This document shows positions 1 to 64,000 of a stretch of 64,000 bases of DNA, one piece after another (position 1 is the first letter of the stretch; each line of letters opens with the position of its first letter). The position numbers and the translations under genes were made by a program. The notes beneath the pieces were generated by a model that was not told the origin of the DNA, ran no database searches, and saw only the letters and a program-made list of their open reading frames with translations. The DNA is from a bacterium (lineage in GTDB: Bacteria; UBA10199; JAIBAG01): NCBI GenBank assembly GCA_019695305.1, contig JAIBAG010000004.1:1-64000 (forward strand), written 5' to 3'.

Positions 1-60
1 ATATTTTGGGGGGCAATTCTTTTAATTCCAAGAGTTTTGGCCCTTTTTCTTACAAAATCT

Positions 61-116
61 TAAATGGTCCGGGGGCGGCGCAAGCCGCAAAATTTTTTAA
101 AAACCCGGACCATTTA
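61..116. repeat. 13-bp perfect inverted repeat with nested hairpin
   Basis: The arms at 61-73 and 104-116 are perfect complements (TAAATGGTCCGGG and its complement). They enclose a second hairpin, GCGGC-GCAA-GCCGC, at 75-88, which is followed by A and T runs. It lies just beyond the 3' end of the leftward tRNA-Ser gene. It may act as a bidirectional transcription end or simply be a palindromic repeat. The sequence shows the structure; the role is inferred. Confidence 0.6.
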
Positions 117-124
117 GGGTACTG

Positions 125-211
125 CGGAGAAGGAGGGATTCGAACCCTCGGTACAGTTTCCCGTACACACGCGTTCCAGGCGTGCGCCTTAAACCACTCG
201 GCCACCTCTCC
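125..211 (-). tRNA. tRNA-Ser, anticodon GGA
   Basis: On the minus strand the gene starts GGAGAGG and ends CTTCTCC plus discriminator G, giving a 7-bp acceptor stem with one G-U pair. The anticodon loop reads CTGGAAC, so the anticodon is GGA (serine). The T-arm GGTTCGAATCC is intact. A long variable arm (GTACGGGAAACTGTAC) is typical of class II tRNAs. The length is 87 nt and no CCA is encoded. A 98-bp repeat begins 7 bp upstream of its 5' end. Confidence 0.95.
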
Positions 212-217
212 CCTTAA

Positions 218-315
218 TATGTTAATGATCCGGGCGCTATCAGCGCACGGAGCATTTACAGATTAAGGTATTTTTTTTACCTTAATTTAAAAATCTAATA
301 ATCAAAAAAAATGCT
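218..315. repeat. 98-bp direct repeat, copy 1
   Basis: This copy matches 401-498 with a single visible substitution (AGCATT here, AGCGTT in copy 2). Each copy holds a 9-bp perfect inverted repeat ATTAAGGTA/TACCTTAAT around a T run (here 262-286) and a smaller dyad, GCGCT-ATC-AGCGC. It sits immediately upstream of the leftward tRNA-Ser gene, so it may include that gene's promoter region. No protein gene is visible between 212 and 614. Confidence 0.85.
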
Positions 316-400
316 TCTAGCAAACCACCAATTTAAGTCGCAAAGAGTGCGCCGTCTATTATAGTTCTTTCGCTTCGCGAAAGGGGCACCCGGCCTTATC

Positions 401-498
401 TATGTTAATGATCCGGGCGCTATCAGCGCACGGAGCGTTTACAGATTAAGGTATTTTTTTTACCTTAATTTAAAAATCTAATAATCAAAAAAAATGCT
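401..498. repeat. 98-bp direct repeat, copy 2
   Basis: Second copy of the block at 218-315. The 85-bp spacer between copies (316-400) contains a hairpin, CTTTCGC-TTC-GCGAAAG, at 367-383 and no recognisable gene. If copy 1 is the promoter region of tRNA-Ser, this could be what is left of a tandem duplication whose second tRNA was lost. That history is inference. Confidence 0.85.
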
Positions 499-614
499 CC
501 ATGCAACTTGCTGGGGCAACAGGGCTCTTAACTTTCTTTTAAACTAAAGGCAAGCGCTACCATATGGTTTTTTGAGTTGTATAGAAGGGGTTAAATGGGT
601 AGCTTCGTATAACC

Positions 615-1094
615 ATGAGCTTTTATCGCAAAATAAAACTAACTCCACAAAGAGCTAAAAGAGTTTTTAACTGGTTTCCCGTTTATCTATTCGGTCGCAT
701 TAAAACCACCTTTATTGCCAATGACTGGAAAAAAATGACAGTTGTGGTGAAAAGAAGTTTTCTTAATCAAAACTATGTGGGCACCATCTTTGGAGGTACT
801 CTTTATGCCGCCAGTGACCCGCAATTTATGCTGATGCTGCTTTTTATTTTGGGCGAAAAAAATCATATTATTTGGGATAAAGCCACCACCATCAATTATA
901 CAAAACCGGCTACAACAGATATTACCTTTAACTTTGAAGTGACTGATGAGATGCTGGCAAAAATTAAAAGTGATTTAGACGAAACTGGCAAATCGCATCC
1001 GGTATTTAATGTGCAGGGTATTGATAAGGCAGGGGCTGTGTGTTGTGAATTGGTAAAAACATTAAGTGTAAAACTTAAACGGAAAGAGGGATAA
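615..1094 (+). CDS. DUF4442-type hotdog-fold protein
   Basis: A 159-residue protein with no signal peptide. The central stretch GTIFGGTLYAASDPQF (about residues 56-71) resembles the helix-loop of hotdog-fold proteins of the DUF4442/PaaI thioesterase type. The family usually acts on acyl thioesters, but the substrate cannot be told here. The ATG has no obvious Shine-Dalgarno (AAGGGG lies about 25 nt upstream). The next gene begins 1 nt after its stop, so the two are probably co-transcribed. The family call rests on recognition of this core and the length. Confidence 0.7.
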   Translation: MSFYRKIKLTPQRAKRVFNWFPVYLFGRIKTTFIANDWKKMTVVVKRSFLNQNYVGTIFGGTLYAASDPQFMLMLLFILGEKNHIIWDKATTINYTKPATTDITFNFEVTDEMLAKIKSDLDETGKSHPVFNVQGIDKAGAVCCELVKTLSVKLKRKEG

Positions 1095-1095
1095 A

Positions 1096-1449
1096 ATGAC
1101 AACGCAATCGTTTTTCTTTTTTATTTTTAAAGCGGCGTTATCGGGGGTTTTGATTGCTTTAACCAGTACTCTTGCTAAAACTTTCCCTAAATGGGCTGCG
1201 CTTCTTACGGCGCTGCCTCTTATGACTTTTTTATCCCTTATTTGGATTTACGTAGAAACAAAAGATTTAGCCCTGCTGGAATCGTACACGCGCGACGTGC
1301 TCATATGGGTAATTCCCAGCCTCATCTTTTTTGTAGCGGCTATTTATTTGTTTAAGGCCAAAGTGCCTTTTATCCTCTCGATGGGAATTTCTACGGCAGT
1401 TTTATTTGTGGGTGTGTTTATTTTTGAGAAACTTCACTTTTTGAAGTAA
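1096..1449 (+). CDS. DUF3147-like small membrane protein
   Basis: A 117-residue, very hydrophobic protein with about four transmembrane helices (roughly residues 5-27, 33-51, 66-86 and 92-111) and short loops. The pattern, including KTFPKWAALLTALPLMTF after the first helix, fits the DUF3147 family of unknown function. It starts 1 nt after the DUF4442-like gene, which indicates an operon. It converges with the small leftward gene ending at 1453. Function unknown. Confidence 0.7.
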   Translation: MTTQSFFFFIFKAALSGVLIALTSTLAKTFPKWAALLTALPLMTFLSLIWIYVETKDLALLESYTRDVLIWVIPSLIFFVAAIYLFKAKVPFILSMGISTAVLFVGVFIFEKLHFLK

Positions 1450-1452
1450 GTA

Positions 1453-1647
1453 TCAGTGCTCCCCGTTAGCTTCTTGCATTTTCTTTAAGACGATCGCAAT
1501 CGTTTCCGCATCAACGCCAGCTTTTTGCATTAGCCTTTTAGCTTTCTCAAAATCATCCGCATCAATGGCTTCAAAAAAGTCATCTACTTTATCAATCTCG
1601 GCGAGTCTCTCTAAAACTAGGGTGCCTTCAAAGGCTTCTTCGTTCAT
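1453..1647 (-). CDS. small acidic helical protein, unknown function
   Basis: A 64-residue acidic protein predicted to be mostly helical, with two helix-rich halves around DDFFEAIDADDFEKAKRLM. An AGGA Shine-Dalgarno lies about 8 nt before the ATG on the minus strand, which supports translation. Its 5' end faces the BrnT-like gene across a 218-bp gap holding the TGAGACT boxes and a sigma-54-type promoter. I do not recognise a family. Confidence 0.55.
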   Translation of the reverse strand: MNEEAFEGTLVLERLAEIDKVDDFFEAIDADDFEKAKRLMQKAGVDAETIAIVLKKMQEANGEH

Positions 1648-1672
1648 GGTGTGGTCCTACAATGTTCATAGC

Positions 1673-1711
1673 TGAGACTCAAGAGTCCGATTTTGAGACT
1701 GTCGTGAGACT
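1673..1711. promoter_or_regulatory. three helically phased TGAGACT boxes
   Basis: TGAGACT occurs at 1673-1679, 1694-1700 and 1705-1711, spaced 21 and 11 bp apart, so all three lie on one face of the helix. The first is also half of a GAGACTC-aa-GAGTC dyad. They lie about 67-105 bp upstream of the start predicted for the sigma-54-type promoter at 1753-1768. That is the usual place for bacterial enhancer-binding proteins. The role is inferred from spacing. Confidence 0.5.
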
Positions 1712-1752
1712 CCTTTTGAAATCCATTCTTTAAATTTCAACTACTTACAAAA

Positions 1753-1768
1753 TGGCATACTCCTTGCT
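1753..1768 (+). promoter_or_regulatory. sigma-54 (-24/-12) promoter
   Basis: TGGCATACTCCTTGCT has the GG-N10-GC core and matches the TGGCAC-N5-TTGC consensus at all but one position. It points to the BrnT-like gene at 1866 and would give a leader of about 87 nt. A site with the same TGGCAT/TTGCT halves occurs on the minus strand at 43192-43207. Confidence 0.65.
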
Positions 1769-1865
1769 TTATCTTGTACACCTGACTGTGTGCTTTTTGT
1801 ATTCATTATTTTTACATAAATACTTATTTTTATTGAATTTTAATATTTAATTTGTAATACTTTTT

Positions 1866-2120
1866 ATGGCTCTTTTGCAGGGTAAAACCGTAGTGGGTAT
1901 TGATGGGAATTGGGAGCATATGTTTATTAAGCATGGTGTTACTGAGGCCGAAGTGATTTCTGTTTTTAAATCTGGAGTTTTATGGCCGCGAAAAAATAAA
2001 AAAAAGAGAAGCGCCGATTACATGGTTGAAGGGCGCGCGTTGAGTGGGAGGTTGTTAAAAATTTGTTACAGTTGGGATGATGAAAAGCCCGGATGGATTT
2101 GGGTGCACACGGCGTTTTAA
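1866..2120 (+). CDS. BrnT-like toxin of a type II toxin-antitoxin pair
   Basis: An 84-residue basic protein. The layout WEHMFIKHGVTEAEVISVF, then RLLKICYSW, then a final W/H-rich strand resembles BrnT, a small RelE-fold ribonuclease toxin that cleaves mRNA; DUF4258 proteins look similar. The antitoxin-like gene follows 5 nt after the stop, in the toxin-first order usual for brnTA. There is no Shine-Dalgarno before the ATG. A sigma-54-type promoter and phased boxes upstream would be unusual, because such pairs normally autoregulate from a sigma-70 promoter. Confidence 0.6.
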   Translation: MALLQGKTVVGIDGNWEHMFIKHGVTEAEVISVFKSGVLWPRKNKKKRSADYMVEGRALSGRLLKICYSWDDEKPGWIWVHTAF

Positions 2121-2125
2121 AAAAT

Positions 2126-2374
2126 ATGAAAAAGAAATATACAGCCAAACAATTAAAGCAGTTAGAAAAAGAAATGAAAGATGATGCGCAGTGGGAAGAG
2201 GCGGATCACACGATTAACTTTAATGGCCCCACCAGTGTAAGATTTCCGGAAGATATTTTGAGGAAGATGCACGCTGTTGCTAAAGCCCGTAAAAAACCCA
2301 TCAACCGTTTGGTGAATGAGTGGGTGAAGCCTTTTGTGGAAGGGGAATACGCTTTGTTGCAGTCGATTAAATAG
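2126..2374 (+). CDS. BrnA/CopG-like antitoxin
   Basis: An 82-residue protein. The N-terminal half is charged and probably binds the toxin. The C-terminal half, PTSVRFPEDILRKMHAVAKA followed by a short helix, fits a ribbon-helix-helix DNA-binding fold of the CopG/BrnA type. I start it at the ATG 5 nt after the toxin stop, because the longer in-frame start would lie inside the toxin gene. Translation is probably coupled to the toxin. It is expected to neutralise the upstream protein and repress the pair. Confidence 0.6.
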   Translation: MKKKYTAKQLKQLEKEMKDDAQWEEADHTINFNGPTSVRFPEDILRKMHAVAKARKKPINRLVNEWVKPFVEGEYALLQSIK

Positions 2375-2433
2375 CCTTTGTTTCCCCCATTCTTCTCCCT
2401 TGAATTACCCCACAAAGTTGAGTAGGCCTTTAA

Positions 2434-2536
2434 GGGCAGCCGGGCCCCGTGCAAGGAACAAGTTTCTAAACCCCGCCAGGTCCGGAAGGAAGCAACGGTA
2501 GGATTCTAACCCTGTGCCGCGGATCAGCCTGGCTGC
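2434..2536 (+). ncRNA. ffs: signal recognition particle RNA (4.5S type)
   Basis: The conserved apical loop GGTCCGGAAGGAAGCA lies at 2479-2494. The ends pair: GCAGCCGGGC near the 5' end against GCCTGGCTGC near the 3' end, with one G-U. Length and shape fit the bacterial small SRP RNA that binds Ffh and targets membrane proteins. It lies just upstream of dnaX, as in several bacteria. Exact ends are uncertain by a few bases. Confidence 0.93.
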
Positions 2537-2537
2537 A

Positions 2538-2594
2538 TTAATTTGTTAGTTTATAGATTCGCCTGTAAGGCGGAGATAGAAACTTACAAATTAA
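2538..2594. repeat. inverted repeat after the SRP RNA
   Basis: The arms at 2538-2552 and 2580-2594 match at 14 of 15 positions and enclose an inner hairpin, CGCC-TGTAA-GGCG, at 2560-2572. It begins one base after the SRP RNA and could aid 3'-end formation, although no T run follows the inner stem. It could also be a mobile palindrome. A further short hairpin CTTGAAC-TTC-GTTCAAG follows at about 2600-2616. Confidence 0.6.
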
Positions 2595-2641
2595 TTGTAC
2601 TTGAACTTCGTTCAAGTGCTTTATGCATACACAAAGTGTTT

Positions 2642-2698
2642 CGAAGGAGATCCTTCGCCCTCGAAGTGGCACCCTTGTGGTGTACGCTCAGGATGACA
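2642..2698. repeat. dispersed repeat of the GTCATCCTGAGC...GAAGGATCT type
   Basis: On the minus strand this reads TGTCATCCTGAGCG and later GCGAAGGATCTCC. This resembles a dispersed repeat seen in many bacterial genomes, whose chance translation contains CHPER. It includes a CGAAGGA-GA-TCCTTCG dyad at its left end. The right edge places AGGA 11 nt before the dnaX ATG, so it may serve as that gene's Shine-Dalgarno. Confidence 0.6.
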
Positions 2699-2704
2699 GC
2701 AACT

Positions 2705-4348
2705 ATGAGCTACCAAGTCTTTGCCCGCAAATACCGTCCTCAAAATTTTACCGAAGTGATCGGCCAAGACCCCGTTGTCACCACTCTTCGTAATGCTATT
2801 GAACACGATCGCCTGCATCATGCCTATCTTTTCTGCGGGGCTCGTGGAGTGGGGAAAACCTCCATGGCGCGTATTTTTGCCAAATCTCTTAATTGCGAAA
2901 AAGGACCTACTATTACCCCTTGTGGTACATGTAAAAGTTGTGAGGAAATTACCAAATCCATTTCCATGGATGTTTTGGAAATCGACGGAGCCTCCAATAC
3001 CGGTGTGGATGATGTGCGTGAATTGCGTGAACAGGCAAAATATCTGCCCTCTACCGGAAAATACAAAATTTATATCATCGATGAAGTGCACATGCTCTCT
3101 ACCAATGCGTTTAATGCGCTTCTCAAAATTTTGGAAGAACCGCCGGCTCATCTTTTGTTCTTTTTTGCTACAACCGAGCCGCATAAGATTCCCGTCACCA
3201 TTTTATCGCGCTGTCAGCGCTTCGATTATAAACGCGTGGCTTATCCGGTGCTGGTGGGTCACCTTAAAAAGATTTTAACTGCCGAAAAAATTACCTTACC
3301 TGAAGAATCTCTTTTTCTTATCGCAAGGGCGTCCGAAGGATCGGTGCGTGATAGCTTATCGCTGATGGATCAAGTGGTGAGTTTTTGCGGCAGCAATGCA
3401 AGCCCTGATAAAATCCGTGATATGCTGGGTTTGGCCGACCGTGTAATTCTTCTCAATCTCCTCGATGGCCTGCTTAAAAAAGAGATTAATATCGTCCTCG
3501 ATATTGTGAATAAAATTTATGACAAAGGTTTTGATCTCAAAATCTTGGGTGAAAATTTGCTGGAACTCTTCCGTCACTTGGCTGTTATCCGCGAAGGAGG
3601 GGAGAAGTATGTGGATTTGCCCCAGGACGAAATTGATAACTTAAAAAAGCTCTCGCAAGATTACGATACGTTCTTTTTCTTAACCCAGTTTCAGATTTTA
3701 GGAAAAGGGGTTGAAGAATTAGCCCGTTCCGATTTTCCTCGTCTTTTATTTGAAACCACACTGATTAAAATGATGCATGCGCGTGATCTTATGTCGATTG
3801 CCGAGCTTTCTCAGAAAATGGTGGCAAGCACCCCTGTTATGCCCAGTGTTCCCGGTGCTGCTACATCTACTCCTTCGCGTTTTACACCGCCTGTCTCTCA
3901 GCCAAAAGCGCAAAACGTTGCTCCAACGCAGCAAGCAGCTCAACAAAGCTCACCCCGTACTTTTGTGTGGAATGAATTTGTAGCCGAAATTATTAAAAAA
4001 GTGCCGTCACTAGGCGCTATGCTAGAACATGCACGTCCATTGGCGGTGGATGCCGAGAAAATTGACGTGGGTTTTGAAAACTCGGTTTATCTTAAAATGC
4101 TAGAATCCAAAAAGGCACAAATAGAAGATTTTATAAAAACGAACTATAAAAAGACCATCACTTTTACTCTTAAACCCATTGCAGGGACTATTGATGCCCC
4201 TCCTTCGGCGCGGGATGTGCGCGAAACTACCCAAAAAGAAAAGGAAGACGCGCTTAAAAAGAAAGCGCTCTCTAATCCCATCCTTAAAAAAGCCGAAGAA
4301 TTATTGGGTGCTAAAATTGCCGAAGTACGTGTGACGAAGCACACGTGA
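2705..4348 (+). CDS. dnaX: DNA polymerase III subunit tau (gamma/tau)
   Basis: The clamp-loader ATPase of DNA polymerase III, 547 residues. The N-terminal MSYQVFARKYRPQNFTEVIG is the family start, which fixes the ATG at 2705 although the frame is open further upstream. Walker A GARGVGKT is at 45-52, zinc-binding cysteines at 64, 73, 76 and 79, Walker B IIDEVH at 124-129, and the SRC arginine motif near 168-170. A Pro/Gln/Ala-rich linker (about 375-420) leads to a tau-type C-terminal domain. The stop lies in a 14-bp tandem duplication. I found no convincing in-frame slippery heptamer for a gamma form. Confidence 0.96.
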   Translation: MSYQVFARKYRPQNFTEVIGQDPVVTTLRNAIEHDRLHHAYLFCGARGVGKTSMARIFAKSLNCEKGPTITPCGTCKSCEEITKSISMDVLEIDGASNTGVDDVRELREQAKYLPSTGKYKIYIIDEVHMLSTNAFNALLKILEEPPAHLLFFFATTEPHKIPVTILSRCQRFDYKRVAYPVLVGHLKKILTAEKITLPEESLFLIARASEGSVRDSLSLMDQVVSFCGSNASPDKIRDMLGLADRVILLNLLDGLLKKEINIVLDIVNKIYDKGFDLKILGENLLELFRHLAVIREGGEKYVDLPQDEIDNLKKLSQDYDTFFFLTQFQILGKGVEELARSDFPRLLFETTLIKMMHARDLMSIAELSQKMVASTPVMPSVPGAATSTPSRFTPPVSQPKAQNVAPTQQAAQQSSPRTFVWNEFVAEIIKKVPSLGAMLEHARPLAVDAEKIDVGFENSVYLKMLESKKAQIEDFIKTNYKKTITFTLKPIAGTIDAPPSARDVRETTQKEKEDALKKKALSNPILKKAEELLGAKIAEVRVTKHT

Positions 4349-4358
4349 CGAAGCACAC
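4331..4358. repeat. 14-bp tandem duplication across the dnaX stop
   Basis: GTGACGAAGCACAC occurs twice back to back (4331-4344 and 4345-4358). The first copy encodes the last residues of DnaX, and the stop TGA at 4346-4348 is in the second copy. Because 14 is not a multiple of three, the duplication changes the C-terminal frame and probably created the present stop. The effect is likely small. Confidence 0.8.
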
Positions 4359-4374
4359 GTGAATAAAGAATAAA

Positions 4375-4665
4375 TTACTTAATAATATACACAACCTCAT
4401 CCGCATTGATGAGACCTAAGGTTTCTTTGGCCAAATGTTCTACAGCGTCAGACTCGTAGAGGCTTTTTACCTGATAACGCAAACTTAAATTTTCCTGCAA
4501 AGCGGTGTGGTTTTGGTTTTCTAAATTCCTTTTTATTTTTCCAAGCGCATGCAAATGAATGAGTCCTTTTTCGCCCGATAGCAAAAAGATAAGAAACACC
4601 ACAAAAATAACTGAGGCGAGAATATAAAAAATAAGATTGAAATCTTTTTTCTCTACTAAGTGCAT
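4375..4665 (-). CDS. FtsB/DivIC-family septum formation protein
   Basis: A 96-residue bitopic membrane protein with a short cytoplasmic N-terminus, one transmembrane helix at about 11-30, and an extracytoplasmic helix (ALGKIKRNLENQN and onward) of coiled-coil type. The end, AKETLGLINADEVVYIIK, is the hallmark of the DivIC/FtsB family, which joins FtsL and FtsQ in the divisome. It is convergent with dnaX. The adjacent ruvB gene is separated by about 110 bp, so it may have its own promoter. Confidence 0.85.
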   Translation of the reverse strand: MHLVEKKDFNLIFYILASVIFVVFLIFLLSGEKGLIHLHALGKIKRNLENQNHTALQENLSLRYQVKSLYESDAVEHLAKETLGLINADEVVYIIK

Positions 4666-4776
4666 AAAAATACAACGCTTCCGTATTTGGAACCCTCTAT
4701 CATATTTTCTTTTAGAAAATTTTTAAATAGAAAAATGACGTGTAAGTAAAAAATGTCTATTTCTTGGAAGCTTTTT

Positions 4777-5808
4777 TTAAAATAAAGAATCTTGATTGGT
4801 ACTTTTTGCGGGCGGTTTAAATCCTAAATATTCAAAAGCACGAGGCGTGGCGGTGCGGCCACGGGGGGTACGGTTAATAAAACCTTGTTGAATAAGAAAT
4901 GGTTCGTAAACATCTTCCAAAGTTTCTTTTTCTTCATTAATGCTGGCGGCAATGGCTTCAATGCCTGCCGGCCCGCCGCCAAATTTATCTATTAACGCTC
5001 TTAAAAATTTACGATCCATAGCATCAAAGCCCATGGCATCTACTTCTAATTGTTCAAGAGCGTATTGAGCAATGTTGAGGCTAATAACGCCTTTGTTTTT
5101 TACCTCGGCGTAATCACGCACGCGGCGTAATAAACGGTTGGCAATACGGGGAGTACCACGCGAGCGTTTGGCAATTTCCATGGCGCCAGTTTCTTCTATG
5201 GATACCCCTAAAATTGAGGCCGAACGGGTAATAATTTGATTTAAATCGGCGGCTTCATAAAAATCTAAACGTTCCACAATGCCAAAACGATCGCGGAGTG
5301 GTGAGGTAAGGAGGCCGGCACGCGTTGTGGCCCCTACTAAAGTAAAACGGGGGAGATCCAGCTTAATAGATTTTGCTGAAGGCCCCTGACCAATCACAAT
5401 ATCGAGCGTAAAATCTTCCATGGCCGGATACAGCACTTCTTCTACAATAGGGTTTAAGCGATGAATTTCGTCGATAAACAGTACAGAACCAGGTTCCAAA
5501 TTGGTAAGCAAGGCTGCTAAATCGCCCGAACGTTCTATCACCGGGCCCGATGTAGATTTAAGCGGCGCGTTCATTTCGTGTGCAATAATATTGGCCAGAG
5601 AAGTTTTGCCCAAACCTGGAGGTCCGCAAAAAAGACAATGATCGAGTGCCTCACCCCTTTTTTGAGAAGCCGTAATAAATACCGATAATTTTTCTTTTAG
5701 TTTGGTCTGGCCAATATACTCGCTTAAATTTTTAGGGCGCAGGCTCACATCAAAGCGTCGGTCGTCTTCTACGGGTATTCCGGCTAAATTATTGTTGGAG
5801 CGTTCCAT
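4777..5808 (-). CDS. ruvB: Holliday junction branch-migration helicase RuvB
   Basis: The AAA+ motor that drives branch migration with RuvA, 343 residues. Walker A GPPGLGKT is at 62-69 and Walker B LFIDEIHR at 110-117. Sensor I is GATTRAGLL, and the C-terminal winged-helix part contains [16 protein letters not shown]. Length is typical. It follows ruvA by 6 nt in the leftward yebC-ruvC-ruvA-ruvB block, the order found in many proteobacteria. Confidence 0.97.
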
Positions 5809-5814
5809 CGTCTT

Positions 5815-6429
5815 TTATAATCCCGCGTTTTGCGCCAATACTGTGAGTGATTTTTTTAGTAAATCTTCTACACGGCTTTCGGCTGTTACCGGTACCTGAC
5901 CCATAACTCTTTCGGCTGTTTGACGGTTATAGCCTAAATTCATTAATGCCGATACTACTTCGTCGTAGGCGCCCCCACGGCTAGTAGCGTTAGTTACTAA
6001 GCTTAAAGCTGTTTTATCATCTGCTAAAGACATGAGCTTGTCTTTTAACTCTACAATCAAGCGTTCGGCCGTTTTTTTACCAATACCACTAATGGTTGTT
6101 AGCTTTGCAACATTCTCGGTGGTGATGGCCATGATGAGATCGGATGTGCTCATGCCGGAGAGGAGCTGCAAACCCATTTTGGGGCCAATGCCCGACACCG
6201 AAATTAGTTTTTTAAAAAGAGTTTTGTCGGAACCGGAAATAAAACCAAAAAGAGAAATGCTGCCCTCATTCATATGTGTATAAATATACAATGTGACTGG
6301 GCCAGTTTTTTGCGTAAGGAGGGGAACGGAGTTTTTAGAAACAAATACTTCATATCCCACGCCGTTTACATCTACCAAACAGCCATCTTCGGTAATGTTT
6401 TTTAATATTCCTGTAAGTTGAGCAATCAT
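5815..6429 (-). CDS. ruvA: Holliday junction DNA-binding protein RuvA
   Basis: A 204-residue protein that forms the tetramer holding Holliday junctions flat for RuvB. The N-terminal OB fold starts MIAQLTGIL. Two helix-hairpin-helix motifs follow (ISVSGIGPKMGLQLL and ISGIGKKTAERLI), and the C-terminal three-helix domain contacts RuvB. I chose the ATG at 6429, where homologues begin; the longer frame to 6456 reads into the palindrome between ruvC and ruvA. Confidence 0.96.
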   Translation of the reverse strand: MIAQLTGILKNITEDGCLVDVNGVGYEVFVSKNSVPLLTQKTGPVTLYIYTHMNEGSISLFGFISGSDKTLFKKLISVSGIGPKMGLQLLSGMSTSDLIMAITTENVAKLTTISGIGKKTAERLIVELKDKLMSLADDKTALSLVTNATSRGGAYDEVVSALMNLGYNRQTAERVMGQVPVTAESRVEDLLKKSLTVLAQNAGL

Positions 6430-6451
6430 AAAAAGTACTAAAAAATATCCA

Positions 6452-6480
6452 GTCATACCGGCGGAGGCCGGTATCCAGTC
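6452..6480. repeat. palindromic repeat of the CATACCGGC...GCCGGTATCC type
   Basis: The perfect dyad ATACCGGC-GGAG-GCCGGTAT lies at 6455-6474, flanked by GTC and CCAGTC. Its consensus resembles the dispersed GTCATTCCGGC...GCCGGAATCCAG palindromes known from many genomes. It fills the gap between the ruvC stop and the ruvA start, so transcripts of the operon carry a strong hairpin there. Confidence 0.75.
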
Positions 6481-6482
6481 TC

Positions 6483-7019
6483 CTAAAGATGGACCCCGGC
6501 CTTAGCCAGGTTGACTCCAGGAGTTTTAAGCTTTTGTTTTAAAATATCCACTAACTGATTGGTTTGCGCATGGCACAAAGCTGCAGCCAGTGCATCGCTT
6601 GCATTTTCCTCGGCTATTTCGGGCAAACCCAAGAGTGTCTTTACCATTTTTTGAACCTGCTCTTTACTGGCTCCGCCGTAACCGGTTACTGTTTGTTTAA
6701 TAGAACGCGGGGCATATTCAAAAATTTGGAGCCCCATTTTATAAGCCAGCGCCAATACCACGCCACGAGCATGCCCCAGCTTTAATGTGCTGGCTACGTT
6801 TTTGGCGTAAAAGGCGGTTTCAATAGAAAGGGCTTGGGGTTTAAATTTAAGAATGAGGCGTTCTACACCATCGTAAATAGTGGCCAATTTTTCGGGCAAC
6901 GTTTGTAGATTGGCACAATAAATAACACCGCATTCTACATGCAGCGATTTATTGGGCGTTTTTTCTATAAGCCCATAGCCTGTGATGCGGCTTCCTGGAT
7001 CGATGCCTAGTATAATCAT
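6483..7019 (-). CDS. ruvC: crossover junction endodeoxyribonuclease RuvC
   Basis: The Holliday junction resolvase, 178 residues, RNase H-like fold. Catalytic acidic residues are visible: Asp7 in GIDPGS, Glu67 in SIETAFY, and Asp142 in NASDALAAALCH with nearby glutamates. It cuts junctions symmetrically in concert with RuvAB. It lies between yebC and ruvA in the same leftward block. The C-terminal tail after residue 155 is slightly long and basic. Confidence 0.96.
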   Translation of the reverse strand: MIILGIDPGSRITGYGLIEKTPNKSLHVECGVIYCANLQTLPEKLATIYDGVERLILKFKPQALSIETAFYAKNVASTLKLGHARGVVLALAYKMGLQIFEYAPRSIKQTVTGYGGASKEQVQKMVKTLLGLPEIAEENASDALAAALCHAQTNQLVDILKQKLKTPGVNLAKAGVHL

Positions 7020-7052
7020 GCTTATTTAAAGGCATGGCACACCATGCGTTCA

Positions 7053-7802
7053 CTATGCAATGGAATTTAAAATTTCTGCCGGAATATCAAAATTAGCGTA
7101 CACGTTTTGAACGTCTTCATTGTCTTCTAGCGCCTCAATTAAAGCCAGAATTTTTTGAGCGGTTTCTTTTTCGGCAATATTTACGGTATTTTGTGGCAAC
7201 ATAGCTATTTCGGCAGAGGCTGGTTTTAGTTTTTTATCTTCCAAATTTTTAAGAACCGCTTCAAACTGGGTAGGGTCGCAGGTTACTTCAAAGTTATCAC
7301 CTGTGTCTTTAATATCTTCGGCGCCGGCATCCAAAGCGGCTTCCATGAGCGCATCCTCGGTTAAATTTCCTTTGTCATAAATAAAAATACCCTTTTTCCC
7401 AAACATCCAGCCCACACAGCCACTATCGCCCATGTTGCCGCCCTTTTTGGAAAAAATGTTGCGCACTTCGGCTACCGTGCGTACTTTGTTATCGGTAAGG
7501 CAAGCCACAAGTACGGCTACACCCGAGGGGCCATAGCCTTCGTAGGTGATTTCTTCGTAGTTAACACCTTCAAGCTCGCCGGTGCCTTTTTTGATGGCGC
7601 GTTCAATGTTGTCGTTTGGTACGCTAATGGCGCGGGCTTTCTCTACCGAGCGGCGCAGGCGCGGGTTGCCACCAATATCACCGCCGCCCATGCGGGCTGC
7701 CACGGTAATTTCTTTAATCATTTTTCCAAAAATAGCGCCGCGCTTGGCGTCGGCAGCACCTTTTTTACGTTTAATGGTAGACCACTTCGAATGTCCTGAC
7801 AT
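7053..7802 (-). CDS. yebC: YebC/PmpR-family protein (TACO1 family)
   Basis: A 249-residue protein starting with the family signature [33 protein letters not shown] and [13 protein letters not shown] follow, and the length is typical. The family has been described as DNA-binding regulators and, more recently, as translation factors that relieve ribosome stalling on proline stretches. Its position upstream of ruvC is the classic arrangement. The acidic middle domain is complete. Confidence 0.95.
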
Positions 7803-7817
7803 GGCTGGCTTTCTAAG

Positions 7818-8018
7818 TTATTTTTTATTTCCTAACCACTCTTTAAACTTTTGAAACCAGGTTCTATTACTTGCTTCGGGTTCCAAATAAGTGGTTTCAT
7901 CTTCAAAATCTATATTTTTTATATCCGGCGACGGCACAGGTTTGATGATATTGTCGCGTTTTTCAAGCATGGTAATTTCTTCTAAACCAAAATCGTTATT
8001 TACTTTATTTGCTTTCAT
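7818..8018 (-). CDS. small conserved-looking hydrophilic protein, unknown
   Basis: A 66-residue charged protein with no membrane segment. It ends NRTWFQKFKEWLGNKK, a possible amphipathic helix. Its ATG overlaps the stop of the glycerophosphodiesterase gene by 4 nt (ATGA), and yebC begins 15 nt after its stop. This spacing supports a real gene in the operon. I do not recognise a family. Confidence 0.6.
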   Translation of the reverse strand: MKANKVNNDFGLEEITMLEKRDNIIKPVPSPDIKNIDFEDETTYLEPEASNRTWFQKFKEWLGNKK

Positions 8019-8752
8019 AAAATACTTTTTCTTAAGGCCGGATTATCGCGCAGGGCTTTTAGCCGTGCCGGATAATTGGTAATAATGGCCGCTACATCCA
8101 TATTTAACCAGTCTACCATGGCTTTTTCACGGTTTACTGTCCATAGCCATATGTCCTTGCCGAATTTCCGGTATTTATCAAGGCGTTTTTCGTTACACCA
8201 GGCATGGTCTAAATTAATACTTTTAGCGTGGCTTAACCTGATAAAAAAGGAACGTTTGTTCCAAAAATCCATAGGCGAAACCAGATATCCTGTTTTTAAG
8301 CGAGGGGCTTTGCGCTCCATGCGGTACAAATTAAAAGGATTAAATGAAGAGACGTAAACTTGATCCCATACAGCGTGTTTATCTATTAAATGAATAAGAG
8401 AGTCTTCAATACCATCGGTAAAAAAACCGGTAGATTTAATTTCGATATTGATTACCTGAAATCTGTTTTTAAAAGTCCCCAAAAAATCATCTAATAAAGG
8501 TATTTTTTCTCCTTCACCAAAATCAAGTTCTCTTAGTTCGTTATAGGTAGAGCGTCTTACTTCTTTTTTAATACCTGTTAATCTTTCGGTATGTTCATCG
8601 TGGGTAATCACTACTTTTTTATCGGCTGTTAAAAAAACATCCATTTCCACACCGTCGGCCTGTTGGTGAACGGCAATTTCAAACGCCTTCATGGTGTTTT
8701 CGGGAGCTTCTCCCGAGGCACCGCGATGGGCAATAACATAGGGTAGGTTCAT
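8015..8752 (-). CDS. glycerophosphodiester phosphodiesterase
   Basis: A 245-residue TIM-barrel enzyme of the GDPD (UgpQ) family that hydrolyses glycerophosphodiesters to glycerol-3-phosphate and an alcohol. AHRGASGEAPENT lies at 8-20, metal ligands Glu36 and Asp38 in DGVEMDVF, and the catalytic His51 in THDEH. There is no signal peptide, so it should act in the cytoplasm on turnover products of phospholipids. Its start overlaps the M61 peptidase stop by 4 nt and its stop overlaps the next gene, giving a tightly coupled operon. Confidence 0.92.
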   Translation of the reverse strand: MNLPYVIAHRGASGEAPENTMKAFEIAVHQQADGVEMDVFLTADKKVVITHDEHTERLTGIKKEVRRSTYNELRELDFGEGEKIPLLDDFLGTFKNRFQVINIEIKSTGFFTDGIEDSLIHLIDKHAVWDQVYVSSFNPFNLYRMERKAPRLKTGYLVSPMDFWNKRSFFIRLSHAKSINLDHAWCNEKRLDKYRKFGKDIWLWTVNREKAMVDWLNMDVAAIITNYPARLKALRDNPALRKSIL

Positions 8753-10458
8753 AAGCGCATAAAAGCCTTATAGGCCTTTTTAATAGCAGGACTCATTGTT
8801 GTAGAAATTTCTAGTTTTGACGGAAAATTTTTACGATTGTCTAACGAAATGACAGCTTCGTGCAATTTATCGCGGCGTGCAAATAAAACACGCGCACTGT
8901 TTTTGCTTAAATGTTTGTCTATTTGATCGGCATTTTGAATGAATTGCCCGTTAATACCAATTAAAATGTCTTTAGCCTGCAAAGGACTGTTATAAGCCGG
9001 AGAGTCTTCTTGGATAATGCGTATACCCAGTAAGTTGCCTATATTTTCGGTAAGCAAGCCCAGGTAATATTTGGAGCCTTCTTTTTTGGGTAATAATTTT
9101 ACGCCAATGTCGGCAAATATTTTTTGCCAATTGATAGCAGTGGTACCATCCACGTAATTTTTTAAAAAATTGTTGATGTTCACCACTTTTAATTTATGCA
9201 GACTTTCAATAAATTCTTCACGGGTAAAGCCTAAGGATGGACGCTTTTTGTACAATTTGTAAAGTTCGCGCATTACATCATCCAAAGATTTTTTGCCTCC
9301 CGATTTTTTAAGCAATAAAGTATCAAGCATAAGCCCAATAAAACTGCCTTTTATATAGTAACTCACTACTGTGTTATGAGTATTTTCGTTGGGGCGGTAA
9401 TATTTAATCCAGGCGTCAAAGCTGGAGTCTGATAATGAATGAGTTTGGCTTGCTTTGTTAGAGAGAAGGCGCGTTAAATTATCGGCCAAAATTTCAAAAT
9501 ATTCTTTGGGGGTTAGTAATCCCGCGCGTAACATGGTGTGATCGTCATAAAAACTGGTAATGCCCTCGGCAATCCATAAATCGTGCGTATAATTTTCGCG
9601 CATGTAATCAAAAGGGCCAAGGCTGCGCGGGCGTATACGCTTTACATTCCATAAATGAAAATGTTCGTGCGACAGGAGCCCTAACAGACGTTTATATTCT
9701 TTATTATCGTCAATACGAGAGCCATCGTAAATATTGGTAGACGAAAAGGAGTGCTCGAGTCCGCCATAACTGTCTTTAATAGATAAAATTTGAAACAAAT
9801 AATGCGGGCAGGGGTTTTCGCCAAAAATCTTTTTCTGCACAATCACAATTTTTTTAACATCTTCGGCAATTTGTTTGGTTTTTCCGCAAAAGTTTCCAAA
9901 AAAAGCGAGAGTGTATTTGGTGCCCGGAATTGAAAATTTTTCAAACACCAAATGTGGAGAGGCAAGAAGTGGTGTATCGTAAACTTCGTCAAAATGCTCA
10001 AACGAGCAAGTGTTTTTGCCGCTTTTGCCAATGGCTACTTTCCAATGTGGTGGAGTTTTAACGGTTAGTGTAACAGGCGTCGATAGTTTTCCGTCTGGGT
10101 AAAACAGGGCCGCTACCAAATGAGCAAAAACCATTTCATGATCGGCATATACTCCGCGAACGTTTAAATCGTTGGCGTATACGCGGTAGTTTAGTTTTAT
10201 GGTTTTAGATTTTTTAAGTACAATTTCCCATTGCGATTTATTTATTTTAGAGTGGGGCAAACTTTTTCCCTGTTCGTTAACTACCGATAACTGATCAACG
10301 GCGCTTTGATACTCGCGTATTAGATAACTGCCGGGCGACCATGTAGGGAAATTTAAAATTAATTTTTCATCTAAGTCTGCACCCAAATGCAGAGTGTACG
10401 ATACCCATAAGTATTTGGTATGAGGTTTAGTGATATCGAGCGTGATGGCTATTTTCAT
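8749..10458 (-). CDS. M61-family aminopeptidase with PDZ domain
   Basis: A 569-residue protein of the glycyl-aminopeptidase (M61) family. The N-terminal beta domain contains FPTWSPGSYLIREY. The zinc motif HEHFH lies in LSHEHFHLWNVKRIRP, with the third ligand in WIAEGITSFYDD. A C-terminal PDZ-like domain (LGIRIIQEDSPAY...AKDILIGINGQ) follows. No signal peptide is visible, so it is probably cytoplasmic. I start it at the ATG overlapping the rsmE stop (ATGA); a longer frame to 10500 reads into rsmE. Natural substrates are unknown. Confidence 0.88.
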   Translation of the reverse strand: MKIAITLDITKPHTKYLWVSYTLHLGADLDEKLILNFPTWSPGSYLIREYQSAVDQLSVVNEQGKSLPHSKINKSQWEIVLKKSKTIKLNYRVYANDLNVRGVYADHEMVFAHLVAALFYPDGKLSTPVTLTVKTPPHWKVAIGKSGKNTCSFEHFDEVYDTPLLASPHLVFEKFSIPGTKYTLAFFGNFCGKTKQIAEDVKKIVIVQKKIFGENPCPHYLFQILSIKDSYGGLEHSFSSTNIYDGSRIDDNKEYKRLLGLLSHEHFHLWNVKRIRPRSLGPFDYMRENYTHDLWIAEGITSFYDDHTMLRAGLLTPKEYFEILADNLTRLLSNKASQTHSLSDSSFDAWIKYYRPNENTHNTVVSYYIKGSFIGLMLDTLLLKKSGGKKSLDDVMRELYKLYKKRPSLGFTREEFIESLHKLKVVNINNFLKNYVDGTTAINWQKIFADIGVKLLPKKEGSKYYLGLLTENIGNLLGIRIIQEDSPAYNSPLQAKDILIGINGQFIQNADQIDKHLSKNSARVLFARRDKLHEAVISLDNRKNFPSKLEISTTMSPAIKKAYKAFMRL

Positions 10459-11147
10459 GTCAATTTTCCTTGTGCAAGACTTGCTGCATACATGGCGCAA
10501 GTTTCGGCCCGCAGCATTAATCCTCCGGCCTGAGTCGAAATAAAACCTTGGGTTTTCATCAAGAGGAGCTCGGTTTTATCCCATCCCCCTTCGGGGCCTA
10601 TCCATAAGTGGTAGGGGGGCTTATTTTCATTTAAGGCTTGTTCCAGTGAAAGCCCCGTTTCGGTTTCGTTTAAAACAATATTTACTCCCTCAGTGGATAA
10701 GTTTACAAGTTTTTCAAGTACTTGGGGAGCGTTTATTTTAAGGGGCTGAAGCCTGCCGCATTGCTTTTGAGACTCACTCGCTAAGTTTAAAAGCCTCTCC
10801 CATTTATTGGGTTTTATCTCACGGGCAACAGTATTTTTTGAAATTACCCAGGTGAGGGACGTGGCATTGAGTTCTACGGCCTTTTCTAGCACCCATTCAC
10901 ACATCTCACCTTTTAAAAGGCCCATATAAAGATGATAGGGTAAGGGGGCTGGCGGAGGGGTGAGCTCTTCCGCAATTGTAAAAATTTTGTTGTGATAAGT
11001 AACAAGGTAAAGTTTACCCGCAGGTGTAGCAATTTTAATTTTCTCGCCATTTTTAATGCGCAGTACTTTTTCTAAATGGTGGAGACTAGTTTTATCGAGC
11101 TCAAGGGTGCCGGCATTGACTTCGTGTGTGGAAAAAAAAGTATGCAT
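10455..11147 (-). CDS. rsmE: 16S rRNA (uracil1498-N3)-methyltransferase RsmE
   Basis: A 230-residue SPOUT-class methyltransferase that methylates U1498 of 16S rRNA using S-adenosylmethionine. The N-terminal PUA-like part contains LHHLEKVLRIKNGEKI. The C-terminal knot shows WIGPEGGWDKTE and LMLRAETCAMYAA, the conserved SAM-site motifs. It is the first gene of the leftward operon and divergent from the ROK kinase gene, separated by 64 bp. Confidence 0.94.
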   Translation of the reverse strand: MHTFFSTHEVNAGTLELDKTSLHHLEKVLRIKNGEKIKIATPAGKLYLVTYHNKIFTIAEELTPPPAPLPYHLYMGLLKGEMCEWVLEKAVELNATSLTWVISKNTVAREIKPNKWERLLNLASESQKQCGRLQPLKINAPQVLEKLVNLSTEGVNIVLNETETGLSLEQALNENKPPYHLWIGPEGGWDKTELLLMKTQGFISTQAGGLMLRAETCAMYAASLAQGKLT

Positions 11148-11211
11148 GAGGGGACTATACTAAGTCAAAAATCATTAGGGACATAGGAGAAAATGCACTA
11201 GTATCACATCC

Positions 11212-12156
11212 ATGTCACTTATAGGCGTTTTTGATGTTGGTGGTACCCATACGCGAGCTGGTGTGGTTAAAGGGAAAAAACTCCTTTTTTCATTTAAAGA
11301 AATTACCCCGCGCGAGAGGGGCATGGAGGACACTGTTGATTTTTTAGCGGGGATGGTACGCCAACTTGAAGAAAAAGTTAAAAAGAAGATCCCTGTTTTA
11401 AGCATGGGAATTCCGGGAATTGTTTCTCCTAAAAAAGGCATGGTGTATGCGTCGCCTCATTATCCTCAGTGGCAGAATTTTAAACTGGTTCAAAAATTAA
11501 AAGCCAAGACCAAAAAGAAAATTATTATCGATAACGATGCCCATATGATTGCCTATGGCGAGCGTATTGTTGGGGCTGCCAAAAATTGGGATACCTTTTT
11601 GTTATTAACCTTAGGGACGGGTATTGGTGGGGCCATCATGATTAACAATAAAGTGTTTCAGGGTACTCAGGGTTTTGCAGGAGAGTTTGGGCATTTGGTA
11701 ATTAATCCGGAAGGCCCTTTATGCGGTTGTGGCGGGCAAGGATGTTTAGAAACGTATGCCTCCGGAAGTGGACTTATACGCATGGTTGAAGAAGCAGCTC
11801 TCGATTATGAACATCCGCATGCCCATGCTTTGCAAGCATTGTTGCGCGATGGCCCTTCTGAAATTGTGAAAAATTTATCGGTGCTGGCTAGCCAGGGTAA
11901 TGTGCTGGCACGCGATTTGTTTGGACAGTTTGGTTATTATTTGGGGATGGGGCTCAGTTCTATTATTAATATTACGGGTATTCAAAATATTGTGCTTGGC
12001 GGTGGTATTATTAAATCTTCCGCGTTATTTATGCCGCATGTGATGCAGGAATTAAAGAAGAGACTTTATCAAAAAACAGCCGAGGGTGTGGTAATTAAAC
12101 AAGCAAAATTGGGTGATAAAGCGGGCCTTATTGGGGCGTGGGTTGCGGCTCGGTAG
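11212..12156 (+). CDS. ROK-family sugar kinase (glucokinase-like)
   Basis: A 314-residue cytoplasmic kinase of the ROK family, probably phosphorylating glucose or a related hexose. The phosphate motif DVGGTHTR is at 8-15 and the catalytic aspartate is in IDNDAHM. LTLGTGIGGAI and the zinc motif GPLCGCGGQGCLE follow. There is no N-terminal HTH, so it is an enzyme rather than a NagC-type regulator. The ATG at 11212 is weakly supported: the AGGAG at 11185-11189 instead serves a two-codon ATG-CAC-TAG frame at 11193-11201. Its 3' end overlaps the convergent gene by 29 bp. Confidence 0.9.
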   Translation: MSLIGVFDVGGTHTRAGVVKGKKLLFSFKEITPRERGMEDTVDFLAGMVRQLEEKVKKKIPVLSMGIPGIVSPKKGMVYASPHYPQWQNFKLVQKLKAKTKKKIIIDNDAHMIAYGERIVGAAKNWDTFLLLTLGTGIGGAIMINNKVFQGTQGFAGEFGHLVINPEGPLCGCGGQGCLETYASGSGLIRMVEEAALDYEHPHAHALQALLRDGPSEIVKNLSVLASQGNVLARDLFGQFGYYLGMGLSSIINITGIQNIVLGGGIIKSSALFMPHVMQELKKRLYQKTAEGVVIKQAKLGDKAGLIGAWVAAR

Positions 12157-13135
12157 TGTCTGTTACTAAAATTTTCTTATACTGTTCTGCATTGGTAGTT
12201 ACAAATCCTTGTAATCGTAAACTGCTTAAAATATCTACTCCCTTAGGATCTAGCGATAAAGCTTGTAAGGCCTGCACTATTTTCTCACGTTTACCTACAA
12301 GCGGTTTTAAAAATACAAACGGCGCTTGTGGAAAGGCTTTGGTAACGGTGATATTTTTTAAATTTTCTTTCCACGAAAGATTGAGTTTGGAATAAGCGTT
12401 ATATTCAAACGGATCCATTAAAAAAGCACCGCTTCCAGGAGCTGTAGCTAATTTTTTAAGAAGAGCAATACTTTCATGGGTGGTTTCCCTTTTGGTATTT
12501 GTGTCTGGAAGCATAATTTTAAGGAGGGACGGTGGTATAAAAGCCGAAGTATATACGGTTTTTATTGTTTCGGTTTTATCTTCTTTGTTTCCCACTAAAG
12601 TATAGGCTGCCGGGTTGGGTGTGCCTTTAAGTTGTGTTTCCAGTGCTACTTCCATAAGAACAATTTTTTTATTGGCTGCATAAAACCCCAAGCTCACAAC
12701 GGCCATATCGGCGGTTTTGGATTCTTCCAAAGCCTTGGCTTGGTCGGTTACATAATGCCCCTCAATTATTAAACCTGTTTTTTCTTTTAAAAATTCAAAA
12801 AGAGCATCCAAAATGGGTTGAGCTTCCTCCGGTGTTCCCTCGCCATCGGGATAGAGAAAGAGGAATCCCAAATTCTTTTTAACCGGTTCGGGAGGCGGGG
12901 CTACAGCTATAGGAGGGGCAGCTAAAGGTTCTGGTGCCGGAGGTAGGGCTTCTTCGGTATTTTTCTTTTTAGTTTTTTTTGGTTTTTCCTGTTTTGTCTC
13001 AGCATCTGTATTTGCCGATTTTTCAGAAGCTTGAGCCTCTTTATCTTTCTTTTTAGCCCAAGCTACAGAGGCGGTTGCCAGTGATAGGCAACAGAAGATG
13101 AGAAGAATAAAATAAAAAATTTTATTTGGTTTCAT
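12128..13135 (-). CDS. exported protein, possibly PhnD-like binding protein
   Basis: A 335-residue protein with a signal peptide (hydrophobic core about 8-25, AWA cleavage region). A long Lys/Glu- then Pro/Ala-rich linker follows (about 28-88). The globular part (LGFLFLYPDGEGTPEEAQPILDAL onward) resembles type 2 periplasmic binding proteins of the phosphonate-transporter PhnD kind. That is a weak call; ligand and function are unknown. Its start lies inside the end of the epimerase gene (14-nt overlap), so it is translationally coupled to it. No transporter genes are adjacent. Confidence 0.7.
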   Translation of the reverse strand: MKPNKIFYFILLIFCCLSLATASVAWAKKKDKEAQASEKSANTDAETKQEKPKKTKKKNTEEALPPAPEPLAAPPIAVAPPPEPVKKNLGFLFLYPDGEGTPEEAQPILDALFEFLKEKTGLIIEGHYVTDQAKALEESKTADMAVVSLGFYAANKKIVLMEVALETQLKGTPNPAAYTLVGNKEDKTETIKTVYTSAFIPPSLLKIMLPDTNTKRETTHESIALLKKLATAPGSGAFLMDPFEYNAYSKLNLSWKENLKNITVTKAFPQAPFVFLKPLVGKREKIVQALQALSLDPKGVDILSSLRLQGFVTTNAEQYKKILVTDTTEPQPTPQ

Positions 13136-14096
13136 ACCATTTAATAAATTTCTCTATACCCCTTTTTATGGGGGTTTGAGGATTATAGCCCAGAATTTTT
13201 TTGCTTTTAGAGATATCGGCAAAGGTAATAGGTACATCGCCCGGTTGTGCCGGATGAAATTCTTTTACAAATTTTTTGCCCGATGTTTGTTCAATTAAAT
13301 CAATTAATTCCAGTACGCTGGTGGTGGCCGATTCGCCCAGGTTAAAAATATCGTAAGCTGGAGTTTTTTGATTTAAACACCAATCCATACTTTTTACCAC
13401 GCCATCAATAATATCGTCTACATAGGTAAAGTCTCGTTTAAAACTCCCGTCTCCAAAAATGGGGATGGGCTTACCAGTGTATAACAAATCGGTGAACTTG
13501 CGGATGGCTAAATCGGGACGTTGACGTGGGCCATACACGGTAAAAAAACGGAGGCAGGCTGTATTGATGTTGTAGAGCTTATGATAGGTATACAAGCATA
13601 ATTCATTGGCACGTTTTGTATAAGCATAGGGTGAAAACGTAAGGTTAATGGGGTCGTCTTCGCTGAAAGGTACTTTGGTGTTAAGGCCATAAACCGAAGA
13701 AGAGGAGCCAAAAACAAAGTTTTTAACTCCATGTTTTTTTACAGCTTCAATCAGTTGAAGTGTGCCTAGGCAATTTACTTTTTCATAGAGCACAGGATCC
13801 TGAATAGAAGGGCGCACGCCTGCCATGGCGGCTAAATGGACTACCGCATCAATTTTTTCGGTGCTAAAAATAGTGTCGAGCATGTCGGTATCGTTGATAT
13901 CGCCGCTATAACACTGAAAATAAGCTCCGTTTTGCTCGGCTGTTTTTTGGATGTCTGCCAGGTTCTGACGTTTAAGGGCCGGGTCATAAAAAGTATTAAA
14001 ATTATCGATCCCTAAAACCCTGTGTTTGGCCTTAAGAAGCGCTTCGGATAGATGAGAGCCAATGAAGCCAGCCGCTCCTGTAATAAGAATATTCAT
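13122..14096 (-). CDS. UDP-glucuronate 4-epimerase-like NAD-dependent epimerase
   Basis: A 324-residue extended short-chain dehydrogenase. The NAD-binding motif GAAGFIG is at 7-13, followed by GIDNFNTFYDPALKR, which is characteristic of UDP-glucuronate/UDP-glucose 4-epimerases. The catalytic residues are in SSSSVYG and YAYTKRANE, and FTVYGPRQRPD marks the substrate side. It probably supplies an epimerised sugar nucleotide for a polysaccharide or glycolipid. It is divergent from the glycosyltransferase gene across 48 bp. The exact sugar substrate is uncertain. Confidence 0.88.
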   Translation of the reverse strand: MNILITGAAGFIGSHLSEALLKAKHRVLGIDNFNTFYDPALKRQNLADIQKTAEQNGAYFQCYSGDINDTDMLDTIFSTEKIDAVVHLAAMAGVRPSIQDPVLYEKVNCLGTLQLIEAVKKHGVKNFVFGSSSSVYGLNTKVPFSEDDPINLTFSPYAYTKRANELCLYTYHKLYNINTACLRFFTVYGPRQRPDLAIRKFTDLLYTGKPIPIFGDGSFKRDFTYVDDIIDGVVKSMDWCLNQKTPAYDIFNLGESATTSVLELIDLIEQTSGKKFVKEFHPAQPGDVPITFADISKSKKILGYNPQTPIKRGIEKFIKWYETK

Positions 14097-14108
14097 TTGT
14101 TTAAACTT

Positions 14109-14135
14109 CTAGCAAAGCAAAAAAGGTTTTGCTAG
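14109..14135. promoter_or_regulatory. dyad between epimerase and glycosyltransferase genes
   Basis: A perfect 8-bp inverted repeat, CTAGCAAA (14109-14116) and TTTGCTAG (14128-14135), lies in the 48-bp gap between two divergent genes. It may be an operator for both, or a hairpin in the leaders. No regulator gene is adjacent. Confidence 0.4.
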
Positions 14136-14144
14136 GTTAAAAAA

Positions 14145-15107
14145 ATGTCCGAAAAACTTTATGACATCTCGATTATTGTTCCTTTTTTTAATGAAGAAGA
14201 AAATATTGTCGATTTGTACAACAATGTAAATGCCGTTGTTCCTCATATGGGACTTTCCTACGAAATTATATTGGTGGATGACGGTTCTACCGATAGTAGT
14301 TTTGAGCTTATCAGTGCTGTTGCTGCTAAAGATTCCCATTTAAAGCTTATTCGTTTTACCCGTAATTTTGGTCAGACGGCTGCCATGGCAGCTGGTTTTA
14401 GAGAAGCACGGGGTAAAGTTTATATTACGCTTGATGCCGATAATCAGAACGACCCGCGTGATATCCCAAAACTTCTCGAAAAAATGAAAGAGGGGTATGG
14501 AGTAGTTAGTGGTTGGCGGCGTGACAGAAAAGACACCTTTATAACACGCAAGTTGCCTTCATGGTTTGCTAATTGGATGATTTCTAAAGTAACTCGTGTG
14601 CATCTCAAAGATTACGGGTGTACACTGAAAGCTTATGATGCGCGTTACATCGATCAATTCAATCTTTACGGTGAAATGCATCGGTTTATTCCGGCTTATG
14701 CCAAGTTAGCTGGTGCCAAAATTACCGAAGTTCCGGTCAATCACCTGCCGCGTACCAAGGGTTATTCCAAATATGGCCTGTCACGTGTTTTTAAAGTGAT
14801 GCTTGATTTAATGACGGTAAAATTTTTGGGCTCGTTTGCTACCAAGCCGCTTTATCTTTTTGGTGGTTTTGGCTTTACGCTTAATACCGTTGCCTTTTTA
14901 CTAGCTGCCTTTGTGTTGTACGAAAAATTCTTTTTAGGTGTGTATGCCCACAAAAATCCGTTGTTACTTTTGTGCGTGTTTTTATCTCTTGTGGGGATAA
15001 TTTCTATTATGATGGGGCTTATTGCCGAGTTGCTTATGCGCACCTATCACGAATCGCAGGGAAAAACCATTTACATTATTCAGGATAAAGTAAATTTTCA
15101 TCATTAG
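14145..15107 (+). CDS. polyprenyl-phosphate glycosyltransferase (family 2)
   Basis: A 320-residue membrane-anchored GT2 enzyme. ISIIVPFFNEEENI begins the GT-A fold, VDDGSTDSS binds the nucleotide, and DADNQNDP is the metal-binding region. Two C-terminal transmembrane helices lie at about 238-262 and 272-297. The layout matches DPM1/ArnC/GtrB-like enzymes that move a sugar from a nucleotide to undecaprenyl phosphate. The product would feed lipid or surface polysaccharide modification. The asnB gene follows 27 nt after its stop. Confidence 0.9.
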   Translation: MSEKLYDISIIVPFFNEEENIVDLYNNVNAVVPHMGLSYEIILVDDGSTDSSFELISAVAAKDSHLKLIRFTRNFGQTAAMAAGFREARGKVYITLDADNQNDPRDIPKLLEKMKEGYGVVSGWRRDRKDTFITRKLPSWFANWMISKVTRVHLKDYGCTLKAYDARYIDQFNLYGEMHRFIPAYAKLAGAKITEVPVNHLPRTKGYSKYGLSRVFKVMLDLMTVKFLGSFATKPLYLFGGFGFTLNTVAFLLAAFVLYEKFFLGVYAHKNPLLLLCVFLSLVGIISIMMGLIAELLMRTYHESQGKTIYIIQDKVNFHH

Positions 15108-15134
15108 GCATTTTTGTAGAAGGTACTGATTGTC

Positions 15135-17027
15135 ATGTGCGGCATATCCGGCATTTTCCATTTTAGTCCTACTCCCGTAAGTCGGGAGATTTTGCAAAAT
15201 ATTAACCGAAAATTAACGCATAGAGGGCCTGATAATGAAGGTTATTATTTAAGCAATAATATCGGGCTTGGGCACAGAAGGCTTTCCATTATTGATTTGG
15301 CGGGTGGAGTACAGCCCATGACAACCCCGGATGGGCGTTACACTCTTGTTTTTAACGGTGAGATATATAATTTTAACGACATTAAGCTTAAGCTTGAAAG
15401 GGAAGGTGTAGTTTTTAAAACGCATTCCGATACCGAGGTTCTGCTTTATTTATACGCGCTTAAAAAAGAAAAGTGTTTGGAAGATTTAAACGGCATGTTT
15501 AGTTTTGCCGTGTGGGATAATAGTGATCAAAAATTATTTATTGCCCGCGATCGTTTTGGAAAAAAACCTCTGTATTATTTTAAAAACGCAGCTTGTTTGG
15601 TGTTTGCTTCCGAAATTAAGGCGCTTTTAAGTCATCCCTTTGTTTCAAAAGAAATTGATCCGCAAGCCGTGGCGCACTATTTTCAGTACGAATATGTGCC
15701 GGCACCTCTCTCTATTTTTAAGAGTATCCGTAAATTACCGCACGCCCATTATTTAACAGCTTCTTGCGATAAAATTGACATTCAGCGGTATTGGGACATC
15801 CCTCTTTGCGATCAAAAACTAGATATAAGCGAAGACGAGGCTGTTTCAAAAATTGATGCTTTGCTCGACAGTGCCACCGAGAGACGCATGATAAGCGATG
15901 TTCCTTTGGGTGTTTTTTTATCGGGTGGAGTTGATTCGTCGTCTCTTGTGGCGCTTATGGCGCGCCACCGTTCGGGGCGTGATATTAAAACATTTTCTAT
16001 TAATTTTAATGAAAAATCTTTTGATGAGTCTTCACATTCCGACCTTGTTGCCAAAACATTTTCTACCGATCATCATGCGCAGGTTTTGGATCCGCAAACC
16101 ATGATTGCCATTTTACCCGAGATAGCGGCTTTTATGGATGAGCCTTTTGCCGATTATTCTATTATTCCCACTTATTTATTATCGCGCTTTACGCGTCAAT
16201 ATGTGACGGTAGCTTTGGGTGGTGACGGCAGTGATGAGATTTTTGCCGGCTATCCCACATTTTATGCGGGTCTTATGGCAACGCGTTTTCAAAAATTTCC
16301 TCAAATTATAAAAACAGGCATACAAAAGGCTATAAATTTACTTCCTGTGTCTGATAAAGATATGAGTTTTGAGTTTAAGATAAAACAGTTTTTATACGGA
16401 GCCTCTTATCCTCCGGTGTTGCGTAATCAGGTTTGGCTGGGAGCATTAAACGAAAATGAAATGAAAACATTTTTTACACCATCTTTTTTAGCGCAAACGC
16501 AATTAGCCCAGGTAGGCCCCTTAAATATTATTGCCGAAGCCCTCAAGGCTTGTAAAAGCCACAATGTAGCCGACCAGATGCTGTATTTTTATCAAAAATT
16601 TTATTTAACCGATGATATTTTGGTAAAAACTGATCGTGCTTCTATGGCACATTCTCTTGAAGTGCGCGCGCCATTTTTAGATATTAAACTGGTAAATTTT
16701 GTATCGCAACTTCCCTATACTCTTAAATCTAAAGGCCAAGCCACAAAATATATCCTTAAAAAAACAGTGCAAAAATTTTTGCCAAGTCAAATTGTGTATC
16801 GGCCTAAAAAAGGTTTTGGAATTCCCATTGCCCGTTGGCTTAAGTACGAGCTTAAAGAAACTATGCTAGATGTTTTAAATCCTCAAAAAATTGATAAGGC
16901 CGGTATTTTTAACCCGCACGCTATTACTAGGCTAGTACAAGAACATTTGCAGGGTAAAAAAAATAATAGGAAGGTTCTTTTTAGTCTTCTTATGTTTGAA
17001 AAATGGCGGGAGCATTATGCTTCGTAA
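15135..17027 (+). CDS. asnB: asparagine synthetase, glutamine-hydrolysing
   Basis: A 630-residue two-domain enzyme. The N-terminal class II amidotransferase begins MCGISGIF with Cys2 as nucleophile and contains RLSIIDLAGG and FNGEIYN. The C-terminal synthetase has the ATP PP-loop SGGVDSS at 263-269 and GDGSDEIFAGYP. It can make asparagine from aspartate and glutamine. Relatives in polysaccharide and exopolymer loci amidate sugars or peptides instead, and its place after a glycosyltransferase makes that possible. The next gene starts inside its last 11 nt. Confidence 0.92.
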   Translation: MCGISGIFHFSPTPVSREILQNINRKLTHRGPDNEGYYLSNNIGLGHRRLSIIDLAGGVQPMTTPDGRYTLVFNGEIYNFNDIKLKLEREGVVFKTHSDTEVLLYLYALKKEKCLEDLNGMFSFAVWDNSDQKLFIARDRFGKKPLYYFKNAACLVFASEIKALLSHPFVSKEIDPQAVAHYFQYEYVPAPLSIFKSIRKLPHAHYLTASCDKIDIQRYWDIPLCDQKLDISEDEAVSKIDALLDSATERRMISDVPLGVFLSGGVDSSSLVALMARHRSGRDIKTFSINFNEKSFDESSHSDLVAKTFSTDHHAQVLDPQTMIAILPEIAAFMDEPFADYSIIPTYLLSRFTRQYVTVALGGDGSDEIFAGYPTFYAGLMATRFQKFPQIIKTGIQKAINLLPVSDKDMSFEFKIKQFLYGASYPPVLRNQVWLGALNENEMKTFFTPSFLAQTQLAQVGPLNIIAEALKACKSHNVADQMLYFYQKFYLTDDILVKTDRASMAHSLEVRAPFLDIKLVNFVSQLPYTLKSKGQATKYILKKTVQKFLPSQIVYRPKKGFGIPIARWLKYELKETMLDVLNPQKIDKAGIFNPHAITRLVQEHLQGKKNNRKVLFSLLMFEKWREHYAS

Positions 17028-18132
17028 TTTTTTCATTCTTTTTTTTCTTGCTTGTTCTGTGTGTGCTTGGGCTGATGAGTCTACTGTGTTCAACACTTTC
17101 TCAGTTTCTGCCGGCCAGGATAGGGGTGAGGCTGTTGGGATTGATGGCAAGGGGCGTGTGGTGGTGGGGGTTACAGCCAATGCCACAGCCCGATCTGTTT
17201 TGGCATTTAAGCGTTTTAATAAAACTGGAGAAACGGATTTTTCCTTTGGGAAAAAAGGTGTGGTTAAACTTAATTTACCTGCTCGGATATACGGGTTGAT
17301 TGTACACCACGATGGGTCATTTATAGCCGCAGGTACAATGGGAAAAAGGGGCGCTCGTGATCTGTTAATTTTATATTTTGCCTCGGATGGCCAGTTACAA
17401 AATCAGTGGGTGTTTAACTTGGGCGGAGAGGATGAAATTCATTATTTGGCCCAGAGTCAAGAGGGGCGCCTCTATTTTAGCGGTTTTTCGCAACAGCCAG
17501 CGGGTGCCAAGGCTTTTGTGGGTGCCATGAATATAAAAGGAAATATCGATAAGAGTTTTGGAGATGAGGGCTTTGTTTTTTTAAACCGCTCTGCCAACGA
17601 TCGTTTTTTTGGATTAACGATAGATGATCATGGCCGTTTGCTTGCTTCTGGTAGTTTTTTAAACCCACAAGGGGATATTGATATGATGGTGGCCCGGTTT
17701 ACGGTTATAGGAAAGCCAGATGGGTTTTTTACTACTCATTTAGGTGACGGCCCCGACTATGCCGCCGCCGTGATGACGTTAAAGGACGAAGTAGTGGTAA
17801 CAGGTTATACTTCCGTTACTCATGGACTTCGCCTTTTTTTCGTAAAATGGCATGAACAAGGTCAATTGCTAGAAGCCCCTTTTCTTTTTGATGCGGGCTC
17901 TAATGGGCATGCTTTAAGTGTTGTGGATAATCACTGGGTAGCGGCGGGAGAAAAAGAGGGCGCGCCTCTTTTAATAAAGTTTGGCACAACACAAAAATAT
18001 CAAGCATGGGAAGGTAAAAAGGAAAATATATATATTCATGCCATGAGTTGTGAAAACCAAGATTGTTATTTGGTAGGAAATAAAGATGATAAAGCGTTGT
18101 TGACGAAGATCAGCCTTTCCTTTACATTTTAG
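17017..18132 (+). CDS. exported beta-propeller protein with delta-60-type repeats
   Basis: A 371-residue protein starting MLRNFFILFFLACSVCAWA, a signal peptide. The body consists of repeated strands such as FNKTGETDFSFGKKGVV, INKSFGDEGFVFLN-like segments and DGSFIAAGTMGKRGARDLL. These match the delta-60 repeat pattern found in predicted seven-bladed propellers. It should be periplasmic or at the surface; no enzyme motif is seen. I start it at the ATG overlapping the asnB end, because the signal peptide begins there. Function unknown. Confidence 0.8.
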   Translation: MLRNFFILFFLACSVCAWADESTVFNTFSVSAGQDRGEAVGIDGKGRVVVGVTANATARSVLAFKRFNKTGETDFSFGKKGVVKLNLPARIYGLIVHHDGSFIAAGTMGKRGARDLLILYFASDGQLQNQWVFNLGGEDEIHYLAQSQEGRLYFSGFSQQPAGAKAFVGAMNIKGNIDKSFGDEGFVFLNRSANDRFFGLTIDDHGRLLASGSFLNPQGDIDMMVARFTVIGKPDGFFTTHLGDGPDYAAAVMTLKDEVVVTGYTSVTHGLRLFFVKWHEQGQLLEAPFLFDAGSNGHALSVVDNHWVAAGEKEGAPLLIKFGTTQKYQAWEGKKENIYIHAMSCENQDCYLVGNKDDKALLTKISLSFTF

Positions 18133-18136
18133 CCCC

Positions 18137-18526
18137 ATGGATTCTCCCCAAATGTCGGCTCAGCCCATGTACGCTCCTGTTCCTGTTAAAAAGTCATCAG
18201 GTTGTTTCCCTTTTACCTGTGGTTGTTTTTTGGGGATGGTGTTTATGCTTATGATTATTGCCGGAGGGATAAGCGTTGCCGGTTATTTTGCAGGGCAATA
18301 TGTAAACCGGCACTTAGCAAGTTTTTACGAATCTCAGATACGCGAGGTTATTAAAGAAGCCCCGCTTCCTCAAAGCCAGAAGCAAAAGCTTATTCAGCAA
18401 ATGGATGTTTTGGTAAAAGAATTTCCCAATATGTCGCTTTCTCAAAAGCAGGAAGCATTTGAAAAATTATTTAAGGAAATAGGATTTATGCCCGCCGATA
18501 CTTCATCGGCTCCTTTTGAAAACTAG
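18137..18526 (+). CDS. small single-pass membrane protein, unknown
   Basis: A 129-residue protein. A Pro/Met-rich N-terminus with cysteines (GCFPFTCGCF) leads into one long transmembrane segment at about 29-55. A hydrophilic helical domain rich in Gln and Lys follows (SQKQKLIQQMDVLVKEF). It sits 4 nt after the propeller gene and 3 nt before the next exported gene, so the three are likely co-transcribed. I do not recognise a family. Confidence 0.75.
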   Translation: MDSPQMSAQPMYAPVPVKKSSGCFPFTCGCFLGMVFMLMIIAGGISVAGYFAGQYVNRHLASFYESQIREVIKEAPLPQSQKQKLIQQMDVLVKEFPNMSLSQKQEAFEKLFKEIGFMPADTSSAPFEN

Positions 18527-18529
18527 ATC

Positions 18530-19822
18530 ATGCGTACTTTTTTTAAGGGATTTTGTGTTGTAGCTTGTTTAACTTGTTCTTTTTTTGCAGCTCAGGCAGA
18601 AGATCATTCCCCTACAGTACCGGCTAAAGAGTCTGATGCATTGCCGGCCCAAAAAACACCCCAAAGCTCTTTGACTAAAACCGAGGAAAAGTCTGCTGAA
18701 AAAATTTCTGAAAAAACAGGAGAACCTCTAGCTCAAAAAGAGCTTGTTTCTCCGGCTGCTTTGCCTGCTAAAAAATATTCCTATTCGGCGGGCAATATTA
18801 TTTGGGGAGGCACCATTTTTGATTGGGAAAGTGATACGCCCCCGGGGTTTAAGTTGCAGTGGTTAGAGACTTCTATTGCCTCTACCGAAAATATTGATCG
18901 CTCCAATTTTTCAAGGTTTGATCCTGTATTTATGGTGATACAAAATTTTGTGGCCACCATCACCAGTAAAATTAGTCTTTTTAACGATTTAAAACTTATT
19001 CTCAAAAAACCGGAAGCCCTGCCTTCACTGTATGATGCTAATGTTTTATCTCAGGCAGTGATTTACGACGACACCACCTTTAAGGTGTTGACCGGCAAAA
19101 AAAGTATGTCGTCACTAGCGGGGCATAAAAGAGGAGAGTTGGCAGTATTGGATCTAACAAAGTTTGATCAGATTTTTGGCGATTGGGAAAACAATCCGGA
19201 TATTCGTTACTATGTATTGTTGCAAGGGATTGAGCTTGAGGGGCCTCCCACAGGGTTAAGTCCTCACGAATTAAATGTTGCGATTGGGTTAGATGCTCCT
19301 ACGCCGCAAAACGGTAAGCTTTACTTGTGGTATGAATCGCATTTCGGCGATGTTACAAAAAGTACGTCCTATAACATGGTGCTTGATTTTATGGTAATTG
19401 GTATTGATACCCGTGCCTGGCGTGCTTCTCTATTTGAAGTGGGCAATGTGGGTGAAATGCGCGTTCCTATTGAATGGCACTTGGTTAGTTTGAAACAATT
19501 GTTTACTGCCGTTACATCGTATGGTTACTCGTATACGCTGCCTCAAGGAATAAAAGATGCAACCTTTAAGATGGATATGTTGGGTGGCATTGCTATTCCT
19601 ACCGATTTGGAGGGTAAAAAAGTAGTGCTTACAGTGAGTGGTGGTTTTAAAGGATATTTACAAGGTACAAGTAAGGTGGAATTGCCGCCCAATCGTTATA
19701 AAGGAGTCTTGTTTTATTGTAAAAACGATCAGATTTGCCGTGTTAAACATGATGTTTTGAAATTATCGGGTTCTAGTGGGCAGCTCAAAACACAGCATTT
19801 AACGCAAGTATTACCAGAATAA
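18530..19822 (+). CDS. exported protein of unknown function
   Basis: A 430-residue protein with a signal peptide (cleavage near AAQAEDH). A Lys/Glu/Pro/Ala linker at about 25-78 precedes a large folded domain containing WGGTIFDWESDTPPGFKLQW and IPIEWHLVSLKQL-like beta segments. No enzyme motif is apparent. It ends the rightward run of glycosyltransferase, asnB, propeller and small membrane protein genes, and probably acts with them at the cell envelope. Function unknown. Confidence 0.75.
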   Translation: MRTFFKGFCVVACLTCSFFAAQAEDHSPTVPAKESDALPAQKTPQSSLTKTEEKSAEKISEKTGEPLAQKELVSPAALPAKKYSYSAGNIIWGGTIFDWESDTPPGFKLQWLETSIASTENIDRSNFSRFDPVFMVIQNFVATITSKISLFNDLKLILKKPEALPSLYDANVLSQAVIYDDTTFKVLTGKKSMSSLAGHKRGELAVLDLTKFDQIFGDWENNPDIRYYVLLQGIELEGPPTGLSPHELNVAIGLDAPTPQNGKLYLWYESHFGDVTKSTSYNMVLDFMVIGIDTRAWRASLFEVGNVGEMRVPIEWHLVSLKQLFTAVTSYGYSYTLPQGIKDATFKMDMLGGIAIPTDLEGKKVVLTVSGGFKGYLQGTSKVELPPNRYKGVLFYCKNDQICRVKHDVLKLSGSSGQLKTQHLTQVLPE

Positions 19823-19950
19823 GGGTAAAAAAACACCCAATCGTCATATATTTGTCATATTAATCAATAAGTTAAATGTTGATATGAGTATTCTATTTTG
19901 TTACTCTTAAAGCATAACAAACATTGGGGTAATACTATAACGAGGTTAAT

Positions 19951-20268
19951 ATGCAGGATCAATTTGAAGAATCGTCCACAACTGTTTTTCCCGTTCACAT
20001 GTTTAAGGTGTCGCGTGAATGGATTGATATTCTTTTTACCGAAATTAAAAAGAATGTGATGACCAAGGCAATTTCGCATCAATGTTCTAACGAGTTTTTG
20101 GCTTTGCTCAATGAAATGAGTTTATCCATTACAAATGATGCAAAAGTAAATGTTTGCTTTGGCGCCACGTCTCCTCTTAATGCAAGCAATTTATCTACAG
20201 TTGCTTCTCCTGAGCCTTCTTCCGAATCTGTGCCCGAAGCTCCTAAAGAAGAAACGCCTCCAGCGTAA
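19951..20268 (+). CDS. small protein of unknown function
   Basis: A 105-residue protein without signal peptide. The N-terminal 65 residues look folded and helical (MFKVSREWIDILFTEIKKN); the last 30 are rich in Ser, Pro and Glu and probably disordered. ACGAGG 7 nt before the ATG supports the start. The 128-bp gap before it contains two GTCATAT copies spaced by ATTT at about 19853. It converges with the PAS sensor gene. No family recognised. Confidence 0.6.
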   Translation: MQDQFEESSTTVFPVHMFKVSREWIDILFTEIKKNVMTKAISHQCSNEFLALLNEMSLSITNDAKVNVCFGATSPLNASNLSTVASPEPSSESVPEAPKEETPPA

Positions 20269-20322
20269 TAACTTGAGGTTGTTTGCTTAAATTTTATTTG
20301 GGATTTATTCAGATCTTATTTC

Positions 20323-22053
20323 TTAGTGTATTAGTTCTGCGCTTTCCATTTCTGAAGTGTGCTGTTCGGTTTGAAAGTAAAAGACATAAATCATATTGTT
20401 AGGATTACCGTTTGAGTAAACGGCTGCATTAGTTTGAGAATGGGCAAAGTTTTGAGCCCATTTTGCATTTACGGCCTTAAGCGTTCCCTTAGTTAGTTCA
20501 AAATTAGTCATTGAGTTTGAGATCATGATAACTTTGTAATCGCCGGCAAGATTATTTTTACTGTTGGGTTCAATGGTAATATAGCAAGTTTCAATATGGA
20601 GTGATTGGTGAGACGATCTGTCTAAAATATCACTTGCAGCATGGCTTAATGCCAAGTTGAAGGAATCGATATTCAGCAATTCATCACCGGTAGTAATGTC
20701 AAACCGGGTGCGGGCTGTAATAATTTGTCCGCAGGTTGCTAAAAAATGTTCTAACCATTTAGTAACAGCCCTGTTCATTTCCACCAGTGGCAGCTCTTTT
20801 CCGTTCATATTTTCCATTTCCAGTAATTTTTTTTGCATTTTTTCATTTTCATTTCTAAAGCGCACATTAGATGCGTTTAGTTTTTCAATGGCTTTCATGT
20901 ATTTGAGCTCAGATTCATTTTTAGGCAGGGCTTTGGGTGGTTTAAGAACTAGGTATACATACTTAAGCTTGTCGTTTTCTTTGTAGGTGTATGGTTCTAT
21001 AATCCATGGATAGGTTTGTCCTGTTTTTCTTACTAGCTCACATTGAATTTCATTCCCTTTTTCATAGTTATGAGCCTGTTCCAAAATTTCGGGGTTGGTT
21101 GTTCTTAAGATGGTAGTGATAGGTTTGGATTGAAGTTCTTCCGGAGTATAACCAAGTAATTTGGCAGCCTTTGTTCCAATTTGGCTAATGCGCAAATCTC
21201 GTCTTAAGATAACCGAATTTGCGAGTACCTGATTATTTAAAAAATTTACAATATTTCCTTGTGATTCCCCTTCCAAAAGTTTTTCACCTGTATCGATGAG
21301 CGATTGTTGTATGAATTTGATTTCGTTAAGTCCGGTAGCTTTTTTATATTTTTCCGACCATTTGCCCTGTTTAATGTTGTTTGAAATGCTTTGAAGATTA
21401 AGAAGTGGATTAAAAAGTTTTTTATGCAGGATGATAGGTATGGCTAAAAAGATAATGCCAAAAGAAAGGCTCCATAGGAGATCGTATTTTTTTGTTAGAT
21501 TATTGTGTTCAAGAGCGCTTTCGGCTGTTTCGTGCTGTTCTTTTTCAATAATGTCTATAATGGCGCTTATTCCTTCGCGCAGGTTTTTTTCTAGGCCAAG
21601 AACTTTGTTAGATAATTTATTTAATCGCTCTATTTCTTCTGGATCTGTTTCGTTTTTGTCATCTCCCGTTTTTTTGTAATAAGCCAGTTCCAGTAAGTAG
21701 GGATGGTAAGAATTGAAGGTTTGTTCCAGGCTTGTTAGTGGTTTTTCAAGTTTTTTATCTTCAAAGTGAACGAGTGTTTCAAATGTGTGCTTAAAACTTT
21801 CGATCTGTTCTTGTGTGTAGCTAAAAAATTCTTTTTTGCTTGTTGGAACATGCTCATCCAGTAGGTTGGGAAGAGTAAGGTTTTGGAAGGTGGTGTTTAA
21901 ATCCATGCCCACCTTGTAGTGTTGGTTGACGTTTTCGAGGCTGTGATCAATATGAGTAAACCAAGTATGTTTCCAATAGGTAAACCCTCCTAGGCCTAGT
22001 GCCAGAGAGAAAAATAATAAAAAATACCACTTTGAAGACGACCCCTTCTTCAT
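20323..22053 (-). CDS. membrane PAS sensor protein with degenerate kinase-like C-terminus
   Basis: A 576-residue protein. TM1 is at about 9-26, an extracytoplasmic helical sensor region at 30-190, and TM2 at 192-210. A HAMP-like linker, a PAS domain (about 278-372, LLGYTPEELQSKPITTIL) and a coiled coil (375-418) follow. The C-terminal region (425-562) lies where a histidine-kinase core would be and has kinase-like strands (LHIETCYITIEP, GDYKVIMISNS). No phosphoacceptor H-box, N-box asparagine or glycine-rich ATP lid is visible. It may be a pseudokinase or a partner-binding sensor. Confidence 0.75.
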   Translation of the reverse strand: MKKGSSSKWYFLLFFSLALGLGGFTYWKHTWFTHIDHSLENVNQHYKVGMDLNTTFQNLTLPNLLDEHVPTSKKEFFSYTQEQIESFKHTFETLVHFEDKKLEKPLTSLEQTFNSYHPYLLELAYYKKTGDDKNETDPEEIERLNKLSNKVLGLEKNLREGISAIIDIIEKEQHETAESALEHNNLTKKYDLLWSLSFGIIFLAIPIILHKKLFNPLLNLQSISNNIKQGKWSEKYKKATGLNEIKFIQQSLIDTGEKLLEGESQGNIVNFLNNQVLANSVILRRDLRISQIGTKAAKLLGYTPEELQSKPITTILRTTNPEILEQAHNYEKGNEIQCELVRKTGQTYPWIIEPYTYKENDKLKYVYLVLKPPKALPKNESELKYMKAIEKLNASNVRFRNENEKMQKKLLEMENMNGKELPLVEMNRAVTKWLEHFLATCGQIITARTRFDITTGDELLNIDSFNLALSHAASDILDRSSHQSLHIETCYITIEPNSKNNLAGDYKVIMISNSMTNFELTKGTLKAVNAKWAQNFAHSQTNAAVYSNGNPNNMIYVFYFQTEQHTSEMESAELIH

Positions 22054-22297
22054 ATTCGTAAGTCCTTGAAACCTATAGTTTTAAAGTATGGAACGGACAA
22101 AAAAATTTTATTAATTTTGTGCCTCTAATTAAACAAAAAAATATTGTAAATTAACAACCTATGAATAAATAAGGTTATTTTTTACCTATATTTATGGGGC
22201 TTGGGAGGCTTTTTTTTTAATTTAGCGAGCGCATATTGTAAATATCTGTAATTATTATATTAATTATAAAAACGATTAAATGACACTAAAAAAACAC

Positions 22298-22313
22298 TGG
22301 CATTTTTATGGCT
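22298..22313 (+). promoter_or_regulatory. possible sigma-54-like promoter of the PilZ genes
   Basis: TGGCATTTTTATGGCT keeps the GG-N10-GC spacing but has TGGC rather than TTGC at -12. It lies 65-80 nt before the first PilZ gene. The surrounding gap (22054-22376) is very AT-rich, and this and the dyad at 22331-22350 are the only structures I see in it. This is a weak match compared with the sites at 1753 and 43192. Confidence 0.3.
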
Positions 22314-22330
22314 CCTTTTATATGCCATGA

Positions 22331-22350
22331 TTGGATAATAAATTATCCAA
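22331..22350. promoter_or_regulatory. operator-like dyad before the PilZ genes
   Basis: A perfect 9-bp inverted repeat, TTGGATAAT-AA-ATTATCCAA, is followed directly by TTGGACAATTTATAA. It ends 26 nt before the first PilZ start codon, just ahead of the AGGAG Shine-Dalgarno. It could bind a repressor or form a leader hairpin that affects translation. Confidence 0.45.
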
Positions 22351-22376
22351 TTGGACAATTTATAAAAGGAGCTATT

Positions 22377-23042
22377 ATGTCGGAAAATTTTTTAAGCCAG
22401 ATTGATTTAAAGAAGCCGCTTTATTTTAATGTAGGTGATTATCGCGGTGCTGTTCAAATTAGACGCATAAAAGATGATGTGCTGTGGGTAGATGACAAGG
22501 ACGAATTACGCTTAATGCCTAAAATGGAATGTTTTGTGGTAGCTCAGAACGATAAAGGTATTGTTACCTTTGTGGCTGAACGATTAAACAAAAAAACAGA
22601 TGCCGATTTGCTGGATGTGGCGCCCCTTAAGGCTTTACCGCAAAGTTACCAGCTTGTAAATCGTCGCGAATTTGTTCGTGTTCGCCATGTGGGGCCGCAT
22701 CAGTTACATATTTATGATTCTATTAATAACGTAGTTCCGGCTCGATTAATTAATTTGAGCGCTTCGGGGGCTAAAATTAATATTAAGGGTAAAGCAAACC
22801 TAGACGGTTTTTATCAGCTTCAATTTACCAGCAATTGGTTAAAGAAAATTGATATAGAAGCCCCTTTTAAGGTGGTTCATGTTGAGAATGAGCCAGATAA
22901 TAGCCAAAGTCTGGGTATTATTTTCTTAAAAAATATCGAAAAACAAATGCAGCAAGGCTTTAGTGATACCAAACAGCAAGAAATTGTGCGTTGGATGAAT
23001 CACCTCCTTATTGAAAGCCGCCGTAAGGAAATAAATGAGTAA
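22377..23042 (+). CDS. PilZ-domain protein, copy 1
   Basis: A 221-residue cytoplasmic protein with an N-terminal YcgR-like beta domain and a C-terminal PilZ domain. The c-di-GMP motifs are both present: RREFVR (RxxxR) and NLSASG (N/DxSxxG). It should bind c-di-GMP and adjust motility, adhesion or secretion. The ATG at 22377 follows AGGAG and matches the start of its neighbour paralogue. The next gene, 81 nt downstream, is a close paralogue, so this is a tandem duplication. Confidence 0.88.
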   Translation: MSENFLSQIDLKKPLYFNVGDYRGAVQIRRIKDDVLWVDDKDELRLMPKMECFVVAQNDKGIVTFVAERLNKKTDADLLDVAPLKALPQSYQLVNRREFVRVRHVGPHQLHIYDSINNVVPARLINLSASGAKINIKGKANLDGFYQLQFTSNWLKKIDIEAPFKVVHVENEPDNSQSLGIIFLKNIEKQMQQGFSDTKQQEIVRWMNHLLIESRRKEINE

Positions 23043-23122
23043 TTCTTGACTTTTTAGCCCCCCATCAATAACAGTCAAAAAAGTGTCTCTGGGTGCAGTG
23101 TTCTATTATTGAAGGGAAGGGT

Positions 23123-23791
23123 ATGTCTCAAAATTTTCTAGCCGATCGAGATTTAAAAAAAACAGGCCTGTATTTTCATATTGGTGATTATAATGGCACA
23201 GTTCAAATACGACGCGTAGAAGACGATGTTTTGTGGGTAGATTATCTTTCGGAACTTTTTTTACAAGAACAGCTTGAATGCTTTATTGTAGCTAAAAACG
23301 ATAGGGGTATTATCCGCTTTGTGGCGCAAGTGATGATTGAAGACGCGCAAGAATCGGGACGTCTTGATGTGGTAGGATTAAAGGTTGTGCCCGGTAGCAA
23401 TAAACTGGTTAACCGTCGTGAGTTTGTACGTGTAGAAAAGGTTGGCCCTCACGCCATTAAAGTTTACGATCAAGAAAAACGTCCTGTACCGGCCAAGCTT
23501 GTTAATTTAAGTGCTTCGGGTGCCCGAGTTGAAATTGAAGGGCGAGCCTCTATGGATGGTTTTTACCATATGGAGTTTGAAAGCGAATGGCTCAAACAAA
23601 TTAATTTTCAAACGGCTTTTAAAGTAATCCATATTAATAAAAACCAAGAGAGCCAAAACGACGAGTTGGGTGTTATATTTCTAAAAAGTGTGGAACAAAA
23701 AATTGGAAGCCCGTTTGGTGATGCCAAACAGGAAGAATTAGTACGCTGGATTAACCAAGTATTAATTGAAGCACGTCGCAAAGAGGCCTGA
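23123..23791 (+). CDS. PilZ-domain protein, copy 2
   Basis: A 222-residue paralogue of the preceding gene over its whole length, starting MSQNFLADRDLKK against MSENFLSQIDLKK. The c-di-GMP motifs RREFVR and NLSASG are conserved. The two copies have diverged most in the region between the YcgR-like and PilZ parts and in charge (this one is more acidic), which suggests different partners or affinities. GAAGGG 3-8 nt before the ATG serves as ribosome site. ribE starts 44 nt downstream. Confidence 0.88.
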   Translation: MSQNFLADRDLKKTGLYFHIGDYNGTVQIRRVEDDVLWVDYLSELFLQEQLECFIVAKNDRGIIRFVAQVMIEDAQESGRLDVVGLKVVPGSNKLVNRREFVRVEKVGPHAIKVYDQEKRPVPAKLVNLSASGARVEIEGRASMDGFYHMEFESEWLKQINFQTAFKVIHINKNQESQNDELGVIFLKSVEQKIGSPFGDAKQEELVRWINQVLIEARRKEA

Positions 23792-23834
23792 GTCCCACAT
23801 TGACTTTAGCCTCATCCCACGTTAAACCCTACCC

Positions 23835-24422
23835 ATGTTTACCGGACTGGTGGAGTGTTCTGCAAAAATCGTTGATATTATTAAGATATCTGACGGTGCA
23901 CGCTTGGTGATAAAGCCCAAAATACCTCTTAAAAAGGTGGTTTTGGGTGAAAGTGTGGCCATTGATGGTTGCTGCCTTACCGTTATTAAAAAAGGCGCAA
24001 CTCTTACCTTTGATGTTTCTGATGAATCTATCCGGCAAACTAAGATTAAAACATATCAAAAAGGGACGATGGTTAATTTGGAGCGGGCCATGCGAGCGGG
24101 CGATCGTTTGGGGGGCCATTTTGTATTGGGGCATGTGGATGGAGTTGGAAAAATTACCAGCATAAAACGTAACGATACTTCTCTTGAAATAACGCTTGAA
24201 GCCCCGGCCGGTGTAAGCGAGTATCTCATCCCGAAAGGATCGGTTACTATTGATGGGATTAGTCTCACGGTTTCGGGACTCAAAAAAAATAAATTTAAAG
24301 TTTATATTATTCCGCATACGGAAAAAATCACCAATTTAGGAGAGAGAAAGGTTGGTGACTTGGTGAATATGGAAGCCGACATGTTGGGGAAATATGTAAG
24401 AGGGCTTATCGCTTATCGCTGA
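23835..24422 (+). CDS. ribE: riboflavin synthase, alpha chain
   Basis: A 195-residue enzyme that dismutates two 6,7-dimethyl-8-ribityllumazine molecules to riboflavin. It begins MFTGLVE, and two lumazine-binding barrel repeats follow, with GGHFVLGHVDG and IDGISLTV as repeat signatures. It is slightly shorter than usual at the C-terminus, where its last codons lie inside an inverted repeat (24407-24488). ribBA follows. No FMN riboswitch is seen upstream, and ribH and ribD are not in the window. Confidence 0.93.
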   Translation: MFTGLVECSAKIVDIIKISDGARLVIKPKIPLKKVVLGESVAIDGCCLTVIKKGATLTFDVSDESIRQTKIKTYQKGTMVNLERAMRAGDRLGGHFVLGHVDGVGKITSIKRNDTSLEITLEAPAGVSEYLIPKGSVTIDGISLTVSGLKKNKFKVYIIPHTEKITNLGERKVGDLVNMEADMLGKYVRGLIAYR

Positions 24423-24488
24423 TCGTTTGTCGCAAGAGAAAAAAAGTTTTGCTCTTTAAGAGCGATTTGCGATCTGCGATAAGCGATA
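24407..24488. repeat. inverted repeat spanning the ribE end and ribBA leader
   Basis: The arms 24407-24425 and 24470-24488 match at 18 of 19 positions (TATCGCTTATCGC core) around a 44-nt loop. The left arm contains the ribE stop codon. The right arm ends 8 nt before the ribBA ATG, so the hairpin could affect ribBA translation or transcript processing. Confidence 0.7.
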
Positions 24489-24496
24489 CACGAATT

Positions 24497-25726
24497 ATGG
24501 AAAAAGAATTTAAAAAACTAGATGAAATATATACCCGCGTAGAAGCTGCTATTGCCGATATTAAAAATGGCAAAATTGTGGTGGTGGTGGATGATGAAGG
24601 GCGTGAGAATGAAGGCGATTTAATTATGGCTGCGCAATTTGCAACACCTGAGGCTATCAATTTTATGGCCAAGTATGGCCGTGGTTTAATTTGTTTATCG
24701 CTTACCGAAGAAAAAGTAAAAGAGCTTCAGTTGCCCATGATGGTGAATAAAAACGAAAGCCCACATCAAACGGGCTTTACGGTTTCTATTGAAGCACGGG
24801 AAGGTGTTACCACAGGAATCTCTGCGCAAGACCGCTCGCATACCATTCAAACTGCTATTAAAGACGGGGCCTTGCCGTCCGATTTAGTAAGCCCCGGACA
24901 TATTTTTCCACTGCGCGCGCGTGATGGCGGTGTACTTGTGCGCACAGGGCATACCGAAGCCTCGGTGGATCTTTCTCGTCTGGCCGGGCTTAATCCTTCG
25001 GCTGTTATCTGTGAAATTTTAAAAGAAGATGGCACCATGGCGCGGCTGCCTGATTTGGAGAAATTTGCAAAAGATCACAGATTAAAAATTATTAGCGTGG
25101 CCGATATTGTGCATTATCGCACGCGTTATCAAACGCTCGTGCACCTCGAAGCCGAGTCGCCTTTGCCTACCGATTTTGGTACCTTTAACATGCGAGTGTA
25201 TGCCAATGATGTAAACGATTATCATCATATCATTCTTTCCATGGGTGAGATTAAGCCCGATGAACCTACGCTAGTGCGTGTGCACTCCGAATGTTTAACC
25301 GGTGATATTTTTGGATCACTGCGTTGTGATTGTGGCCCGCAGCTGCATGCAGCACTCCGCATGGTGGCCGAAGCAGGCAAGGGGGCTGTGCTTTACATCC
25401 GCCAGGAAGGCCGCGGGATTGGGCTTGTGAATAAAATCAAAGCCTACAATTTACAGGATCAGGGTTTAGATACGGTTGAAGCCAATCAAAAATTAGGTTT
25501 TAAACCCGATTTGCGCGAGTACGGTATTGGCGCGCAAATTCTTGTGGCGCAAGGATTGGGAAAAATTAAACTGATGACTAATAATCCTAAAAAAATTGTG
25601 GGATTGGGTGGTTATGGTTTAGAAGTGGTGGAGCGTGTAGCGATTGAAGTAAAAGCCTCCGACCATAATGGGAAATATCTTAAAACCAAGAAAGACAAAA
25701 TGGGGCATCTGTTGAGTAAGATTTAA
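24497..25726 (+). CDS. ribBA: bifunctional 3,4-DHBP synthase / GTP cyclohydrolase II
   Basis: A 409-residue fusion catalysing the two entry reactions of riboflavin synthesis. The RibB half has DDEGRENEGDL and FTVSIEAREGVTTGIS. The RibA half has the zinc cysteines in SECLTGDIFGSLRCDCGPQL, the GTP site RQEGRGIGL, and TNNPKK near the end. Both halves look intact, including the catalytic arginine and aspartate surroundings. The ATG at 24497 matches the family start; the longer frame reads into the inverted repeat. Confidence 0.95.
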   Translation: MEKEFKKLDEIYTRVEAAIADIKNGKIVVVVDDEGRENEGDLIMAAQFATPEAINFMAKYGRGLICLSLTEEKVKELQLPMMVNKNESPHQTGFTVSIEAREGVTTGISAQDRSHTIQTAIKDGALPSDLVSPGHIFPLRARDGGVLVRTGHTEASVDLSRLAGLNPSAVICEILKEDGTMARLPDLEKFAKDHRLKIISVADIVHYRTRYQTLVHLEAESPLPTDFGTFNMRVYANDVNDYHHIILSMGEIKPDEPTLVRVHSECLTGDIFGSLRCDCGPQLHAALRMVAEAGKGAVLYIRQEGRGIGLVNKIKAYNLQDQGLDTVEANQKLGFKPDLREYGIGAQILVAQGLGKIKLMTNNPKKIVGLGGYGLEVVERVAIEVKASDHNGKYLKTKKDKMGHLLSKI

Positions 25727-25807
25727 GAAGTGGATAGTGGGTAGTGGATGGTGGATGGAGAAGAAATTAATTCTTTCTATTCACTATTCACCATTCACTA
25801 TTCACTG
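25727..25807. repeat. GTGGATRGTG / CACTATTCAC palindromic repeat
   Basis: The left half (about 25727-25757) is built of GTGGAT and GTGG units. The right half (about 25777-25807) is built of ATTCACT and ATTCACC units that are complementary to them. It starts directly after the ribBA stop and ends 7 nt before cdsA. Related unit runs occur at 29413-29440 and 43321-43356. Confidence 0.6.
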
Positions 25808-25814
25808 TAGTTGA

Positions 25815-26615
25815 ATGAAACGTTGGATTTACGGAATTCCACTCGCTCTTGTTGTTATTCTCATGCTGGTTTATGCACCGCCTTTTGTGGTTCAGCTGGT
25901 AATTGTGGGTGTAGCCATGATTGGGATGTCGGAATTTTTGCGATTAGTTTTCCCCTCACGTGAAGGGTTCTTTTTTATTGCCTCTATTCTTTACGCTGGG
26001 CTTTTAACAGCCGGACTTATCTTTTTAAACGTGAATTTTGTTTTACCATTGGTTGTACTCACTGTGATGAGTGCGTTTATTTCACGTTTTTCCGGGGACG
26101 ACGATTTTGATGTAAAACTGAATACAGCGGCCTTGCTTGTTTTTGGTTTTTTCTACACGGCAGGGTTATTTGCGGTTTGGGGTTTAATTTGTGCATTACC
26201 ACAGTGGCATTTTTGGATTTTTATTATGCTGGTGTGTACTTTTGCCTCCGATACGGGGGCATTTTTAACAGGGCATGCTATAGGCAAACATAAACTGGCG
26301 CCTAAAATATCGCCGGGTAAAAGTATTGAGGGCTATATTGGGGGTGCTGTATTTAGTGTGATGGGTGCTTTTGTGGTGCGTTATTTGTTATGGCCCGATT
26401 TTTCTCCCATTGTTTTAACGCTTCTCGCTCTTATGCTGGGCTTGTGGGGGCCGCTGGGTGATTTGAGCGAGTCGCTTATTAAGCGCGCTGTTGGTGCTAA
26501 AGATTCTGGAACACTTATTCCTGGCCATGGTGGACTTTTAGATCGTGTGGATGCTGTTTTGTTTAATGGCCCTGTGGTGTATTTGTTTGCTCTTCTTTTT
26601 TCCCCTCCTTTGTAA
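25815..26615 (+). CDS. cdsA: phosphatidate cytidylyltransferase
   Basis: A 266-residue integral membrane enzyme making CDP-diacylglycerol, the precursor of phosphatidylethanolamine and phosphatidylglycerol. About seven hydrophobic segments are visible. The signature GDLSESLIKRAVGAKDSG followed by PGHGGLLDRVD is complete, and SPGKSIEGYIGG precedes it. The last residues (SPPL and the stop) are encoded by a palindromic repeat, so the original C-terminus may have been altered. psd and pssA, later steps of the same pathway, lie 4-5 kb downstream. Confidence 0.94.
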   Translation: MKRWIYGIPLALVVILMLVYAPPFVVQLVIVGVAMIGMSEFLRLVFPSREGFFFIASILYAGLLTAGLIFLNVNFVLPLVVLTVMSAFISRFSGDDDFDVKLNTAALLVFGFFYTAGLFAVWGLICALPQWHFWIFIMLVCTFASDTGAFLTGHAIGKHKLAPKISPGKSIEGYIGGAVFSVMGAFVVRYLLWPDFSPIVLTLLALMLGLWGPLGDLSESLIKRAVGAKDSGTLIPGHGGLLDRVDAVLFNGPVVYLFALLFSPPL

Positions 26616-26685
26616 GGAGGGTTGAGGGGAGGTAGAGGTTCTGTGCACTCTCTACCCCTCCTGGCCTCTCCTTACAAAGGGGAGG
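26602..26685. repeat. CCCCTCCTTTGTAAGGAGGG palindromic element, copy 1
   Basis: The left part, CCCCTCCTTTGTAAGGAGGG with GTTGAGGGGAGGTAGAG, is matched inversely by the right part ending CTTACAAAGGGGAGG. It resembles the dispersed palindromes whose chance translation gives LTPPYKGG-like peptides. Here TTTGTAAGG supplies the cdsA stop and the final GGGGAGG is the dxr Shine-Dalgarno. A second copy is at 57733-57806. Confidence 0.8.
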
Positions 26686-26687
26686 AA

Positions 26688-27845
26688 ATGAATATGACAA
26701 AAAAGATTTCCATTTTAGGTTCTACCGGGTCCATCGGTGTACAAACACTCGATATTGTGGATCGTCATCCCGATAAATTTCAAATTGTGGCACTTTCCTG
26801 CGGCAATAATGTGGATGTGGTGGCGGGACAAATTAAAAAATTTAAACCGCAACTCGTGTCGGTAGCTACTGATGCCGCGGCCCAAAAACTTAAACAACAA
26901 TTAAATGGTTTATCTTGCTCTATAATGGTGGGTGCAGAAGGCGCTGTAGAAGTAGCGTCACATCCTGATGCACATGTGGTGATTTCGTCTATAGTCGGCG
27001 CAGCGGGCCTGATGCCTACACTCGCAGCCCTTCGCCAGGGTAAAACGGTGGGGCTTGCCAATAAAGAAAGCATGGTGATTGCAGGCCAGATGATGAGTGA
27101 CGTGGCTAAAAAACATGGGGCAACTATATTGCCTGTTGATAGCGAGCACTCGGCTATTTTTCAATGCCTGCAAGGGCAGTCTGTTGAGGACGTAAAACGA
27201 ATTATTCTTACCGCTTCTGGTGGACCTTTTTTACATAAATCTTTATCCGATTTTAAATCCATCACAGTAAAAGATGCCCTAAAGCATCCTAACTGGGATA
27301 TGGGTGCTAAAATTACGATCGACTCGGCCAGTATGATGAACAAAGGGCTCGAAGTCATGGAAGCACGTTGGTTATTTAACATGCCCACCTCTAAAATTGG
27401 TGTTGTTGTGCATCCACAAAGTATTATTCACTCCATGGTAGAATATAACGACGGCTCGGTGTTAGCCCAGATGGGGAATCCGGATATGCGCGTGCCCATT
27501 GCGTATGCCTTAAGCTACCCGCGCCGCATTGAAACGGGGACGACGCCGTTGGATTTACCAAAATTGTCGCAACTTACTTTTTTTGAGCCCGATCTTGTAC
27601 GTTTTCCCTCATTAAAACTGGCCTTTGACGTTGCTGAAAAAGCTGATACTTATCCGGCGGTTCTTAATGCCGCAAACGAAATTGCGGTGGATGCGTTTTT
27701 AAAAGAGAAAATAGGTTTTGTAGATATTCCAAAAATTGTAGAGAATACTCTTTTGGCCCATAAGGCTTGTAAGCTGACGTCGCTGGATGTGGTGGTGGAG
27801 AGTGATCGTTGGGCGCGGGAGTGTGCTGGCAGGATGGTGGTGTGA
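26688..27845 (+). CDS. dxr: 1-deoxy-D-xylulose 5-phosphate reductoisomerase
   Basis: A 385-residue NADPH enzyme forming MEP, the committed step of non-mevalonate isoprenoid synthesis. The nucleotide motif GSTGSIG is near residue 10. LANKESMV, LPVDSEHSAIFQCLQG and the flexible-loop ASGGPF region follow, with DWPNMDMG-like HPNWDMGAKI after it. I start at the ATG 3 nt after GGAGG; another ATG two codons later is possible. That ribosome site is the edge of a palindromic repeat. Confidence 0.95.
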   Translation: MNMTKKISILGSTGSIGVQTLDIVDRHPDKFQIVALSCGNNVDVVAGQIKKFKPQLVSVATDAAAQKLKQQLNGLSCSIMVGAEGAVEVASHPDAHVVISSIVGAAGLMPTLAALRQGKTVGLANKESMVIAGQMMSDVAKKHGATILPVDSEHSAIFQCLQGQSVEDVKRIILTASGGPFLHKSLSDFKSITVKDALKHPNWDMGAKITIDSASMMNKGLEVMEARWLFNMPTSKIGVVVHPQSIIHSMVEYNDGSVLAQMGNPDMRVPIAYALSYPRRIETGTTPLDLPKLSQLTFFEPDLVRFPSLKLAFDVAEKADTYPAVLNAANEIAVDAFLKEKIGFVDIPKIVENTLLAHKACKLTSLDVVVESDRWARECAGRMVV

Positions 27846-27949
27846 CGGGCTTGATGCTTTTTTATTTTTTAAGAACATGAGGTCTTTTGTGAGAAGGCGA
27901 ACCCTTGATCAAGAGCATGTTCTTAAAAAATAAAAAAGCATCAAGCCCG
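27846..27949. repeat. 34-bp perfect inverted repeat between dxr and rseP
   Basis: The arms 27846-27879 and 27916-27949 are perfect reverse complements, each starting or ending CGGGCTTGATGC and containing long A/T runs. The 36-nt loop includes CTTGATCAAG. The left arm starts immediately after the dxr stop. It could be a terminator working in both directions or a mobile palindromic element. On either strand the stem is followed by no separate T run. Confidence 0.9.
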
Positions 27950-28017
27950 CTTCACCTGTTTTGGGTGCTGGAGATTGAGAGAAGAGTTTAAAGAGATTTA
28001 AGATTGGAGAAAAAACA

Positions 28018-29409
28018 ATGATGACCATTTTATCGTTTATTGTAGCCCTAGGAATTTTAGTATTGGTACATGAGTGGGGGCATTTTATTGTGGCTCGTAA
28101 ATCGGGCATAAGAGTAGAACAGTTTTCAATTGGTTTTGGGCCCAAACTGTTTAGCATTACACGTGGGGGTTGTGAGTATAAAATTTCACTCTTGCCTCTT
28201 GGGGGATTTGTTAAATTATATGGTGAAGACCCCGTTGCCGAAGCTGAAGGTGATGATGCTAAAGCTCAGGCCATTGCCAACTCGCCGGATGCTTTTAGTG
28301 CTAAACCCTTGTGGGCTCGTTTAGCCACTGTTTTTGCTGGCCCTACCATGAATTTATTGTTGTCACTTTTATTCATTCCTATTGTGTTTATGATTGGCCG
28401 TCATATTCCGGCCGTTTTGGAAGAAGCTCCTTTAGTGTACGGTGTAAAAGCCAATTCTCCTGCCGAAAAAGCAGGACTTAAAAAAGGTGATAAAATTCTT
28501 TTGGCCAATAAAGAAGAAATGCACACCTGGGGTGATTTATTAAACTTTATTATTATTCACCCCGATGATGCAGTTACTCTTACTTACGAACGCAACAATC
28601 AAAAAAATGAAGTTATACTTAATTTGGTGAATGCGCCCGATACTAAACAAAAAATGGGCTATGCCGGTATTGAACCCCAGTATTTTGTGGGTAACGAACC
28701 TATTGTGGGCAGTGTGAGTGCAAATGGGCCTGCAGGCAAAGCAGGAATTAAAGATAAAGACGAAATTGTGTCGCTTAATGGCAAACCAGTGGAAACTTGG
28801 GAAGCTTTGGTAGAAAGCATTCGTGCCAGCGATGGCAGTGCCTTAACGGTGGTGTATAAACGTGGCGATGTTACCGGAGAAACATCCATTGTTCCCGAAT
28901 ACAATACCGACATGAAGGCCTTTATGGTGGGTATTGGAAAATATCAGGATCCCAACATGTTTATTAAAAAACGTTATCCGTTTTTTCAGGCCATTCGAGA
29001 AGGTTTTAAAGAATTTTCCAAACTTATGGGTCTTACTTTTGATGTGTTGGGCCGTCTTTTTACCTTTCAGCTCTCATACAAATCCCTTGGTGGTCCGTTG
29101 CAAATTGCGCAAGCTACTGGCGAAGCCGCTAAAACCGGTTTTTCGGAATTTTTATATTTTATGGCGTTTTTAAGCATGCAGCTAGGCGTGATGAATCTTT
29201 TACCCATTCCTGTTTTGGATGGAGGGCATGTGTTGTTTATGGGAATTGAAGGACTGCGTGGACGTCCGTTGTCGCTTAAGGTGCGTAACTTTTTTACATC
29301 GATGGGGCTGGTGCTGTTGTTAAGCCTTATGGTTCTTATTACATTTAACGATATCGATCGCATTTGGAGCTTTTCTAACATGATTGCTAAAATTAAAGGG
29401 CTTTTTTAG
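28018..29409 (+). CDS. rseP: RseP-type site-2 zinc metalloprotease
   Basis: A 463-residue inner-membrane protease of the M50 family. HEWGH is in the first transmembrane helix (about residue 19), two PDZ domains lie in the periplasmic part (VKANSPAEKAGLKKGDKI and VSANGPAGKAGIKDKDE), and MNLLPIPVLDGGH provides the third zinc ligand. RseP cleaves anti-sigma factors and leftover signal peptides. The neighbours cdsA and dxr are typical. GGAG lies upstream of the tandem ATG ATG; I use the first. Confidence 0.94.
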   Translation: MMTILSFIVALGILVLVHEWGHFIVARKSGIRVEQFSIGFGPKLFSITRGGCEYKISLLPLGGFVKLYGEDPVAEAEGDDAKAQAIANSPDAFSAKPLWARLATVFAGPTMNLLLSLLFIPIVFMIGRHIPAVLEEAPLVYGVKANSPAEKAGLKKGDKILLANKEEMHTWGDLLNFIIIHPDDAVTLTYERNNQKNEVILNLVNAPDTKQKMGYAGIEPQYFVGNEPIVGSVSANGPAGKAGIKDKDEIVSLNGKPVETWEALVESIRASDGSALTVVYKRGDVTGETSIVPEYNTDMKAFMVGIGKYQDPNMFIKKRYPFFQAIREGFKEFSKLMGLTFDVLGRLFTFQLSYKSLGGPLQIAQATGEAAKTGFSEFLYFMAFLSMQLGVMNLLPIPVLDGGHVLFMGIEGLRGRPLSLKVRNFFTSMGLVLLLSLMVLITFNDIDRIWSFSNMIAKIKGLF

Positions 29410-29412
29410 GAA

Positions 29413-29440
29413 GTGAAGGGTGAAGAGTGAAGGGTGAAGG
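29413..29440. repeat. heptanucleotide repeat GTGAAGR x4 at the tsaB start
   Basis: Four back-to-back units, GTGAAGG, GTGAAGA, GTGAAGG and GTGAAGG, begin 3 nt after the rseP stop. The third unit provides the in-frame GTG used here as the tsaB start. The AAGGG formed across the first and second units lies 6 nt before it as a ribosome site. Repeats of this kind can change in number by slippage. Confidence 0.75.
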
Positions 29441-30101
29441 GTTATTTCCGTTATTAGTAGTTGAGTCGTCATCCAAGATACTCAGTGCGGCTCTTTTTAA
29501 GAGTGCTGAAGATTACGATCAAATCATTTCCTTACCGGATGATGTAGCGCATTCTCAAAAATTATTGCCGCTTATCGACTCACTTCTTCGCAAACATGCG
29601 CTCACTCATCAAAACATTGAGTCGGTGGGTTTAACATATGGCCCTGGTGCGTACACAAGTTTGCGTGTGGGGGCGGCAACGTTATTAGGTTTGGCTAAAA
29701 TGCGGCAGCTACCGGTTTATGCCGCTTCTAGTTTAGCCTCTTTATGTAAAGGTATAGAGCAAAACCAAGCTACGCTTATTCCCGTTTATTTGGCTGGTAG
29801 AGGCCGTTACTATGCGGGTGTATATCAGAAAACCGGAAACAAAATTATATCGCTAGTAGATGACCAGGTTTATAACCAGAATGATTTATTGGAACTTCTT
29901 GATTCTCAGTCCAAAGAGGCTTTTTTAATTGGTCCTGGAGTGAACGGATTAAATGAGGCTAAGGTCTCCCTGCATCATGCCACAGTCGATGTGATGCCGC
30001 AGGCTTTATATGTAGCTAAAATGATTCTTGATTCCGGTATAAAACCCACCACTATTCATGAGTTTAAACTCCAGTATCTTCAGCCCCCAGATTTTGGCTA
30101 A
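29427..30101 (+). CDS. tsaB: tRNA threonylcarbamoyladenosine synthesis protein TsaB
   Basis: A 224-residue ASKHA-fold protein that scaffolds TsaD and TsaE in making t6A at position 37 of ANN-decoding tRNAs. VVESSSKILSAALF at the start, then HSQKLLPLIDSLL and VGLTYGPGAYTSLRVGAAT, are the family core. The only in-frame start near the expected N-terminus is the GTG at 29427 inside a heptanucleotide repeat. The C-terminal domain is of normal length but divergent. It is close behind rseP. Confidence 0.88.
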   Translation: MKGEGLFPLLVVESSSKILSAALFKSAEDYDQIISLPDDVAHSQKLLPLIDSLLRKHALTHQNIESVGLTYGPGAYTSLRVGAATLLGLAKMRQLPVYAASSLASLCKGIEQNQATLIPVYLAGRGRYYAGVYQKTGNKIISLVDDQVYNQNDLLELLDSQSKEAFLIGPGVNGLNEAKVSLHHATVDVMPQALYVAKMILDSGIKPTTIHEFKLQYLQPPDFG

Positions 30102-30109
30102 GCCCTCCC

Positions 30110-30138
30110 TTGACACACCCCTCTAAAAGGGCTAAACC
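30110..30138 (+). promoter_or_regulatory. possible sigma-70 promoter ahead of ilvH
   Basis: TTGACA at 30110-30115 and TAAACC at 30133-30138 are separated by 17 bp. The -35 is perfect and the -10 is poor. It lies upstream of the terminator hairpin at 30161-30191, so transcripts starting here must pass that hairpin to reach ilvH. Confidence 0.35.
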
Positions 30139-30160
30139 CCTGTAAACACAGTTTTTTCTT

Positions 30161-30191
30161 GGCCGTGTGGTTAAACGGCCTTTATTTTTTT
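30161..30191 (+). terminator. intrinsic terminator or attenuator before ilvH
   Basis: GGCCGT (30161-30166) pairs with ACGGCC (30175-30180), followed by TTTATTTTTTT. The ilvH ATG comes only 11 nt after the T run, which leaves no room for a promoter between them. It may therefore be an attenuator of the ilvH operon rather than just the end of tsaB transcription. No leader peptide rich in branched-chain codons is visible. Confidence 0.7.
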
Positions 30192-30201
30192 GAAAGGGAA
30201 T

Positions 30202-30678
30202 ATGAAGCATACGATATCAGTTTTAGTTGAAAACGAATTTGGCGTGTTAACCCGTGTTGCGGGTTTATTTTCGGGCCGTGGTTTTAACATTCAAAGCTTA
30301 ACGGTAGCCGAAACACTTGATCCGGCGTTATCGCGCATGACACTTGTGACTACCGGTGACGATGCGATGCTGGAACAAATTACCAAACAGCTCAATAAAC
30401 TGGTGAACATCATTAAGGTAACCGATCTTGTAGCCGAAAAAGCTATTTGCCGGATGTATGCCCTCCTTAAAGTGAATATTAGCGTTAAAACACGCACTGA
30501 TGTTCTAAAAACCGTTGAGATGATTGGTGGCGAAATTTTGGATGTAGATGCAAAGAGCGCTACTGTTGAAGTGCGTGGTGATGAACCTAAAATCCAATCG
30601 GCTTTAAATTTACTCAAACCTTTTGGCATTATTGAATTTGTTCAGTCGGGTGCAATAGCCATGGAGCGCTCCAAGTGA
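30202..30678 (+). CDS. ilvH: acetolactate synthase small (regulatory) subunit
   Basis: A 158-residue ACT-domain protein that activates the catalytic subunit and gives valine feedback inhibition. MKHTISVLVENEFGVLTRVAGLFSGRGFNI is the conserved start region (given here only to identify it), followed by the second domain MIGGEILDVD. The start at 30202 has GAAAGGG just upstream. The catalytic subunit ilvB, normally adjacent, is absent, as is ilvC. psd overlaps its stop by 4 nt. Confidence 0.93.
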   Translation: MKHTISVLVENEFGVLTRVAGLFSGRGFNIQSLTVAETLDPALSRMTLVTTGDDAMLEQITKQLNKLVNIIKVTDLVAEKAICRMYALLKVNISVKTRTDVLKTVEMIGGEILDVDAKSATVEVRGDEPKIQSALNLLKPFGIIEFVQSGAIAMERSK

Positions 30679-31316
30679 GAGTACAAAATCATCATCGCAT
30701 AGCGCCCGAAGGCTATCCGTTCATCACCATAGCCATTGGTTTAATGCTGGCTGGATACTTTATACATCCGCTTACCGAAATTATTTTGGTACCGCTTTTT
30801 ATTTGGGTGGTGAGCTTTTTTAGAAATCCGGCGCGTGAGGTGCCTCAGGATCCAAACGCCATTATTTGCCCTGCCGATGGCACGGTTATTTTTATTGGTG
30901 AAGTGGACGAACACCGTTTTTTAAAACGTAAGGTAAAAAAGGTGAGTATTTTTATGTCACCTTTTAACGTGCATGTAAACCGTGTGCCCGTTGACGGTAC
31001 AATTACGCAAGTGAGTTACAATAAAGGGAAATATTTTGCTGCGTACGCTGAAAAAGCATCACTTGATAACGAACAAAATGCACTTGTTGTTAAAAGTGTA
31101 AAAGGCTTTGAAGTTTTATTCATTCAGATTGCCGGATTTTTAGCGCGCCGTATTGTAAGCTATGCGCAAGTAGGTGATTCTTACAAGAAGGGCGATATTT
31201 TTGGACTCATTCGTTTTGGATCGCGCATGGATGTGTATATGCCTGTAGAAGCCGATATCCAAATTAAAATGGATCAAAAGGTTAAAGCCGGAGAAACAAT
31301 TTTAGCACAGCTATAA
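30675..31316 (+). CDS. psd: phosphatidylserine decarboxylase proenzyme
   Basis: A 213-residue short-type PSD that makes phosphatidylethanolamine. Two N-terminal hydrophobic segments (about 15-48) anchor it. CPADGTV and SPFNVHVNRVPVDG carry the conserved Asp and His. The cleavage motif is RFGSRMD, where Gly182-Ser183 is the expected self-cleavage site producing the pyruvoyl group. It starts with GTG overlapping the ilvH stop (GTGA) and is followed 7 nt later by pssA, the preceding pathway step. Confidence 0.92.
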   Translation: MRVQNHHRIAPEGYPFITIAIGLMLAGYFIHPLTEIILVPLFIWVVSFFRNPAREVPQDPNAIICPADGTVIFIGEVDEHRFLKRKVKKVSIFMSPFNVHVNRVPVDGTITQVSYNKGKYFAAYAEKASLDNEQNALVVKSVKGFEVLFIQIAGFLARRIVSYAQVGDSYKKGDIFGLIRFGSRMDVYMPVEADIQIKMDQKVKAGETILAQL

Positions 31317-31323
31317 CAAAAAC

Positions 31324-32172
31324 ATGAAACATGAAGGATTAAAAAAAGGAATTTATCTTTTGCCAAATTTATTTACCACGGCCAATTTGTTCTGTGGTTA
31401 TTTTGCCATTGTGCGTTCTATTCATGGTGATTTTTTAAGCGCGGCATGGATGATTATTTTGGCCGGTTTTTTTGATTTTATGGATGGCCGTGTTGCGCGC
31501 ATGACCAATGCGCAGAGCGAATTTGGCTTGGAATATGATTCGCTGGTAGATTTAACTACTTTTGGTGTGGCCACGTCTTTGCTTATGTACAACTGGACGC
31601 TGAAAGATTACGGCAAGTTGGGATGGGCTGCCGCTTTTATTCATACTGCTTGTTGTGCTTTGCGCTTGGCGCGTTTTAACACGCAGGCAGGGAGTGTAGA
31701 AAAGAAGGCATTTCAAGGCTTGCCAACTCCTGCATCTGCCGGCTTTTGTGTAAGCTATATTATTTTTAGCGATAGTCTGTTTGGTGGGGCAGCACGTCCT
31801 GGTATTGCGGCTCCACTCATGATGTTTTTTTTAGCGGTGCTGATGGTAAGTAATGTGCCTTATCGCAGTTTTAAAGTTCTTGATAAAAAGAAGAGAGTGA
31901 ATTTTTTTCTGCTCTTTCTCATAGTTGCTTTTATTGTTGTGCTGGCATCGGCACCGCAGGTGATGTTTTTTATTTTTGGTATTTTTTATGTGAGTATGGG
32001 TCTTTTAGAAATGCTACTCCGTTCCCCGGAAAAAATAAGAAACTTTAAAGATTTTATGGTGAAATTTTTCCAGGCCGATCCCGATCAACTGATGATGGAA
32101 GATGATGAGACCGAAATTACAAACCGTACGGCGCTTAAAGCTGTGAACGGCGAAAAAGATTTGAAAGATTGA
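31324..32172 (+). CDS. pssA: CDP-diacylglycerol-serine O-phosphatidyltransferase
   Basis: A 282-residue membrane enzyme of the CDP-alcohol phosphatidyltransferase family that makes phosphatidylserine, the substrate of Psd. DFMDGRVARMTNAQSEFG then EYDSLVDLTTFG contains the D-G-x2-A-R-x8-G-x3-D-x3-D signature. About eight hydrophobic segments are visible, followed by an acidic cytoplasmic tail. psd and pssA form a phosphatidylethanolamine unit embedded between branched-chain amino acid genes. Confidence 0.93.
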   Translation: MKHEGLKKGIYLLPNLFTTANLFCGYFAIVRSIHGDFLSAAWMIILAGFFDFMDGRVARMTNAQSEFGLEYDSLVDLTTFGVATSLLMYNWTLKDYGKLGWAAAFIHTACCALRLARFNTQAGSVEKKAFQGLPTPASAGFCVSYIIFSDSLFGGAARPGIAAPLMMFFLAVLMVSNVPYRSFKVLDKKKRVNFFLLFLIVAFIVVLASAPQVMFFIFGIFYVSMGLLEMLLRSPEKIRNFKDFMVKFFQADPDQLMMEDDETEITNRTALKAVNGEKDLKD

Positions 32173-32176
32173 TGTT

Positions 32177-33721
32177 ATGAAGAAGAATTATATTAAAATT
32201 TTTGATACAACATTGCGCGATGGCGAGCAATCGCCCGGCTGCAGCATGAATTTGGAAGAAAAATTGCGCATGGCGCACCAATTGGCGCGTCTCAATGTAG
32301 ATATTATTGAAGCGGGTTTCCCCATTGCCAGCCAGGGCGATTTTGAAGCTGTGGCCTGTTTAGCCAAAGAAGTAAAAGGACCAACTATTGCAGGATTGGC
32401 TCGGGCCAATAAAATGGATATCGAACGCTGTTTTGAAGCCATTAAACATGCCAAAAAACCGCGCATTCATACCTTTATTTCAAGCTCCGATATTCATTTA
32501 AAATATCAGCTTAAAAAAACACGCGAACAGGTTTTGGAAGATGCGGCTCAAGCTGTGCGTTTTGCTAAATCGTTTTGTGACGACGTAGAATTTTCGGCCA
32601 TGGATGCAACCAGAAGTGATCGTGCTTATTTGGCGCAGATGTTTGAAATTGCGATAGCCGAAGGCGCTAAAACCGTGAATGTACCGGATACGGTGGGCTA
32701 TACTATCCCATCCGAATATTTTGATCTCATCTCCTACTTGATGAAAAATGTAAAAGGGATCGATAAGGTAGACGTGAGTGTGCACTGCCATAACGATTTG
32801 GGTTTGGCCGTGGCCAACTCGCTGGCGGCTATTCAGGCGGGTGCCACACAGGTAGAATGTACGGTTAATGGCATTGGCGAACGCGCCGGGAATTGCAGCA
32901 TGGAAGAAGTAGTGATGACTTTGTCTGTTCGCAACGATTTAATGAAATTTGAAACCGGGATCGATAAAAAGCAAATTTACCCATCCTCGCGTTTACTTTC
33001 TACCATCACTGGTATTTCGGTGCAGCCCAATAAGGCCATTGTAGGCGAAAATGCCTTTGCTCATGAGAGTGGGATTCATCAAGACGGAGTTTTAAAGCAT
33101 CAAAATACGTACGAAATTATGACGCCCGAATCGGTGGGTATCCCGCGTAATAAACTGGTGTTGGGTAAACATTCGGGGCGCCATGCGTTCCGCGATCGTT
33201 TAAGCGGTCTTGGTTTTAGTTTAAGCGAAACCGAAATCGATAAGGCCTTTAAGTCTTTTAAAGATTTGGCTGATAAAAAGAAGAATGTGTACGATGAAGA
33301 TATCATGGCCATTGTTGAAGGCGGCTTAGATGAAAAAACGCAAAAATATGAACTGGATTATGTTCATGTGGAAAGTGGCACCGCAATTAGCCCCAAATCG
33401 ACGGTAAAAATGAAAGTGGACGGCGAAGCTAGAGAATCAACCCAAAGCGGCTCCGGCCCGGTGGATGCTACTTTTATGGCTATTCGTACCATTTCTAAAT
33501 TTGAAGGCACGCTCGATAAATATGTGGTGAATGCCATTACCGGTGGCACCGATGCACAGGGTGAAGTGGTGGTGACTCTCACCGATAACGGAAAAACCGT
33601 GCGTGGTAATGGTGCGCATACCGATATTATTGTGGCCTCAGCGATGGCTTATATTCAGGCTTTAAATCGTCTTGAGTTTTATCAAGTGAAGTCGGTGACG
33701 TATACGTCTCCCTCTCTATAG
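32177..33721 (+). CDS. leuA: 2-isopropylmalate synthase
   Basis: A 514-residue enzyme condensing 2-oxoisovalerate with acetyl-CoA, the first step to leucine. FDTTLRDGEQSPG starts the TIM barrel, VHCHNDLGLAVAN supplies metal-binding histidines, and NGIGERAGN is conserved. The C-terminal leucine-binding regulatory domain (from about 390) is complete. The gene follows pssA by 4 nt. leuC and leuD, needed for the next step, are not in the window. Confidence 0.96.
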   Translation: MKKNYIKIFDTTLRDGEQSPGCSMNLEEKLRMAHQLARLNVDIIEAGFPIASQGDFEAVACLAKEVKGPTIAGLARANKMDIERCFEAIKHAKKPRIHTFISSSDIHLKYQLKKTREQVLEDAAQAVRFAKSFCDDVEFSAMDATRSDRAYLAQMFEIAIAEGAKTVNVPDTVGYTIPSEYFDLISYLMKNVKGIDKVDVSVHCHNDLGLAVANSLAAIQAGATQVECTVNGIGERAGNCSMEEVVMTLSVRNDLMKFETGIDKKQIYPSSRLLSTITGISVQPNKAIVGENAFAHESGIHQDGVLKHQNTYEIMTPESVGIPRNKLVLGKHSGRHAFRDRLSGLGFSLSETEIDKAFKSFKDLADKKKNVYDEDIMAIVEGGLDEKTQKYELDYVHVESGTAISPKSTVKMKVDGEARESTQSGSGPVDATFMAIRTISKFEGTLDKYVVNAITGGTDAQGEVVVTLTDNGKTVRGNGAHTDIIVASAMAYIQALNRLEFYQVKSVTYTSPSL

Positions 33722-33727
33722 TAGCTC

Positions 33728-34024
33728 ATGATTTGTCATTCCTGCAAAAAAAATGCGGAAGTGCCATTGCCTGTAGGGCGCAAGGAAGAATGCCCGCATT
33801 GCCGGAATGATTTGCATGTTTGCTATAATTGCAAACATTATGATCGCAGTTCTTATAATGAGTGCCGCGAAACACAGGCGGATAGGGTATTAGAAAAAGA
33901 CCGGTCCAATTTTTGTGATTTTTTCGCTATACCGGATCCAGCTTCTCTAAAACAAGGGGCGAGCGGATTAACAGAGGCCGAAATCGCAAAAAAGAAGCTG
34001 GAAGAATTATTTAAGAAGAGGTAA
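33728..34024 (+). CDS. small zinc-ribbon-like protein
   Basis: A 98-residue protein with CxxC pairs at its start (ICHSCKKN, ECPHCRND) and further cysteines (VCYNCKHYD, YNECRE, FCDFF). These are likely to bind one or two zinc ions. A charged helical tail ends it. It sits 6 nt after leuA and before leuB, so it is co-transcribed with leucine genes; its role is unknown. Its TAA stop lies in the left edge of a palindromic repeat. Confidence 0.75.
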   Translation: MICHSCKKNAEVPLPVGRKEECPHCRNDLHVCYNCKHYDRSSYNECRETQADRVLEKDRSNFCDFFAIPDPASLKQGASGLTEAEIAKKKLEELFKKR

Positions 34025-34079
34025 CCCCCTCCCGTCCTCCCCCTTACTTTAAGTGGGAGGGGCGTAGAAAGTGAGTTAC
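34021..34079. repeat. GTAACCCCCTCCCG palindromic repeat, copy 1
   Basis: A unit of about 42 bp, GTAACCCCCTCCCGTCCTCC continuing through CCCTTACTTTAAGTGGGAGGGG, is closed by GTTAC at 34075-34079. The initial GTAA carries the stop codon of the zinc-ribbon gene. The same unit occurs inverted in 35167-35259 and in short form at 62058-62107. Confidence 0.75.
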
Positions 34080-34090
34080 TTTTAAATATT

Positions 34091-35170
34091 ATGAAAACAT
34101 ACAATATCGCCGTACTCCCTGGTGATGGGATTGGCCCTGAGGTAACGGCTGAGGCCGTTAAAGTTTTAAAAGTTATCGAAAAAACGAGTGATATCCGTTT
34201 TAATTTTGAAGAAGCCCCCGTGGGTGGTGCCGGATACGATGCTACCGGGCATCCTTTGCCGCAGAAAACGCTCGATTTAGCCAAGAATTCAGATTCCGTT
34301 TTGCTCGGCGCCGTGGGTGGCCCCAAATGGGAACCTCTCGATTATTCAGTTCGTCCCGAACGCGCATTGCTCGGTTTGCGTGCCGAACTTGGATTATTTG
34401 CCAATTTAAGACCCGCCGTTATTTTTGATGCGTTGGTGGATGCTTCCACCTTAAAACGCGAAGTGGTGGAAGGTATCGATATGATGGTGGTACGCGAACT
34501 GACCGGCGGTATCTATTTTGGAAAACCCCGTGGCGTAGAAAAACTGCCCAACGGTGAAGAAAAAGGGATTAATACCGAAGTGTACACCACGCACGAAGTT
34601 GAACGCATTGCGAAAGTGGCTTTTGAATTGGCCCGTAAACGTCGTGGTAAAGTGATGTCTGTCGATAAAGCGAATGTGCTCGAAGCTACCGAAATGTGGC
34701 GCAATGTGGTGACCCGTACTCATAAGGATTATCAGGACGTAGAGCTCTCGCACATGTATGTGGATAATTGTGCCATGCAGCTTATCCGTAACCCCAAGCA
34801 ATTTGACGTGGTAGTCACCACTAATTTGTTTGGTGATATTTTGAGTGATGAAGCTTCCATGTTGACGGGCTCTATCGGCATGTTGCCTTCGGCCTCTCTG
34901 GGGCAGGGCACACGCGGGATGTACGAACCTGTGCACGGTTCGGCTCCTGATATTGCGGGTAAAGGATTGGCTAATCCCATTGCCACTATTTTATCGGCGG
35001 CGATGATGCTGACTTACTCGTTTAACCAGGGTGCCATTGCTAAAAAGATAGAAAAAGCCGTGGAAGATGTGTTGAACGAAGGTTACAGAACAGCCGACAT
35101 TTATGTTGCAGGAACTAAAAAAGTAGGAACCCAGGAAATGGGTGAATTAATTGTTAAGAAACTACAGTAA
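34091..35170 (+). CDS. leuB: 3-isopropylmalate dehydrogenase
   Basis: A 359-residue NAD-dependent enzyme of leucine synthesis. [10 protein letters not shown] begins the fold, [17 protein letters not shown] is substrate-binding, and [22 protein letters not shown] carries the metal-binding aspartates (quoted in part). [16 protein letters not shown] binds NAD. The length is typical. Both flanks are palindromic repeats of the same family, and the stop codon is the TAA in the GTAACCC edge of the downstream one. Confidence 0.96.
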
Positions 35171-35259
35171 CCCACCTCTGTCTCCTCCCTTAATTTAAGG
35201 GAGGAGGACTATCTCAGCCCCTCCCACTTAAATTAAGGGGGAGGACGGGAGGGGGTTAC
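35167..35259. repeat. GTAACCC palindromic repeat, inverted pair
   Basis: Two copies of the unit face each other, from GTAACCCACC at 35167 to GGGGGTTAC ending at 35259, each with its own TTAATTTAAG-type dyad. Together they form a large imperfect hairpin between leuB and asd. The left edge supplies the leuB stop codon. The right half is nearly identical to the unit at 34021-34062. Confidence 0.8.
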
Positions 35260-35270
35260 TCTTTAATTTT

Positions 35271-36287
35271 ATGCAGAAGAAAGAAAAATATAACATTGCG
35301 ATAGCCGGTGCCACAGGCGCTGTGGGTGTAGAACTTTTAAAAGTGTTAGAAAAAAGAAAGTTTCCCGTTGGTGAACTAAAATTACTCGCCTCCAGCCGTT
35401 CGGTGGGTAAAAAAATGATGTTTCAGGGAAAAGCCTGGCCCGTTTTAGAATTAAAAGCCGACTCCTTTGAAGGGGTGGATATAGCTCTCTTTTCGGCCGG
35501 CGGCGATAGAAGCAAGGAATTTGCCGATGCGGCTGTTAAAGCTGGGGCTGTGGTGGTGGATAATTCCAGCGCTTTCCGTATGGACCCCGAAGTGCCTCTT
35601 GTGGTGCCCGAAATTAACCCGGAAGATATTAAAAAACACAAAGGCATTATTGCTAACCCCAATTGCACCACCATTATTGCGGGTATGGCTGTGTGGCCCA
35701 TTCATAAATTGTCTCGCGTGAAACGTATGGTGGTGGCGACTTACCAGGCTGTGTCCGGTGCTGGTGCTAAAGCCATCGACGAGTTAGAAAACCAAACCAA
35801 AGAATATTTGGCTGGTGGTAAGATTACCAAAAATATTTTTAAGCATCCTATTGCCTTTAATCTTTTTTCGCACGATTCGGCCATTGGCCCCGAAGGCTAT
35901 TCGCAGGAAGAAATGAAAGTGGTGAAGGAAACCCGCAAGATTTTTCATGATGATTCAATCCTAGTAAGCCCAACATCGGTACGTGTGCCTGTATTCCGTG
36001 CTCATGCCGAAGCGATCCACTTGGAACTGGAAAAGCCACTCTCTTTAGATGAAGTGAATGCCGCTTTATCCAAGATGCCCGGGGTTAAAGTTATTGATGA
36101 CCGGGAGAAAAACTATTTTCCAATGCCTGTTGAAGTATCGGGTCAGGATGATGTATATGTAGGAAGAGTTCGCAGTGATTTGGGCCTTAAAAATGGCATC
36201 AATCTTTTTGTAGTTGGCGATCAAATTTTAAAAGGTGCGGCTTTAAATGCTGTGCAGATTGCCGAAAAACTGATTGAATATGCTTAA
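35271..36287 (+). CDS. asd: aspartate-semialdehyde dehydrogenase
   Basis: A 338-residue NADPH enzyme reducing aspartyl phosphate to the semialdehyde on the way to lysine, threonine and methionine. AGATGAVGVELL binds NADP, the catalytic cysteine is in ANPNCTT, and YQAVSGAGAKAIDELENQT and RVPVFRAHAEAIHLELEKP are conserved. Length is typical. It continues the leuA-leuB-asd-truA order common in deltaproteobacterial relatives. Confidence 0.95.
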   Translation: MQKKEKYNIAIAGATGAVGVELLKVLEKRKFPVGELKLLASSRSVGKKMMFQGKAWPVLELKADSFEGVDIALFSAGGDRSKEFADAAVKAGAVVVDNSSAFRMDPEVPLVVPEINPEDIKKHKGIIANPNCTTIIAGMAVWPIHKLSRVKRMVVATYQAVSGAGAKAIDELENQTKEYLAGGKITKNIFKHPIAFNLFSHDSAIGPEGYSQEEMKVVKETRKIFHDDSILVSPTSVRVPVFRAHAEAIHLELEKPLSLDEVNAALSKMPGVKVIDDREKNYFPMPVEVSGQDDVYVGRVRSDLGLKNGINLFVVGDQILKGAALNAVQIAEKLIEYA

Positions 36288-36293
36288 TTCATA

Positions 36294-38918
36294 ATGATGA
36301 GAAAAATATCCATTTTAGGGTTTTTCTTTTTTCTTTATTCTACATTGTTACATGCAGCGCCTCTTACCGAACGCTTGCCAGCAAGTGAAGGGGCTCCTTT
36401 AAGCGTTTTTAATACACAAATCTCAAAACTTATAGTTCCTCTTACCGGTGATTTTGCGAATCGCTATATTATAGGCTCATCTGGCAAACAAATTACTATT
36501 ATTGATACCGAAACCTGGAGCGAAATTAGCGAACAGCCTGCTGAGTTTGATGAGAATATTGAAAGTATTACGCTTTTGGGGGATGGTAATACACTTTTAG
36601 TCACGTTAGGTGATGGTAATTTAGCACAGGTGCTTTTAGATGATATTGAAAACGAAAATGACGATGTGGAGGCTGCTTCCGATGATGATGCCGATACTAT
36701 TACCGATCCACGCGTTATTGAAATATCAAGTCTTTTGCAAAGTTCTAATATTAGTAAAGTTGTTGCCGATGTCGATTCTGCCGATAGCGTGGTGTATTTT
36801 ATCGATTCCAGTTCGGGCTTTTTGTATTCATACGATATTGATGAAGAGGAATTGTTATCATTTGAGCTCGTTTCCGATATTGATATTACCGATTCTTTCA
36901 CCCCTAACGATTTAATATTTACCGATGGTAGTGGCGGTCAAAAAGTTTTTGTTGCTGCACAAGATGGCAAGGTGTTGGTTCTTGATGCTGGGGGCAGTAC
37001 GGTAAGAATACTTGATGTACCAGTTACCGATGACGACGATGATACGGAGCCAGACTTAACAACTTTAGCGGCTACTCCCGATGGTGATTTTGTATACATA
37101 CTTGATAATACTAACGATGCTATTTGGGTATTAGACACTTCATCCGAAGAATTTGTGGATCAACTGACTGGTGGAGAAACTGTTGATCCCATTCGTTTTG
37201 AAAGCGACGAAAATTCCACATTAAGCGATTTATGGGTAGCTGATGTTTTAAATCCTACTTCTACTTATCTTTTTATTTCTGGTGTTGATGGCATTTCGGT
37301 TGTGGATGCTTCTGTTCCCGATTCTATTTCAGGGGTTTTTCCCATTGTTGATATGGATGATGCTACGGCCGATGTTTTTGATCCTATATCTCTTGATAGT
37401 TTGCCTGGAGCTTTAGTTGCTTCAAGTGACACCGACGGTTATTTATATTCGTCTAACGGCGACGCCACTCTTTCGATTATTTCCGATAATCCATTTGTAA
37501 CTATAGACGACGCTAGCCCTATTACGGTTACCGAAGCTGAACCTACATTTACTCTTACTTTTCAAACCGATGAAACGGGAACCTACGATGTAAAGGTTAA
37601 TTCTGATATTACGTCAAGTTCGGGTACTGTGTTGCTTGAAGATCAAAGTGCTGATACAGCCGATAGCGATTTAACTACCTCAACAATTGATATTAGCCTT
37701 TTTGATCGTGCTGTTTTTGAAGAGGGTACAAATAGAGTGTTTATTTTTGTGACTGATGGTGATGGGAATGTTGGCCGAGATGCGGTGGATATTACGGTAG
37801 ATCGTCCTCCCGGAGAAGTAACCATTACCGGTACCAGTTTTGGTAATCACAAGGTTTATGTAAGCTTTACCGCCCTTACCGATAACGATATTAGTGTTTA
37901 TACTTTGTATGCCAAAGAAGCCGAGTCACAGACCGATCCTAGCTGCCCGGGTACTCTGGATTTTACCACAGCACCGGATGGTACCGGAACCGTAAGTGGT
38001 AGTTGCAGCGGCAGTTGTGAAGGCACAATTAGCGGGCTGACTAACAATGTGTATTATTGTGTGGCCATGGACGCTACCGATAACAGTTCGCAAACGGGAG
38101 TTCTTTCTACCTTTAGCGAAGCTGCCCGTCCCGAACTAACGGTTGGAGCAGCCGGGTTGTTGGGAGAAACAGGATGTTCTTTAAATGAAGGGAAACCCAA
38201 GGTTTCATATTCATTTTTTGCAATGCTTTTTGTTTGGATAACATTATTATTAACAAATAGAGCAAAAAAAATAGCGTTTATTGTTCTGTTTTTTCTTTTA
38301 TCTTCTACAGTGAACGCTCAGGAAATTTCTAAAGATATCGAAATTGCAAAGCCCGAAAAAAAATATTTTAGTTTTGAGCTTAAAGGTGCGCTTACTTTTC
38401 CTAGCAATGAAGTGGTTAAAGATATTTATGGAAACTGCTGTAATTTTAGCGGCGAGGTAGAGTTTGGGTATTTGTATAAATCTAAACTCAATATTACTGT
38501 TGCTGCGGGTGCTGGCTATTTATCGGGTACGGCTGTAGGGGCTACCACCGGTACGCCATCTGGCGATTCGGCGGGACTGTTACTTATTCCTATCCGAAAC
38601 AATATCATTTTTCGCTTCGATTTTATGAAAGATCAAATTGTAGTTCCCTATGTAGGAGTTGGTGGTGATTATGTGATTTTTAGAGAGAGTGTAGCCGGTG
38701 ATTCTATTAAGGGAGTTAAAGTAGGTTTTCACGGTTTAGGCGGTGTTGCGGTGCTGCTCAACAAGTTTGAAGATATAGGCTCCGATTTACGCGATAGCGG
38801 CATTGACGACATGTATCTTACCTTTGAGGGGCGCTATAACAAAATTGATAGTTTTAAATCAACAGGTTTAGATCTTTCGGGTTTTGCCGTATACATTGGC
38901 TTTCTCATGACTTTCTAA
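36294..38918 (+). CDS. surface protein: beta-propeller/Ig region fused to a beta-barrel domain
   Basis: An 874-residue protein with a signal peptide (about 5-21). Residues 40-400 are propeller-like repeats with Asp-rich inserts. Residues 400-610 look like Ig/fibronectin strands. Cys628 is followed by one hydrophobic helix (639-654) and NRAKK, like a C-terminal sorting tail. Then comes a second signal-peptide-like segment (about 660-675, ending NAQ) and an outer-membrane beta-barrel-like domain ending in FLMTF. The layout suggests two genes joined in one frame. An ATG at 38223 could start the second part. Function unknown. Confidence 0.75.
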   Translation: MMRKISILGFFFFLYSTLLHAAPLTERLPASEGAPLSVFNTQISKLIVPLTGDFANRYIIGSSGKQITIIDTETWSEISEQPAEFDENIESITLLGDGNTLLVTLGDGNLAQVLLDDIENENDDVEAASDDDADTITDPRVIEISSLLQSSNISKVVADVDSADSVVYFIDSSSGFLYSYDIDEEELLSFELVSDIDITDSFTPNDLIFTDGSGGQKVFVAAQDGKVLVLDAGGSTVRILDVPVTDDDDDTEPDLTTLAATPDGDFVYILDNTNDAIWVLDTSSEEFVDQLTGGETVDPIRFESDENSTLSDLWVADVLNPTSTYLFISGVDGISVVDASVPDSISGVFPIVDMDDATADVFDPISLDSLPGALVASSDTDGYLYSSNGDATLSIISDNPFVTIDDASPITVTEAEPTFTLTFQTDETGTYDVKVNSDITSSSGTVLLEDQSADTADSDLTTSTIDISLFDRAVFEEGTNRVFIFVTDGDGNVGRDAVDITVDRPPGEVTITGTSFGNHKVYVSFTALTDNDISVYTLYAKEAESQTDPSCPGTLDFTTAPDGTGTVSGSCSGSCEGTISGLTNNVYYCVAMDATDNSSQTGVLSTFSEAARPELTVGAAGLLGETGCSLNEGKPKVSYSFFAMLFVWITLLLTNRAKKIAFIVLFFLLSSTVNAQEISKDIEIAKPEKKYFSFELKGALTFPSNEVVKDIYGNCCNFSGEVEFGYLYKSKLNITVAAGAGYLSGTAVGATTGTPSGDSAGLLLIPIRNNIIFRFDFMKDQIVVPYVGVGGDYVIFRESVAGDSIKGVKVGFHGLGGVAVLLNKFEDIGSDLRDSGIDDMYLTFEGRYNKIDSFKSTGLDLSGFAVYIGFLMTF

Positions 38919-39727
38919 TGCGCATTCAAATTACCTTACAATATAAAGGAACAAACTACATTGGCTGGCAAACGCAAAATGTGGCGGTGAGTGTTCAGCA
39001 GGTTTTGGAAAAAACACTTGGTAAAATTTTAAATCAAAAAATCCATGTGGCAGGCAGTGGGCGCACCGATAGCGGGGTGCATGCTTTTTGGCAAACGGCC
39101 CATTTTGATTTGCCGGACGATTGTAAAATTCCCCTCCATAAAATTCACCATGGGCTTACGTCATTACTTCCGCCCGATATTGGCATTATTAGTCTTAAAC
39201 AAGTAAATGAAAAATTTCATGCGCAGTTTGATGTAAAAAAGAAAACATATCGTTATTTAATTTTTAATTCGTGGATTCCCAGCCCTTTTTTAGACGACAT
39301 GGCCTGGCGCATTCCATATGCGCTCGACGTGGCCAAAATGAAAAAGGCCGCTGCCATGCTCAAAGGTGAACATGATTTTAGTGCTTTTTGTGCGGCCGAT
39401 AGCACAGCTAAAAGCAAGGTGAGGCGCATTTTTTCGGTAACAATTAAAACACAAAAAGATTTTTTATTTTTTCATTTTGAACGGATCAAAAAGCAAAAAA
39501 TAGATTATTTAAAAAACAAACCCTGCCAATTGATTGTTATGGATGTGTGCGGAAAAGGATTTTTAAAACAAATGGTGCGCACCATTGCGGGGAGTTTAGT
39601 GGATGTCGGAAAAGGGAAAATGACTTTGATTGAATTTAAAGCCTTGCTTAAACACGGAGACCGCAAAAAAGCCGGCCGTACGGCACCTGCCAAGGGGTTG
39701 GGAGTGATGGGAGTTGGGTATAGATGA
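38918..39727 (+). CDS. truA: tRNA pseudouridine synthase A
   Basis: A 269-residue enzyme forming pseudouridine at positions 38-40 of tRNA anticodon arms. The catalytic Asp51 is in GSGRTDSGVHA, and KTYRYLI and FLKQMVRTI are conserved. Its ATG shares one base with the preceding stop (TAATG). The last 54 coding bases recur in diverged form at 40983-41036 beyond the next gene. This suggests that a segment inserted at the end of this gene. Confidence 0.95.
   Translation: MRIQITLQYKGTNYIGWQTQNVAVSVQQVLEKTLGKILNQKIHVAGSGRTDSGVHAFWQTAHFDLPDDCKIPLHKIHHGLTSLLPPDIGIISLKQVNEKFHAQFDVKKKTYRYLIFNSWIPSPFLDDMAWRIPYALDVAKMKKAAAMLKGEHDFSAFCAADSTAKSKVRRIFSVTIKTQKDFLFFHFERIKKQKIDYLKNKPCQLIVMDVCGKGFLKQMVRTIAGSLVDVGKGKMTLIEFKALLKHGDRKKAGRTAPAKGLGVMGVGYR
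39668..39721. repeat. 3' end of truA, copy within the gene
   Basis: These 54 bases encode the C-terminal KAGRTAPAKGLGVMGVGY of TruA and match 40983-41036 at 44 of 54 positions. Most differences are in third codon positions or are otherwise silent, as between truA genes of related species. Confidence 0.85.
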
Positions 39728-39748
39728 ATATGGCGGCTATTTAAAAGT

Positions 39749-39776
39749 TTGACTTTTAATTGACCGGACTTATAAA
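39749..39776 (+). promoter_or_regulatory. sigma-70-type promoter of the ATPase gene
   Basis: TTGACT (39749-39754) and TATAAA (39771-39776) are spaced by 16 bp in the AT-rich gap after truA. The predicted start lies about 14 bp before the original ATG of the ATPase gene at 39797. Confidence 0.5.
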
Positions 39777-39796
39777 ATAGTGCAATATTATCAAGT

Positions 39797-39862
39797 ATGT
39801 ATAAAAGAGATATTACATAGTATATCGAAAAAAACAGTGGTAATTACCCAGTTTTAACGGTT
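39797..39862 (+). other. interrupted 5' end of the ATPase gene
   Basis: From ATG 39797 the frame reads MYKRDIT, then TAG at 39818-39820, then YIEKNSGNYPVLTV, which joins the downstream frame directly. The stretch matches the usual start of DUF4143-type ATPases, so the TAG is an internal nonsense codon at position 8. Only one base change from a sense codon is needed. Confidence 0.8.
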
Positions 39863-40984
39863 GTGGGGCCTCGGCAGTCGGGCAAATCTACCTTGGTTCG
39901 TCACCTGTTTCCTGCTTATCAATACGTTTCTCTCGAAACTCCCGATGATCGTAGATTAGCCTTGGAAGACCCCCGTGGTTTTTTTAGCCGCTATTCAGGT
40001 TCTCTTATTATTGATGAAGTGCAACGTGTTCCCGATCTTTTATCGTATATCCAAACATTTGTGGATGAGCCGGGTTTTAAAGATCATTATGTGTTAACGG
40101 GTTCTCATCAGTTATTGCTCATGGAAAAAATCACGCAGTCGCTCGCCGGCCGCACTCTTATTGTAAAGCTTTTGCCTTTTTCCAGTCACGAAATTAGCGA
40201 AGGAAATGAAAGTAAAAAATCCATCGATGAGAGGATGTATGAAGGCGGTTATCCGCGTATTTTTGACAAACATCTTTCCCCTCAGCAATGGCTGGAAGGG
40301 TATTATCAAACCTATGTTGAAAGAGATGTACGAGAGCTGATTAAAATTGATCAGCTCACTTTGTTTGAGCGATTCATGTCTCTTTGTTCGGCCAGGGTTG
40401 GTCAATTGATTAATTACTCGTCGCTCGCAACCGATGTGGGTGTATCGGCTCCCACTGTTAAATCGTGGCTATCGATGATGGAAGCTGGTTTTATTTGTTT
40501 TTCACTTGCCCCCTACTATAAAAACCTCGGAAAACGAGTGGTGAAATCTCCAAAACTTTATTTTTATGACACTGGCCTGTTGTGTTATATGCTAAAAATT
40601 CGTACTCCGCAAGATTTGGTCAGTCACGCATTGCGCGGTTTTATTTATGAAAATTGGGTGATTGTGGAAGTGATGAAAAATTATTTTAACAGAGGATTTT
40701 CTTCCCCCATTTATTTTTGGCGCGATGTTCATGGCCATGAAGTAGATTTAATTATTGATAAGGGAGAAAACTTGTACCCGATTGAAATCAAGTCCTCTCA
40801 AACCATGCATTCCAGTTTTTTTAAGGATCTGGAATATTTTGACGGACTAAAAAATCAAAAAGTTACCGGAATAAAAGGGACTTGTATGTATGGTGGGCTC
40901 GATTCGTATGAATATAAAAGTTTTAAATTATGTTCGTGGAATGAATTCAAAAAGAAAATTCCAGATTTGGGAACAGAATTATAA
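39863..40984 (+). CDS. DUF4143-type AAA ATPase, N-terminus lost to a nonsense codon
   Basis: The open frame (373 residues from GTG 39863) begins just at the Walker A motif GPRQSGKST. Walker B is in SLIIDEVQRVPD, and TGSHQLLLM and AGRT follow. The C-terminal DUF4143 region (LYFYDTGLLCYML, FIYENWVIVEV, GHEVDLII...PIEIKSS) has a nuclease-like look. The true start at 39797 is cut off by TAG at codon 8. Starting at 39863 loses the strand before the P-loop, so the product is probably inactive unless TAG is suppressed. The family is widespread and patchily distributed; its role is unclear. Flanked by two truA 3' ends. Confidence 0.8.
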   Translation: MGPRQSGKSTLVRHLFPAYQYVSLETPDDRRLALEDPRGFFSRYSGSLIIDEVQRVPDLLSYIQTFVDEPGFKDHYVLTGSHQLLLMEKITQSLAGRTLIVKLLPFSSHEISEGNESKKSIDERMYEGGYPRIFDKHLSPQQWLEGYYQTYVERDVRELIKIDQLTLFERFMSLCSARVGQLINYSSLATDVGVSAPTVKSWLSMMEAGFICFSLAPYYKNLGKRVVKSPKLYFYDTGLLCYMLKIRTPQDLVSHALRGFIYENWVIVEVMKNYFNRGFSSPIYFWRDVHGHEVDLIIDKGENLYPIEIKSSQTMHSSFFKDLEYFDGLKNQKVTGIKGTCMYGGLDSYEYKSFKLCSWNEFKKKIPDLGTEL

Positions 40985-41036
40985 AGCCGGCCGCACCGCC
41001 CCCGCCAAGTGGCTGGGGGTGGTGCGGGTTGGGTAT
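40983..41036 (+). repeat. second, diverged copy of the truA 3' end
   Basis: The frame reads KAGRTAPAKWLGVVRVGY then TAA, against KAGRTAPAKGLGVMGVGY in TruA. It has 44 of 54 bases in common and is richer in G and C. It begins within the stop region of the ATPase gene. It marks the right edge of the segment that carries the ATPase. Confidence 0.85.
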
Positions 41037-41078
41037 TAATTATGTTAATTACTTTTACTTATTTTTCATTATCCATTT

Positions 41079-43145
41079 TTATACAGTTGGATTATCCGAC
41101 GTAGGCTTGGCCGTCCATTCATCTACCCACTTATATTCATCTTTTTCAAAATCCTCAACGGGGGTACGATCCCAATCTAAACTTTCATCTCTGTAATTTA
41201 GACCGTCAAGCAAGCCGGATTTGTTTTCATTCATAATGGCAGCTACAAATTTTTTCATATCGGGATCGTCTGATTCCCAAGCTATTTGTAATACTTTAAT
41301 AAAGTTTGCCATGATGTTTTCACGAGTCCATGTGGCAAAAGGCTGGTGTCCTGCAGGATTAGATACTGCCTGAAGGGGATGGTTTATCGCATCTTCCAAG
41401 GTCCAGCCGTCATCAAAAAGGTATCTGATTATTTCCATATATTTTAAGATATCTCCATCATTCACATATTCCCATTCCATGCTATTTTCCTTAATATAAT
41501 TTGCCAGTTCATTTAAGCCATAATCAATAATATTGGTGCCGTCACTAGCCTTATCTTTTGATGTGGCTTTCACGATTGATTCTGCGACTTTTTGATCAGC
41601 TTCTACTTTTGCTGTATGTTCAGAGCCCTCTGCTACCAATCCATCTACAGTAGAGTTGGCGCCTAAGCCCATGCTTTGGTACGTGTTTTGTGTGGCTATC
41701 ATGCAGGCTTTTAAGTTTTCCCAGTCGGTATTATCTGTTGTCACGCCATCTACAGTTTCAGATTTTGTAAAGAGGTCTTTAATAGTATCACCATCTAACG
41801 GTAGGCCCATTTCCAGTTTATCGTTAGCCACAATGTAGGCAGCTATGGCGAGCGGCAAGTGATGGCCTTCAGCATCAACAGCAGCCGAAAGTTCGGTCAT
41901 CATGTTCATCAATTCGGTTTCTCCTAACATATCATCCACAATAGCAGCATCATATTTAATAAAATGCAGCATCAACATAGCCTTTAAGTTTGCAAGAGTT
42001 GCTCCTGAATAGCCACTTTCATCCAGCACTTTCATAGCCTCGGCTAAAATTTCTTCACCTTTTTCGGTTCCTATAAGGGAAGGATCGTCAATCAGTAAAT
42101 AAAGTTGATCGGCTACTTCCTTGGTGATCTCGGCAAATTTATCGGCGGGTACTCCCGAATTTTTGGCCAAATCATCCAAGCTATTCCAGGTATCCACGGC
42201 ATGATTTACCACATCGCTGTACCCTTCGGCTTCTTTTAAGCGGTCTGCAATGGGTACATTTCCGTAATGAAGCGTATCGTACAAATTCACGCTTTGATCA
42301 TCGGTGGCAACGGCTACAGGATAAATAGATTGTGTAATTTCATCAGGAACCACATCGCGCCAGTGATCGTCGTTTAAGTCGCTTATAAATGAACCATTAA
42401 TGGCAATAGCGCATGTTTTAGGATTGTAATTACGAATTTCGGTTAATTTAAATGCGGTGGCCGAAATTTGTGTTTTAATAACCAAACGACCATTTGTTGG
42501 GTCCCAGCTACTAATGTACGATAGAGGATAGCCGGCTTCTGCTTCACCCGCTAAATCGGAAAAATCGAGACGGATCATTGTTTTGTTGGTTAATACATCC
42601 GGGTCGGAAGTAAGTTTGTCGTCAAAATTTTTGTAAGGGTCGTCATTAGAGCTAGCTTCATCGGTTGAGGTGGATAAGCCGGCTAAATAATCATCGCCCG
42701 TTTCACTATTATTTACATCAATATAGTAGGTGCCGGTACCATCTTCGTTAAAATCGGAAGCGTTATAAACAACGGGTTTTGAACCATCAAAAATATACTG
42801 ACCTACTTCATCCAAACTGCTGTGAGCGGCATCGGATAATTCTTCCAATTCTTTAATTTGATCTTCCAGGCCATCTATCAATTCTTTGCCCTTAGTCCGA
42901 CCTTCAGTATCGTTACGGTCAATTTTTAAAATAGTGCCTTGTAATTCAGTTAAACTTGCTTTTAACTCGCTAATTTTAGCTTCAATATCGGGAAATAATG
43001 CTTCGGTTACTTCATCAATTTCGTCTTGCGAATCGATACCTAACGAGGCCAAATAATCGTTAATGATTTTTTTAATCTCGTCGTCATGGAGGCCAGGTTG
43101 CATTTGTCTGATAAGATAGTTGGTATCGATGTTCATGTTCATCAT
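41079..43145 (-). CDS. large acidic protein of unknown function
   Basis: A 688-residue acidic protein with no signal peptide or membrane segment. Residues 1-110 are helical with coiled-coil character (EAKISELKASLTELQGTIL). Residues 115-290 look beta-rich (GTGTYYIDVNN, GRLVIKTQIS). The remainder is helical with repeated Asp/Glu and Trp. I recognise no family. It starts at a tandem ATG ATG with a weak AAGGGCG site. A good sigma-54 promoter lies 47-62 nt upstream, so it is probably made under special conditions. It stands alone, between the ATPase segment and the TPR lipoprotein gene. Confidence 0.75.
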   Translation of the reverse strand: MMNMNIDTNYLIRQMQPGLHDDEIKKIINDYLASLGIDSQDEIDEVTEALFPDIEAKISELKASLTELQGTILKIDRNDTEGRTKGKELIDGLEDQIKELEELSDAAHSSLDEVGQYIFDGSKPVVYNASDFNEDGTGTYYIDVNNSETGDDYLAGLSTSTDEASSNDDPYKNFDDKLTSDPDVLTNKTMIRLDFSDLAGEAEAGYPLSYISSWDPTNGRLVIKTQISATAFKLTEIRNYNPKTCAIAINGSFISDLNDDHWRDVVPDEITQSIYPVAVATDDQSVNLYDTLHYGNVPIADRLKEAEGYSDVVNHAVDTWNSLDDLAKNSGVPADKFAEITKEVADQLYLLIDDPSLIGTEKGEEILAEAMKVLDESGYSGATLANLKAMLMLHFIKYDAAIVDDMLGETELMNMMTELSAAVDAEGHHLPLAIAAYIVANDKLEMGLPLDGDTIKDLFTKSETVDGVTTDNTDWENLKACMIATQNTYQSMGLGANSTVDGLVAEGSEHTAKVEADQKVAESIVKATSKDKASDGTNIIDYGLNELANYIKENSMEWEYVNDGDILKYMEIIRYLFDDGWTLEDAINHPLQAVSNPAGHQPFATWTRENIMANFIKVLQIAWESDDPDMKKFVAAIMNENKSGLLDGLNYRDESLDWDRTPVEDFEKDEYKWVDEWTAKPTSDNPTV

Positions 43146-43191
43146 ATATACGCCCTTATTTTAAAAGCCACTATGGCTCTCCCATGTATAA

Positions 43192-43207
43192 AGCAACCCC
43201 CATGCCA
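43192..43207 (-). promoter_or_regulatory. sigma-54 (-24/-12) promoter of the 688-residue protein gene
   Basis: On the minus strand it reads TGGCATGGGGGTTGCT, with the GG-N10-GC core and one mismatch to TGGCACG-N4-TTGCW. The predicted transcript start near 43181 gives a 36-nt leader to the ATG at 43145. The upstream side (43208 onward) contains AAGTACTT but none of the TGAGACT boxes seen at 1673-1711. Confidence 0.7.
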
Positions 43208-43293
43208 AAGTGTCCATTTATAAGTACTTGAAATTATTATTGTATTTTTAATAGGTTTTCAGTAAAAGGCCTCTAATTCAGGTATTTAGCCCT

Positions 43294-43356
43294 GGTGTGG
43301 GGGGGGTAAACCCCACCAAGAAGTGGATGGTTGATAGTGGATGGTGAATGGTTAAA
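43294..43356. repeat. G-rich hairpin followed by GTGGATGG repeat units
   Basis: GGTGTGGGG pairs imperfectly with CCCCACC across 43294-43317. Directly after it come GTGGATGG, GATAGTGGATGG and GTGAATGG units at about 43321-43356, related to the repeat at 25727-25807. This and the sigma-54 site are the only structures I see in the 278-bp gap between the two divergent genes. Confidence 0.5.
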
Positions 43357-43423
43357 GAGGGGGCCTACTTGTTTCTCGAGTTTTATTTTGATTTTTTTTG
43401 CTCTATGTTACGTTGGTAAAAAG

Positions 43424-44533
43424 ATGCGCTTTTTATTGTTACTTTCATTTATTATTTTAACGGCGTGCTCGTCCTCAAAGCCGGAAGAGTCTCTATCGCC
43501 TGCTTCTCAAACAGAACCCCCTGCCTCTCCCTCAAAACCCAAAACTGTTTCGCTGGAAGAAGTACTGCGCCAAAATATTGCCGAGCCTTTTTTGCAACAA
43601 CAAGACGGTAATTTGCTTACCATTCGTATTGCCAATACCGAACCTGAAACTCAGGAGGGAATAAAATCACTCTGTTTAAAATTGGCTGAAGTTTTTTATA
43701 AAGGGGGTCTCTCGGTAAAAGTAGTAGCCTTGGAAATGAAAGGGGACGAAGGCGCGCAATTAAAAGCTCATTTTTACATGAATGATGCCGCCGATTTTTT
43801 TAATAACAAAATTTCGGAACCTGAATTTTTACGTCGATTATCGCTTGATGTTGCTGAAACCGTGGATTCGCTCAAGAAAAAGGGGCTAGAGGCTAGGGGT
43901 TCGGGAAACTTGGCGGAAGCAGAGGCCATATTTAAAAAATGGGTTGAAGCTGAACCCAATTCCATTGTGGCGTTATCGTTTTTAGGTAATGTTTTGCGTG
44001 ATCAAAAAAAATATACCGAAGCGTTGGATGTTTATAAAAAGATACTAGAGATTGATGCTAAATCTCTTTTTGCTTTGCATAATACGGCTTTTTGCTACGA
44101 AAAGATGGGGGCTTTTGACGAGGCTGTTACACCGTATAGGCAAGCGCTAGAAATGGATTCTAAAAATCCTATTCTCATGCAGCAGCTGGCCCAAGTTTAT
44201 TCTAAAAATGGCGATTTTAATGGTGCCATGGCATGGCTAGGACGTGCGCGTGAAATTAAAGACACGGCCGATTTGTGGCTTATACAGGGCAATGTACTTC
44301 GAGATTTTAAAAAATACACAGAAGCACGAGAGGCCTATTTAAAAGCACAAAAATTAAACCCGGCCGATGCCCGTATTGTGTTTAATTTAATTTTACTCGA
44401 TTTAGACACCAAGCAATATGCGGCCGCCCGCAAAAAATACGAATCGTTTGCAACGGTTGATCCCGTGTTGGCGCAGGAGCTTACGCGCATTTTTGAATTG
44501 CCTGCCAAAGAGGAGGTGGAAAGTGATGAATAA
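43424..44533 (+). CDS. TPR-repeat lipoprotein
   Basis: A 369-residue protein starting MRFLLLLSFIILTACSSS, where LTAC is a lipobox with the lipidated cysteine near residue 15. A Ser/Pro-rich tether follows, then an alpha/beta domain (about 45-140). At least five tetratricopeptide repeats follow (LGNVLRDQKKYTEALDVYKK and similar). It is probably anchored in a membrane facing the periplasm and holds protein complexes. I start at the ATG giving a proper lipoprotein signal; the frame is open further upstream. The next gene overlaps it by 8 nt. Confidence 0.85.
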   Translation: MRFLLLLSFIILTACSSSKPEESLSPASQTEPPASPSKPKTVSLEEVLRQNIAEPFLQQQDGNLLTIRIANTEPETQEGIKSLCLKLAEVFYKGGLSVKVVALEMKGDEGAQLKAHFYMNDAADFFNNKISEPEFLRRLSLDVAETVDSLKKKGLEARGSGNLAEAEAIFKKWVEAEPNSIVALSFLGNVLRDQKKYTEALDVYKKILEIDAKSLFALHNTAFCYEKMGAFDEAVTPYRQALEMDSKNPILMQQLAQVYSKNGDFNGAMAWLGRAREIKDTADLWLIQGNVLRDFKKYTEAREAYLKAQKLNPADARIVFNLILLDLDTKQYAAARKKYESFATVDPVLAQELTRIFELPAKEEVESDE

Positions 44534-44837
44534 AATTTTATGTGCCACTTTCCTTTTAATGGCATTGTCGGCCCAGGCTCAAACACCTCCCGATTTAGGC
44601 CCAATTGAACCCAATGTACATACAGTGGAGGATGCTCCGTCCGATGCCACGCAAAAACCGGCCGTAGATTTACCTTACAAGCCCAAACAGGACACACCTC
44701 AAGGAGATATTACTGTTGAGGCTCATCAGGGCAAAGCTCCTAAAAAAACATCCGGCGATCCACTTGAAAATTACGATATCGCCTATATTTTATCAAAAAC
44801 ACCCGATCCTGTTGGTGCGCCAGATCCCAGTTTGTGA
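44526..44837 (+). CDS. small exported proline-rich protein
   Basis: A 103-residue protein with a signal peptide (MNKILCATFLLMALSAQAQ, cleavage after AQA). The mature part is Pro/Asp-rich and probably disordered until a short C-terminal segment, LENYDIAYILSKTPDP. Its start lies in the last codons of the TPR lipoprotein gene and its stop overlaps the M50 protease start (TGATG). The three are therefore translationally coupled and may work together in the envelope. No family recognised. Confidence 0.75.
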   Translation: MNKILCATFLLMALSAQAQTPPDLGPIEPNVHTVEDAPSDATQKPAVDLPYKPKQDTPQGDITVEAHQGKAPKKTSGDPLENYDIAYILSKTPDPVGAPDPSL

Positions 44838-45451
44838 TGGAAAAATTACTACAACCCGACTTTATTATTTTTTTTATTGGCTTTCTTGTATCGCTTTCCT
44901 TTCACGAGGCTTCTCATGCTTATACGGCACATATCTTGGGTGATGATACCCCCAAGCGTATGGGGCGTCTTACTCTTAATCCCATTAAGCATTGGGATCC
45001 CATAGGCTCCATTGCACTTCCTTTAGCAGGTTATTTGGGTTTTACCGGCGGTTTTGTTATTGGTTGGGGAAAGCCTGTTACCGTTAATTATTCTCAATTC
45101 CGTCATGTAAAACGTGATGCCATGCTTGTGGCATTTGCGGGGCCTTTTTCTAATTTTGTGTTGGCATTTTTGTTGGCTCTTCTTTTTAAAATGGGCCTTT
45201 TTAACGGAAATGCAGCACAAAAGCTTGTTTTGCTAAATTTGTCGCTAGCCTTTTTTAATTTATTGCCCCTTTATCCCTTGGATGGTGAAAAGGTATTAAC
45301 AGGACTTTTGCCTCGTAGCGTAACGGCCCTATGGGCTAAAATTAGACCCTATTCCATGATGATAGCCATCATACTCCTGATGTCGGGTGCACTTACGTAT
45401 TTGGTGTTTATACCTGCTCTTTTTATTGCCAGATTCATGTTGAATTTTTAA
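44837..45451 (+). CDS. site-2 protease-like M50 metallopeptidase, short form
   Basis: A 204-residue integral membrane protein. HEASH (zinc ligands and catalytic Glu) lies in the first helix, and LLPLYPLDGEKVLTG carries the third ligand in a later helix. About five membrane segments and no PDZ domain are present, so it resembles the small Rip/SpoIVFB-like proteases often found beside trpS and scpA. Substrate unknown. I prefer the ATG at 44837 to the GTG one codon upstream. Confidence 0.88.
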   Translation: MEKLLQPDFIIFFIGFLVSLSFHEASHAYTAHILGDDTPKRMGRLTLNPIKHWDPIGSIALPLAGYLGFTGGFVIGWGKPVTVNYSQFRHVKRDAMLVAFAGPFSNFVLAFLLALLFKMGLFNGNAAQKLVLLNLSLAFFNLLPLYPLDGEKVLTGLLPRSVTALWAKIRPYSMMIAIILLMSGALTYLVFIPALFIARFMLNF

Positions 45452-45477
45452 CCATTCAGGTTAGAACAAAACATTCT

Positions 45478-46464
45478 ATGAGCACTATTGTATCGGGCAT
45501 GCGTCCCACCGGAAAACTGCACTTAGGTCACTATTTTGGGGTTATTGATAACTGGCTCAAACTTCAAAGCCAACATCAGTGTTATTTTTTTGCGGCCGAT
45601 TGGCATAGCCTTACCACCGAATATGCCGACCCTGGCATAGTGCGTGCTTCGGTAAAAAGCATTCTTATCGATTGGCTGGCTGCCGGTATCGATCCCAAAA
45701 AAGCGGTTATTTTTGTTCAGTCACATGTCCCCGAGCATGCCGAGTTACATTTGTTACTCTCCATGATCACGCCTATAAGCTGGCTGGAACGTGTTCCCAG
45801 CTTTAAGGATTTACAGCAAGAACTCTCACATAAAGAGTTATCAACATACGGTTTTTTGGGTTATCCCCTGTTGCAAACGGCCGATGTGGCGCTTTACAAA
45901 GCCACCCATGTGCCGGTAGGACAGGACCAAGTGGCTCATATTGAGCTTTCGCGCGAAGTTGTACGAAGATTTAACTTTTTGTATAAAAAAGAGGTGTTGG
46001 CCGAACCTCAGCCTATGCTTACCCGCGCTTCCAAAATTTTGGGGTCGGATGGCCGCAAGATGTCTAAAAGCTACGATAATAGTATCTATTTATCTGATTC
46101 CGCGGCCGATACCGAAAAGAAGATTAAGGGTTATTTTACCGATCCGGCCCGAAAACTACGAAAAGACCCAGGAAATCCGGATATTTGCCCAATATATCAC
46201 TTTCATCAGCAAGTGAGCCCTAAAAATGTTCAAAGCCAGGTGGCTGCCGATTGCCGCAGTGCTGCCATAGGTTGTGTAGATTGTAAAAAGCTGATGCTTT
46301 CCCACTTAAACCCCGTGATAGAACCTTTGCGTGAACGCAGATCGGGTCTTGAAAAAAATGTCAAAATGGTGGATGACATAATAAACGAGGGAGCAGTCAA
46401 AGCCAGAACCGTGGCACAAAAAACATTACAAGAAGTAAAAGACGTGATGGGCTTTTCGGTATAA
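45478..46464 (+). CDS. trpS: tryptophanyl-tRNA synthetase
   Basis: A 328-residue class I synthetase. The ATP-binding signature is PTGKLHLGHYFG near the N-terminus and the KMSKS loop is GRKMSKSYDNS. GYPLLQTADVALYKA and VGQDQVAHIELSREV are conserved substrate-site segments. It charges tRNA-Trp. It leads the trpS-scpA-scpB-rluB run, with only 9 nt before scpA. Confidence 0.95.
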   Translation: MSTIVSGMRPTGKLHLGHYFGVIDNWLKLQSQHQCYFFAADWHSLTTEYADPGIVRASVKSILIDWLAAGIDPKKAVIFVQSHVPEHAELHLLLSMITPISWLERVPSFKDLQQELSHKELSTYGFLGYPLLQTADVALYKATHVPVGQDQVAHIELSREVVRRFNFLYKKEVLAEPQPMLTRASKILGSDGRKMSKSYDNSIYLSDSAADTEKKIKGYFTDPARKLRKDPGNPDICPIYHFHQQVSPKNVQSQVAADCRSAAIGCVDCKKLMLSHLNPVIEPLRERRSGLEKNVKMVDDIINEGAVKARTVAQKTLQEVKDVMGFSV

Positions 46465-46473
46465 AAAACATCT

Positions 46474-47226
46474 ATGGAAGCAATCGAATATAAAGTTGAT
46501 CTCGACATGTTTGAAGGGCCGCTCGATCTCCTTCTGCATCTTATTAAAAAGAACGATCTTGATATCTACAACATCCCCATTTCGTTCATGCTTGAAAAAT
46601 ACAACGAATATCTCGATTTAATGGAAGAACTGGATGTAGATGTAGCTGGAGATTTTATTCTTATGGCTTCCGAGCTGGCGCACATTAAATCACGACTTCT
46701 TTTAAACGAGCAAAACGATGAAGAAGATGAAGGTCCAGATCCTCGTGCTGATTTGGTGCAAAAACTTTTGGAATATCAGCGCTATAAATTGGCATCTCAA
46801 GAAATTTATTCACGGCCTGTTTTAGGTCGCGATGTGTTTAGTCGCCCTGAATTTAAACCCGATAATCTTGAACCCGAAGAAGAAATGATGGATGTAGAGC
46901 CGTTTGCACTTATTCAGGCTTTTAACGAAATTCTTAAAAAAGTTCCCAAGGGCAAAACTTACGAAGTAAACGTACAGCGTATTTCTATTACCGATCGTAT
47001 TTACCAGATTGTAGATAAATTGAAGGCTTTAGATAATATTACTTTTGAAGAGCTTTTTGATGATGTGCGAGAACGTCCGGTTTTAGTCATTACCTTTTTA
47101 TCCATTTTAGAAATGGCTCGTCTTAAAATGATCCGGATTTTTCAAATGGACCGTTATGCCACTATACGCATTCAACGCCAAATTGATTTGAACGATCACA
47201 CCTTAACCGGTGTAGAAGAAATTTAG
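46474..47226 (+). CDS. scpA: segregation and condensation protein A
   Basis: A 250-residue kleisin subunit of the SMC-ScpAB complex that compacts and segregates chromosomes. The N-terminal DMFEGPLDLLLHLIKKNDLDIYNIPI region (shown only as a landmark) contacts the SMC neck. An acidic middle part follows, and the C-terminal winged helix contains FLSILEMARLKMI. scpB follows 21 nt later behind AAGGAG. Confidence 0.95.
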   Translation: MEAIEYKVDLDMFEGPLDLLLHLIKKNDLDIYNIPISFMLEKYNEYLDLMEELDVDVAGDFILMASELAHIKSRLLLNEQNDEEDEGPDPRADLVQKLLEYQRYKLASQEIYSRPVLGRDVFSRPEFKPDNLEPEEEMMDVEPFALIQAFNEILKKVPKGKTYEVNVQRISITDRIYQIVDKLKALDNITFEELFDDVRERPVLVITFLSILEMARLKMIRIFQMDRYATIRIQRQIDLNDHTLTGVEEI

Positions 47227-47247
47227 TTGGAGCTCTAAGGAGATTTT

Positions 47248-48186
47248 ATGGAAACAATTGAAATGAAAGCAAAGCTTGAAGCACTCCTTTTTATTACGGC
47301 CGAACCGCTTACTATAAGCGAAATGAAACGCATTTTGGAAAGCACGGAAGAGCCTAAAGAAGAAGTGGCCGTCAGCGCCGACGGCGGTGCCGATGTTGTT
47401 TCTATCGAAGGAGAACTTGAGCAAGAAGCTGAACAGAGTGAAGCGTCTGAAGCTGTAGAAGTAGCGCCCGAAGCTGCCGCCGAATTAGATCCCCTGGCTC
47501 AGTTAAAAGCTGCTCAGCAAGAATTAAACGAAGAAATTTCTAAAGCCGATATTAAAAATTGTTTGGATGAGCTTATTCTTTTATATCAAGGCTCCGATCA
47601 TGGTTTTGAACTGGTGAATGTGGCTAAGGGCTATCAATTTCGTACTAAGCATTCTATGGCTGCTGTTGTTCGTAAGGTTTATAAGTTGCCCAAGCCCAGG
47701 CTGTCGGCTCCTAGTATGGAAACGCTGGCTATCATTGCCTACCAGCAACCCATCACACGTAATAAAATTGAAGATATCCGTGGTGTGGATACGGGCGGTG
47801 TTTTAAAAACATTACTCGAAAAGGATTTGGTTAAAATTGTGGGTCGTAGCGAAGAGCCCGGACGTCCCATTATGTATGGTACGTCTAAAGCCTTTCTCGA
47901 AACCTTTAGCTTAAGTTCTCTTTCTGAACTGCCCACCTTAAAAGATTTAGATACCTTAAACGCCACATTAAGCGAATCGTCTGCTAAAAGTGATGATGAA
48001 ATTATTGCCGAAGGTGATGAAGAAAGTTTTGCTGAAGAACTTTCGTTTGATAATTCGTTGGATGTCGAGTCTAACGAACTATTGGGTGATTTGGATGCTT
48101 CGCTGAATAGTTTAAAAAATTTGGAATCTGAAATTTTTACCGAAACAGAAGAAGAAAAGCCTACCGATGAGGCGCAGCCTAGCTAA
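47248..48186 (+). CDS. scpB: segregation and condensation protein B with acidic extensions
   Basis: A 312-residue ScpB. The first winged helix begins KAKLEALLFITAEPLT, and the second contains SMETLAIIAYQQPITRNKIEDIRG. Compared with the usual 180-230 residues it has an acidic Ala/Glu-rich insertion at about 34-85, inside the first domain, and an acidic Ser/Asp/Glu tail from about 225. Both extensions look disordered. It works with ScpA and SMC. The insertion may add a binding site or simply be lineage-specific. Confidence 0.92.
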   Translation: METIEMKAKLEALLFITAEPLTISEMKRILESTEEPKEEVAVSADGGADVVSIEGELEQEAEQSEASEAVEVAPEAAAELDPLAQLKAAQQELNEEISKADIKNCLDELILLYQGSDHGFELVNVAKGYQFRTKHSMAAVVRKVYKLPKPRLSAPSMETLAIIAYQQPITRNKIEDIRGVDTGGVLKTLLEKDLVKIVGRSEEPGRPIMYGTSKAFLETFSLSSLSELPTLKDLDTLNATLSESSAKSDDEIIAEGDEESFAEELSFDNSLDVESNELLGDLDASLNSLKNLESEIFTETEEEKPTDEAQPS

Positions 48187-48200
48187 CGGGTTTGATATCT

Positions 48201-48938
48201 ATGCCTCTGGAACGCCTTCAAAAAGTAATTGCCAACCGTGGTAAGCATTCGCGCCGTCAAGCCGAAGATTTGATTAAAGCCGGAAAAGTAATTGTGGATG
48301 GCAAAAAAGTAACCACCATGGGTGTTAAGATAGACTCTGCTCATGCCGAAATTGTTGTTCTAGGAAAAAAACTACCCCCGCTTGAATCGTACATCTATCT
48401 TTTTTTTCATAAGCCTCGAGAATGCATGGTAACCCGCAGCGATCCTGAAGGGCGTAAAACCATTTATGATTATTTGCCAAAAAAATACCACAAGCTAAAA
48501 CCGGTGGGTCGCCTCGATTTTGAATCGGAAGGTCTTTTATTGCTTACCAATGACGGGGAGTTATCTTTAAAGCTAACCCATCCCCGTTATGAGGGGCGTA
48601 AAACCTATCATGTGAAAGTGGAGGGGCGTCCTAGCGAAAAGCAATTGGACCGTTTGCGTAAAGGGGTGGTAATTGATGATAGCAAAACCCAGCCGGTTCC
48701 CACTACCATTGTAGAAGAAAATCCTAAATCAACTTGGCTTGAAATGGTTCTTTCCGAGGGGCGCAATAGACAAATTCGCAAGATGTGTGAAAAAGTTTTT
48801 TTAAACGTTAAAACACTAGTACGGGTTAAAATGGGTCCGTTTAAGCTTACCGGTATTCCCTATGGTAAGTATAAAGAAGAAGACGCCGATTTTATGGCTC
48901 ACCAAATACAAAAATGGGAAAAAGAAAACGCTCGGTAA
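48201..48938 (+). CDS. rluB: 23S rRNA pseudouridine synthase (RluB family)
   Basis: A 245-residue enzyme with an N-terminal S4 domain (LQKVIANRGKHSRRQAEDLI). The catalytic domain has the active aspartate in VGRLDFESEGLLLLTNDG and the conserved EGRNRQIRKM. RluB modifies U2605 of 23S rRNA; RluE/F relatives cannot be fully excluded. I start at the ATG 48201 rather than the TTG 9 nt upstream. It lies in the usual place after scpB. Confidence 0.92.
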   Translation: MPLERLQKVIANRGKHSRRQAEDLIKAGKVIVDGKKVTTMGVKIDSAHAEIVVLGKKLPPLESYIYLFFHKPRECMVTRSDPEGRKTIYDYLPKKYHKLKPVGRLDFESEGLLLLTNDGELSLKLTHPRYEGRKTYHVKVEGRPSEKQLDRLRKGVVIDDSKTQPVPTTIVEENPKSTWLEMVLSEGRNRQIRKMCEKVFLNVKTLVRVKMGPFKLTGIPYGKYKEEDADFMAHQIQKWEKENAR

Positions 48939-49024
48939 TACTTTAATTTTTATTTATAAATCCATGAAATAGTTCTTTATTTGGCTTGACCGGAACCGTC
49001 CAAGATTGTAATCACCCATCCATC

Positions 49025-49306
49025 ATGAAAAAAACTTATAACCTCACTATTTTAAATCAGAACTTTACCATTAAAAGTGATGCTGATGAGAAGCATGTAA
49101 AAAAAGTGGCAGATTATGTGAATAAAAAGATGCACGAAATTGTATCTCACGATCAGGCTGTGGCAACTGCCAATGTGGCTATTTTGGCCGCTCTTAATAT
49201 TGCGGATGATTTTTTTAGATTAAAGAAGCAAAAAAGCGAACAGGTTCAATCATGGTCGCATCAAATTGAAACTATAATTGACCGTGTACAAAAGGAATTT
49301 GTTTAA
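49025..49306 (+). CDS. zapA: cell division protein ZapA
   Basis: A 93-residue protein of the ZapA family, which cross-links FtsZ filaments. TYNLTILNQNFTIKSDADEKHVKKVADYV is its N-terminal domain (cited as landmark), and NVAILAALNIADDFFRLK begins the coiled-coil helix. The ATG at 49025 is the family start. The order zapA, 6S RNA, 5-formyl-THF cyclo-ligase gene is conserved in proteobacteria. A weak TTGACC/TGTAAT promoter lies just upstream. Confidence 0.93.
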   Translation: MKKTYNLTILNQNFTIKSDADEKHVKKVADYVNKKMHEIVSHDQAVATANVAILAALNIADDFFRLKKQKSEQVQSWSHQIETIIDRVQKEFV

Positions 49307-49315
49307 GTAAAATAT

Positions 49316-49497
49316 CCCAACCCTGCCTGGTGCGTGTAGGTTCTGGTATTTTAAGGATCTATGTTTTTGATTAGGGGACTGTCCCTTGCCTTGGTGTGCA
49401 TGCCTGCTTCGGTGGGAAGCCTAAAGAGGTAACATGGTTCCCACCTGTTTAACAGGATTCAAAAAATAGGAATCTGATACGGCCTCATGGTGGGGTT
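49316..49497 (+). ncRNA. ssrS: 6S RNA
   Basis: The terminal helix pairs CCCTGCC (49321-49327) with GGTGGGG (49489-49495). Near the centre, TGGTGTGCATGCCTGC followed by GGGAAGCCTAAA resembles the conserved TGGTGAGCATGC and GAGAAGCCTTAAAA of enterobacterial 6S RNA. The large central bulge imitates an open promoter and binds RNA polymerase with the housekeeping sigma factor in stationary phase. The position between zapA and the cyclo-ligase gene is the classic locus. Ends are approximate; a T run follows. Confidence 0.87.
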
Positions 49498-49511
49498 TTT
49501 TCTTTGGGAGA

Positions 49512-49633
49512 GGGCTTTCGATAAAGGCCCATCTGCGGCGTTATCCTCCTCGGACACTCCCTGCGACGTACTCACGGTACGTCTCAGTCGGTCCTCGTCG
49601 GATGCCTTGCATCTGGACCTTTATCAAAAGCCC
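49512..49633. repeat. 122-bp palindromic element after 6S RNA
   Basis: The ends GGGCTTTCGATAAAGG and CCTTTATCAAAAGCCC are inverted with one or two mismatches. The similarity continues inward (ATCTGC...GCATCTGG). The centre is a perfect hairpin, GACGTAC-TCACG-GTACGTC, at 49565-49583. It looks like a MITE-like or REP-type element placed between ssrS and the cyclo-ligase gene. Any peptide read through it is probably spurious. Confidence 0.75.
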
Positions 49634-49657
49634 CATAACAAAGTACTGGATTTAAGA

Positions 49658-50209
49658 ATGAAAAAAGAAGAATTACGAAAAGAAATTTTAGCCAAACGCT
49701 TAAGTTTAAGTGAAGGAGAAGTTCGAGAAAGTTCGCAACGTATTCAGACTCGACTGATTAAAAATTCTTTATGGCAAGATGTAGAAAATTTGGCTCTTTA
49801 TTCTCCAGTTAAAAATGAAGTGGATACGACGCTGCTATTTATTAGGGCGTTAGAGGAAGGTAAAAATGTTTATTTTCCGCGTGTAGAGCAGGGACTTCGT
49901 TTTTACGAAGTGAACGATCCAGGTGATTTGCAAAAGGGTGCCTGGGGTATTTTGGAACCAAAAGATACCTGCGAAGAGATTGAAGAACTGGCTGACATCG
50001 ATTTACTCGTTGTGCCTGGCGTGGTTTTTGATAAAAAAGGCTACCGCATTGGCTATGGTAAAGGCTTTTACGATGAGCTTTTAAAGAAACAAGCCTTACC
50101 TACGGTAGCTTTGGCATATAGTTTTCAGGTGGTGGAAGAAATTGCTAAAGACGAATGGGATCAAAAAGTGCAAATGGTGATAGCCGAAAACGACATCTAC
50201 AAGGCCTAG
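49658..50209 (+). CDS. 5-formyltetrahydrofolate cyclo-ligase
   Basis: A 183-residue enzyme of the ygfA/MTHFS family that converts 5-formyl-THF to 5,10-methenyl-THF with [20 protein letters not shown] starts the protein, and [27 protein letters not shown] carries the glycine-rich ATP-binding signature (landmark). I start at ATG 49658, where homologues begin; the upstream open frame crosses a palindromic element. tyrS starts 1 nt after its stop. Confidence 0.92.
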
Positions 50210-50210
50210 T

Positions 50211-51413
50211 ATGAAATCTATCGACGAACAATTGGCCGTTATTAAACGGGGCTCTACCGAAATTATCAACGAAAAAGAATTGATTGATAAACTCAAAAAA
50301 GGGAAGCCACTGCGCGTAAAGGCTGGCTTTGATCCTACAGCTCCCGATTTACATTTAGGGCATACCGTTCTTATTAACAAACTGCGCCAGTTTCAAGATT
50401 TAGGTCATCAGGTTATTTTTTTAATTGGAGATTTTACGGCCCGAATAGGTGATCCATCCGGGCGTCTTAAAACACGTCCTCCCCTTACGTTAGACGAAAT
50501 CAAAAAAAACGTGGCTACTTATAAGGAGCAGGTTTTTAAAATTTTAGATCCGCAAAAGACCGAAGTACGGTTTAATAGCGAATGGCTAGATCCTTTGGGC
50601 GCTATTGGTATGATAAAGCTGGCAGGTCGTTATACTGTAGCGCGCATGTTAGAACGTGATGATTTTGCCAAACGTTTTGAAAGTAACGAACCCCTTTCTA
50701 TTCATGAGTTTTTATACCCCTTACTGCAAGGCTGGGACTCTGTAGCTCTTCATGCCGATATTGAACTGGGTGGAAATGATCAAAAATTTAATTTGCTTGT
50801 TGGTCGTCAGTTTCAGCGTGAAGAAAATATGGAACCCCAGGTAGTGTTGATGATGCCTCTGTTGGAAGGCACGGATGGTGTTCAAAAAATGAGTAAATCT
50901 TACAATAATTACATTGGGATACAGGAGCCTCCTAAGGAGATTTTTGGAAAAATTCTTTCTATTACCGATGTACTGATGTGGCGATATTACGAATTATTAA
51001 GTGGCCGAACGCTTGCTGAAATAGCACAAATGAAAAAAGACGTGGACGCGGGAGTTCTGCATCCCAAGCAGGCTAAGGTGAATTTAGCCCTAGAGATGGT
51101 GGAACGTTTTTACAGTAAGGATGAAGCGCTTTATGCGCAAAGTGAGTTTGAGAAGGTGTTTGCTAAAAAAGACGTGCCGGATGATGTGGAAGAAAAGATT
51201 TTGCCAGCAGGCGGTGTGGCTTTAAGTTTAGTAAACTTTATGGCCGAGGCAGGTTTGGTTAAAAGTAAAGGTGAAGCCAGGCGTTTAATTGAGCAGGGTG
51301 GAGCCAAGGTTAATCAGGAAAAGGTAGTTAATGTAGATTTTACCATGGAAACAAAAGGTGAATATTTAATTCAAGCCGGTAAGAGGAGATTTTTAAAGAT
51401 AGTGTTTAAGTAA
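50211..51413 (+). CDS. tyrS: tyrosyl-tRNA synthetase
   Basis: A 400-residue class I synthetase of the TyrRS-Z type. [16 protein letters not shown] holds the HIGH-like motif and [11 protein letters not shown] the KMSKS loop. A C-terminal S4 domain ([20 protein letters not shown]) binds the tRNA. It is in a close run with the upstream folate gene and the RND exporter gene (2 nt gap), although the three roles are unrelated. Confidence 0.95.
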
Positions 51414-51415
51414 AT

Positions 51416-53821
51416 ATGAAACCATTAGTTGATAAATTCTGGAAGAAATCCATTTTTGAAAAAATAGCGGATAACTTAATCCGCTTTTTTTATGTGTGGA
51501 TTTTGCTTGGCGTGGTGTTGACCGGTGTTTCGTTCTATGGCGCCAAAAAATTGAGTATTGATAGTGATTATTTGGCTTTTTTGCCCGATAATTTTCCAGG
51601 TGTAGTGAATCTAAAAAAAGTTATCCAAAAAACAGGTGGGTTTGGTAATTTTATGCTGGTTTTGGAGGGTGCTACTCCCGAAGTGAGGCGTGAGTATGCT
51701 AAAGAGTTTACCGAAAAAGCCCAAAAGCTGCAGTGGGTGGAAATTGCCGAGTACAAAAAGAATTGGGAAAAAATAAAGAAGAACAAGTTTTTGTTTTTGT
51801 CGGTAGACGATATTACTGAAATTAAAAACCGTATTGATCGTACTATTTCATTCCGCAAAAACCCACTTACGATCGATTTATTTGATTCCCGCGATCAAAA
51901 AAACACCGATATCGATTTTTCGGATATTGAGCGTAAGTACCAAAGTACCAGTTTTGGTTCGGCCTATTTTGAAGATCCCGATTTACAATACACCATTGCT
52001 ATTGTGTGGCCTAAGGGATCTATGACCAATATTGATTTTGCCAAAAAATCGTACTTGGAATTGCAACAAATAGTGGATGGGCAAGATGTTAAGAGGTTTG
52101 ATCCTAATTTAAAAGCCACCATCGGTGGGGAATATCGCAATAAGGTGGATGAGTTTGAGTCGGTAAAAAGTAATCTGTTTGGTTCGTCCACTTTATCTAC
52201 CTTGGCCATTTGTATTTTACTATTTGTCTTTTTTAGACGTGTGGGGGCTGTTTTTTACATCATGATTCCTCTGGTGTTAGGAACCTTGTGGAATTTTGGG
52301 GCGGCTTATTTTTTGGTAGGGCGCCTTAATTTACTAACCATTTTTTTAGTAGCCATCTTGTTTGGTTTTGGAATTGATTTTGGTATTTATTTGTTTTCGC
52401 AATACATGAAAGAGCGGGCTGTTAGTTTAAGTCTTAAAGACACAATAGCCAAAGTACTCTATGAAACAGGACGGGCTTCGTTTAGTGCCGCTATTACAAC
52501 CTCGCTTTCGTTTTGTACGCTTATTTTTGCCGATTTTAAAGGGTATCAGGAGTTTGGTATTTTAATTAGCGTGGGTATTTTTATTCAGTATTTTGCCTTT
52601 TTTATTTACTCGCCCATAATCTGGATTTTAGCAGAAAAACTTAAAATTATTAAACCACAAGAACTAAAAGGGACACGTTTGTGGATTAAAAAAACGCCTT
52701 TATCTAATAAAATTGTTTATATGGCAGTGGCGTTATTGGTGGTTGCAGTGGTGGGTGTATTGCAAATGAAGTTTGAATACAATTATGGTAATTTGCGCAG
52801 CAAGGGAAATACATATTGGCAGGTGAAATCTAAAATTTACAAAGTATTTCCTCTTTCTAAAACACCCGCTGTGGTTATTACTGATTCCTTGGAAGAAACC
52901 AAGGCTGTAGTGGATGCTGTTAACGAAATTATTCCAAAATCAAAAACGGTGGATACGGTAAAATCTATCCTCGATTTTTTACCTCAATCCATTGAAGAAA
53001 AGCGAAAACTTTTGGCAGAAGTTAAGGATGTTTTGCTAAAAAACAGAGAGCTGATGAAGGAGGCCGAAAGATCCAAGGTAGATGCCTATTTACCTTACCT
53101 TGAACCCAGTAGCATTAAGGTAGAAGACTTGCCCAAAAATTTGGTGAGGCAGTTTAAAGGATTGGAGGGTGTTCCTGGATATCTTGTTTTTATTTACGAT
53201 AAAGTGTCTTTGTCGGATGCTCGCAATGCCATGGCCTATGCCAATGATATTCGTGAAATTAAAACACCTCTCAAAAACTTTTATCCTGCCGAAGGATCAT
53301 TTTTGTTTGCGGATGCTATTAATCTTATGAAAAAAGAAGCGGGTGTTGTGTTTGCCATTATTTTGGTTGGTATCTTTTTAGTGGTGGCTTGGGATTTTGG
53401 AAGTTTTAAATCGGCTTTATTTATTTTTGTACCTATGTCGTTTGGTTTGCTTTTAATGTCGGGCATTATGGGGATTTTTGATTTAAAGCTGAATGTGTTT
53501 AATTTAATCAATTTTCCTATTTTACTTTGCTTGGGTCTTGATACCAGTATCCATCTTTACCATCATTATCATTTGGATCCTACCAGCCATGCCATTCAAG
53601 ATATGGTGTCGGATGTGGGGAATTCGGCCTTGGTGGCTATTTCAACAACTCTCATAGGATTTTTGGGGATGCTCTTTACCGACCATCAAGGGCTTCAATC
53701 GGTAGGGTTAACGGCGGTTATAGGTCTTGTATGTTTGTTGGTGAGTACGCTTTTCTTTTATCCCGCCTTTTTGTATTGGACCGAGAATTTTAGAAAAAGC
53801 AAGATCAAGACTGTTTCATAA
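51416..53821 (+). CDS. RND/MMPL-family exporter
   Basis: An 801-residue membrane protein with the RND layout in two halves. Each half has one helix (about 23-45 and 432-450), a large periplasmic loop, then five or six helices. FGFGIDFGIYLFSQYMKE and LCLGLDTSIHLYHHYHLDP are the typical TM4 segments. It resembles MMPL and HpnN-type transporters of lipids or hopanoids; the substrate is unknown. It is convergent with, and overlaps by 17 bp, a TetR gene that may control it, although the two do not share a promoter region. Confidence 0.85.
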   Translation: MKPLVDKFWKKSIFEKIADNLIRFFYVWILLGVVLTGVSFYGAKKLSIDSDYLAFLPDNFPGVVNLKKVIQKTGGFGNFMLVLEGATPEVRREYAKEFTEKAQKLQWVEIAEYKKNWEKIKKNKFLFLSVDDITEIKNRIDRTISFRKNPLTIDLFDSRDQKNTDIDFSDIERKYQSTSFGSAYFEDPDLQYTIAIVWPKGSMTNIDFAKKSYLELQQIVDGQDVKRFDPNLKATIGGEYRNKVDEFESVKSNLFGSSTLSTLAICILLFVFFRRVGAVFYIMIPLVLGTLWNFGAAYFLVGRLNLLTIFLVAILFGFGIDFGIYLFSQYMKERAVSLSLKDTIAKVLYETGRASFSAAITTSLSFCTLIFADFKGYQEFGILISVGIFIQYFAFFIYSPIIWILAEKLKIIKPQELKGTRLWIKKTPLSNKIVYMAVALLVVAVVGVLQMKFEYNYGNLRSKGNTYWQVKSKIYKVFPLSKTPAVVITDSLEETKAVVDAVNEIIPKSKTVDTVKSILDFLPQSIEEKRKLLAEVKDVLLKNRELMKEAERSKVDAYLPYLEPSSIKVEDLPKNLVRQFKGLEGVPGYLVFIYDKVSLSDARNAMAYANDIREIKTPLKNFYPAEGSFLFADAINLMKKEAGVVFAIILVGIFLVVAWDFGSFKSALFIFVPMSFGLLLMSGIMGIFDLKLNVFNLINFPILLCLGLDTSIHLYHHYHLDPTSHAIQDMVSDVGNSALVAISTTLIGFLGMLFTDHQGLQSVGLTAVIGLVCLLVSTLFFYPAFLYWTENFRKSKIKTVS

Positions 53822-54407
53822 TTATTTTTAAAAGTGTGAGTGTGAAGTTTTTGATGGCCCCCACGTCTAGCGATTTGTCCATGGTAATTTGAATGGATAA
53901 TCCTTCGAAGAGCGAATACAGAAATATAGATAACATTTCTTCATCTAAATTTTGAAAAGCGCCTGCCTGTTTCCCAATTTCAACAAAAGTTTTACAAATA
54001 GAACGAAAGTCGAGTGCATTTTTAATGATGGCCTTTTGGGTGGCAGGATTATTTTTAGCATACGACCATGTTTCGATAAGAAAGAGGGTCATATTTTCAA
54101 TTTCCTGGCGCGAGGTAAGGCCCGCTTCAACAAGCTTGTTTGTTTTTTCTGTTACGGGTTCTACGCCTGCCGCTAAGCTTAATAATCTATTTTTTTCTTC
54201 CAGCAAAATAGCCTGCATGGTTTCGGTAATAAGATTGTCTCTGTTTTTAAAGTAATAGATGACGAGCCCCTTGCTTAAACGCGCTTGCTTGGCAACTTTA
54301 TCGAGAGTTAAATCGTGTGTAGAACCTTTAATGAGGAGGCGATAGGTGGTGAGAATGATTTGTTTTTTTCTTTCAGCTTCTAAAAGTGAATCTTTCTTTT
54401 TTGGCAT
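53805..54407 (-). CDS. TetR/AcrR-family transcriptional regulator
   Basis: A 200-residue repressor. The N-terminal helix-turn-helix is TLDKVAKQARLSKGLVIYYF and the helical ligand domain has about seven helices. AAAGGA precedes the ATG. It is divergent from the C45 hydrolase gene, with a clear 26-bp dyad between them that is its likely operator. It probably controls itself and the C45-SDR operon. Its 3' end overlaps the RND exporter gene. Its ligand is unknown, perhaps a lipid-like compound given the neighbours. Confidence 0.92.
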   Translation of the reverse strand: MPKKKDSLLEAERKKQIILTTYRLLIKGSTHDLTLDKVAKQARLSKGLVIYYFKNRDNLITETMQAILLEEKNRLLSLAAGVEPVTEKTNKLVEAGLTSRQEIENMTLFLIETWSYAKNNPATQKAIIKNALDFRSICKTFVEIGKQAGAFQNLDEEMLSIFLYSLFEGLSIQITMDKSLDVGAIKNFTLTLLKIIMKQS

Positions 54408-54479
54408 AAATTATCCTTTAGGTCCAAAAAATATACTAATAAATATATGAAATCAATGTATTTATTATTTTAAATATAA

Positions 54480-54505
54480 ATACGTTGACTATTAAGTCAG
54501 CGTAT
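54480..54505. promoter_or_regulatory. TetR-type operator with overlapping -10 element
   Basis: ATACGTTGACT (54480-54490) and AGTCAGCGTAT (54495-54505) are inverted with one mismatch in 11 and a 4-bp spacer. The right arm overlaps TATACT (54503-54508), a good -10 element for the rightward C45 gene at 54532. Binding here would block that promoter and probably the leftward tetR promoter in the AT-rich stretch beside it. Confidence 0.7.
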
Positions 54506-54531
54506 ACTATTTGTGTGTCAGAGGAGAGTGT

Positions 54532-55680
54532 ATGAGCGACATAGCAGCAATAGTGCCAGAACGTCGGTTTTTGTTTGTAGGAAATGATCAGGAAATGGGG
54601 TTTAGCCAGGGGCGTTTGTTTAAAGGGCTTGTGGACGATGTGTTAACAAGTTTTAAAAGTATTGAGTTGCTACCCATGGGGCTTTTTAAAATTGTGCCCA
54701 CTTCATTTTTAAAATGGGGCTTTGGAAAAATAGGAAAAAAGTTTTTAGGCTATCATGCCAGTCATTTAAAAGAGAAACACAGTCACTGGTATGATTGGCT
54801 GAATGGTTTTGCAGAAGGATCGGAATTATCATTTGAATTTGTTTATGGTATTGCTGTTTTAGAGCTCCTGACATCCGAATTGCCGTATTATCCTGTGATG
54901 GGATGTACCTCATTAGCTCTTGTTGCAAACGATGGCCCACTTTTAGCTTATAATCATGATTATCCCCAATCGTTTGGTGCTTTTACTTTTATTAAAGAAT
55001 CGCGTCCTAAAAATAAGCTTGCTTCACTTAGTGTTTCGTATCCTCTTATTCCGGGTTCTATAGCTGGAATTAATGAAAAAGGTTTGGCTCTTAGCATCAA
55101 TCATGCTTTTGAACAGGGGATAAAAAAAGACAATGAAGGGCTTTTTGTAACCTGGCTTTTGCAGGATTGTTTAGATACTTGTAGCACAGCAGAAGAAGCT
55201 CGCAAAAAAATATTAAAAACACCTGTGAGTAATGGATCGATGATTAGTATGATGGACAAAAATGGAAATACCGATGTGGTAGAAGTATCAAGCCGTAGCA
55301 ATATGTTGAGGCATTCAAACTGTGCATACCGCGTTACGTTTAATAAGTATCAGGTTCATGAAATGGAAAAAAATGAATTGCCGCTTAAAACCCGTGGATC
55401 CAAAATGTTTAGGGGAGAATTTGTACACCGCTCTAATTGGGAGCGTCAAAGTCGTTTTGATACTTTGTTTGATAAAAACAAAAAATATTCTGAAGCTGAT
55501 GTTATGGCATTAATGGCCGACCATGCTGGTGCAGAGGGAAATATGAATACCATCTGTAGACATCATGTTTTAACGTCCGAAACGGTAGCCTCTGTAATTA
55601 TGAGGCCGCATCAAAAAAGTATGAAGGTGGCGTTTGGACATCCTTGTACGACACCTTATAAAGAATATACTCTTATATGA
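54532..55680 (+). CDS. C45-like acyltransferase/amidohydrolase (Ntn hydrolase)
   Basis: A 382-residue protein related to the C45 peptidases and acyl-CoA:6-aminopenicillanate acyltransferases. Cys125 in MGCTSLAL is the expected N-terminal nucleophile after self-cleavage. AYNHDYPQSFGAF and GSIAGINEKGLALSINH are typical, and a TTPYKEYTL-type tail ends it. Relatives cleave or form amide bonds of acyl amino acids, penicillins or bile salts. The ATG at 54532 follows GAGGAG. The SDR gene overlaps its stop by 4 nt. Confidence 0.82.
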   Translation: MSDIAAIVPERRFLFVGNDQEMGFSQGRLFKGLVDDVLTSFKSIELLPMGLFKIVPTSFLKWGFGKIGKKFLGYHASHLKEKHSHWYDWLNGFAEGSELSFEFVYGIAVLELLTSELPYYPVMGCTSLALVANDGPLLAYNHDYPQSFGAFTFIKESRPKNKLASLSVSYPLIPGSIAGINEKGLALSINHAFEQGIKKDNEGLFVTWLLQDCLDTCSTAEEARKKILKTPVSNGSMISMMDKNGNTDVVEVSSRSNMLRHSNCAYRVTFNKYQVHEMEKNELPLKTRGSKMFRGEFVHRSNWERQSRFDTLFDKNKKYSEADVMALMADHAGAEGNMNTICRHHVLTSETVASVIMRPHQKSMKVAFGHPCTTPYKEYTLI

Positions 55681-56663
55681 CACAACAATCTTTTCTCATA
55701 ACCGGCGCCACCGGTTTTATTGGTACACATCTTTGCAATCGTTTAACAGCAGATGGGCATAAAGTTTATGCCTTGGTGCGTAATCCTCAAAAAGCCGCCT
55801 CGCTTCCTAAAAAGGGCATCGAATTTATCAAAGGCGATCTTTCTCTTTTTAAAGATAAAAAATTAAAGCTCCCGCAAGTTGATTATGTACTGCACATTGC
55901 CGGCATTGTGGCAGCTAAAAATGTACAAGGCTATTTTGATATCAACACGCAGGCAACCATTGACCTTGTTGAATGTTTAAAGCGTCAGAGCTGGAAGCCA
56001 AAACGGATGTTGCATGCGTCGTCTCTGGCTGCTGCCGGCCCCTGTTTAGATGGTAAACCTAAAAATGAAAAATCGCCCAATAATCCCATTGAGCCGTATG
56101 GACAATCAAAGCTTGCGGCCGAAGAGTATTTGAATCAGAACACACCATTTCCTGTAACAAATTTTAGACCTGGTATTGTGATGGGCCCTCATGATCCGGC
56201 CATGCTCACTCTTTTTAAAATGGCGCATTATCGTTTTGGTTTTAAAGTAATGGGCCTTGATGCTGGAATCAGTTTTATTCATGTGGATGATTTAATTGAA
56301 GCGATTGTAGCGATGAGTTTTGATGTGAGTAACAAACATAAAACTTATTTTGCTGTGTACGATGAAGTAATTAAAACTTCGGCGATATGGAAGAGCCTTA
56401 AGAAGGCGACAGGCAAACGTTTGTTCATGCTTTCAGTGCCCCAGCCCTTGTTGTATCTTCTCATGCTAGGTTCAACAGCACTCTCTAAAATTATCCCTTA
56501 CACCAATCAGCTGGATATCAAGCAATACAAACAAATTACGGCCAAAGCCTACTCGTGTACGTCAAAAGCTTTAAGAGATGATTTGGGATGGCAACCCAAA
56601 CACAATGTGGAAGAGGCGGTTAAAAAAACCTACCAAGGTTATCGCGAGATTGGTTGGATTTAA
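55677..56663 (+). CDS. extended SDR-family NAD(P)-dependent epimerase/reductase
   Basis: A 328-residue protein. The nucleotide motif GATGFIG is at 10-16 and the catalytic YGQSKLAAEEY provides Tyr and Lys. FRPGIVMGPHD is the usual following segment. A C-terminal hydrophobic stretch (about 255-275, PQPLLYLLMLGSTALSKI) may associate with the membrane. Candidate substrates are steroid-like, hopanoid or acyl compounds rather than sugar nucleotides. It is coupled to the C45 gene by ATGA overlap and so is probably TetR-controlled. Confidence 0.85.
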   Translation: MTQQSFLITGATGFIGTHLCNRLTADGHKVYALVRNPQKAASLPKKGIEFIKGDLSLFKDKKLKLPQVDYVLHIAGIVAAKNVQGYFDINTQATIDLVECLKRQSWKPKRMLHASSLAAAGPCLDGKPKNEKSPNNPIEPYGQSKLAAEEYLNQNTPFPVTNFRPGIVMGPHDPAMLTLFKMAHYRFGFKVMGLDAGISFIHVDDLIEAIVAMSFDVSNKHKTYFAVYDEVIKTSAIWKSLKKATGKRLFMLSVPQPLLYLLMLGSTALSKIIPYTNQLDIKQYKQITAKAYSCTSKALRDDLGWQPKHNVEEAVKKTYQGYREIGWI

Positions 56664-56674
56664 TCGTTAAACAA

Positions 56675-57697
56675 TTACTCCACCGTCCAGGTAGAAGGGC
56701 CGTGAATGAGTTTTTTAATATCTCCTTTACCCATGCTTAAGGCTGTATCCACCTGATCATTCAATAATCCATCGTAAGTATAACGTTCGCTCTGACGGAA
56801 TACACCCATGGGAACCGGGAATTGAGGGAGATTAAAACGCGACAGTAAAAAGGCGTAGGCCGGGTTAGGATTGTTTTCGTTGTGAACCACTAAATCCGCT
56901 TCGGTAACACCATTTTCACCCACGGTTACTACTTCGGGATCAAAACCTTTAATGCGTATACCTTTTTTCTTATCTTTACCAAAGAGAAGAGGTTTGCCGT
57001 GTTCTAATAATAAAGTATTGTCGTCACGCACTTCTTTACCGGTAATGGGATCAAAAGCGCCGTCGTTAAAAATAATACAGTTTTGGAAAATTTCTACAAA
57101 GGCACTGCCTTTATGATGAGCGGCACGGCGCAACACTTCAGTTAAATGCTTAGGAGTATTATCCGCGGTACGCGCTACGAAGCTGGCTTCACTGCCCAGT
57201 GCTAACGAAATAGGATCTAAAGGATAATCTACCGAACCGTAGGGAGTGGATTTGGTTTTTTTGCCAAATTCCGAAGTAGGCGAGTACTGCCCTTTGGTAA
57301 GTCCGTAAATTTTGTTGTTAAACAAAAGAATTTTAATATCCACATTGCGGCGCAAGGCATGAATAAAATGATTGCCACCAATAGAGAGGGCATCGCCATC
57401 ACCGGTGACTACCCATACTTGTAAATCGGGGTTAGCGGCTTTAATACCTGTTGCAACCGTAGGAGCGCGGCCGTGGATGGTGTGGAGGCCGTAGGTGTTC
57501 ATGTAATAGGGGAAGCGACTGGAACATCCAATGCCTGATACAAACACGTATTTTTCTTTAGGGATGCCCATTTCGGGCAATACGCGTTGAACGAAGGCTA
57601 AAATAGAATAATCACCGCAGCCCGGACACCAGCGTATATCCTGGTCGGATTCAAAACTCTTTTTGGTTAACGGTTTAATGTCGTTTTCGGCACCCAT
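56675..57697 (-). CDS. korB: 2-oxoacid:ferredoxin oxidoreductase, beta subunit
   Basis: A 340-residue thiamine-pyrophosphate subunit. WCPGCGDYSILA opens the domain, GIGCSSRFPYYMNTYG follows, and GDGDALSIGGN with LLFNNKIYGLTKGQYSPTS binds TPP and Mg. It pairs with KorA, encoded just upstream, to oxidise a 2-oxoacid (most likely 2-oxoglutarate) to acyl-CoA with reduced ferredoxin. AGGAAATAAT precedes the ATG. It is separated from korA by 114 bp containing a palindromic element. Confidence 0.93.
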   Translation of the reverse strand: MGAENDIKPLTKKSFESDQDIRWCPGCGDYSILAFVQRVLPEMGIPKEKYVFVSGIGCSSRFPYYMNTYGLHTIHGRAPTVATGIKAANPDLQVWVVTGDGDALSIGGNHFIHALRRNVDIKILLFNNKIYGLTKGQYSPTSEFGKKTKSTPYGSVDYPLDPISLALGSEASFVARTADNTPKHLTEVLRRAAHHKGSAFVEIFQNCIIFNDGAFDPITGKEVRDDNTLLLEHGKPLLFGKDKKKGIRIKGFDPEVVTVGENGVTEADLVVHNENNPNPAYAFLLSRFNLPQFPVPMGVFRQSERYTYDGLLNDQVDTALSMGKGDIKKLIHGPSTWTVE

Positions 57698-57732
57698 ATT
57701 ATTTCCTTTTGTAACGAGACAATGTCTTTTTT

Positions 57733-57806
57733 CCCTCCTTTGTAAGGAGGGGTTAGGGGAGGTAGATAAGTTTGGCTACCCCCTGTAGTCCCCCTTACAA
57801 AGGGGG
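57733..57806. repeat. CCCTCCTTTGTAAGGAGGGG palindromic element, copy 2
   Basis: The left part, CCCTCCTTTGTAAGGAGGGG plus TTAGGGGAGGTAG, is inverted at the right as CTACCCCCTG...CCCCCTTACAAAGGGGG. It is the same family as 26602-26685. It sits inside the korA-korB operon, between the korA stop and the korB ribosome site, and would form a strong hairpin in the transcript. Confidence 0.8.
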
Positions 57807-57811
57807 ACAGA

Positions 57812-59692
57812 TTAAGCCAATTTTTTATTTTTTGCTGCATTTTCAGCGGCAAATTTTTTAATGGCTTCTTTTAATTCTTCCACTTTAAACGGTTTTCCCT
57901 GAATTTTATTAATGGCTTTAATATCGCGCAGGGTTTCGGCACGCAGTACTTTTACCAATTGACCCAAATTAATTTCGGGAACAATGATGGTTTCAAAATT
58001 TTCAATCAGTCCGTACAAATCGTTTTGAATGGGATTTAAGTAGCGCAAGTGCACGCTGGAAATACTCATGCCTTCTTTTTGCAACTCGTCCACGGCACTT
58101 GTGATAGAACCGTGTGTGCCGCCCCAGCCAATCACCAACACATCGCCTTCATTTTTGCCAAACACTTCTAAGGGGGGCAAATACTTGGCAATCCCTTTAA
58201 TTTTGTTGGCACGCACATGCGACATGTGCTCGTGGTTTTTAGGGTCGTAGCTGATGTTGCCGGTAACATCCTGTTTTTCCAAGCCGCCCAAACGGTGTTC
58301 TAAGCCTTTTACGCCAGGGATTGCCCAGGGGCGTGCCAGCTTTTCGTTACGTTGATAGGCTTTAAACCCTTCGGGGTTGCTGGGGTGCTCAATTTTAATT
58401 TTGGGGATTTTATCGTAATCGGGAATTACCCAGGGTTCGGCTGAGTTAGCCAAATAACCATCCGATAAATAAATAACGGGGGTCATAAATTCGGTGGCAA
58501 TACGAACAGCTTCGATGGCCATATGAAAACAATCACCGGCGGTAGCAGGAGCCACAACGGCTACAGGAGCTTCGCCGTGACGGCCGTAGAGGGCTTGCAA
58601 CAAATCGGCCTGTTCGGTTTTTGTGGGTAAACCTGTGGAAGGACCGCCGCGTTGTACGTCAATTAATACTAAAGGTAATTCCATCATCAGCGCCAAACTT
58701 AAGGCTTCACTCTTGAGCGCTACACCAGGGCCGCTGGTGCCGGTGAGTCCGATGTCGCCTGCAAACGAAGCGCCGATGGCCACGCCAATGGCGGCAATTT
58801 CGTCTTCGGCCTGGATGGTTTTAATTCCAAAATTTTTGTGTTTGGAAAGTTCGTGCAAAATATCCGATGCCGGTGTGATGGGATAGGTGGCATAGGTTAA
58901 ATTTTTGCTCGCTAACTGGGCTGCTGTTATAAAGCCGATGGCGGTTGCTTCATTCCCCGTAATGTTACGATAGGTGCCGGGATTAAGTTGTGCTTTGGCT
59001 ACACGAAAACTCTTTTTAAAAGCTTCGGTGGTTTCTCCAAAATAGTAGCCGGCTTTTAAGGCCATTTTGTTGGCATTGGCAACGTCCACTTTTTTAGAAA
59101 ATTGTTTATCAATCCATTCCAGTGTTGGTTCAAATGGACGTTGATAAAGCCAGTACATAAGGCCCAAGGCAAAAAAGTTTTTGCAACGTTCTTTATCTTT
59201 TTTAATGAGCGGAGAAGTTTCTAGTGCGTGCGTGGTAAACGTAGTAATAGGGAATTTGTACAGATCGTAATCTTTTACAATTTCGGTATCGAGAGGATTT
59301 TGAGCGTAACCGGCTAATTTTAAGTTTTCTTCATTAAAAGCATCCGAATTAACAATAAGTATGCCGCCCTTTTTTAAATCGGCCAAATTGGTTTTAAAAG
59401 CAGCCGGGTTCATGGCAACCAAAACATCGGGGGCATCGCCAGGAGTACGAATTTCGCGCGAGGAAAATTGTATTTGATAACCGGAAACACCCGCTAAGCT
59501 TCCGGCAGGGGCACGAATTTCGGCGGGAAAGTCGGGAAGAGTTGCCAAATCGTTACCTACAGAGGCTGTTGCCTGAGTAAAACGGCTGCCGGTAATTTGC
59601 ATCCCATCGCCCGAATCGCCGCAAAAGCGGATGACGACAACATCTTTCTCTTCTATTTCTTTGCTTATAGGTAAAGGGGATACATCCGACAT
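57812..59692 (-). CDS. korA: 2-oxoacid:ferredoxin oxidoreductase, fused gamma-alpha subunit
   Basis: A 626-residue fusion. The N-terminal gamma domain (about 15-200) begins VVIRFCGDSGDGMQITG. The alpha domain (from about 245) has TYPITPASDILHELSKH, EDEIAAIGVAIGASFAG and QRGGPSTGLPTKTEQADLLQ, the pyrimidine-binding segments. This fused form is typical of 2-oxoglutarate:ferredoxin oxidoreductases used in anaerobic or reverse TCA metabolism and in some aerobes. No delta ferredoxin gene is present here. AAGGAG precedes the start. Confidence 0.93.
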   Translation of the reverse strand: MSDVSPLPISKEIEEKDVVVIRFCGDSGDGMQITGSRFTQATASVGNDLATLPDFPAEIRAPAGSLAGVSGYQIQFSSREIRTPGDAPDVLVAMNPAAFKTNLADLKKGGILIVNSDAFNEENLKLAGYAQNPLDTEIVKDYDLYKFPITTFTTHALETSPLIKKDKERCKNFFALGLMYWLYQRPFEPTLEWIDKQFSKKVDVANANKMALKAGYYFGETTEAFKKSFRVAKAQLNPGTYRNITGNEATAIGFITAAQLASKNLTYATYPITPASDILHELSKHKNFGIKTIQAEDEIAAIGVAIGASFAGDIGLTGTSGPGVALKSEALSLALMMELPLVLIDVQRGGPSTGLPTKTEQADLLQALYGRHGEAPVAVVAPATAGDCFHMAIEAVRIATEFMTPVIYLSDGYLANSAEPWVIPDYDKIPKIKIEHPSNPEGFKAYQRNEKLARPWAIPGVKGLEHRLGGLEKQDVTGNISYDPKNHEHMSHVRANKIKGIAKYLPPLEVFGKNEGDVLVIGWGGTHGSITSAVDELQKEGMSISSVHLRYLNPIQNDLYGLIENFETIIVPEINLGQLVKVLRAETLRDIKAINKIQGKPFKVEELKEAIKKFAAENAAKNKKLA

Positions 59693-59710
59693 AATTTTTA
59701 GCTCCTTAAA

Positions 59711-59749
59711 CTGCGGTTATTTATGGTACGAAAGAGGTGAATAACGCAG
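59711..59749. promoter_or_regulatory. dyad upstream of korA and the M15 gene
   Basis: CTGCGGTTATT (59711-59721) and AATAACGCAG (59740-59749) pair over 10 bp with one bulged G. The dyad lies about 20 bp before the korA start on its upstream side, in the 136-bp gap shared with the divergent M15 gene. It could be an operator or a leader hairpin. A shorter AGGTC/GACCT pair followed by seven T lies at 59751-59807. Confidence 0.35.
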
Positions 59750-59828
59750 GAGGTCATCCTTTTTTCATACTTGCTCTGTAAAGTCAATGGGTAGGACCTG
59801 TTTTTTTAATTTTTAGAAAGTTAAAAAC

Positions 59829-60692
59829 ATGAATAAAAATAAGCTTTTAGCTGGTTTTCTAGTAATGATAGCCCTCTTTTTGGGCTTCTCTGGGGCTCTA
59901 TTTGCTAACTCAATCTCCTATAAAAGGGATGGTTTTTTAAGACTCTACCATAGTCATTTGGGTGATTTCTTGGAAATTCAGTATGAAAGAGACGGTCGTG
60001 TCCTTCCTGGGGCCATGGAAAAGATTAACCAATTCATGCGCACGCGCGATAGCGGAGAAGTACGCGAGATGGATATCAATCTCATTCGTTTACTCGATCA
60101 TTTGCAGGACCATTTTGAAGCGGATACAGTAGAAGTGATCTGCGGTTATCGTTCCGAAACCTATAATAAAAATTTAAAAGAAGCCGGGCGCAATGTGGCG
60201 GAAAATTCTAACCATATCCGGGGCATTGCGGCCGATATTCATCTGGATGAAATCCGTGAAGAAACTCTGATGAAATATGCCCGCAAGTTGGGTTTTGGTG
60301 GAGTAGGGTATTATCCAAACTTAATGATGGTGCATGTAGATTTGGGATGGAAGCACAATTGGGATGAAGGGACTTTTGCCAATAGAACGGATATTGGCAT
60401 CTTTAATAAATCAAATTCATCTCAAATACGATCGAACAAAGTATTTTATGATGATAAAGATCTGGTGAAACTATCACTTCAGAATTTTTCATCTAAACCC
60501 TTGAAAATAGAAGTGGAACATTTTTATCGGGGGCAATGGCAAGTGGGGAAAAATCTGGATGTAGCAATTCCCGAAGGGAAAAGTTTGGACATTACGGCAA
60601 GTCTTGTTCCTGTTGGTAAAAATCGTCTTAAGTTTAGCTGGGCGGATGGCAGTTGGCAGAATTCGAATGAGTTTTATTTGAAGAGAAAATAA
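59829..60692 (+). CDS. exported M15-like peptidoglycan peptidase (DUF882/YcbK type)
   Basis: A 287-residue protein with an N-terminal signal or anchor helix (about 6-26). Its zinc peptidase domain contains ICGYRSETYN, SNHIRGIAADIHL (SxHxxGxAxD ligands) and MMVHVDLGW. The family trims peptide cross-links or tails of peptidoglycan. A C-terminal beta domain (about 195-287, VFYDDKDLVKLSLQNFSSKP) looks Ig-like and may bind the wall or a partner. It is divergent from korA. Confidence 0.85.
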   Translation: MNKNKLLAGFLVMIALFLGFSGALFANSISYKRDGFLRLYHSHLGDFLEIQYERDGRVLPGAMEKINQFMRTRDSGEVREMDINLIRLLDHLQDHFEADTVEVICGYRSETYNKNLKEAGRNVAENSNHIRGIAADIHLDEIREETLMKYARKLGFGGVGYYPNLMMVHVDLGWKHNWDEGTFANRTDIGIFNKSNSSQIRSNKVFYDDKDLVKLSLQNFSSKPLKIEVEHFYRGQWQVGKNLDVAIPEGKSLDITASLVPVGKNRLKFSWADGSWQNSNEFYLKRK

Positions 60693-60732
60693 AAGATGTT
60701 TATTTTTCATGTATCTATGGCATGATAGAACT

Positions 60733-60930
60733 ATGAGTAAAGATGATTTCAAAAAAACGCATAATGAATACGGGGTTGATCGAACTCTGCTTGTAGCAAG
60801 GCTCAAGCTGACCCCTACCGAAAGGTTGGAAGAGCATATGCGTTTTATGAGTTTTGTCGAAGAACTTAAGACGGCCAAAATTATTAAAGATCATGACAAA
60901 CTTCAAACAACTTCTTCAAATCCTCGTTAA
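60733..60930 (+). CDS. small partner protein of a nucleotidyltransferase module
   Basis: A 65-residue helical protein. DRTLLVARLKLTPTERLEEH followed by a short helix resembles the small proteins found immediately before MNT/AbiEii-like nucleotidyltransferase genes in many genomes. I start at the ATG 60733. Its 3' end overlaps the next gene by 38 nt in another frame, so the pair is expressed together. The biochemical role is unknown; a toxin-antitoxin function is possible but unproven. Confidence 0.6.
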   Translation: MSKDDFKKTHNEYGVDRTLLVARLKLTPTERLEEHMRFMSFVEELKTAKIIKDHDKLQTTSSNPR

Positions 60931-61372
60931 TCATCAGGTTAATTTTATTCTTATTGGTGGACTTGCGGCCATTGCCCAGGGGTGTAGTTTTGTAACGGCC
61001 GATTTGGATATTGTTTACGAGTATTCCGCAGAAAACATAAAAAAGCTAGTTCAGGCCCTTAAGCCGTTAAAAATTGCACTGCGTGGTATGGAAACGGAAA
61101 ATCTTCCTTTTATTTTTGACGAGGATACATTTAAAAATAGCCGTAATTTAACGCTTAAAACAAATTTGGGAGATCTTGACTTGCTATCGGAGATACCCGG
61201 CTTTTTTTCTTACAATGAGATTTTTAATGCCTCCGATACTCTCGTCCTTTTTGATCTGCAGTGCCGCATTCTTTCGGTTGAAGGCTTGATTAAAAACAAG
61301 AAAGCCACCAATCGGCCTAAAGACTTAAATCATCTTGCCGAATTGGAAGAGCTTCTTAACATTAAAAAGTAG
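60893..61372 (+). CDS. nucleotidyltransferase-fold protein (DUF6036/AbiEii-like)
   Basis: A 159-residue protein. FILIGGLAAIAQGCSFVTADLDIVYEY shows the polymerase-beta-type motif: helix glycines, then D-x-D in ADLDIVY, with a third acidic residue in LGDLDLLSEIP. Such proteins can transfer nucleotides to tRNA or partner proteins. The ATG at 60893 fits the fold start. It pairs with the small upstream gene. The ending RPKDLNHLAELEEL is common in this group. Confidence 0.75.
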   Translation: MTNFKQLLQILVNHQVNFILIGGLAAIAQGCSFVTADLDIVYEYSAENIKKLVQALKPLKIALRGMETENLPFIFDEDTFKNSRNLTLKTNLGDLDLLSEIPGFFSYNEIFNASDTLVLFDLQCRILSVEGLIKNKKATNRPKDLNHLAELEELLNIKK

Positions 61373-61380
61373 TTTATTTT

Positions 61381-62052
61381 TTACTGCGTAGTTGTTGTCC
61401 ATCTCTCTATTGTCCAAAACCTTTTTTTAGCGGCTCTTTTTAAAAGAGGGTCTGGATTAACTGCTACAGGGTAGCCCACCCGTTCAAGTGTGTGTAAATC
61501 GGTAATAGAATCGGTATAAAAGTAGCTTTTAGCCAAATCTAAATTTTGTTCTTTTACAAGCTCGCTTAAATAATGAAACTTTCCTTCTTTATAACATAGA
61601 GGTTTTGCAAAGTGGCCGGTTAAAGTCCCATTTTTTACTTCTACCATTGAATTGAGCGAGTAATCGAGCCCTAAGTAATCGCGCACTGGGTAACACACAA
61701 ACTGAGAAGCGGCTGAGAGCATCACCGTGATATGGCCTTGGGCTTTGTGCCATGCAATTTGCTTTTTAGCCTCTTGGGCCAAATAAGGTTTAATGTCTTT
61801 TTCAAACCAGGGGATCACCATATCCCAGATTTGCACCTCGGTTTTTCCGGCATAGGGTTTGGCAAAATCATCTAAAATCCGCTCGATATCCACTAAATCG
61901 ACCTTGTGTAACAGGGATAAAAAAAACGCTTTTACAATGGTAAAACGGGAGATTTCTTTGTTACGCACCTGATGTTTGATGTAACGAATAAGCGAAGAGG
62001 CCCCCGGAAGGAGGGTGTTGTCTAAATCAAATATAGCGGCCGGTTTGGTCAT
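61381..62052 (-). CDS. HAD-IB family phosphatase (SerB-like)
   Basis: A 223-residue hydrolase. The nucleophile motif FDLDNTLLPG has Asp9 and Asp11, the second motif is MLSAAS, the lysine is in YKEGKF, and YTDSITDLHTL provides the last acidic residues. A helical cap lies between motif I and II. Relatives dephosphorylate phosphoserine or other small phosphates, including lipid head groups; the substrate is not clear. It is divergent from trpE across 101 bp holding a palindromic repeat. Confidence 0.88.
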   Translation of the reverse strand: MTKPAAIFDLDNTLLPGASSLIRYIKHQVRNKEISRFTIVKAFFLSLLHKVDLVDIERILDDFAKPYAGKTEVQIWDMVIPWFEKDIKPYLAQEAKKQIAWHKAQGHITVMLSAASQFVCYPVRDYLGLDYSLNSMVEVKNGTLTGHFAKPLCYKEGKFHYLSELVKEQNLDLAKSYFYTDSITDLHTLERVGYPVAVNPDPLLKRAAKKRFWTIERWTTTTQ

Positions 62053-62057
62053 AAAGA

Positions 62058-62107
62058 GTAACCCACCCCAACCCTTCCTTAGCTTAAGGGAGGCCGGGAG
62101 GGGTTAC
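62058..62107. repeat. GTAACCC palindromic repeat, short copy
   Basis: A 50-bp palindrome from GTAACCCACC to GGGGTTAC with a central TTAGCTTAAGGG dyad. It is the same family as 34021-34079 and 35167-35259. It lies between the start codons of the HAD phosphatase and trpE, so it sits in or near both promoters. No trp leader peptide is visible in the rest of this gap. Confidence 0.75.
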
Positions 62108-62153
62108 GAATCTAATTGCCTAACTTCTCTAAATTATTTATTCACATATTTCA

Positions 62154-63617
62154 ATGATTTCAGTTTCTTTTAAAGATTTTTCAGCCATGGCCAAAAAGGG
62201 TAATTTGGTGCCTGTGTATGCCGTGATACCGGCCGATATGGATACGCCTGTGTCTGCCTTTCTGAAAATTAAAACCGGCAAATATGATTTTTTGCTGGAG
62301 AGCATGGAAGGCGGAGAAAAGTGGGGCCGCTATAGTATTTTGGGAACGTCACCTCAAAAAATAATCCGGACGCGGGATAAAACGATTGAAGTCGAAGAAG
62401 AAAAAAAGAAAAAAACTTTTGTTGTTCAAGGGAGTCCACTGTCTTTTCTCAAAGAAACTTTAAGTGCTTATAAGCCGGTAGCACATCCTGATTTACCGCG
62501 TTTTGCGGGCGGGGCGATTGGTTATGTGGCATACGACATGGCCCGCCATTTTGAAAAATTACCGGCCACCGCCAAGAACGATTTAGGCATTCCGGAATCG
62601 GTTTTCTTTATTACTGATACGATTGCCATATTCGATAATTTAAAACAGGTTATTATTTTGGTGAACCATGCTTATTTAGAAAACGGGACTTCACTTAAAA
62701 AGGCTTATGCCGGAGCGGTTAAAAAAATAGAAGCTTTGGCCAAAAGGCTCGCCAAGCCTGCCCCGGCTCTCAAAAAAGCAAAGAAAACTAAAACTACTTT
62801 AAAGCCTAACCGTAGCGAAAAAGAATTTTGTGCGCTTGTTGAAAAAGCCAAAGAATACATTAAGGCAGGCGATATCTTTCAAGTGCAGGTTTCTACCCGT
62901 TTTGAAGGCAAAACTACTATCGATCCTTTTACTTTGTATCGTGCGCTCCGCCGGATTAATCCTTCGCCTTATCTTTATTTTTTCAGCGATACGTCTCTCA
63001 GTTTAGTGGGTGCTTCTCCCGAATTAATGGTGCGTTTGGAAGACGGTAAGATGGATTTGCGCCCTATTGCAGGCACACGCCGCCGAGGGCGCACTGAAGA
63101 AGATGACATACGCATGGAAAAAGAATTGCGCGCCGATCCCAAAGAACGGGCCGAGCATGTGATGCTTGTCGATTTGGGGCGGAACGACTTAGGCGTGGTG
63201 GCTAAAACGGGTACGGTTCATGTTTCGGAATTGGAAGTAGTGGAACGTTATTCGCATGTGATGCATCTCGTCAGTCACGTATCGGCCCAGGTGAAACCCG
63301 GCTGTGATGCTTTTGATGTGCTGAAGGCTACGTTTCCTGCGGGTACTTTAACGGGTGCTCCTAAAATTAGATCGATGGAAATTATTGAAGAGCTGGAAGG
63401 TATCCGTCGTGGAGTATACGGTGGTTGTGTGGGTTATATCGGCTTTAACGGCAATATGGATATGGCCATTACTATTCGCACTGCTTTATTTACCAAGGGA
63501 AAAATCTACGTTCAGGCGGCTGGTGGTGTAGTGTACGATTCTATCCCCGAACGCGAGTATTTGGAATGTCGCAATAAGGCGCGCGCCTTGATGACGGCGG
63601 TGGAGAGTGTATCATGA
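62154..63617 (+). CDS. trpE: anthranilate synthase component I
   Basis: A 487-residue chorismate-utilising enzyme that makes anthranilate with the TrpG amidotransferase. [18 protein letters not shown] is the N-terminal feedback region. [40 protein letters not shown] and the [15 protein letters not shown] stretch form the active site. TrpG overlap (ATGA) supports the trp rather than the pab assignment. A Lys-rich linker at about 200-222 is longer than usual. Confidence 0.94.
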
Positions 63618-64000
63618 TACTAGTCATCGATAATTACGATTCGTTTACCTACAACCTGGTGCAGTATTTGGGCGAAATTCTTATTACGCAGCTTAAAAAT
63701 CCGGATGATGAAATTAAAGTGTACCGTAACGATAAAATTACGGTGGATGAGATTCAAAAATTAAACCCCAATTTTATTGTGATTAGCCCCGGGCCCTGTA
63801 CGCCGAAGGAAGCGGGGGTTTCGGTGCCGCTTATTCAGCAGTTAAAGGGGAAATATCCCATCTTAGGTGTTTGTTTAGGGCATCAATCCATTGGCGAAGC
63901 CTTGGGTGGCGATGTCATCCGTGCGCCGCAGATTATGCATGGGAAAACCTCCGAAATTTTTCATGACGGTAAAACTATCTTTAAAGATTTGCCCAATCCT
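63614..64000 (+). CDS. trpG: anthranilate synthase component II, partial
   Basis: The first 129 codons of a class I glutamine amidotransferase, cut by the window end. It starts [20 protein letters not shown], has the oxyanion segment [12 protein letters not shown], and the catalytic cysteine in [15 protein letters not shown]. It supplies ammonia to TrpE and may also serve PabB. Its ATG overlaps the trpE stop by 4 nt. Confidence 0.94.

Follow-up and report, generated by a model that had tools for sequence, protein, structure and literature searches.

The window, i.e. the whole stretch of 64,000 nucleotides that was analysed, contains an intact truA gene followed by the gene of an ATPase, and the end of truA recurs beyond the ATPase gene. 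The following features were assigned to the locus.

38918 to 39727, plus strand: truA (tRNA pseudouridine synthase A), the intact host gene (ORF list; Pfam PF01416, E 2e-38).
39668 to 39721, plus strand: truA tail copy 1, functional, KAGRTAPAKGLGVMGVGY followed by R and the stop (repeat comparison; same-order relatives).
39741 to 39759, no strand: inverted repeat TTAAAAGTTTGACTTTTAA upstream of the ATPase gene, a feature characteristic of the family but weak in this copy, with 8-nt arms and a score of 8.
39797 to 40984, plus strand: AAA_14-DUF4143 ATPase (PADLOC PDC-S01) with a predicted C-terminal PD-(D/E)XK nuclease (ORF list, Pfam, PADLOC HMM, AF2, Foldseek).
40739 to 40792, plus strand: nuclease-like motif E-x-D ... 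E-x-K (E307, D309, E322 and K324, numbered in the translation from 39821).
40983 to 41036, plus strand: truA tail copy 2, orphan, KAGRTAPAKWLGVVRVGY followed by TAA, beginning within the ATPase stop codon.

The tail copies at 39668-39721 and 40983-41036 lie in direct orientation and are identical at 44 of 54 nucleotides; seven of the ten differences are synonymous. The tail-pair pattern gave two matches in the window and none in 100 shuffles, and in the 2.78-Mb genome it was found at these two places only. Copy 2 has its own TAA (41037-41039) directly after its last base. In copy 1, one further codon (AGA) precedes the truA stop TGA at 39725-39727. The original prediction had described a recurrence of the truA end past the ATPase gene at 44 of 54 positions with mostly silent differences, and a second copy richer in GC; both statements held. 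Its description of copy 1 as the last 54 coding bases of truA was only partly correct, as the AGA codon still follows. GC content at third codon positions rose from 0.38 for the truA body to 0.53 for the upstream tail and 0.79 for the downstream tail.

The ten discordant sites were compared with relatives from the same order, of which G002 and G004 were the most informative for distinguishing the native from the foreign tail. G002 sided with the upstream copy at 7:0 sites and G004 at 5:0, and three other relatives were neutral. Both this agreement and the GC3 contrast point to the GC-rich downstream tail as the probable import and to the upstream tail as the probable resident copy, although few sites underlie this assignment. 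The source genome is the only member of its family, and the nearest truA is 57-59% identical. No Rfam family and no tRNA were found at the truA-ATPase locus.

The ATPase of the window contains the Pfam domains PF13173 (AAA_14, E 4e-25) and PF13635 (DUF4143, E 1e-50), and no LAGLIDADG or GIY-YIG domain was reported by Pfam. It matches the PADLOC PDC-S01 model PDLC04790 with an E-value of 3e-94. The frame homologous to the relatives runs from ATG 39797 and is interrupted at codon 8 by an in-frame TAG (39818-39820) that the relatives do not have; the longest ORF starts at GTG 39863 and lacks the N-terminus. Because of this TAG the copy is probably decaying, being inactive or shortened, or it restarts at GTG 39863. 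Inspection of the ORF list between 35 and 46 kb revealed no recognisable tyrosine or serine integrase.

About 11 DUF4143-type ATPases are encoded in the genome of the window (G000, 2.8 Mb) and 43 in G004, a member of the same order. A second ATPase of the window's genome, 50% identical to the first, is located at a contig end (L034, G000:C52). Tail copies of a minus-strand gene, reading TIDEWMK and stop, lie on both of its sides, with a GC-rich tandem repeat beyond them, and the host gene itself is off the contig.

Across 46 aligned relatives, E277, E307, D309 and K324 were invariant and E322 was nearly so, being replaced by T in the ATPase of locus L045. The C-terminal part of the ATPase thereby meets the pattern of the PD-(D/E)XK superfamily (E ... 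D ... E-x-K). An AF2 model of the ATPase was obtained with a pLDDT of 91.5. Foldseek searches with this model retrieved AAA+ DNA motors (RuvB, Orc/Cdc6) and Can2-type nucleases at modest TM-scores, the match to whole solved structures was weak (TM about 0.2-0.4), and a sequence search of the PDB returned no convincing full-length relative. The protein is therefore predicted, on the basis of a model, to combine an AAA+ ATPase with a PD-(D/E)XK-type nuclease; it is not known to have nuclease activity or to transpose.

PDC-S01 is a single-gene defence candidate of PADLOC (AAA_14-DUF4143, COG1373) without experimental validation. The published description is that of an ATPase joined to a PD-(D/E)-X-K member, and with ~29,500 bacterial and ~10,000 archaeal copies the family is reported to rank fourth in frequency among 'defences' of prokaryotes; for most PDCs no validation is reported and it remains pending (PMC12988326). 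A description of mobility or tail duplication for DUF4143 proteins was not found in the open-access literature searched, which did not cover subscription papers and preprints.

Empty and filled sites were compared within one species on complete plasmids carrying the Thermus pxpA gene. The site is empty in T. thermophilus HB8, HB27 and TTHNAR1, where a CRISPR repeat begins no more than about 5 nt after pxpA. Strains JL-18, SG0.5JP17-16 and SNM6-6 carry an insert of about 1.33 kb, which contains the ATPase gene alone and starts 5-8 nt past the pxpA stop. Neither a tail copy nor a target duplication was found at this insertion. Near-identical T. thermophilus ATPases occur in different contexts and share a right end that lies about 46 nt beyond the ATPase stop. 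In Moraxella bovis, a segment common to two plasmids and 96% identical ends in the ATPase stop codon, and at the pyc end of A. tumefaciens, homology between filled and unfilled sites resumes about 19 nt beyond the ATPase stop. In these Thermus, Moraxella and Agrobacterium cases, the right edge of the element is located at the ATPase stop or within about 46 nt of it. These sequences show that the ATPase family forms a stand-alone, gene-sized mobile unit at gene ends. The within-species empty site was thus obtained for a Thermus member of the family, not for truA itself.

Duplicated tails were also found at other host genes. In L045 (genome G019), the ATPase is 59% identical to that of the window, and the tail of an upstream Zn-ADH gene is repeated 7 nt past the ATPase stop; the two copies are identical at 38 of 42 positions, every difference is silent, and an extra gene lies beside the ATPase between them. 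Further host genes with duplicated tails were ald (L161), NFU (L154), SMC (L160), PDH-E2 (L110), an epimerase (L237), HpnH (L219) and the host gene of L188. Four of these cases, Zn-ADH, ald, NFU and SMC, are present in G019. A rhomboid-like gene (L078) is accompanied by three successive tail copies, and the orphan tail of a TPR gene (L168) is frameshifted. The duplicated tails are about 20 to 180 nt long and correspond to the end of a neighbouring gene that is itself intact, reaching its stop codon or nearly so; this gene either precedes the ATPase gene on the same strand or follows it in convergent orientation (L110 and L154). The copy on the 3' side usually begins between -20 and +40 nt relative to the ATPase stop. 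In a comparison of native and foreign tails, informative sites were too few for ADH and NFU, and the result for ald was mixed.

The ADH gap that holds the ATPase element in G019 is occupied in G044 by a PIN-type toxin and its antitoxin, located between ADH and the pyruvate dehydrogenase alpha gene (L284, G044:C77, 761-1449, minus strand). A second ADH tail was not found in this gap of G044.

For a survey of the family, 229 ATPases were sampled from the class of the window and by a contig scan across many phyla. Flanking repeats were searched without gaps at a score of at least 18, and control ORFs were drawn from the same loci. Flanking direct repeats were detected at 26 of 229 ATPases versus 5 of 459 control genes (Fisher p=4e-9). 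One of the five repeat-positive controls is an antisense frame of an ATPase, so the figure for the controls is more likely too high than too low. Repeats thus flank about 11% of the sampled ATPases, and clear coding tails about 5%; at least ten of the repeats are diverged copies of the last codons of the host gene. An inverted repeat before the start (score of at least 10) was present at 48% of 230 ATPases versus 4% of 473 control genes; it might represent an operator or an element end.

Not all repeats were tails. Those at L238, L118 and L151 are non-coding, and L112, L137, L109, L145 and L151 were rejected as tail cases since their repeats look simple or interspersed. L074 was rejected and left out of the pooled test described below, as a tandem paralogue of the host gene carries the same tail. 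At L090 and L097 the repeats proved to be palindromes rather than gene tails; nearly the same palindrome of 36-41 nt is present at both ends of the ATPase genes, where it possibly marks element ends. No flanking repeats were found at the plasmid loci L293, L295, L298-L301, L303 and L305. Most copies lack a recognisable tail, for which age is the probable reason; a mode of insertion other than tail duplication, as at Thermus pxpA, is also possible.

Ten tail pairs were pooled for an analysis of their divergence, which yielded 38.8 synonymous changes at 118.5 sites and 20.2 nonsynonymous changes at 412.5 sites. The resulting pN/pS of 0.15 was compared with 0.5, the value expected under identical duplication and neutral drift of the orphan (p=4e-6). 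DNA similarity was the criterion for choosing the pairs, they were trimmed by eye, and L078 alone accounts for a quarter of the changes, so the exact p calls for caution. In L045 and L154 all differences are silent. From the low pN/pS it follows that the two tails of a pair diverged as functional coding tails, which supports tail import.

Taken together, the segment between 39.7 and 41.04 kb is likely to be a single-gene mobile element of gene 3' ends that lacks an integrase. In the mechanism proposed here, the element would consist of an inverted-repeat or promoter region and one gene, the ATPase-nuclease (DUF4143, PDC-S01). Elements of the family would occupy the 3' end of a host gene, frequently a core gene, and leave it unbroken, and many insertions are bounded by two diverged versions of its last 20-180 nt, one of which keeps the gene whole while the other is orphaned on the far side. 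As the gene body always retains one intact tail, the host gene would not be harmed by the insertion. The ATPase-nuclease may cut or mark the empty gene end; by analogy with the homing of fungal mitochondrial mobile ORFs, homologous DNA entering from a related genome would then serve in repair or recombination, and the ATPase gene would be copied in together with one tail. At truA, a foreign truA tail would have travelled with the ATPase gene, probably as the GC-rich downstream copy. Homing driven by the ATPase-nuclease through cutting of the empty gene end is an inference, no nuclease activity being known. According to a bolder reading, PDC-S01 as a whole is a selfish, integrase-less single-gene element which homes to gene 3' ends, many of them in core genes, and spares the host gene by supplying it with a replacement tail that is either carried along or captured; we would give this reading no better than an even chance.

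The original prediction had suggested that, on its arrival, the segment brought along the truA 3' end of a related genome. This is supported by the recurrence of the pattern at other host genes and by the coding-constrained divergence, and the statement that no integrase is visible also held. The treatment of the arrangement as an oddity of one gene was too narrow, since it is a property of the ATPase family.

Three other explanations were considered. The ATPase could be a defence gene (PDC-S01) or other cargo that is not self-mobilising and owes its position at gene ends to machinery supplied in trans or, following DNA uptake, to homology-assisted illegitimate recombination; the duplicated tail would then be a trace of this route. 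This remains possible. PADLOC lists the family as a single-gene defence candidate, published surveys place it with the most frequent candidates, and the toxin-antitoxin pair in the ADH gap of G044 and the extra gene in L045 indicate that gene ends accept other cargo. However, the ATPase stop codon marks the edge of the element in unrelated hosts, no integrase accompanies the gene, minimal units contain the ATPase alone, and the repeats are missing beside random genes. Alternatively, the tail copy could be a long target-site duplication formed at insertion, with later decay of the orphan. The direct orientation of the copies on either side of the gene fits this view, but it is very unlikely in the light of the pooled pN/pS, the purely silent differences in L045 and L154, the variable tail lengths and the absence of a duplication at the Thermus pxpA site. 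Nor was the short, constant and identical target-site duplication typical of transposons and IS elements met, as the tails are variable and diverged.

As the genome is a draft of 58 contigs, the second tail might be ascribed to an ancient local truA duplication or to an assembly error. Against this, unrelated genes in many genomes show the same arrangement, and complete plasmids also contain the mobile unit. The duplicated part comprises merely 54 nt and ends at a stop codon, and truA was found at no other DUF4143 locus surveyed; an old truA duplication was ruled out on these grounds, and the explanation as a whole can be virtually excluded. A mobile element of gene ends, probably bringing its own tail, is therefore preferred over the three alternatives.

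The closest anatomical parallel to such an element is provided by the mobile ORFs of fungal mitochondria, which are found in atp6, atp9, cox2 and nad3 of Glomus and in atp6 of Allomyces (PMC3630166). In both arrangements, a host gene completed by one tail is followed by a nuclease ORF (predicted in the case of the ATPase) and then, downstream, by a diverged second C-terminal copy; the differences between the copies are largely silent, and one tail is foreign. The truA locus meets the criterion for a mobile ORF, namely a host gene kept whole by one tail and a second, diverged tail beyond the nuclease gene. The fungal ORFs, however, encode LAGLIDADG or GIY-YIG enzymes in mitochondria, whereas the present element encodes an AAA+ ATPase with a PD-(D/E)XK-type domain and resides on bacterial chromosomes and plasmids. 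Moreover, the functional fungal tail is the foreign one and the native tail is displaced downstream, whereas at truA the orphan looks foreign.

Integrative elements which restore the 3' end of their target gene, such as e14 in icd and islands integrating into tRNA genes, insert at that end and are accompanied by a diverged copy of it. The ATPase element shares these two traits, but it has no integrase in or beside it, measures only about 1.3 kb and is flanked by tails of varying length. PD-(D/E)XK proteins are a recognised family of homing endonucleases (PMC6083498). Like free-standing homing endonucleases, the element consists of a single (predicted) nuclease gene, but it differs from them by its AAA+ motor and the upstream inverted repeat.

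If PDC-S01 is a mobile element of gene ends, selfish mobility would account for its abundance and patchy distribution. Counts of defence systems would then have to be revised, core genes would receive foreign C-termini, and the family would be a bacterial counterpart of the tail-swapping mobile ORFs of mitochondria that uses a different enzyme.

Three further loci were recorded during the survey. In L190 (G004:C9, 2788-2798), a tRNA-Leu gene converges on the ATPase gene, and 9 nt separate its 3' end from the ATPase stop codon; a copy of the tRNA tail was not found on the other side of the ATPase gene. In L302, on a plasmid of Agrobacterium pusense, a DUF4143 ATPase is flanked by tRNA T-arm-like fragments (GGTTCGATTCC...TTCAAG, 24 of 30 positions identical) about 300 nt upstream and 58-88 nt downstream. 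Two tandem DUF4143 ATPases are located in L123 (5277-6489), each with a repeat after its stop, as if two insertions had occurred at one site.
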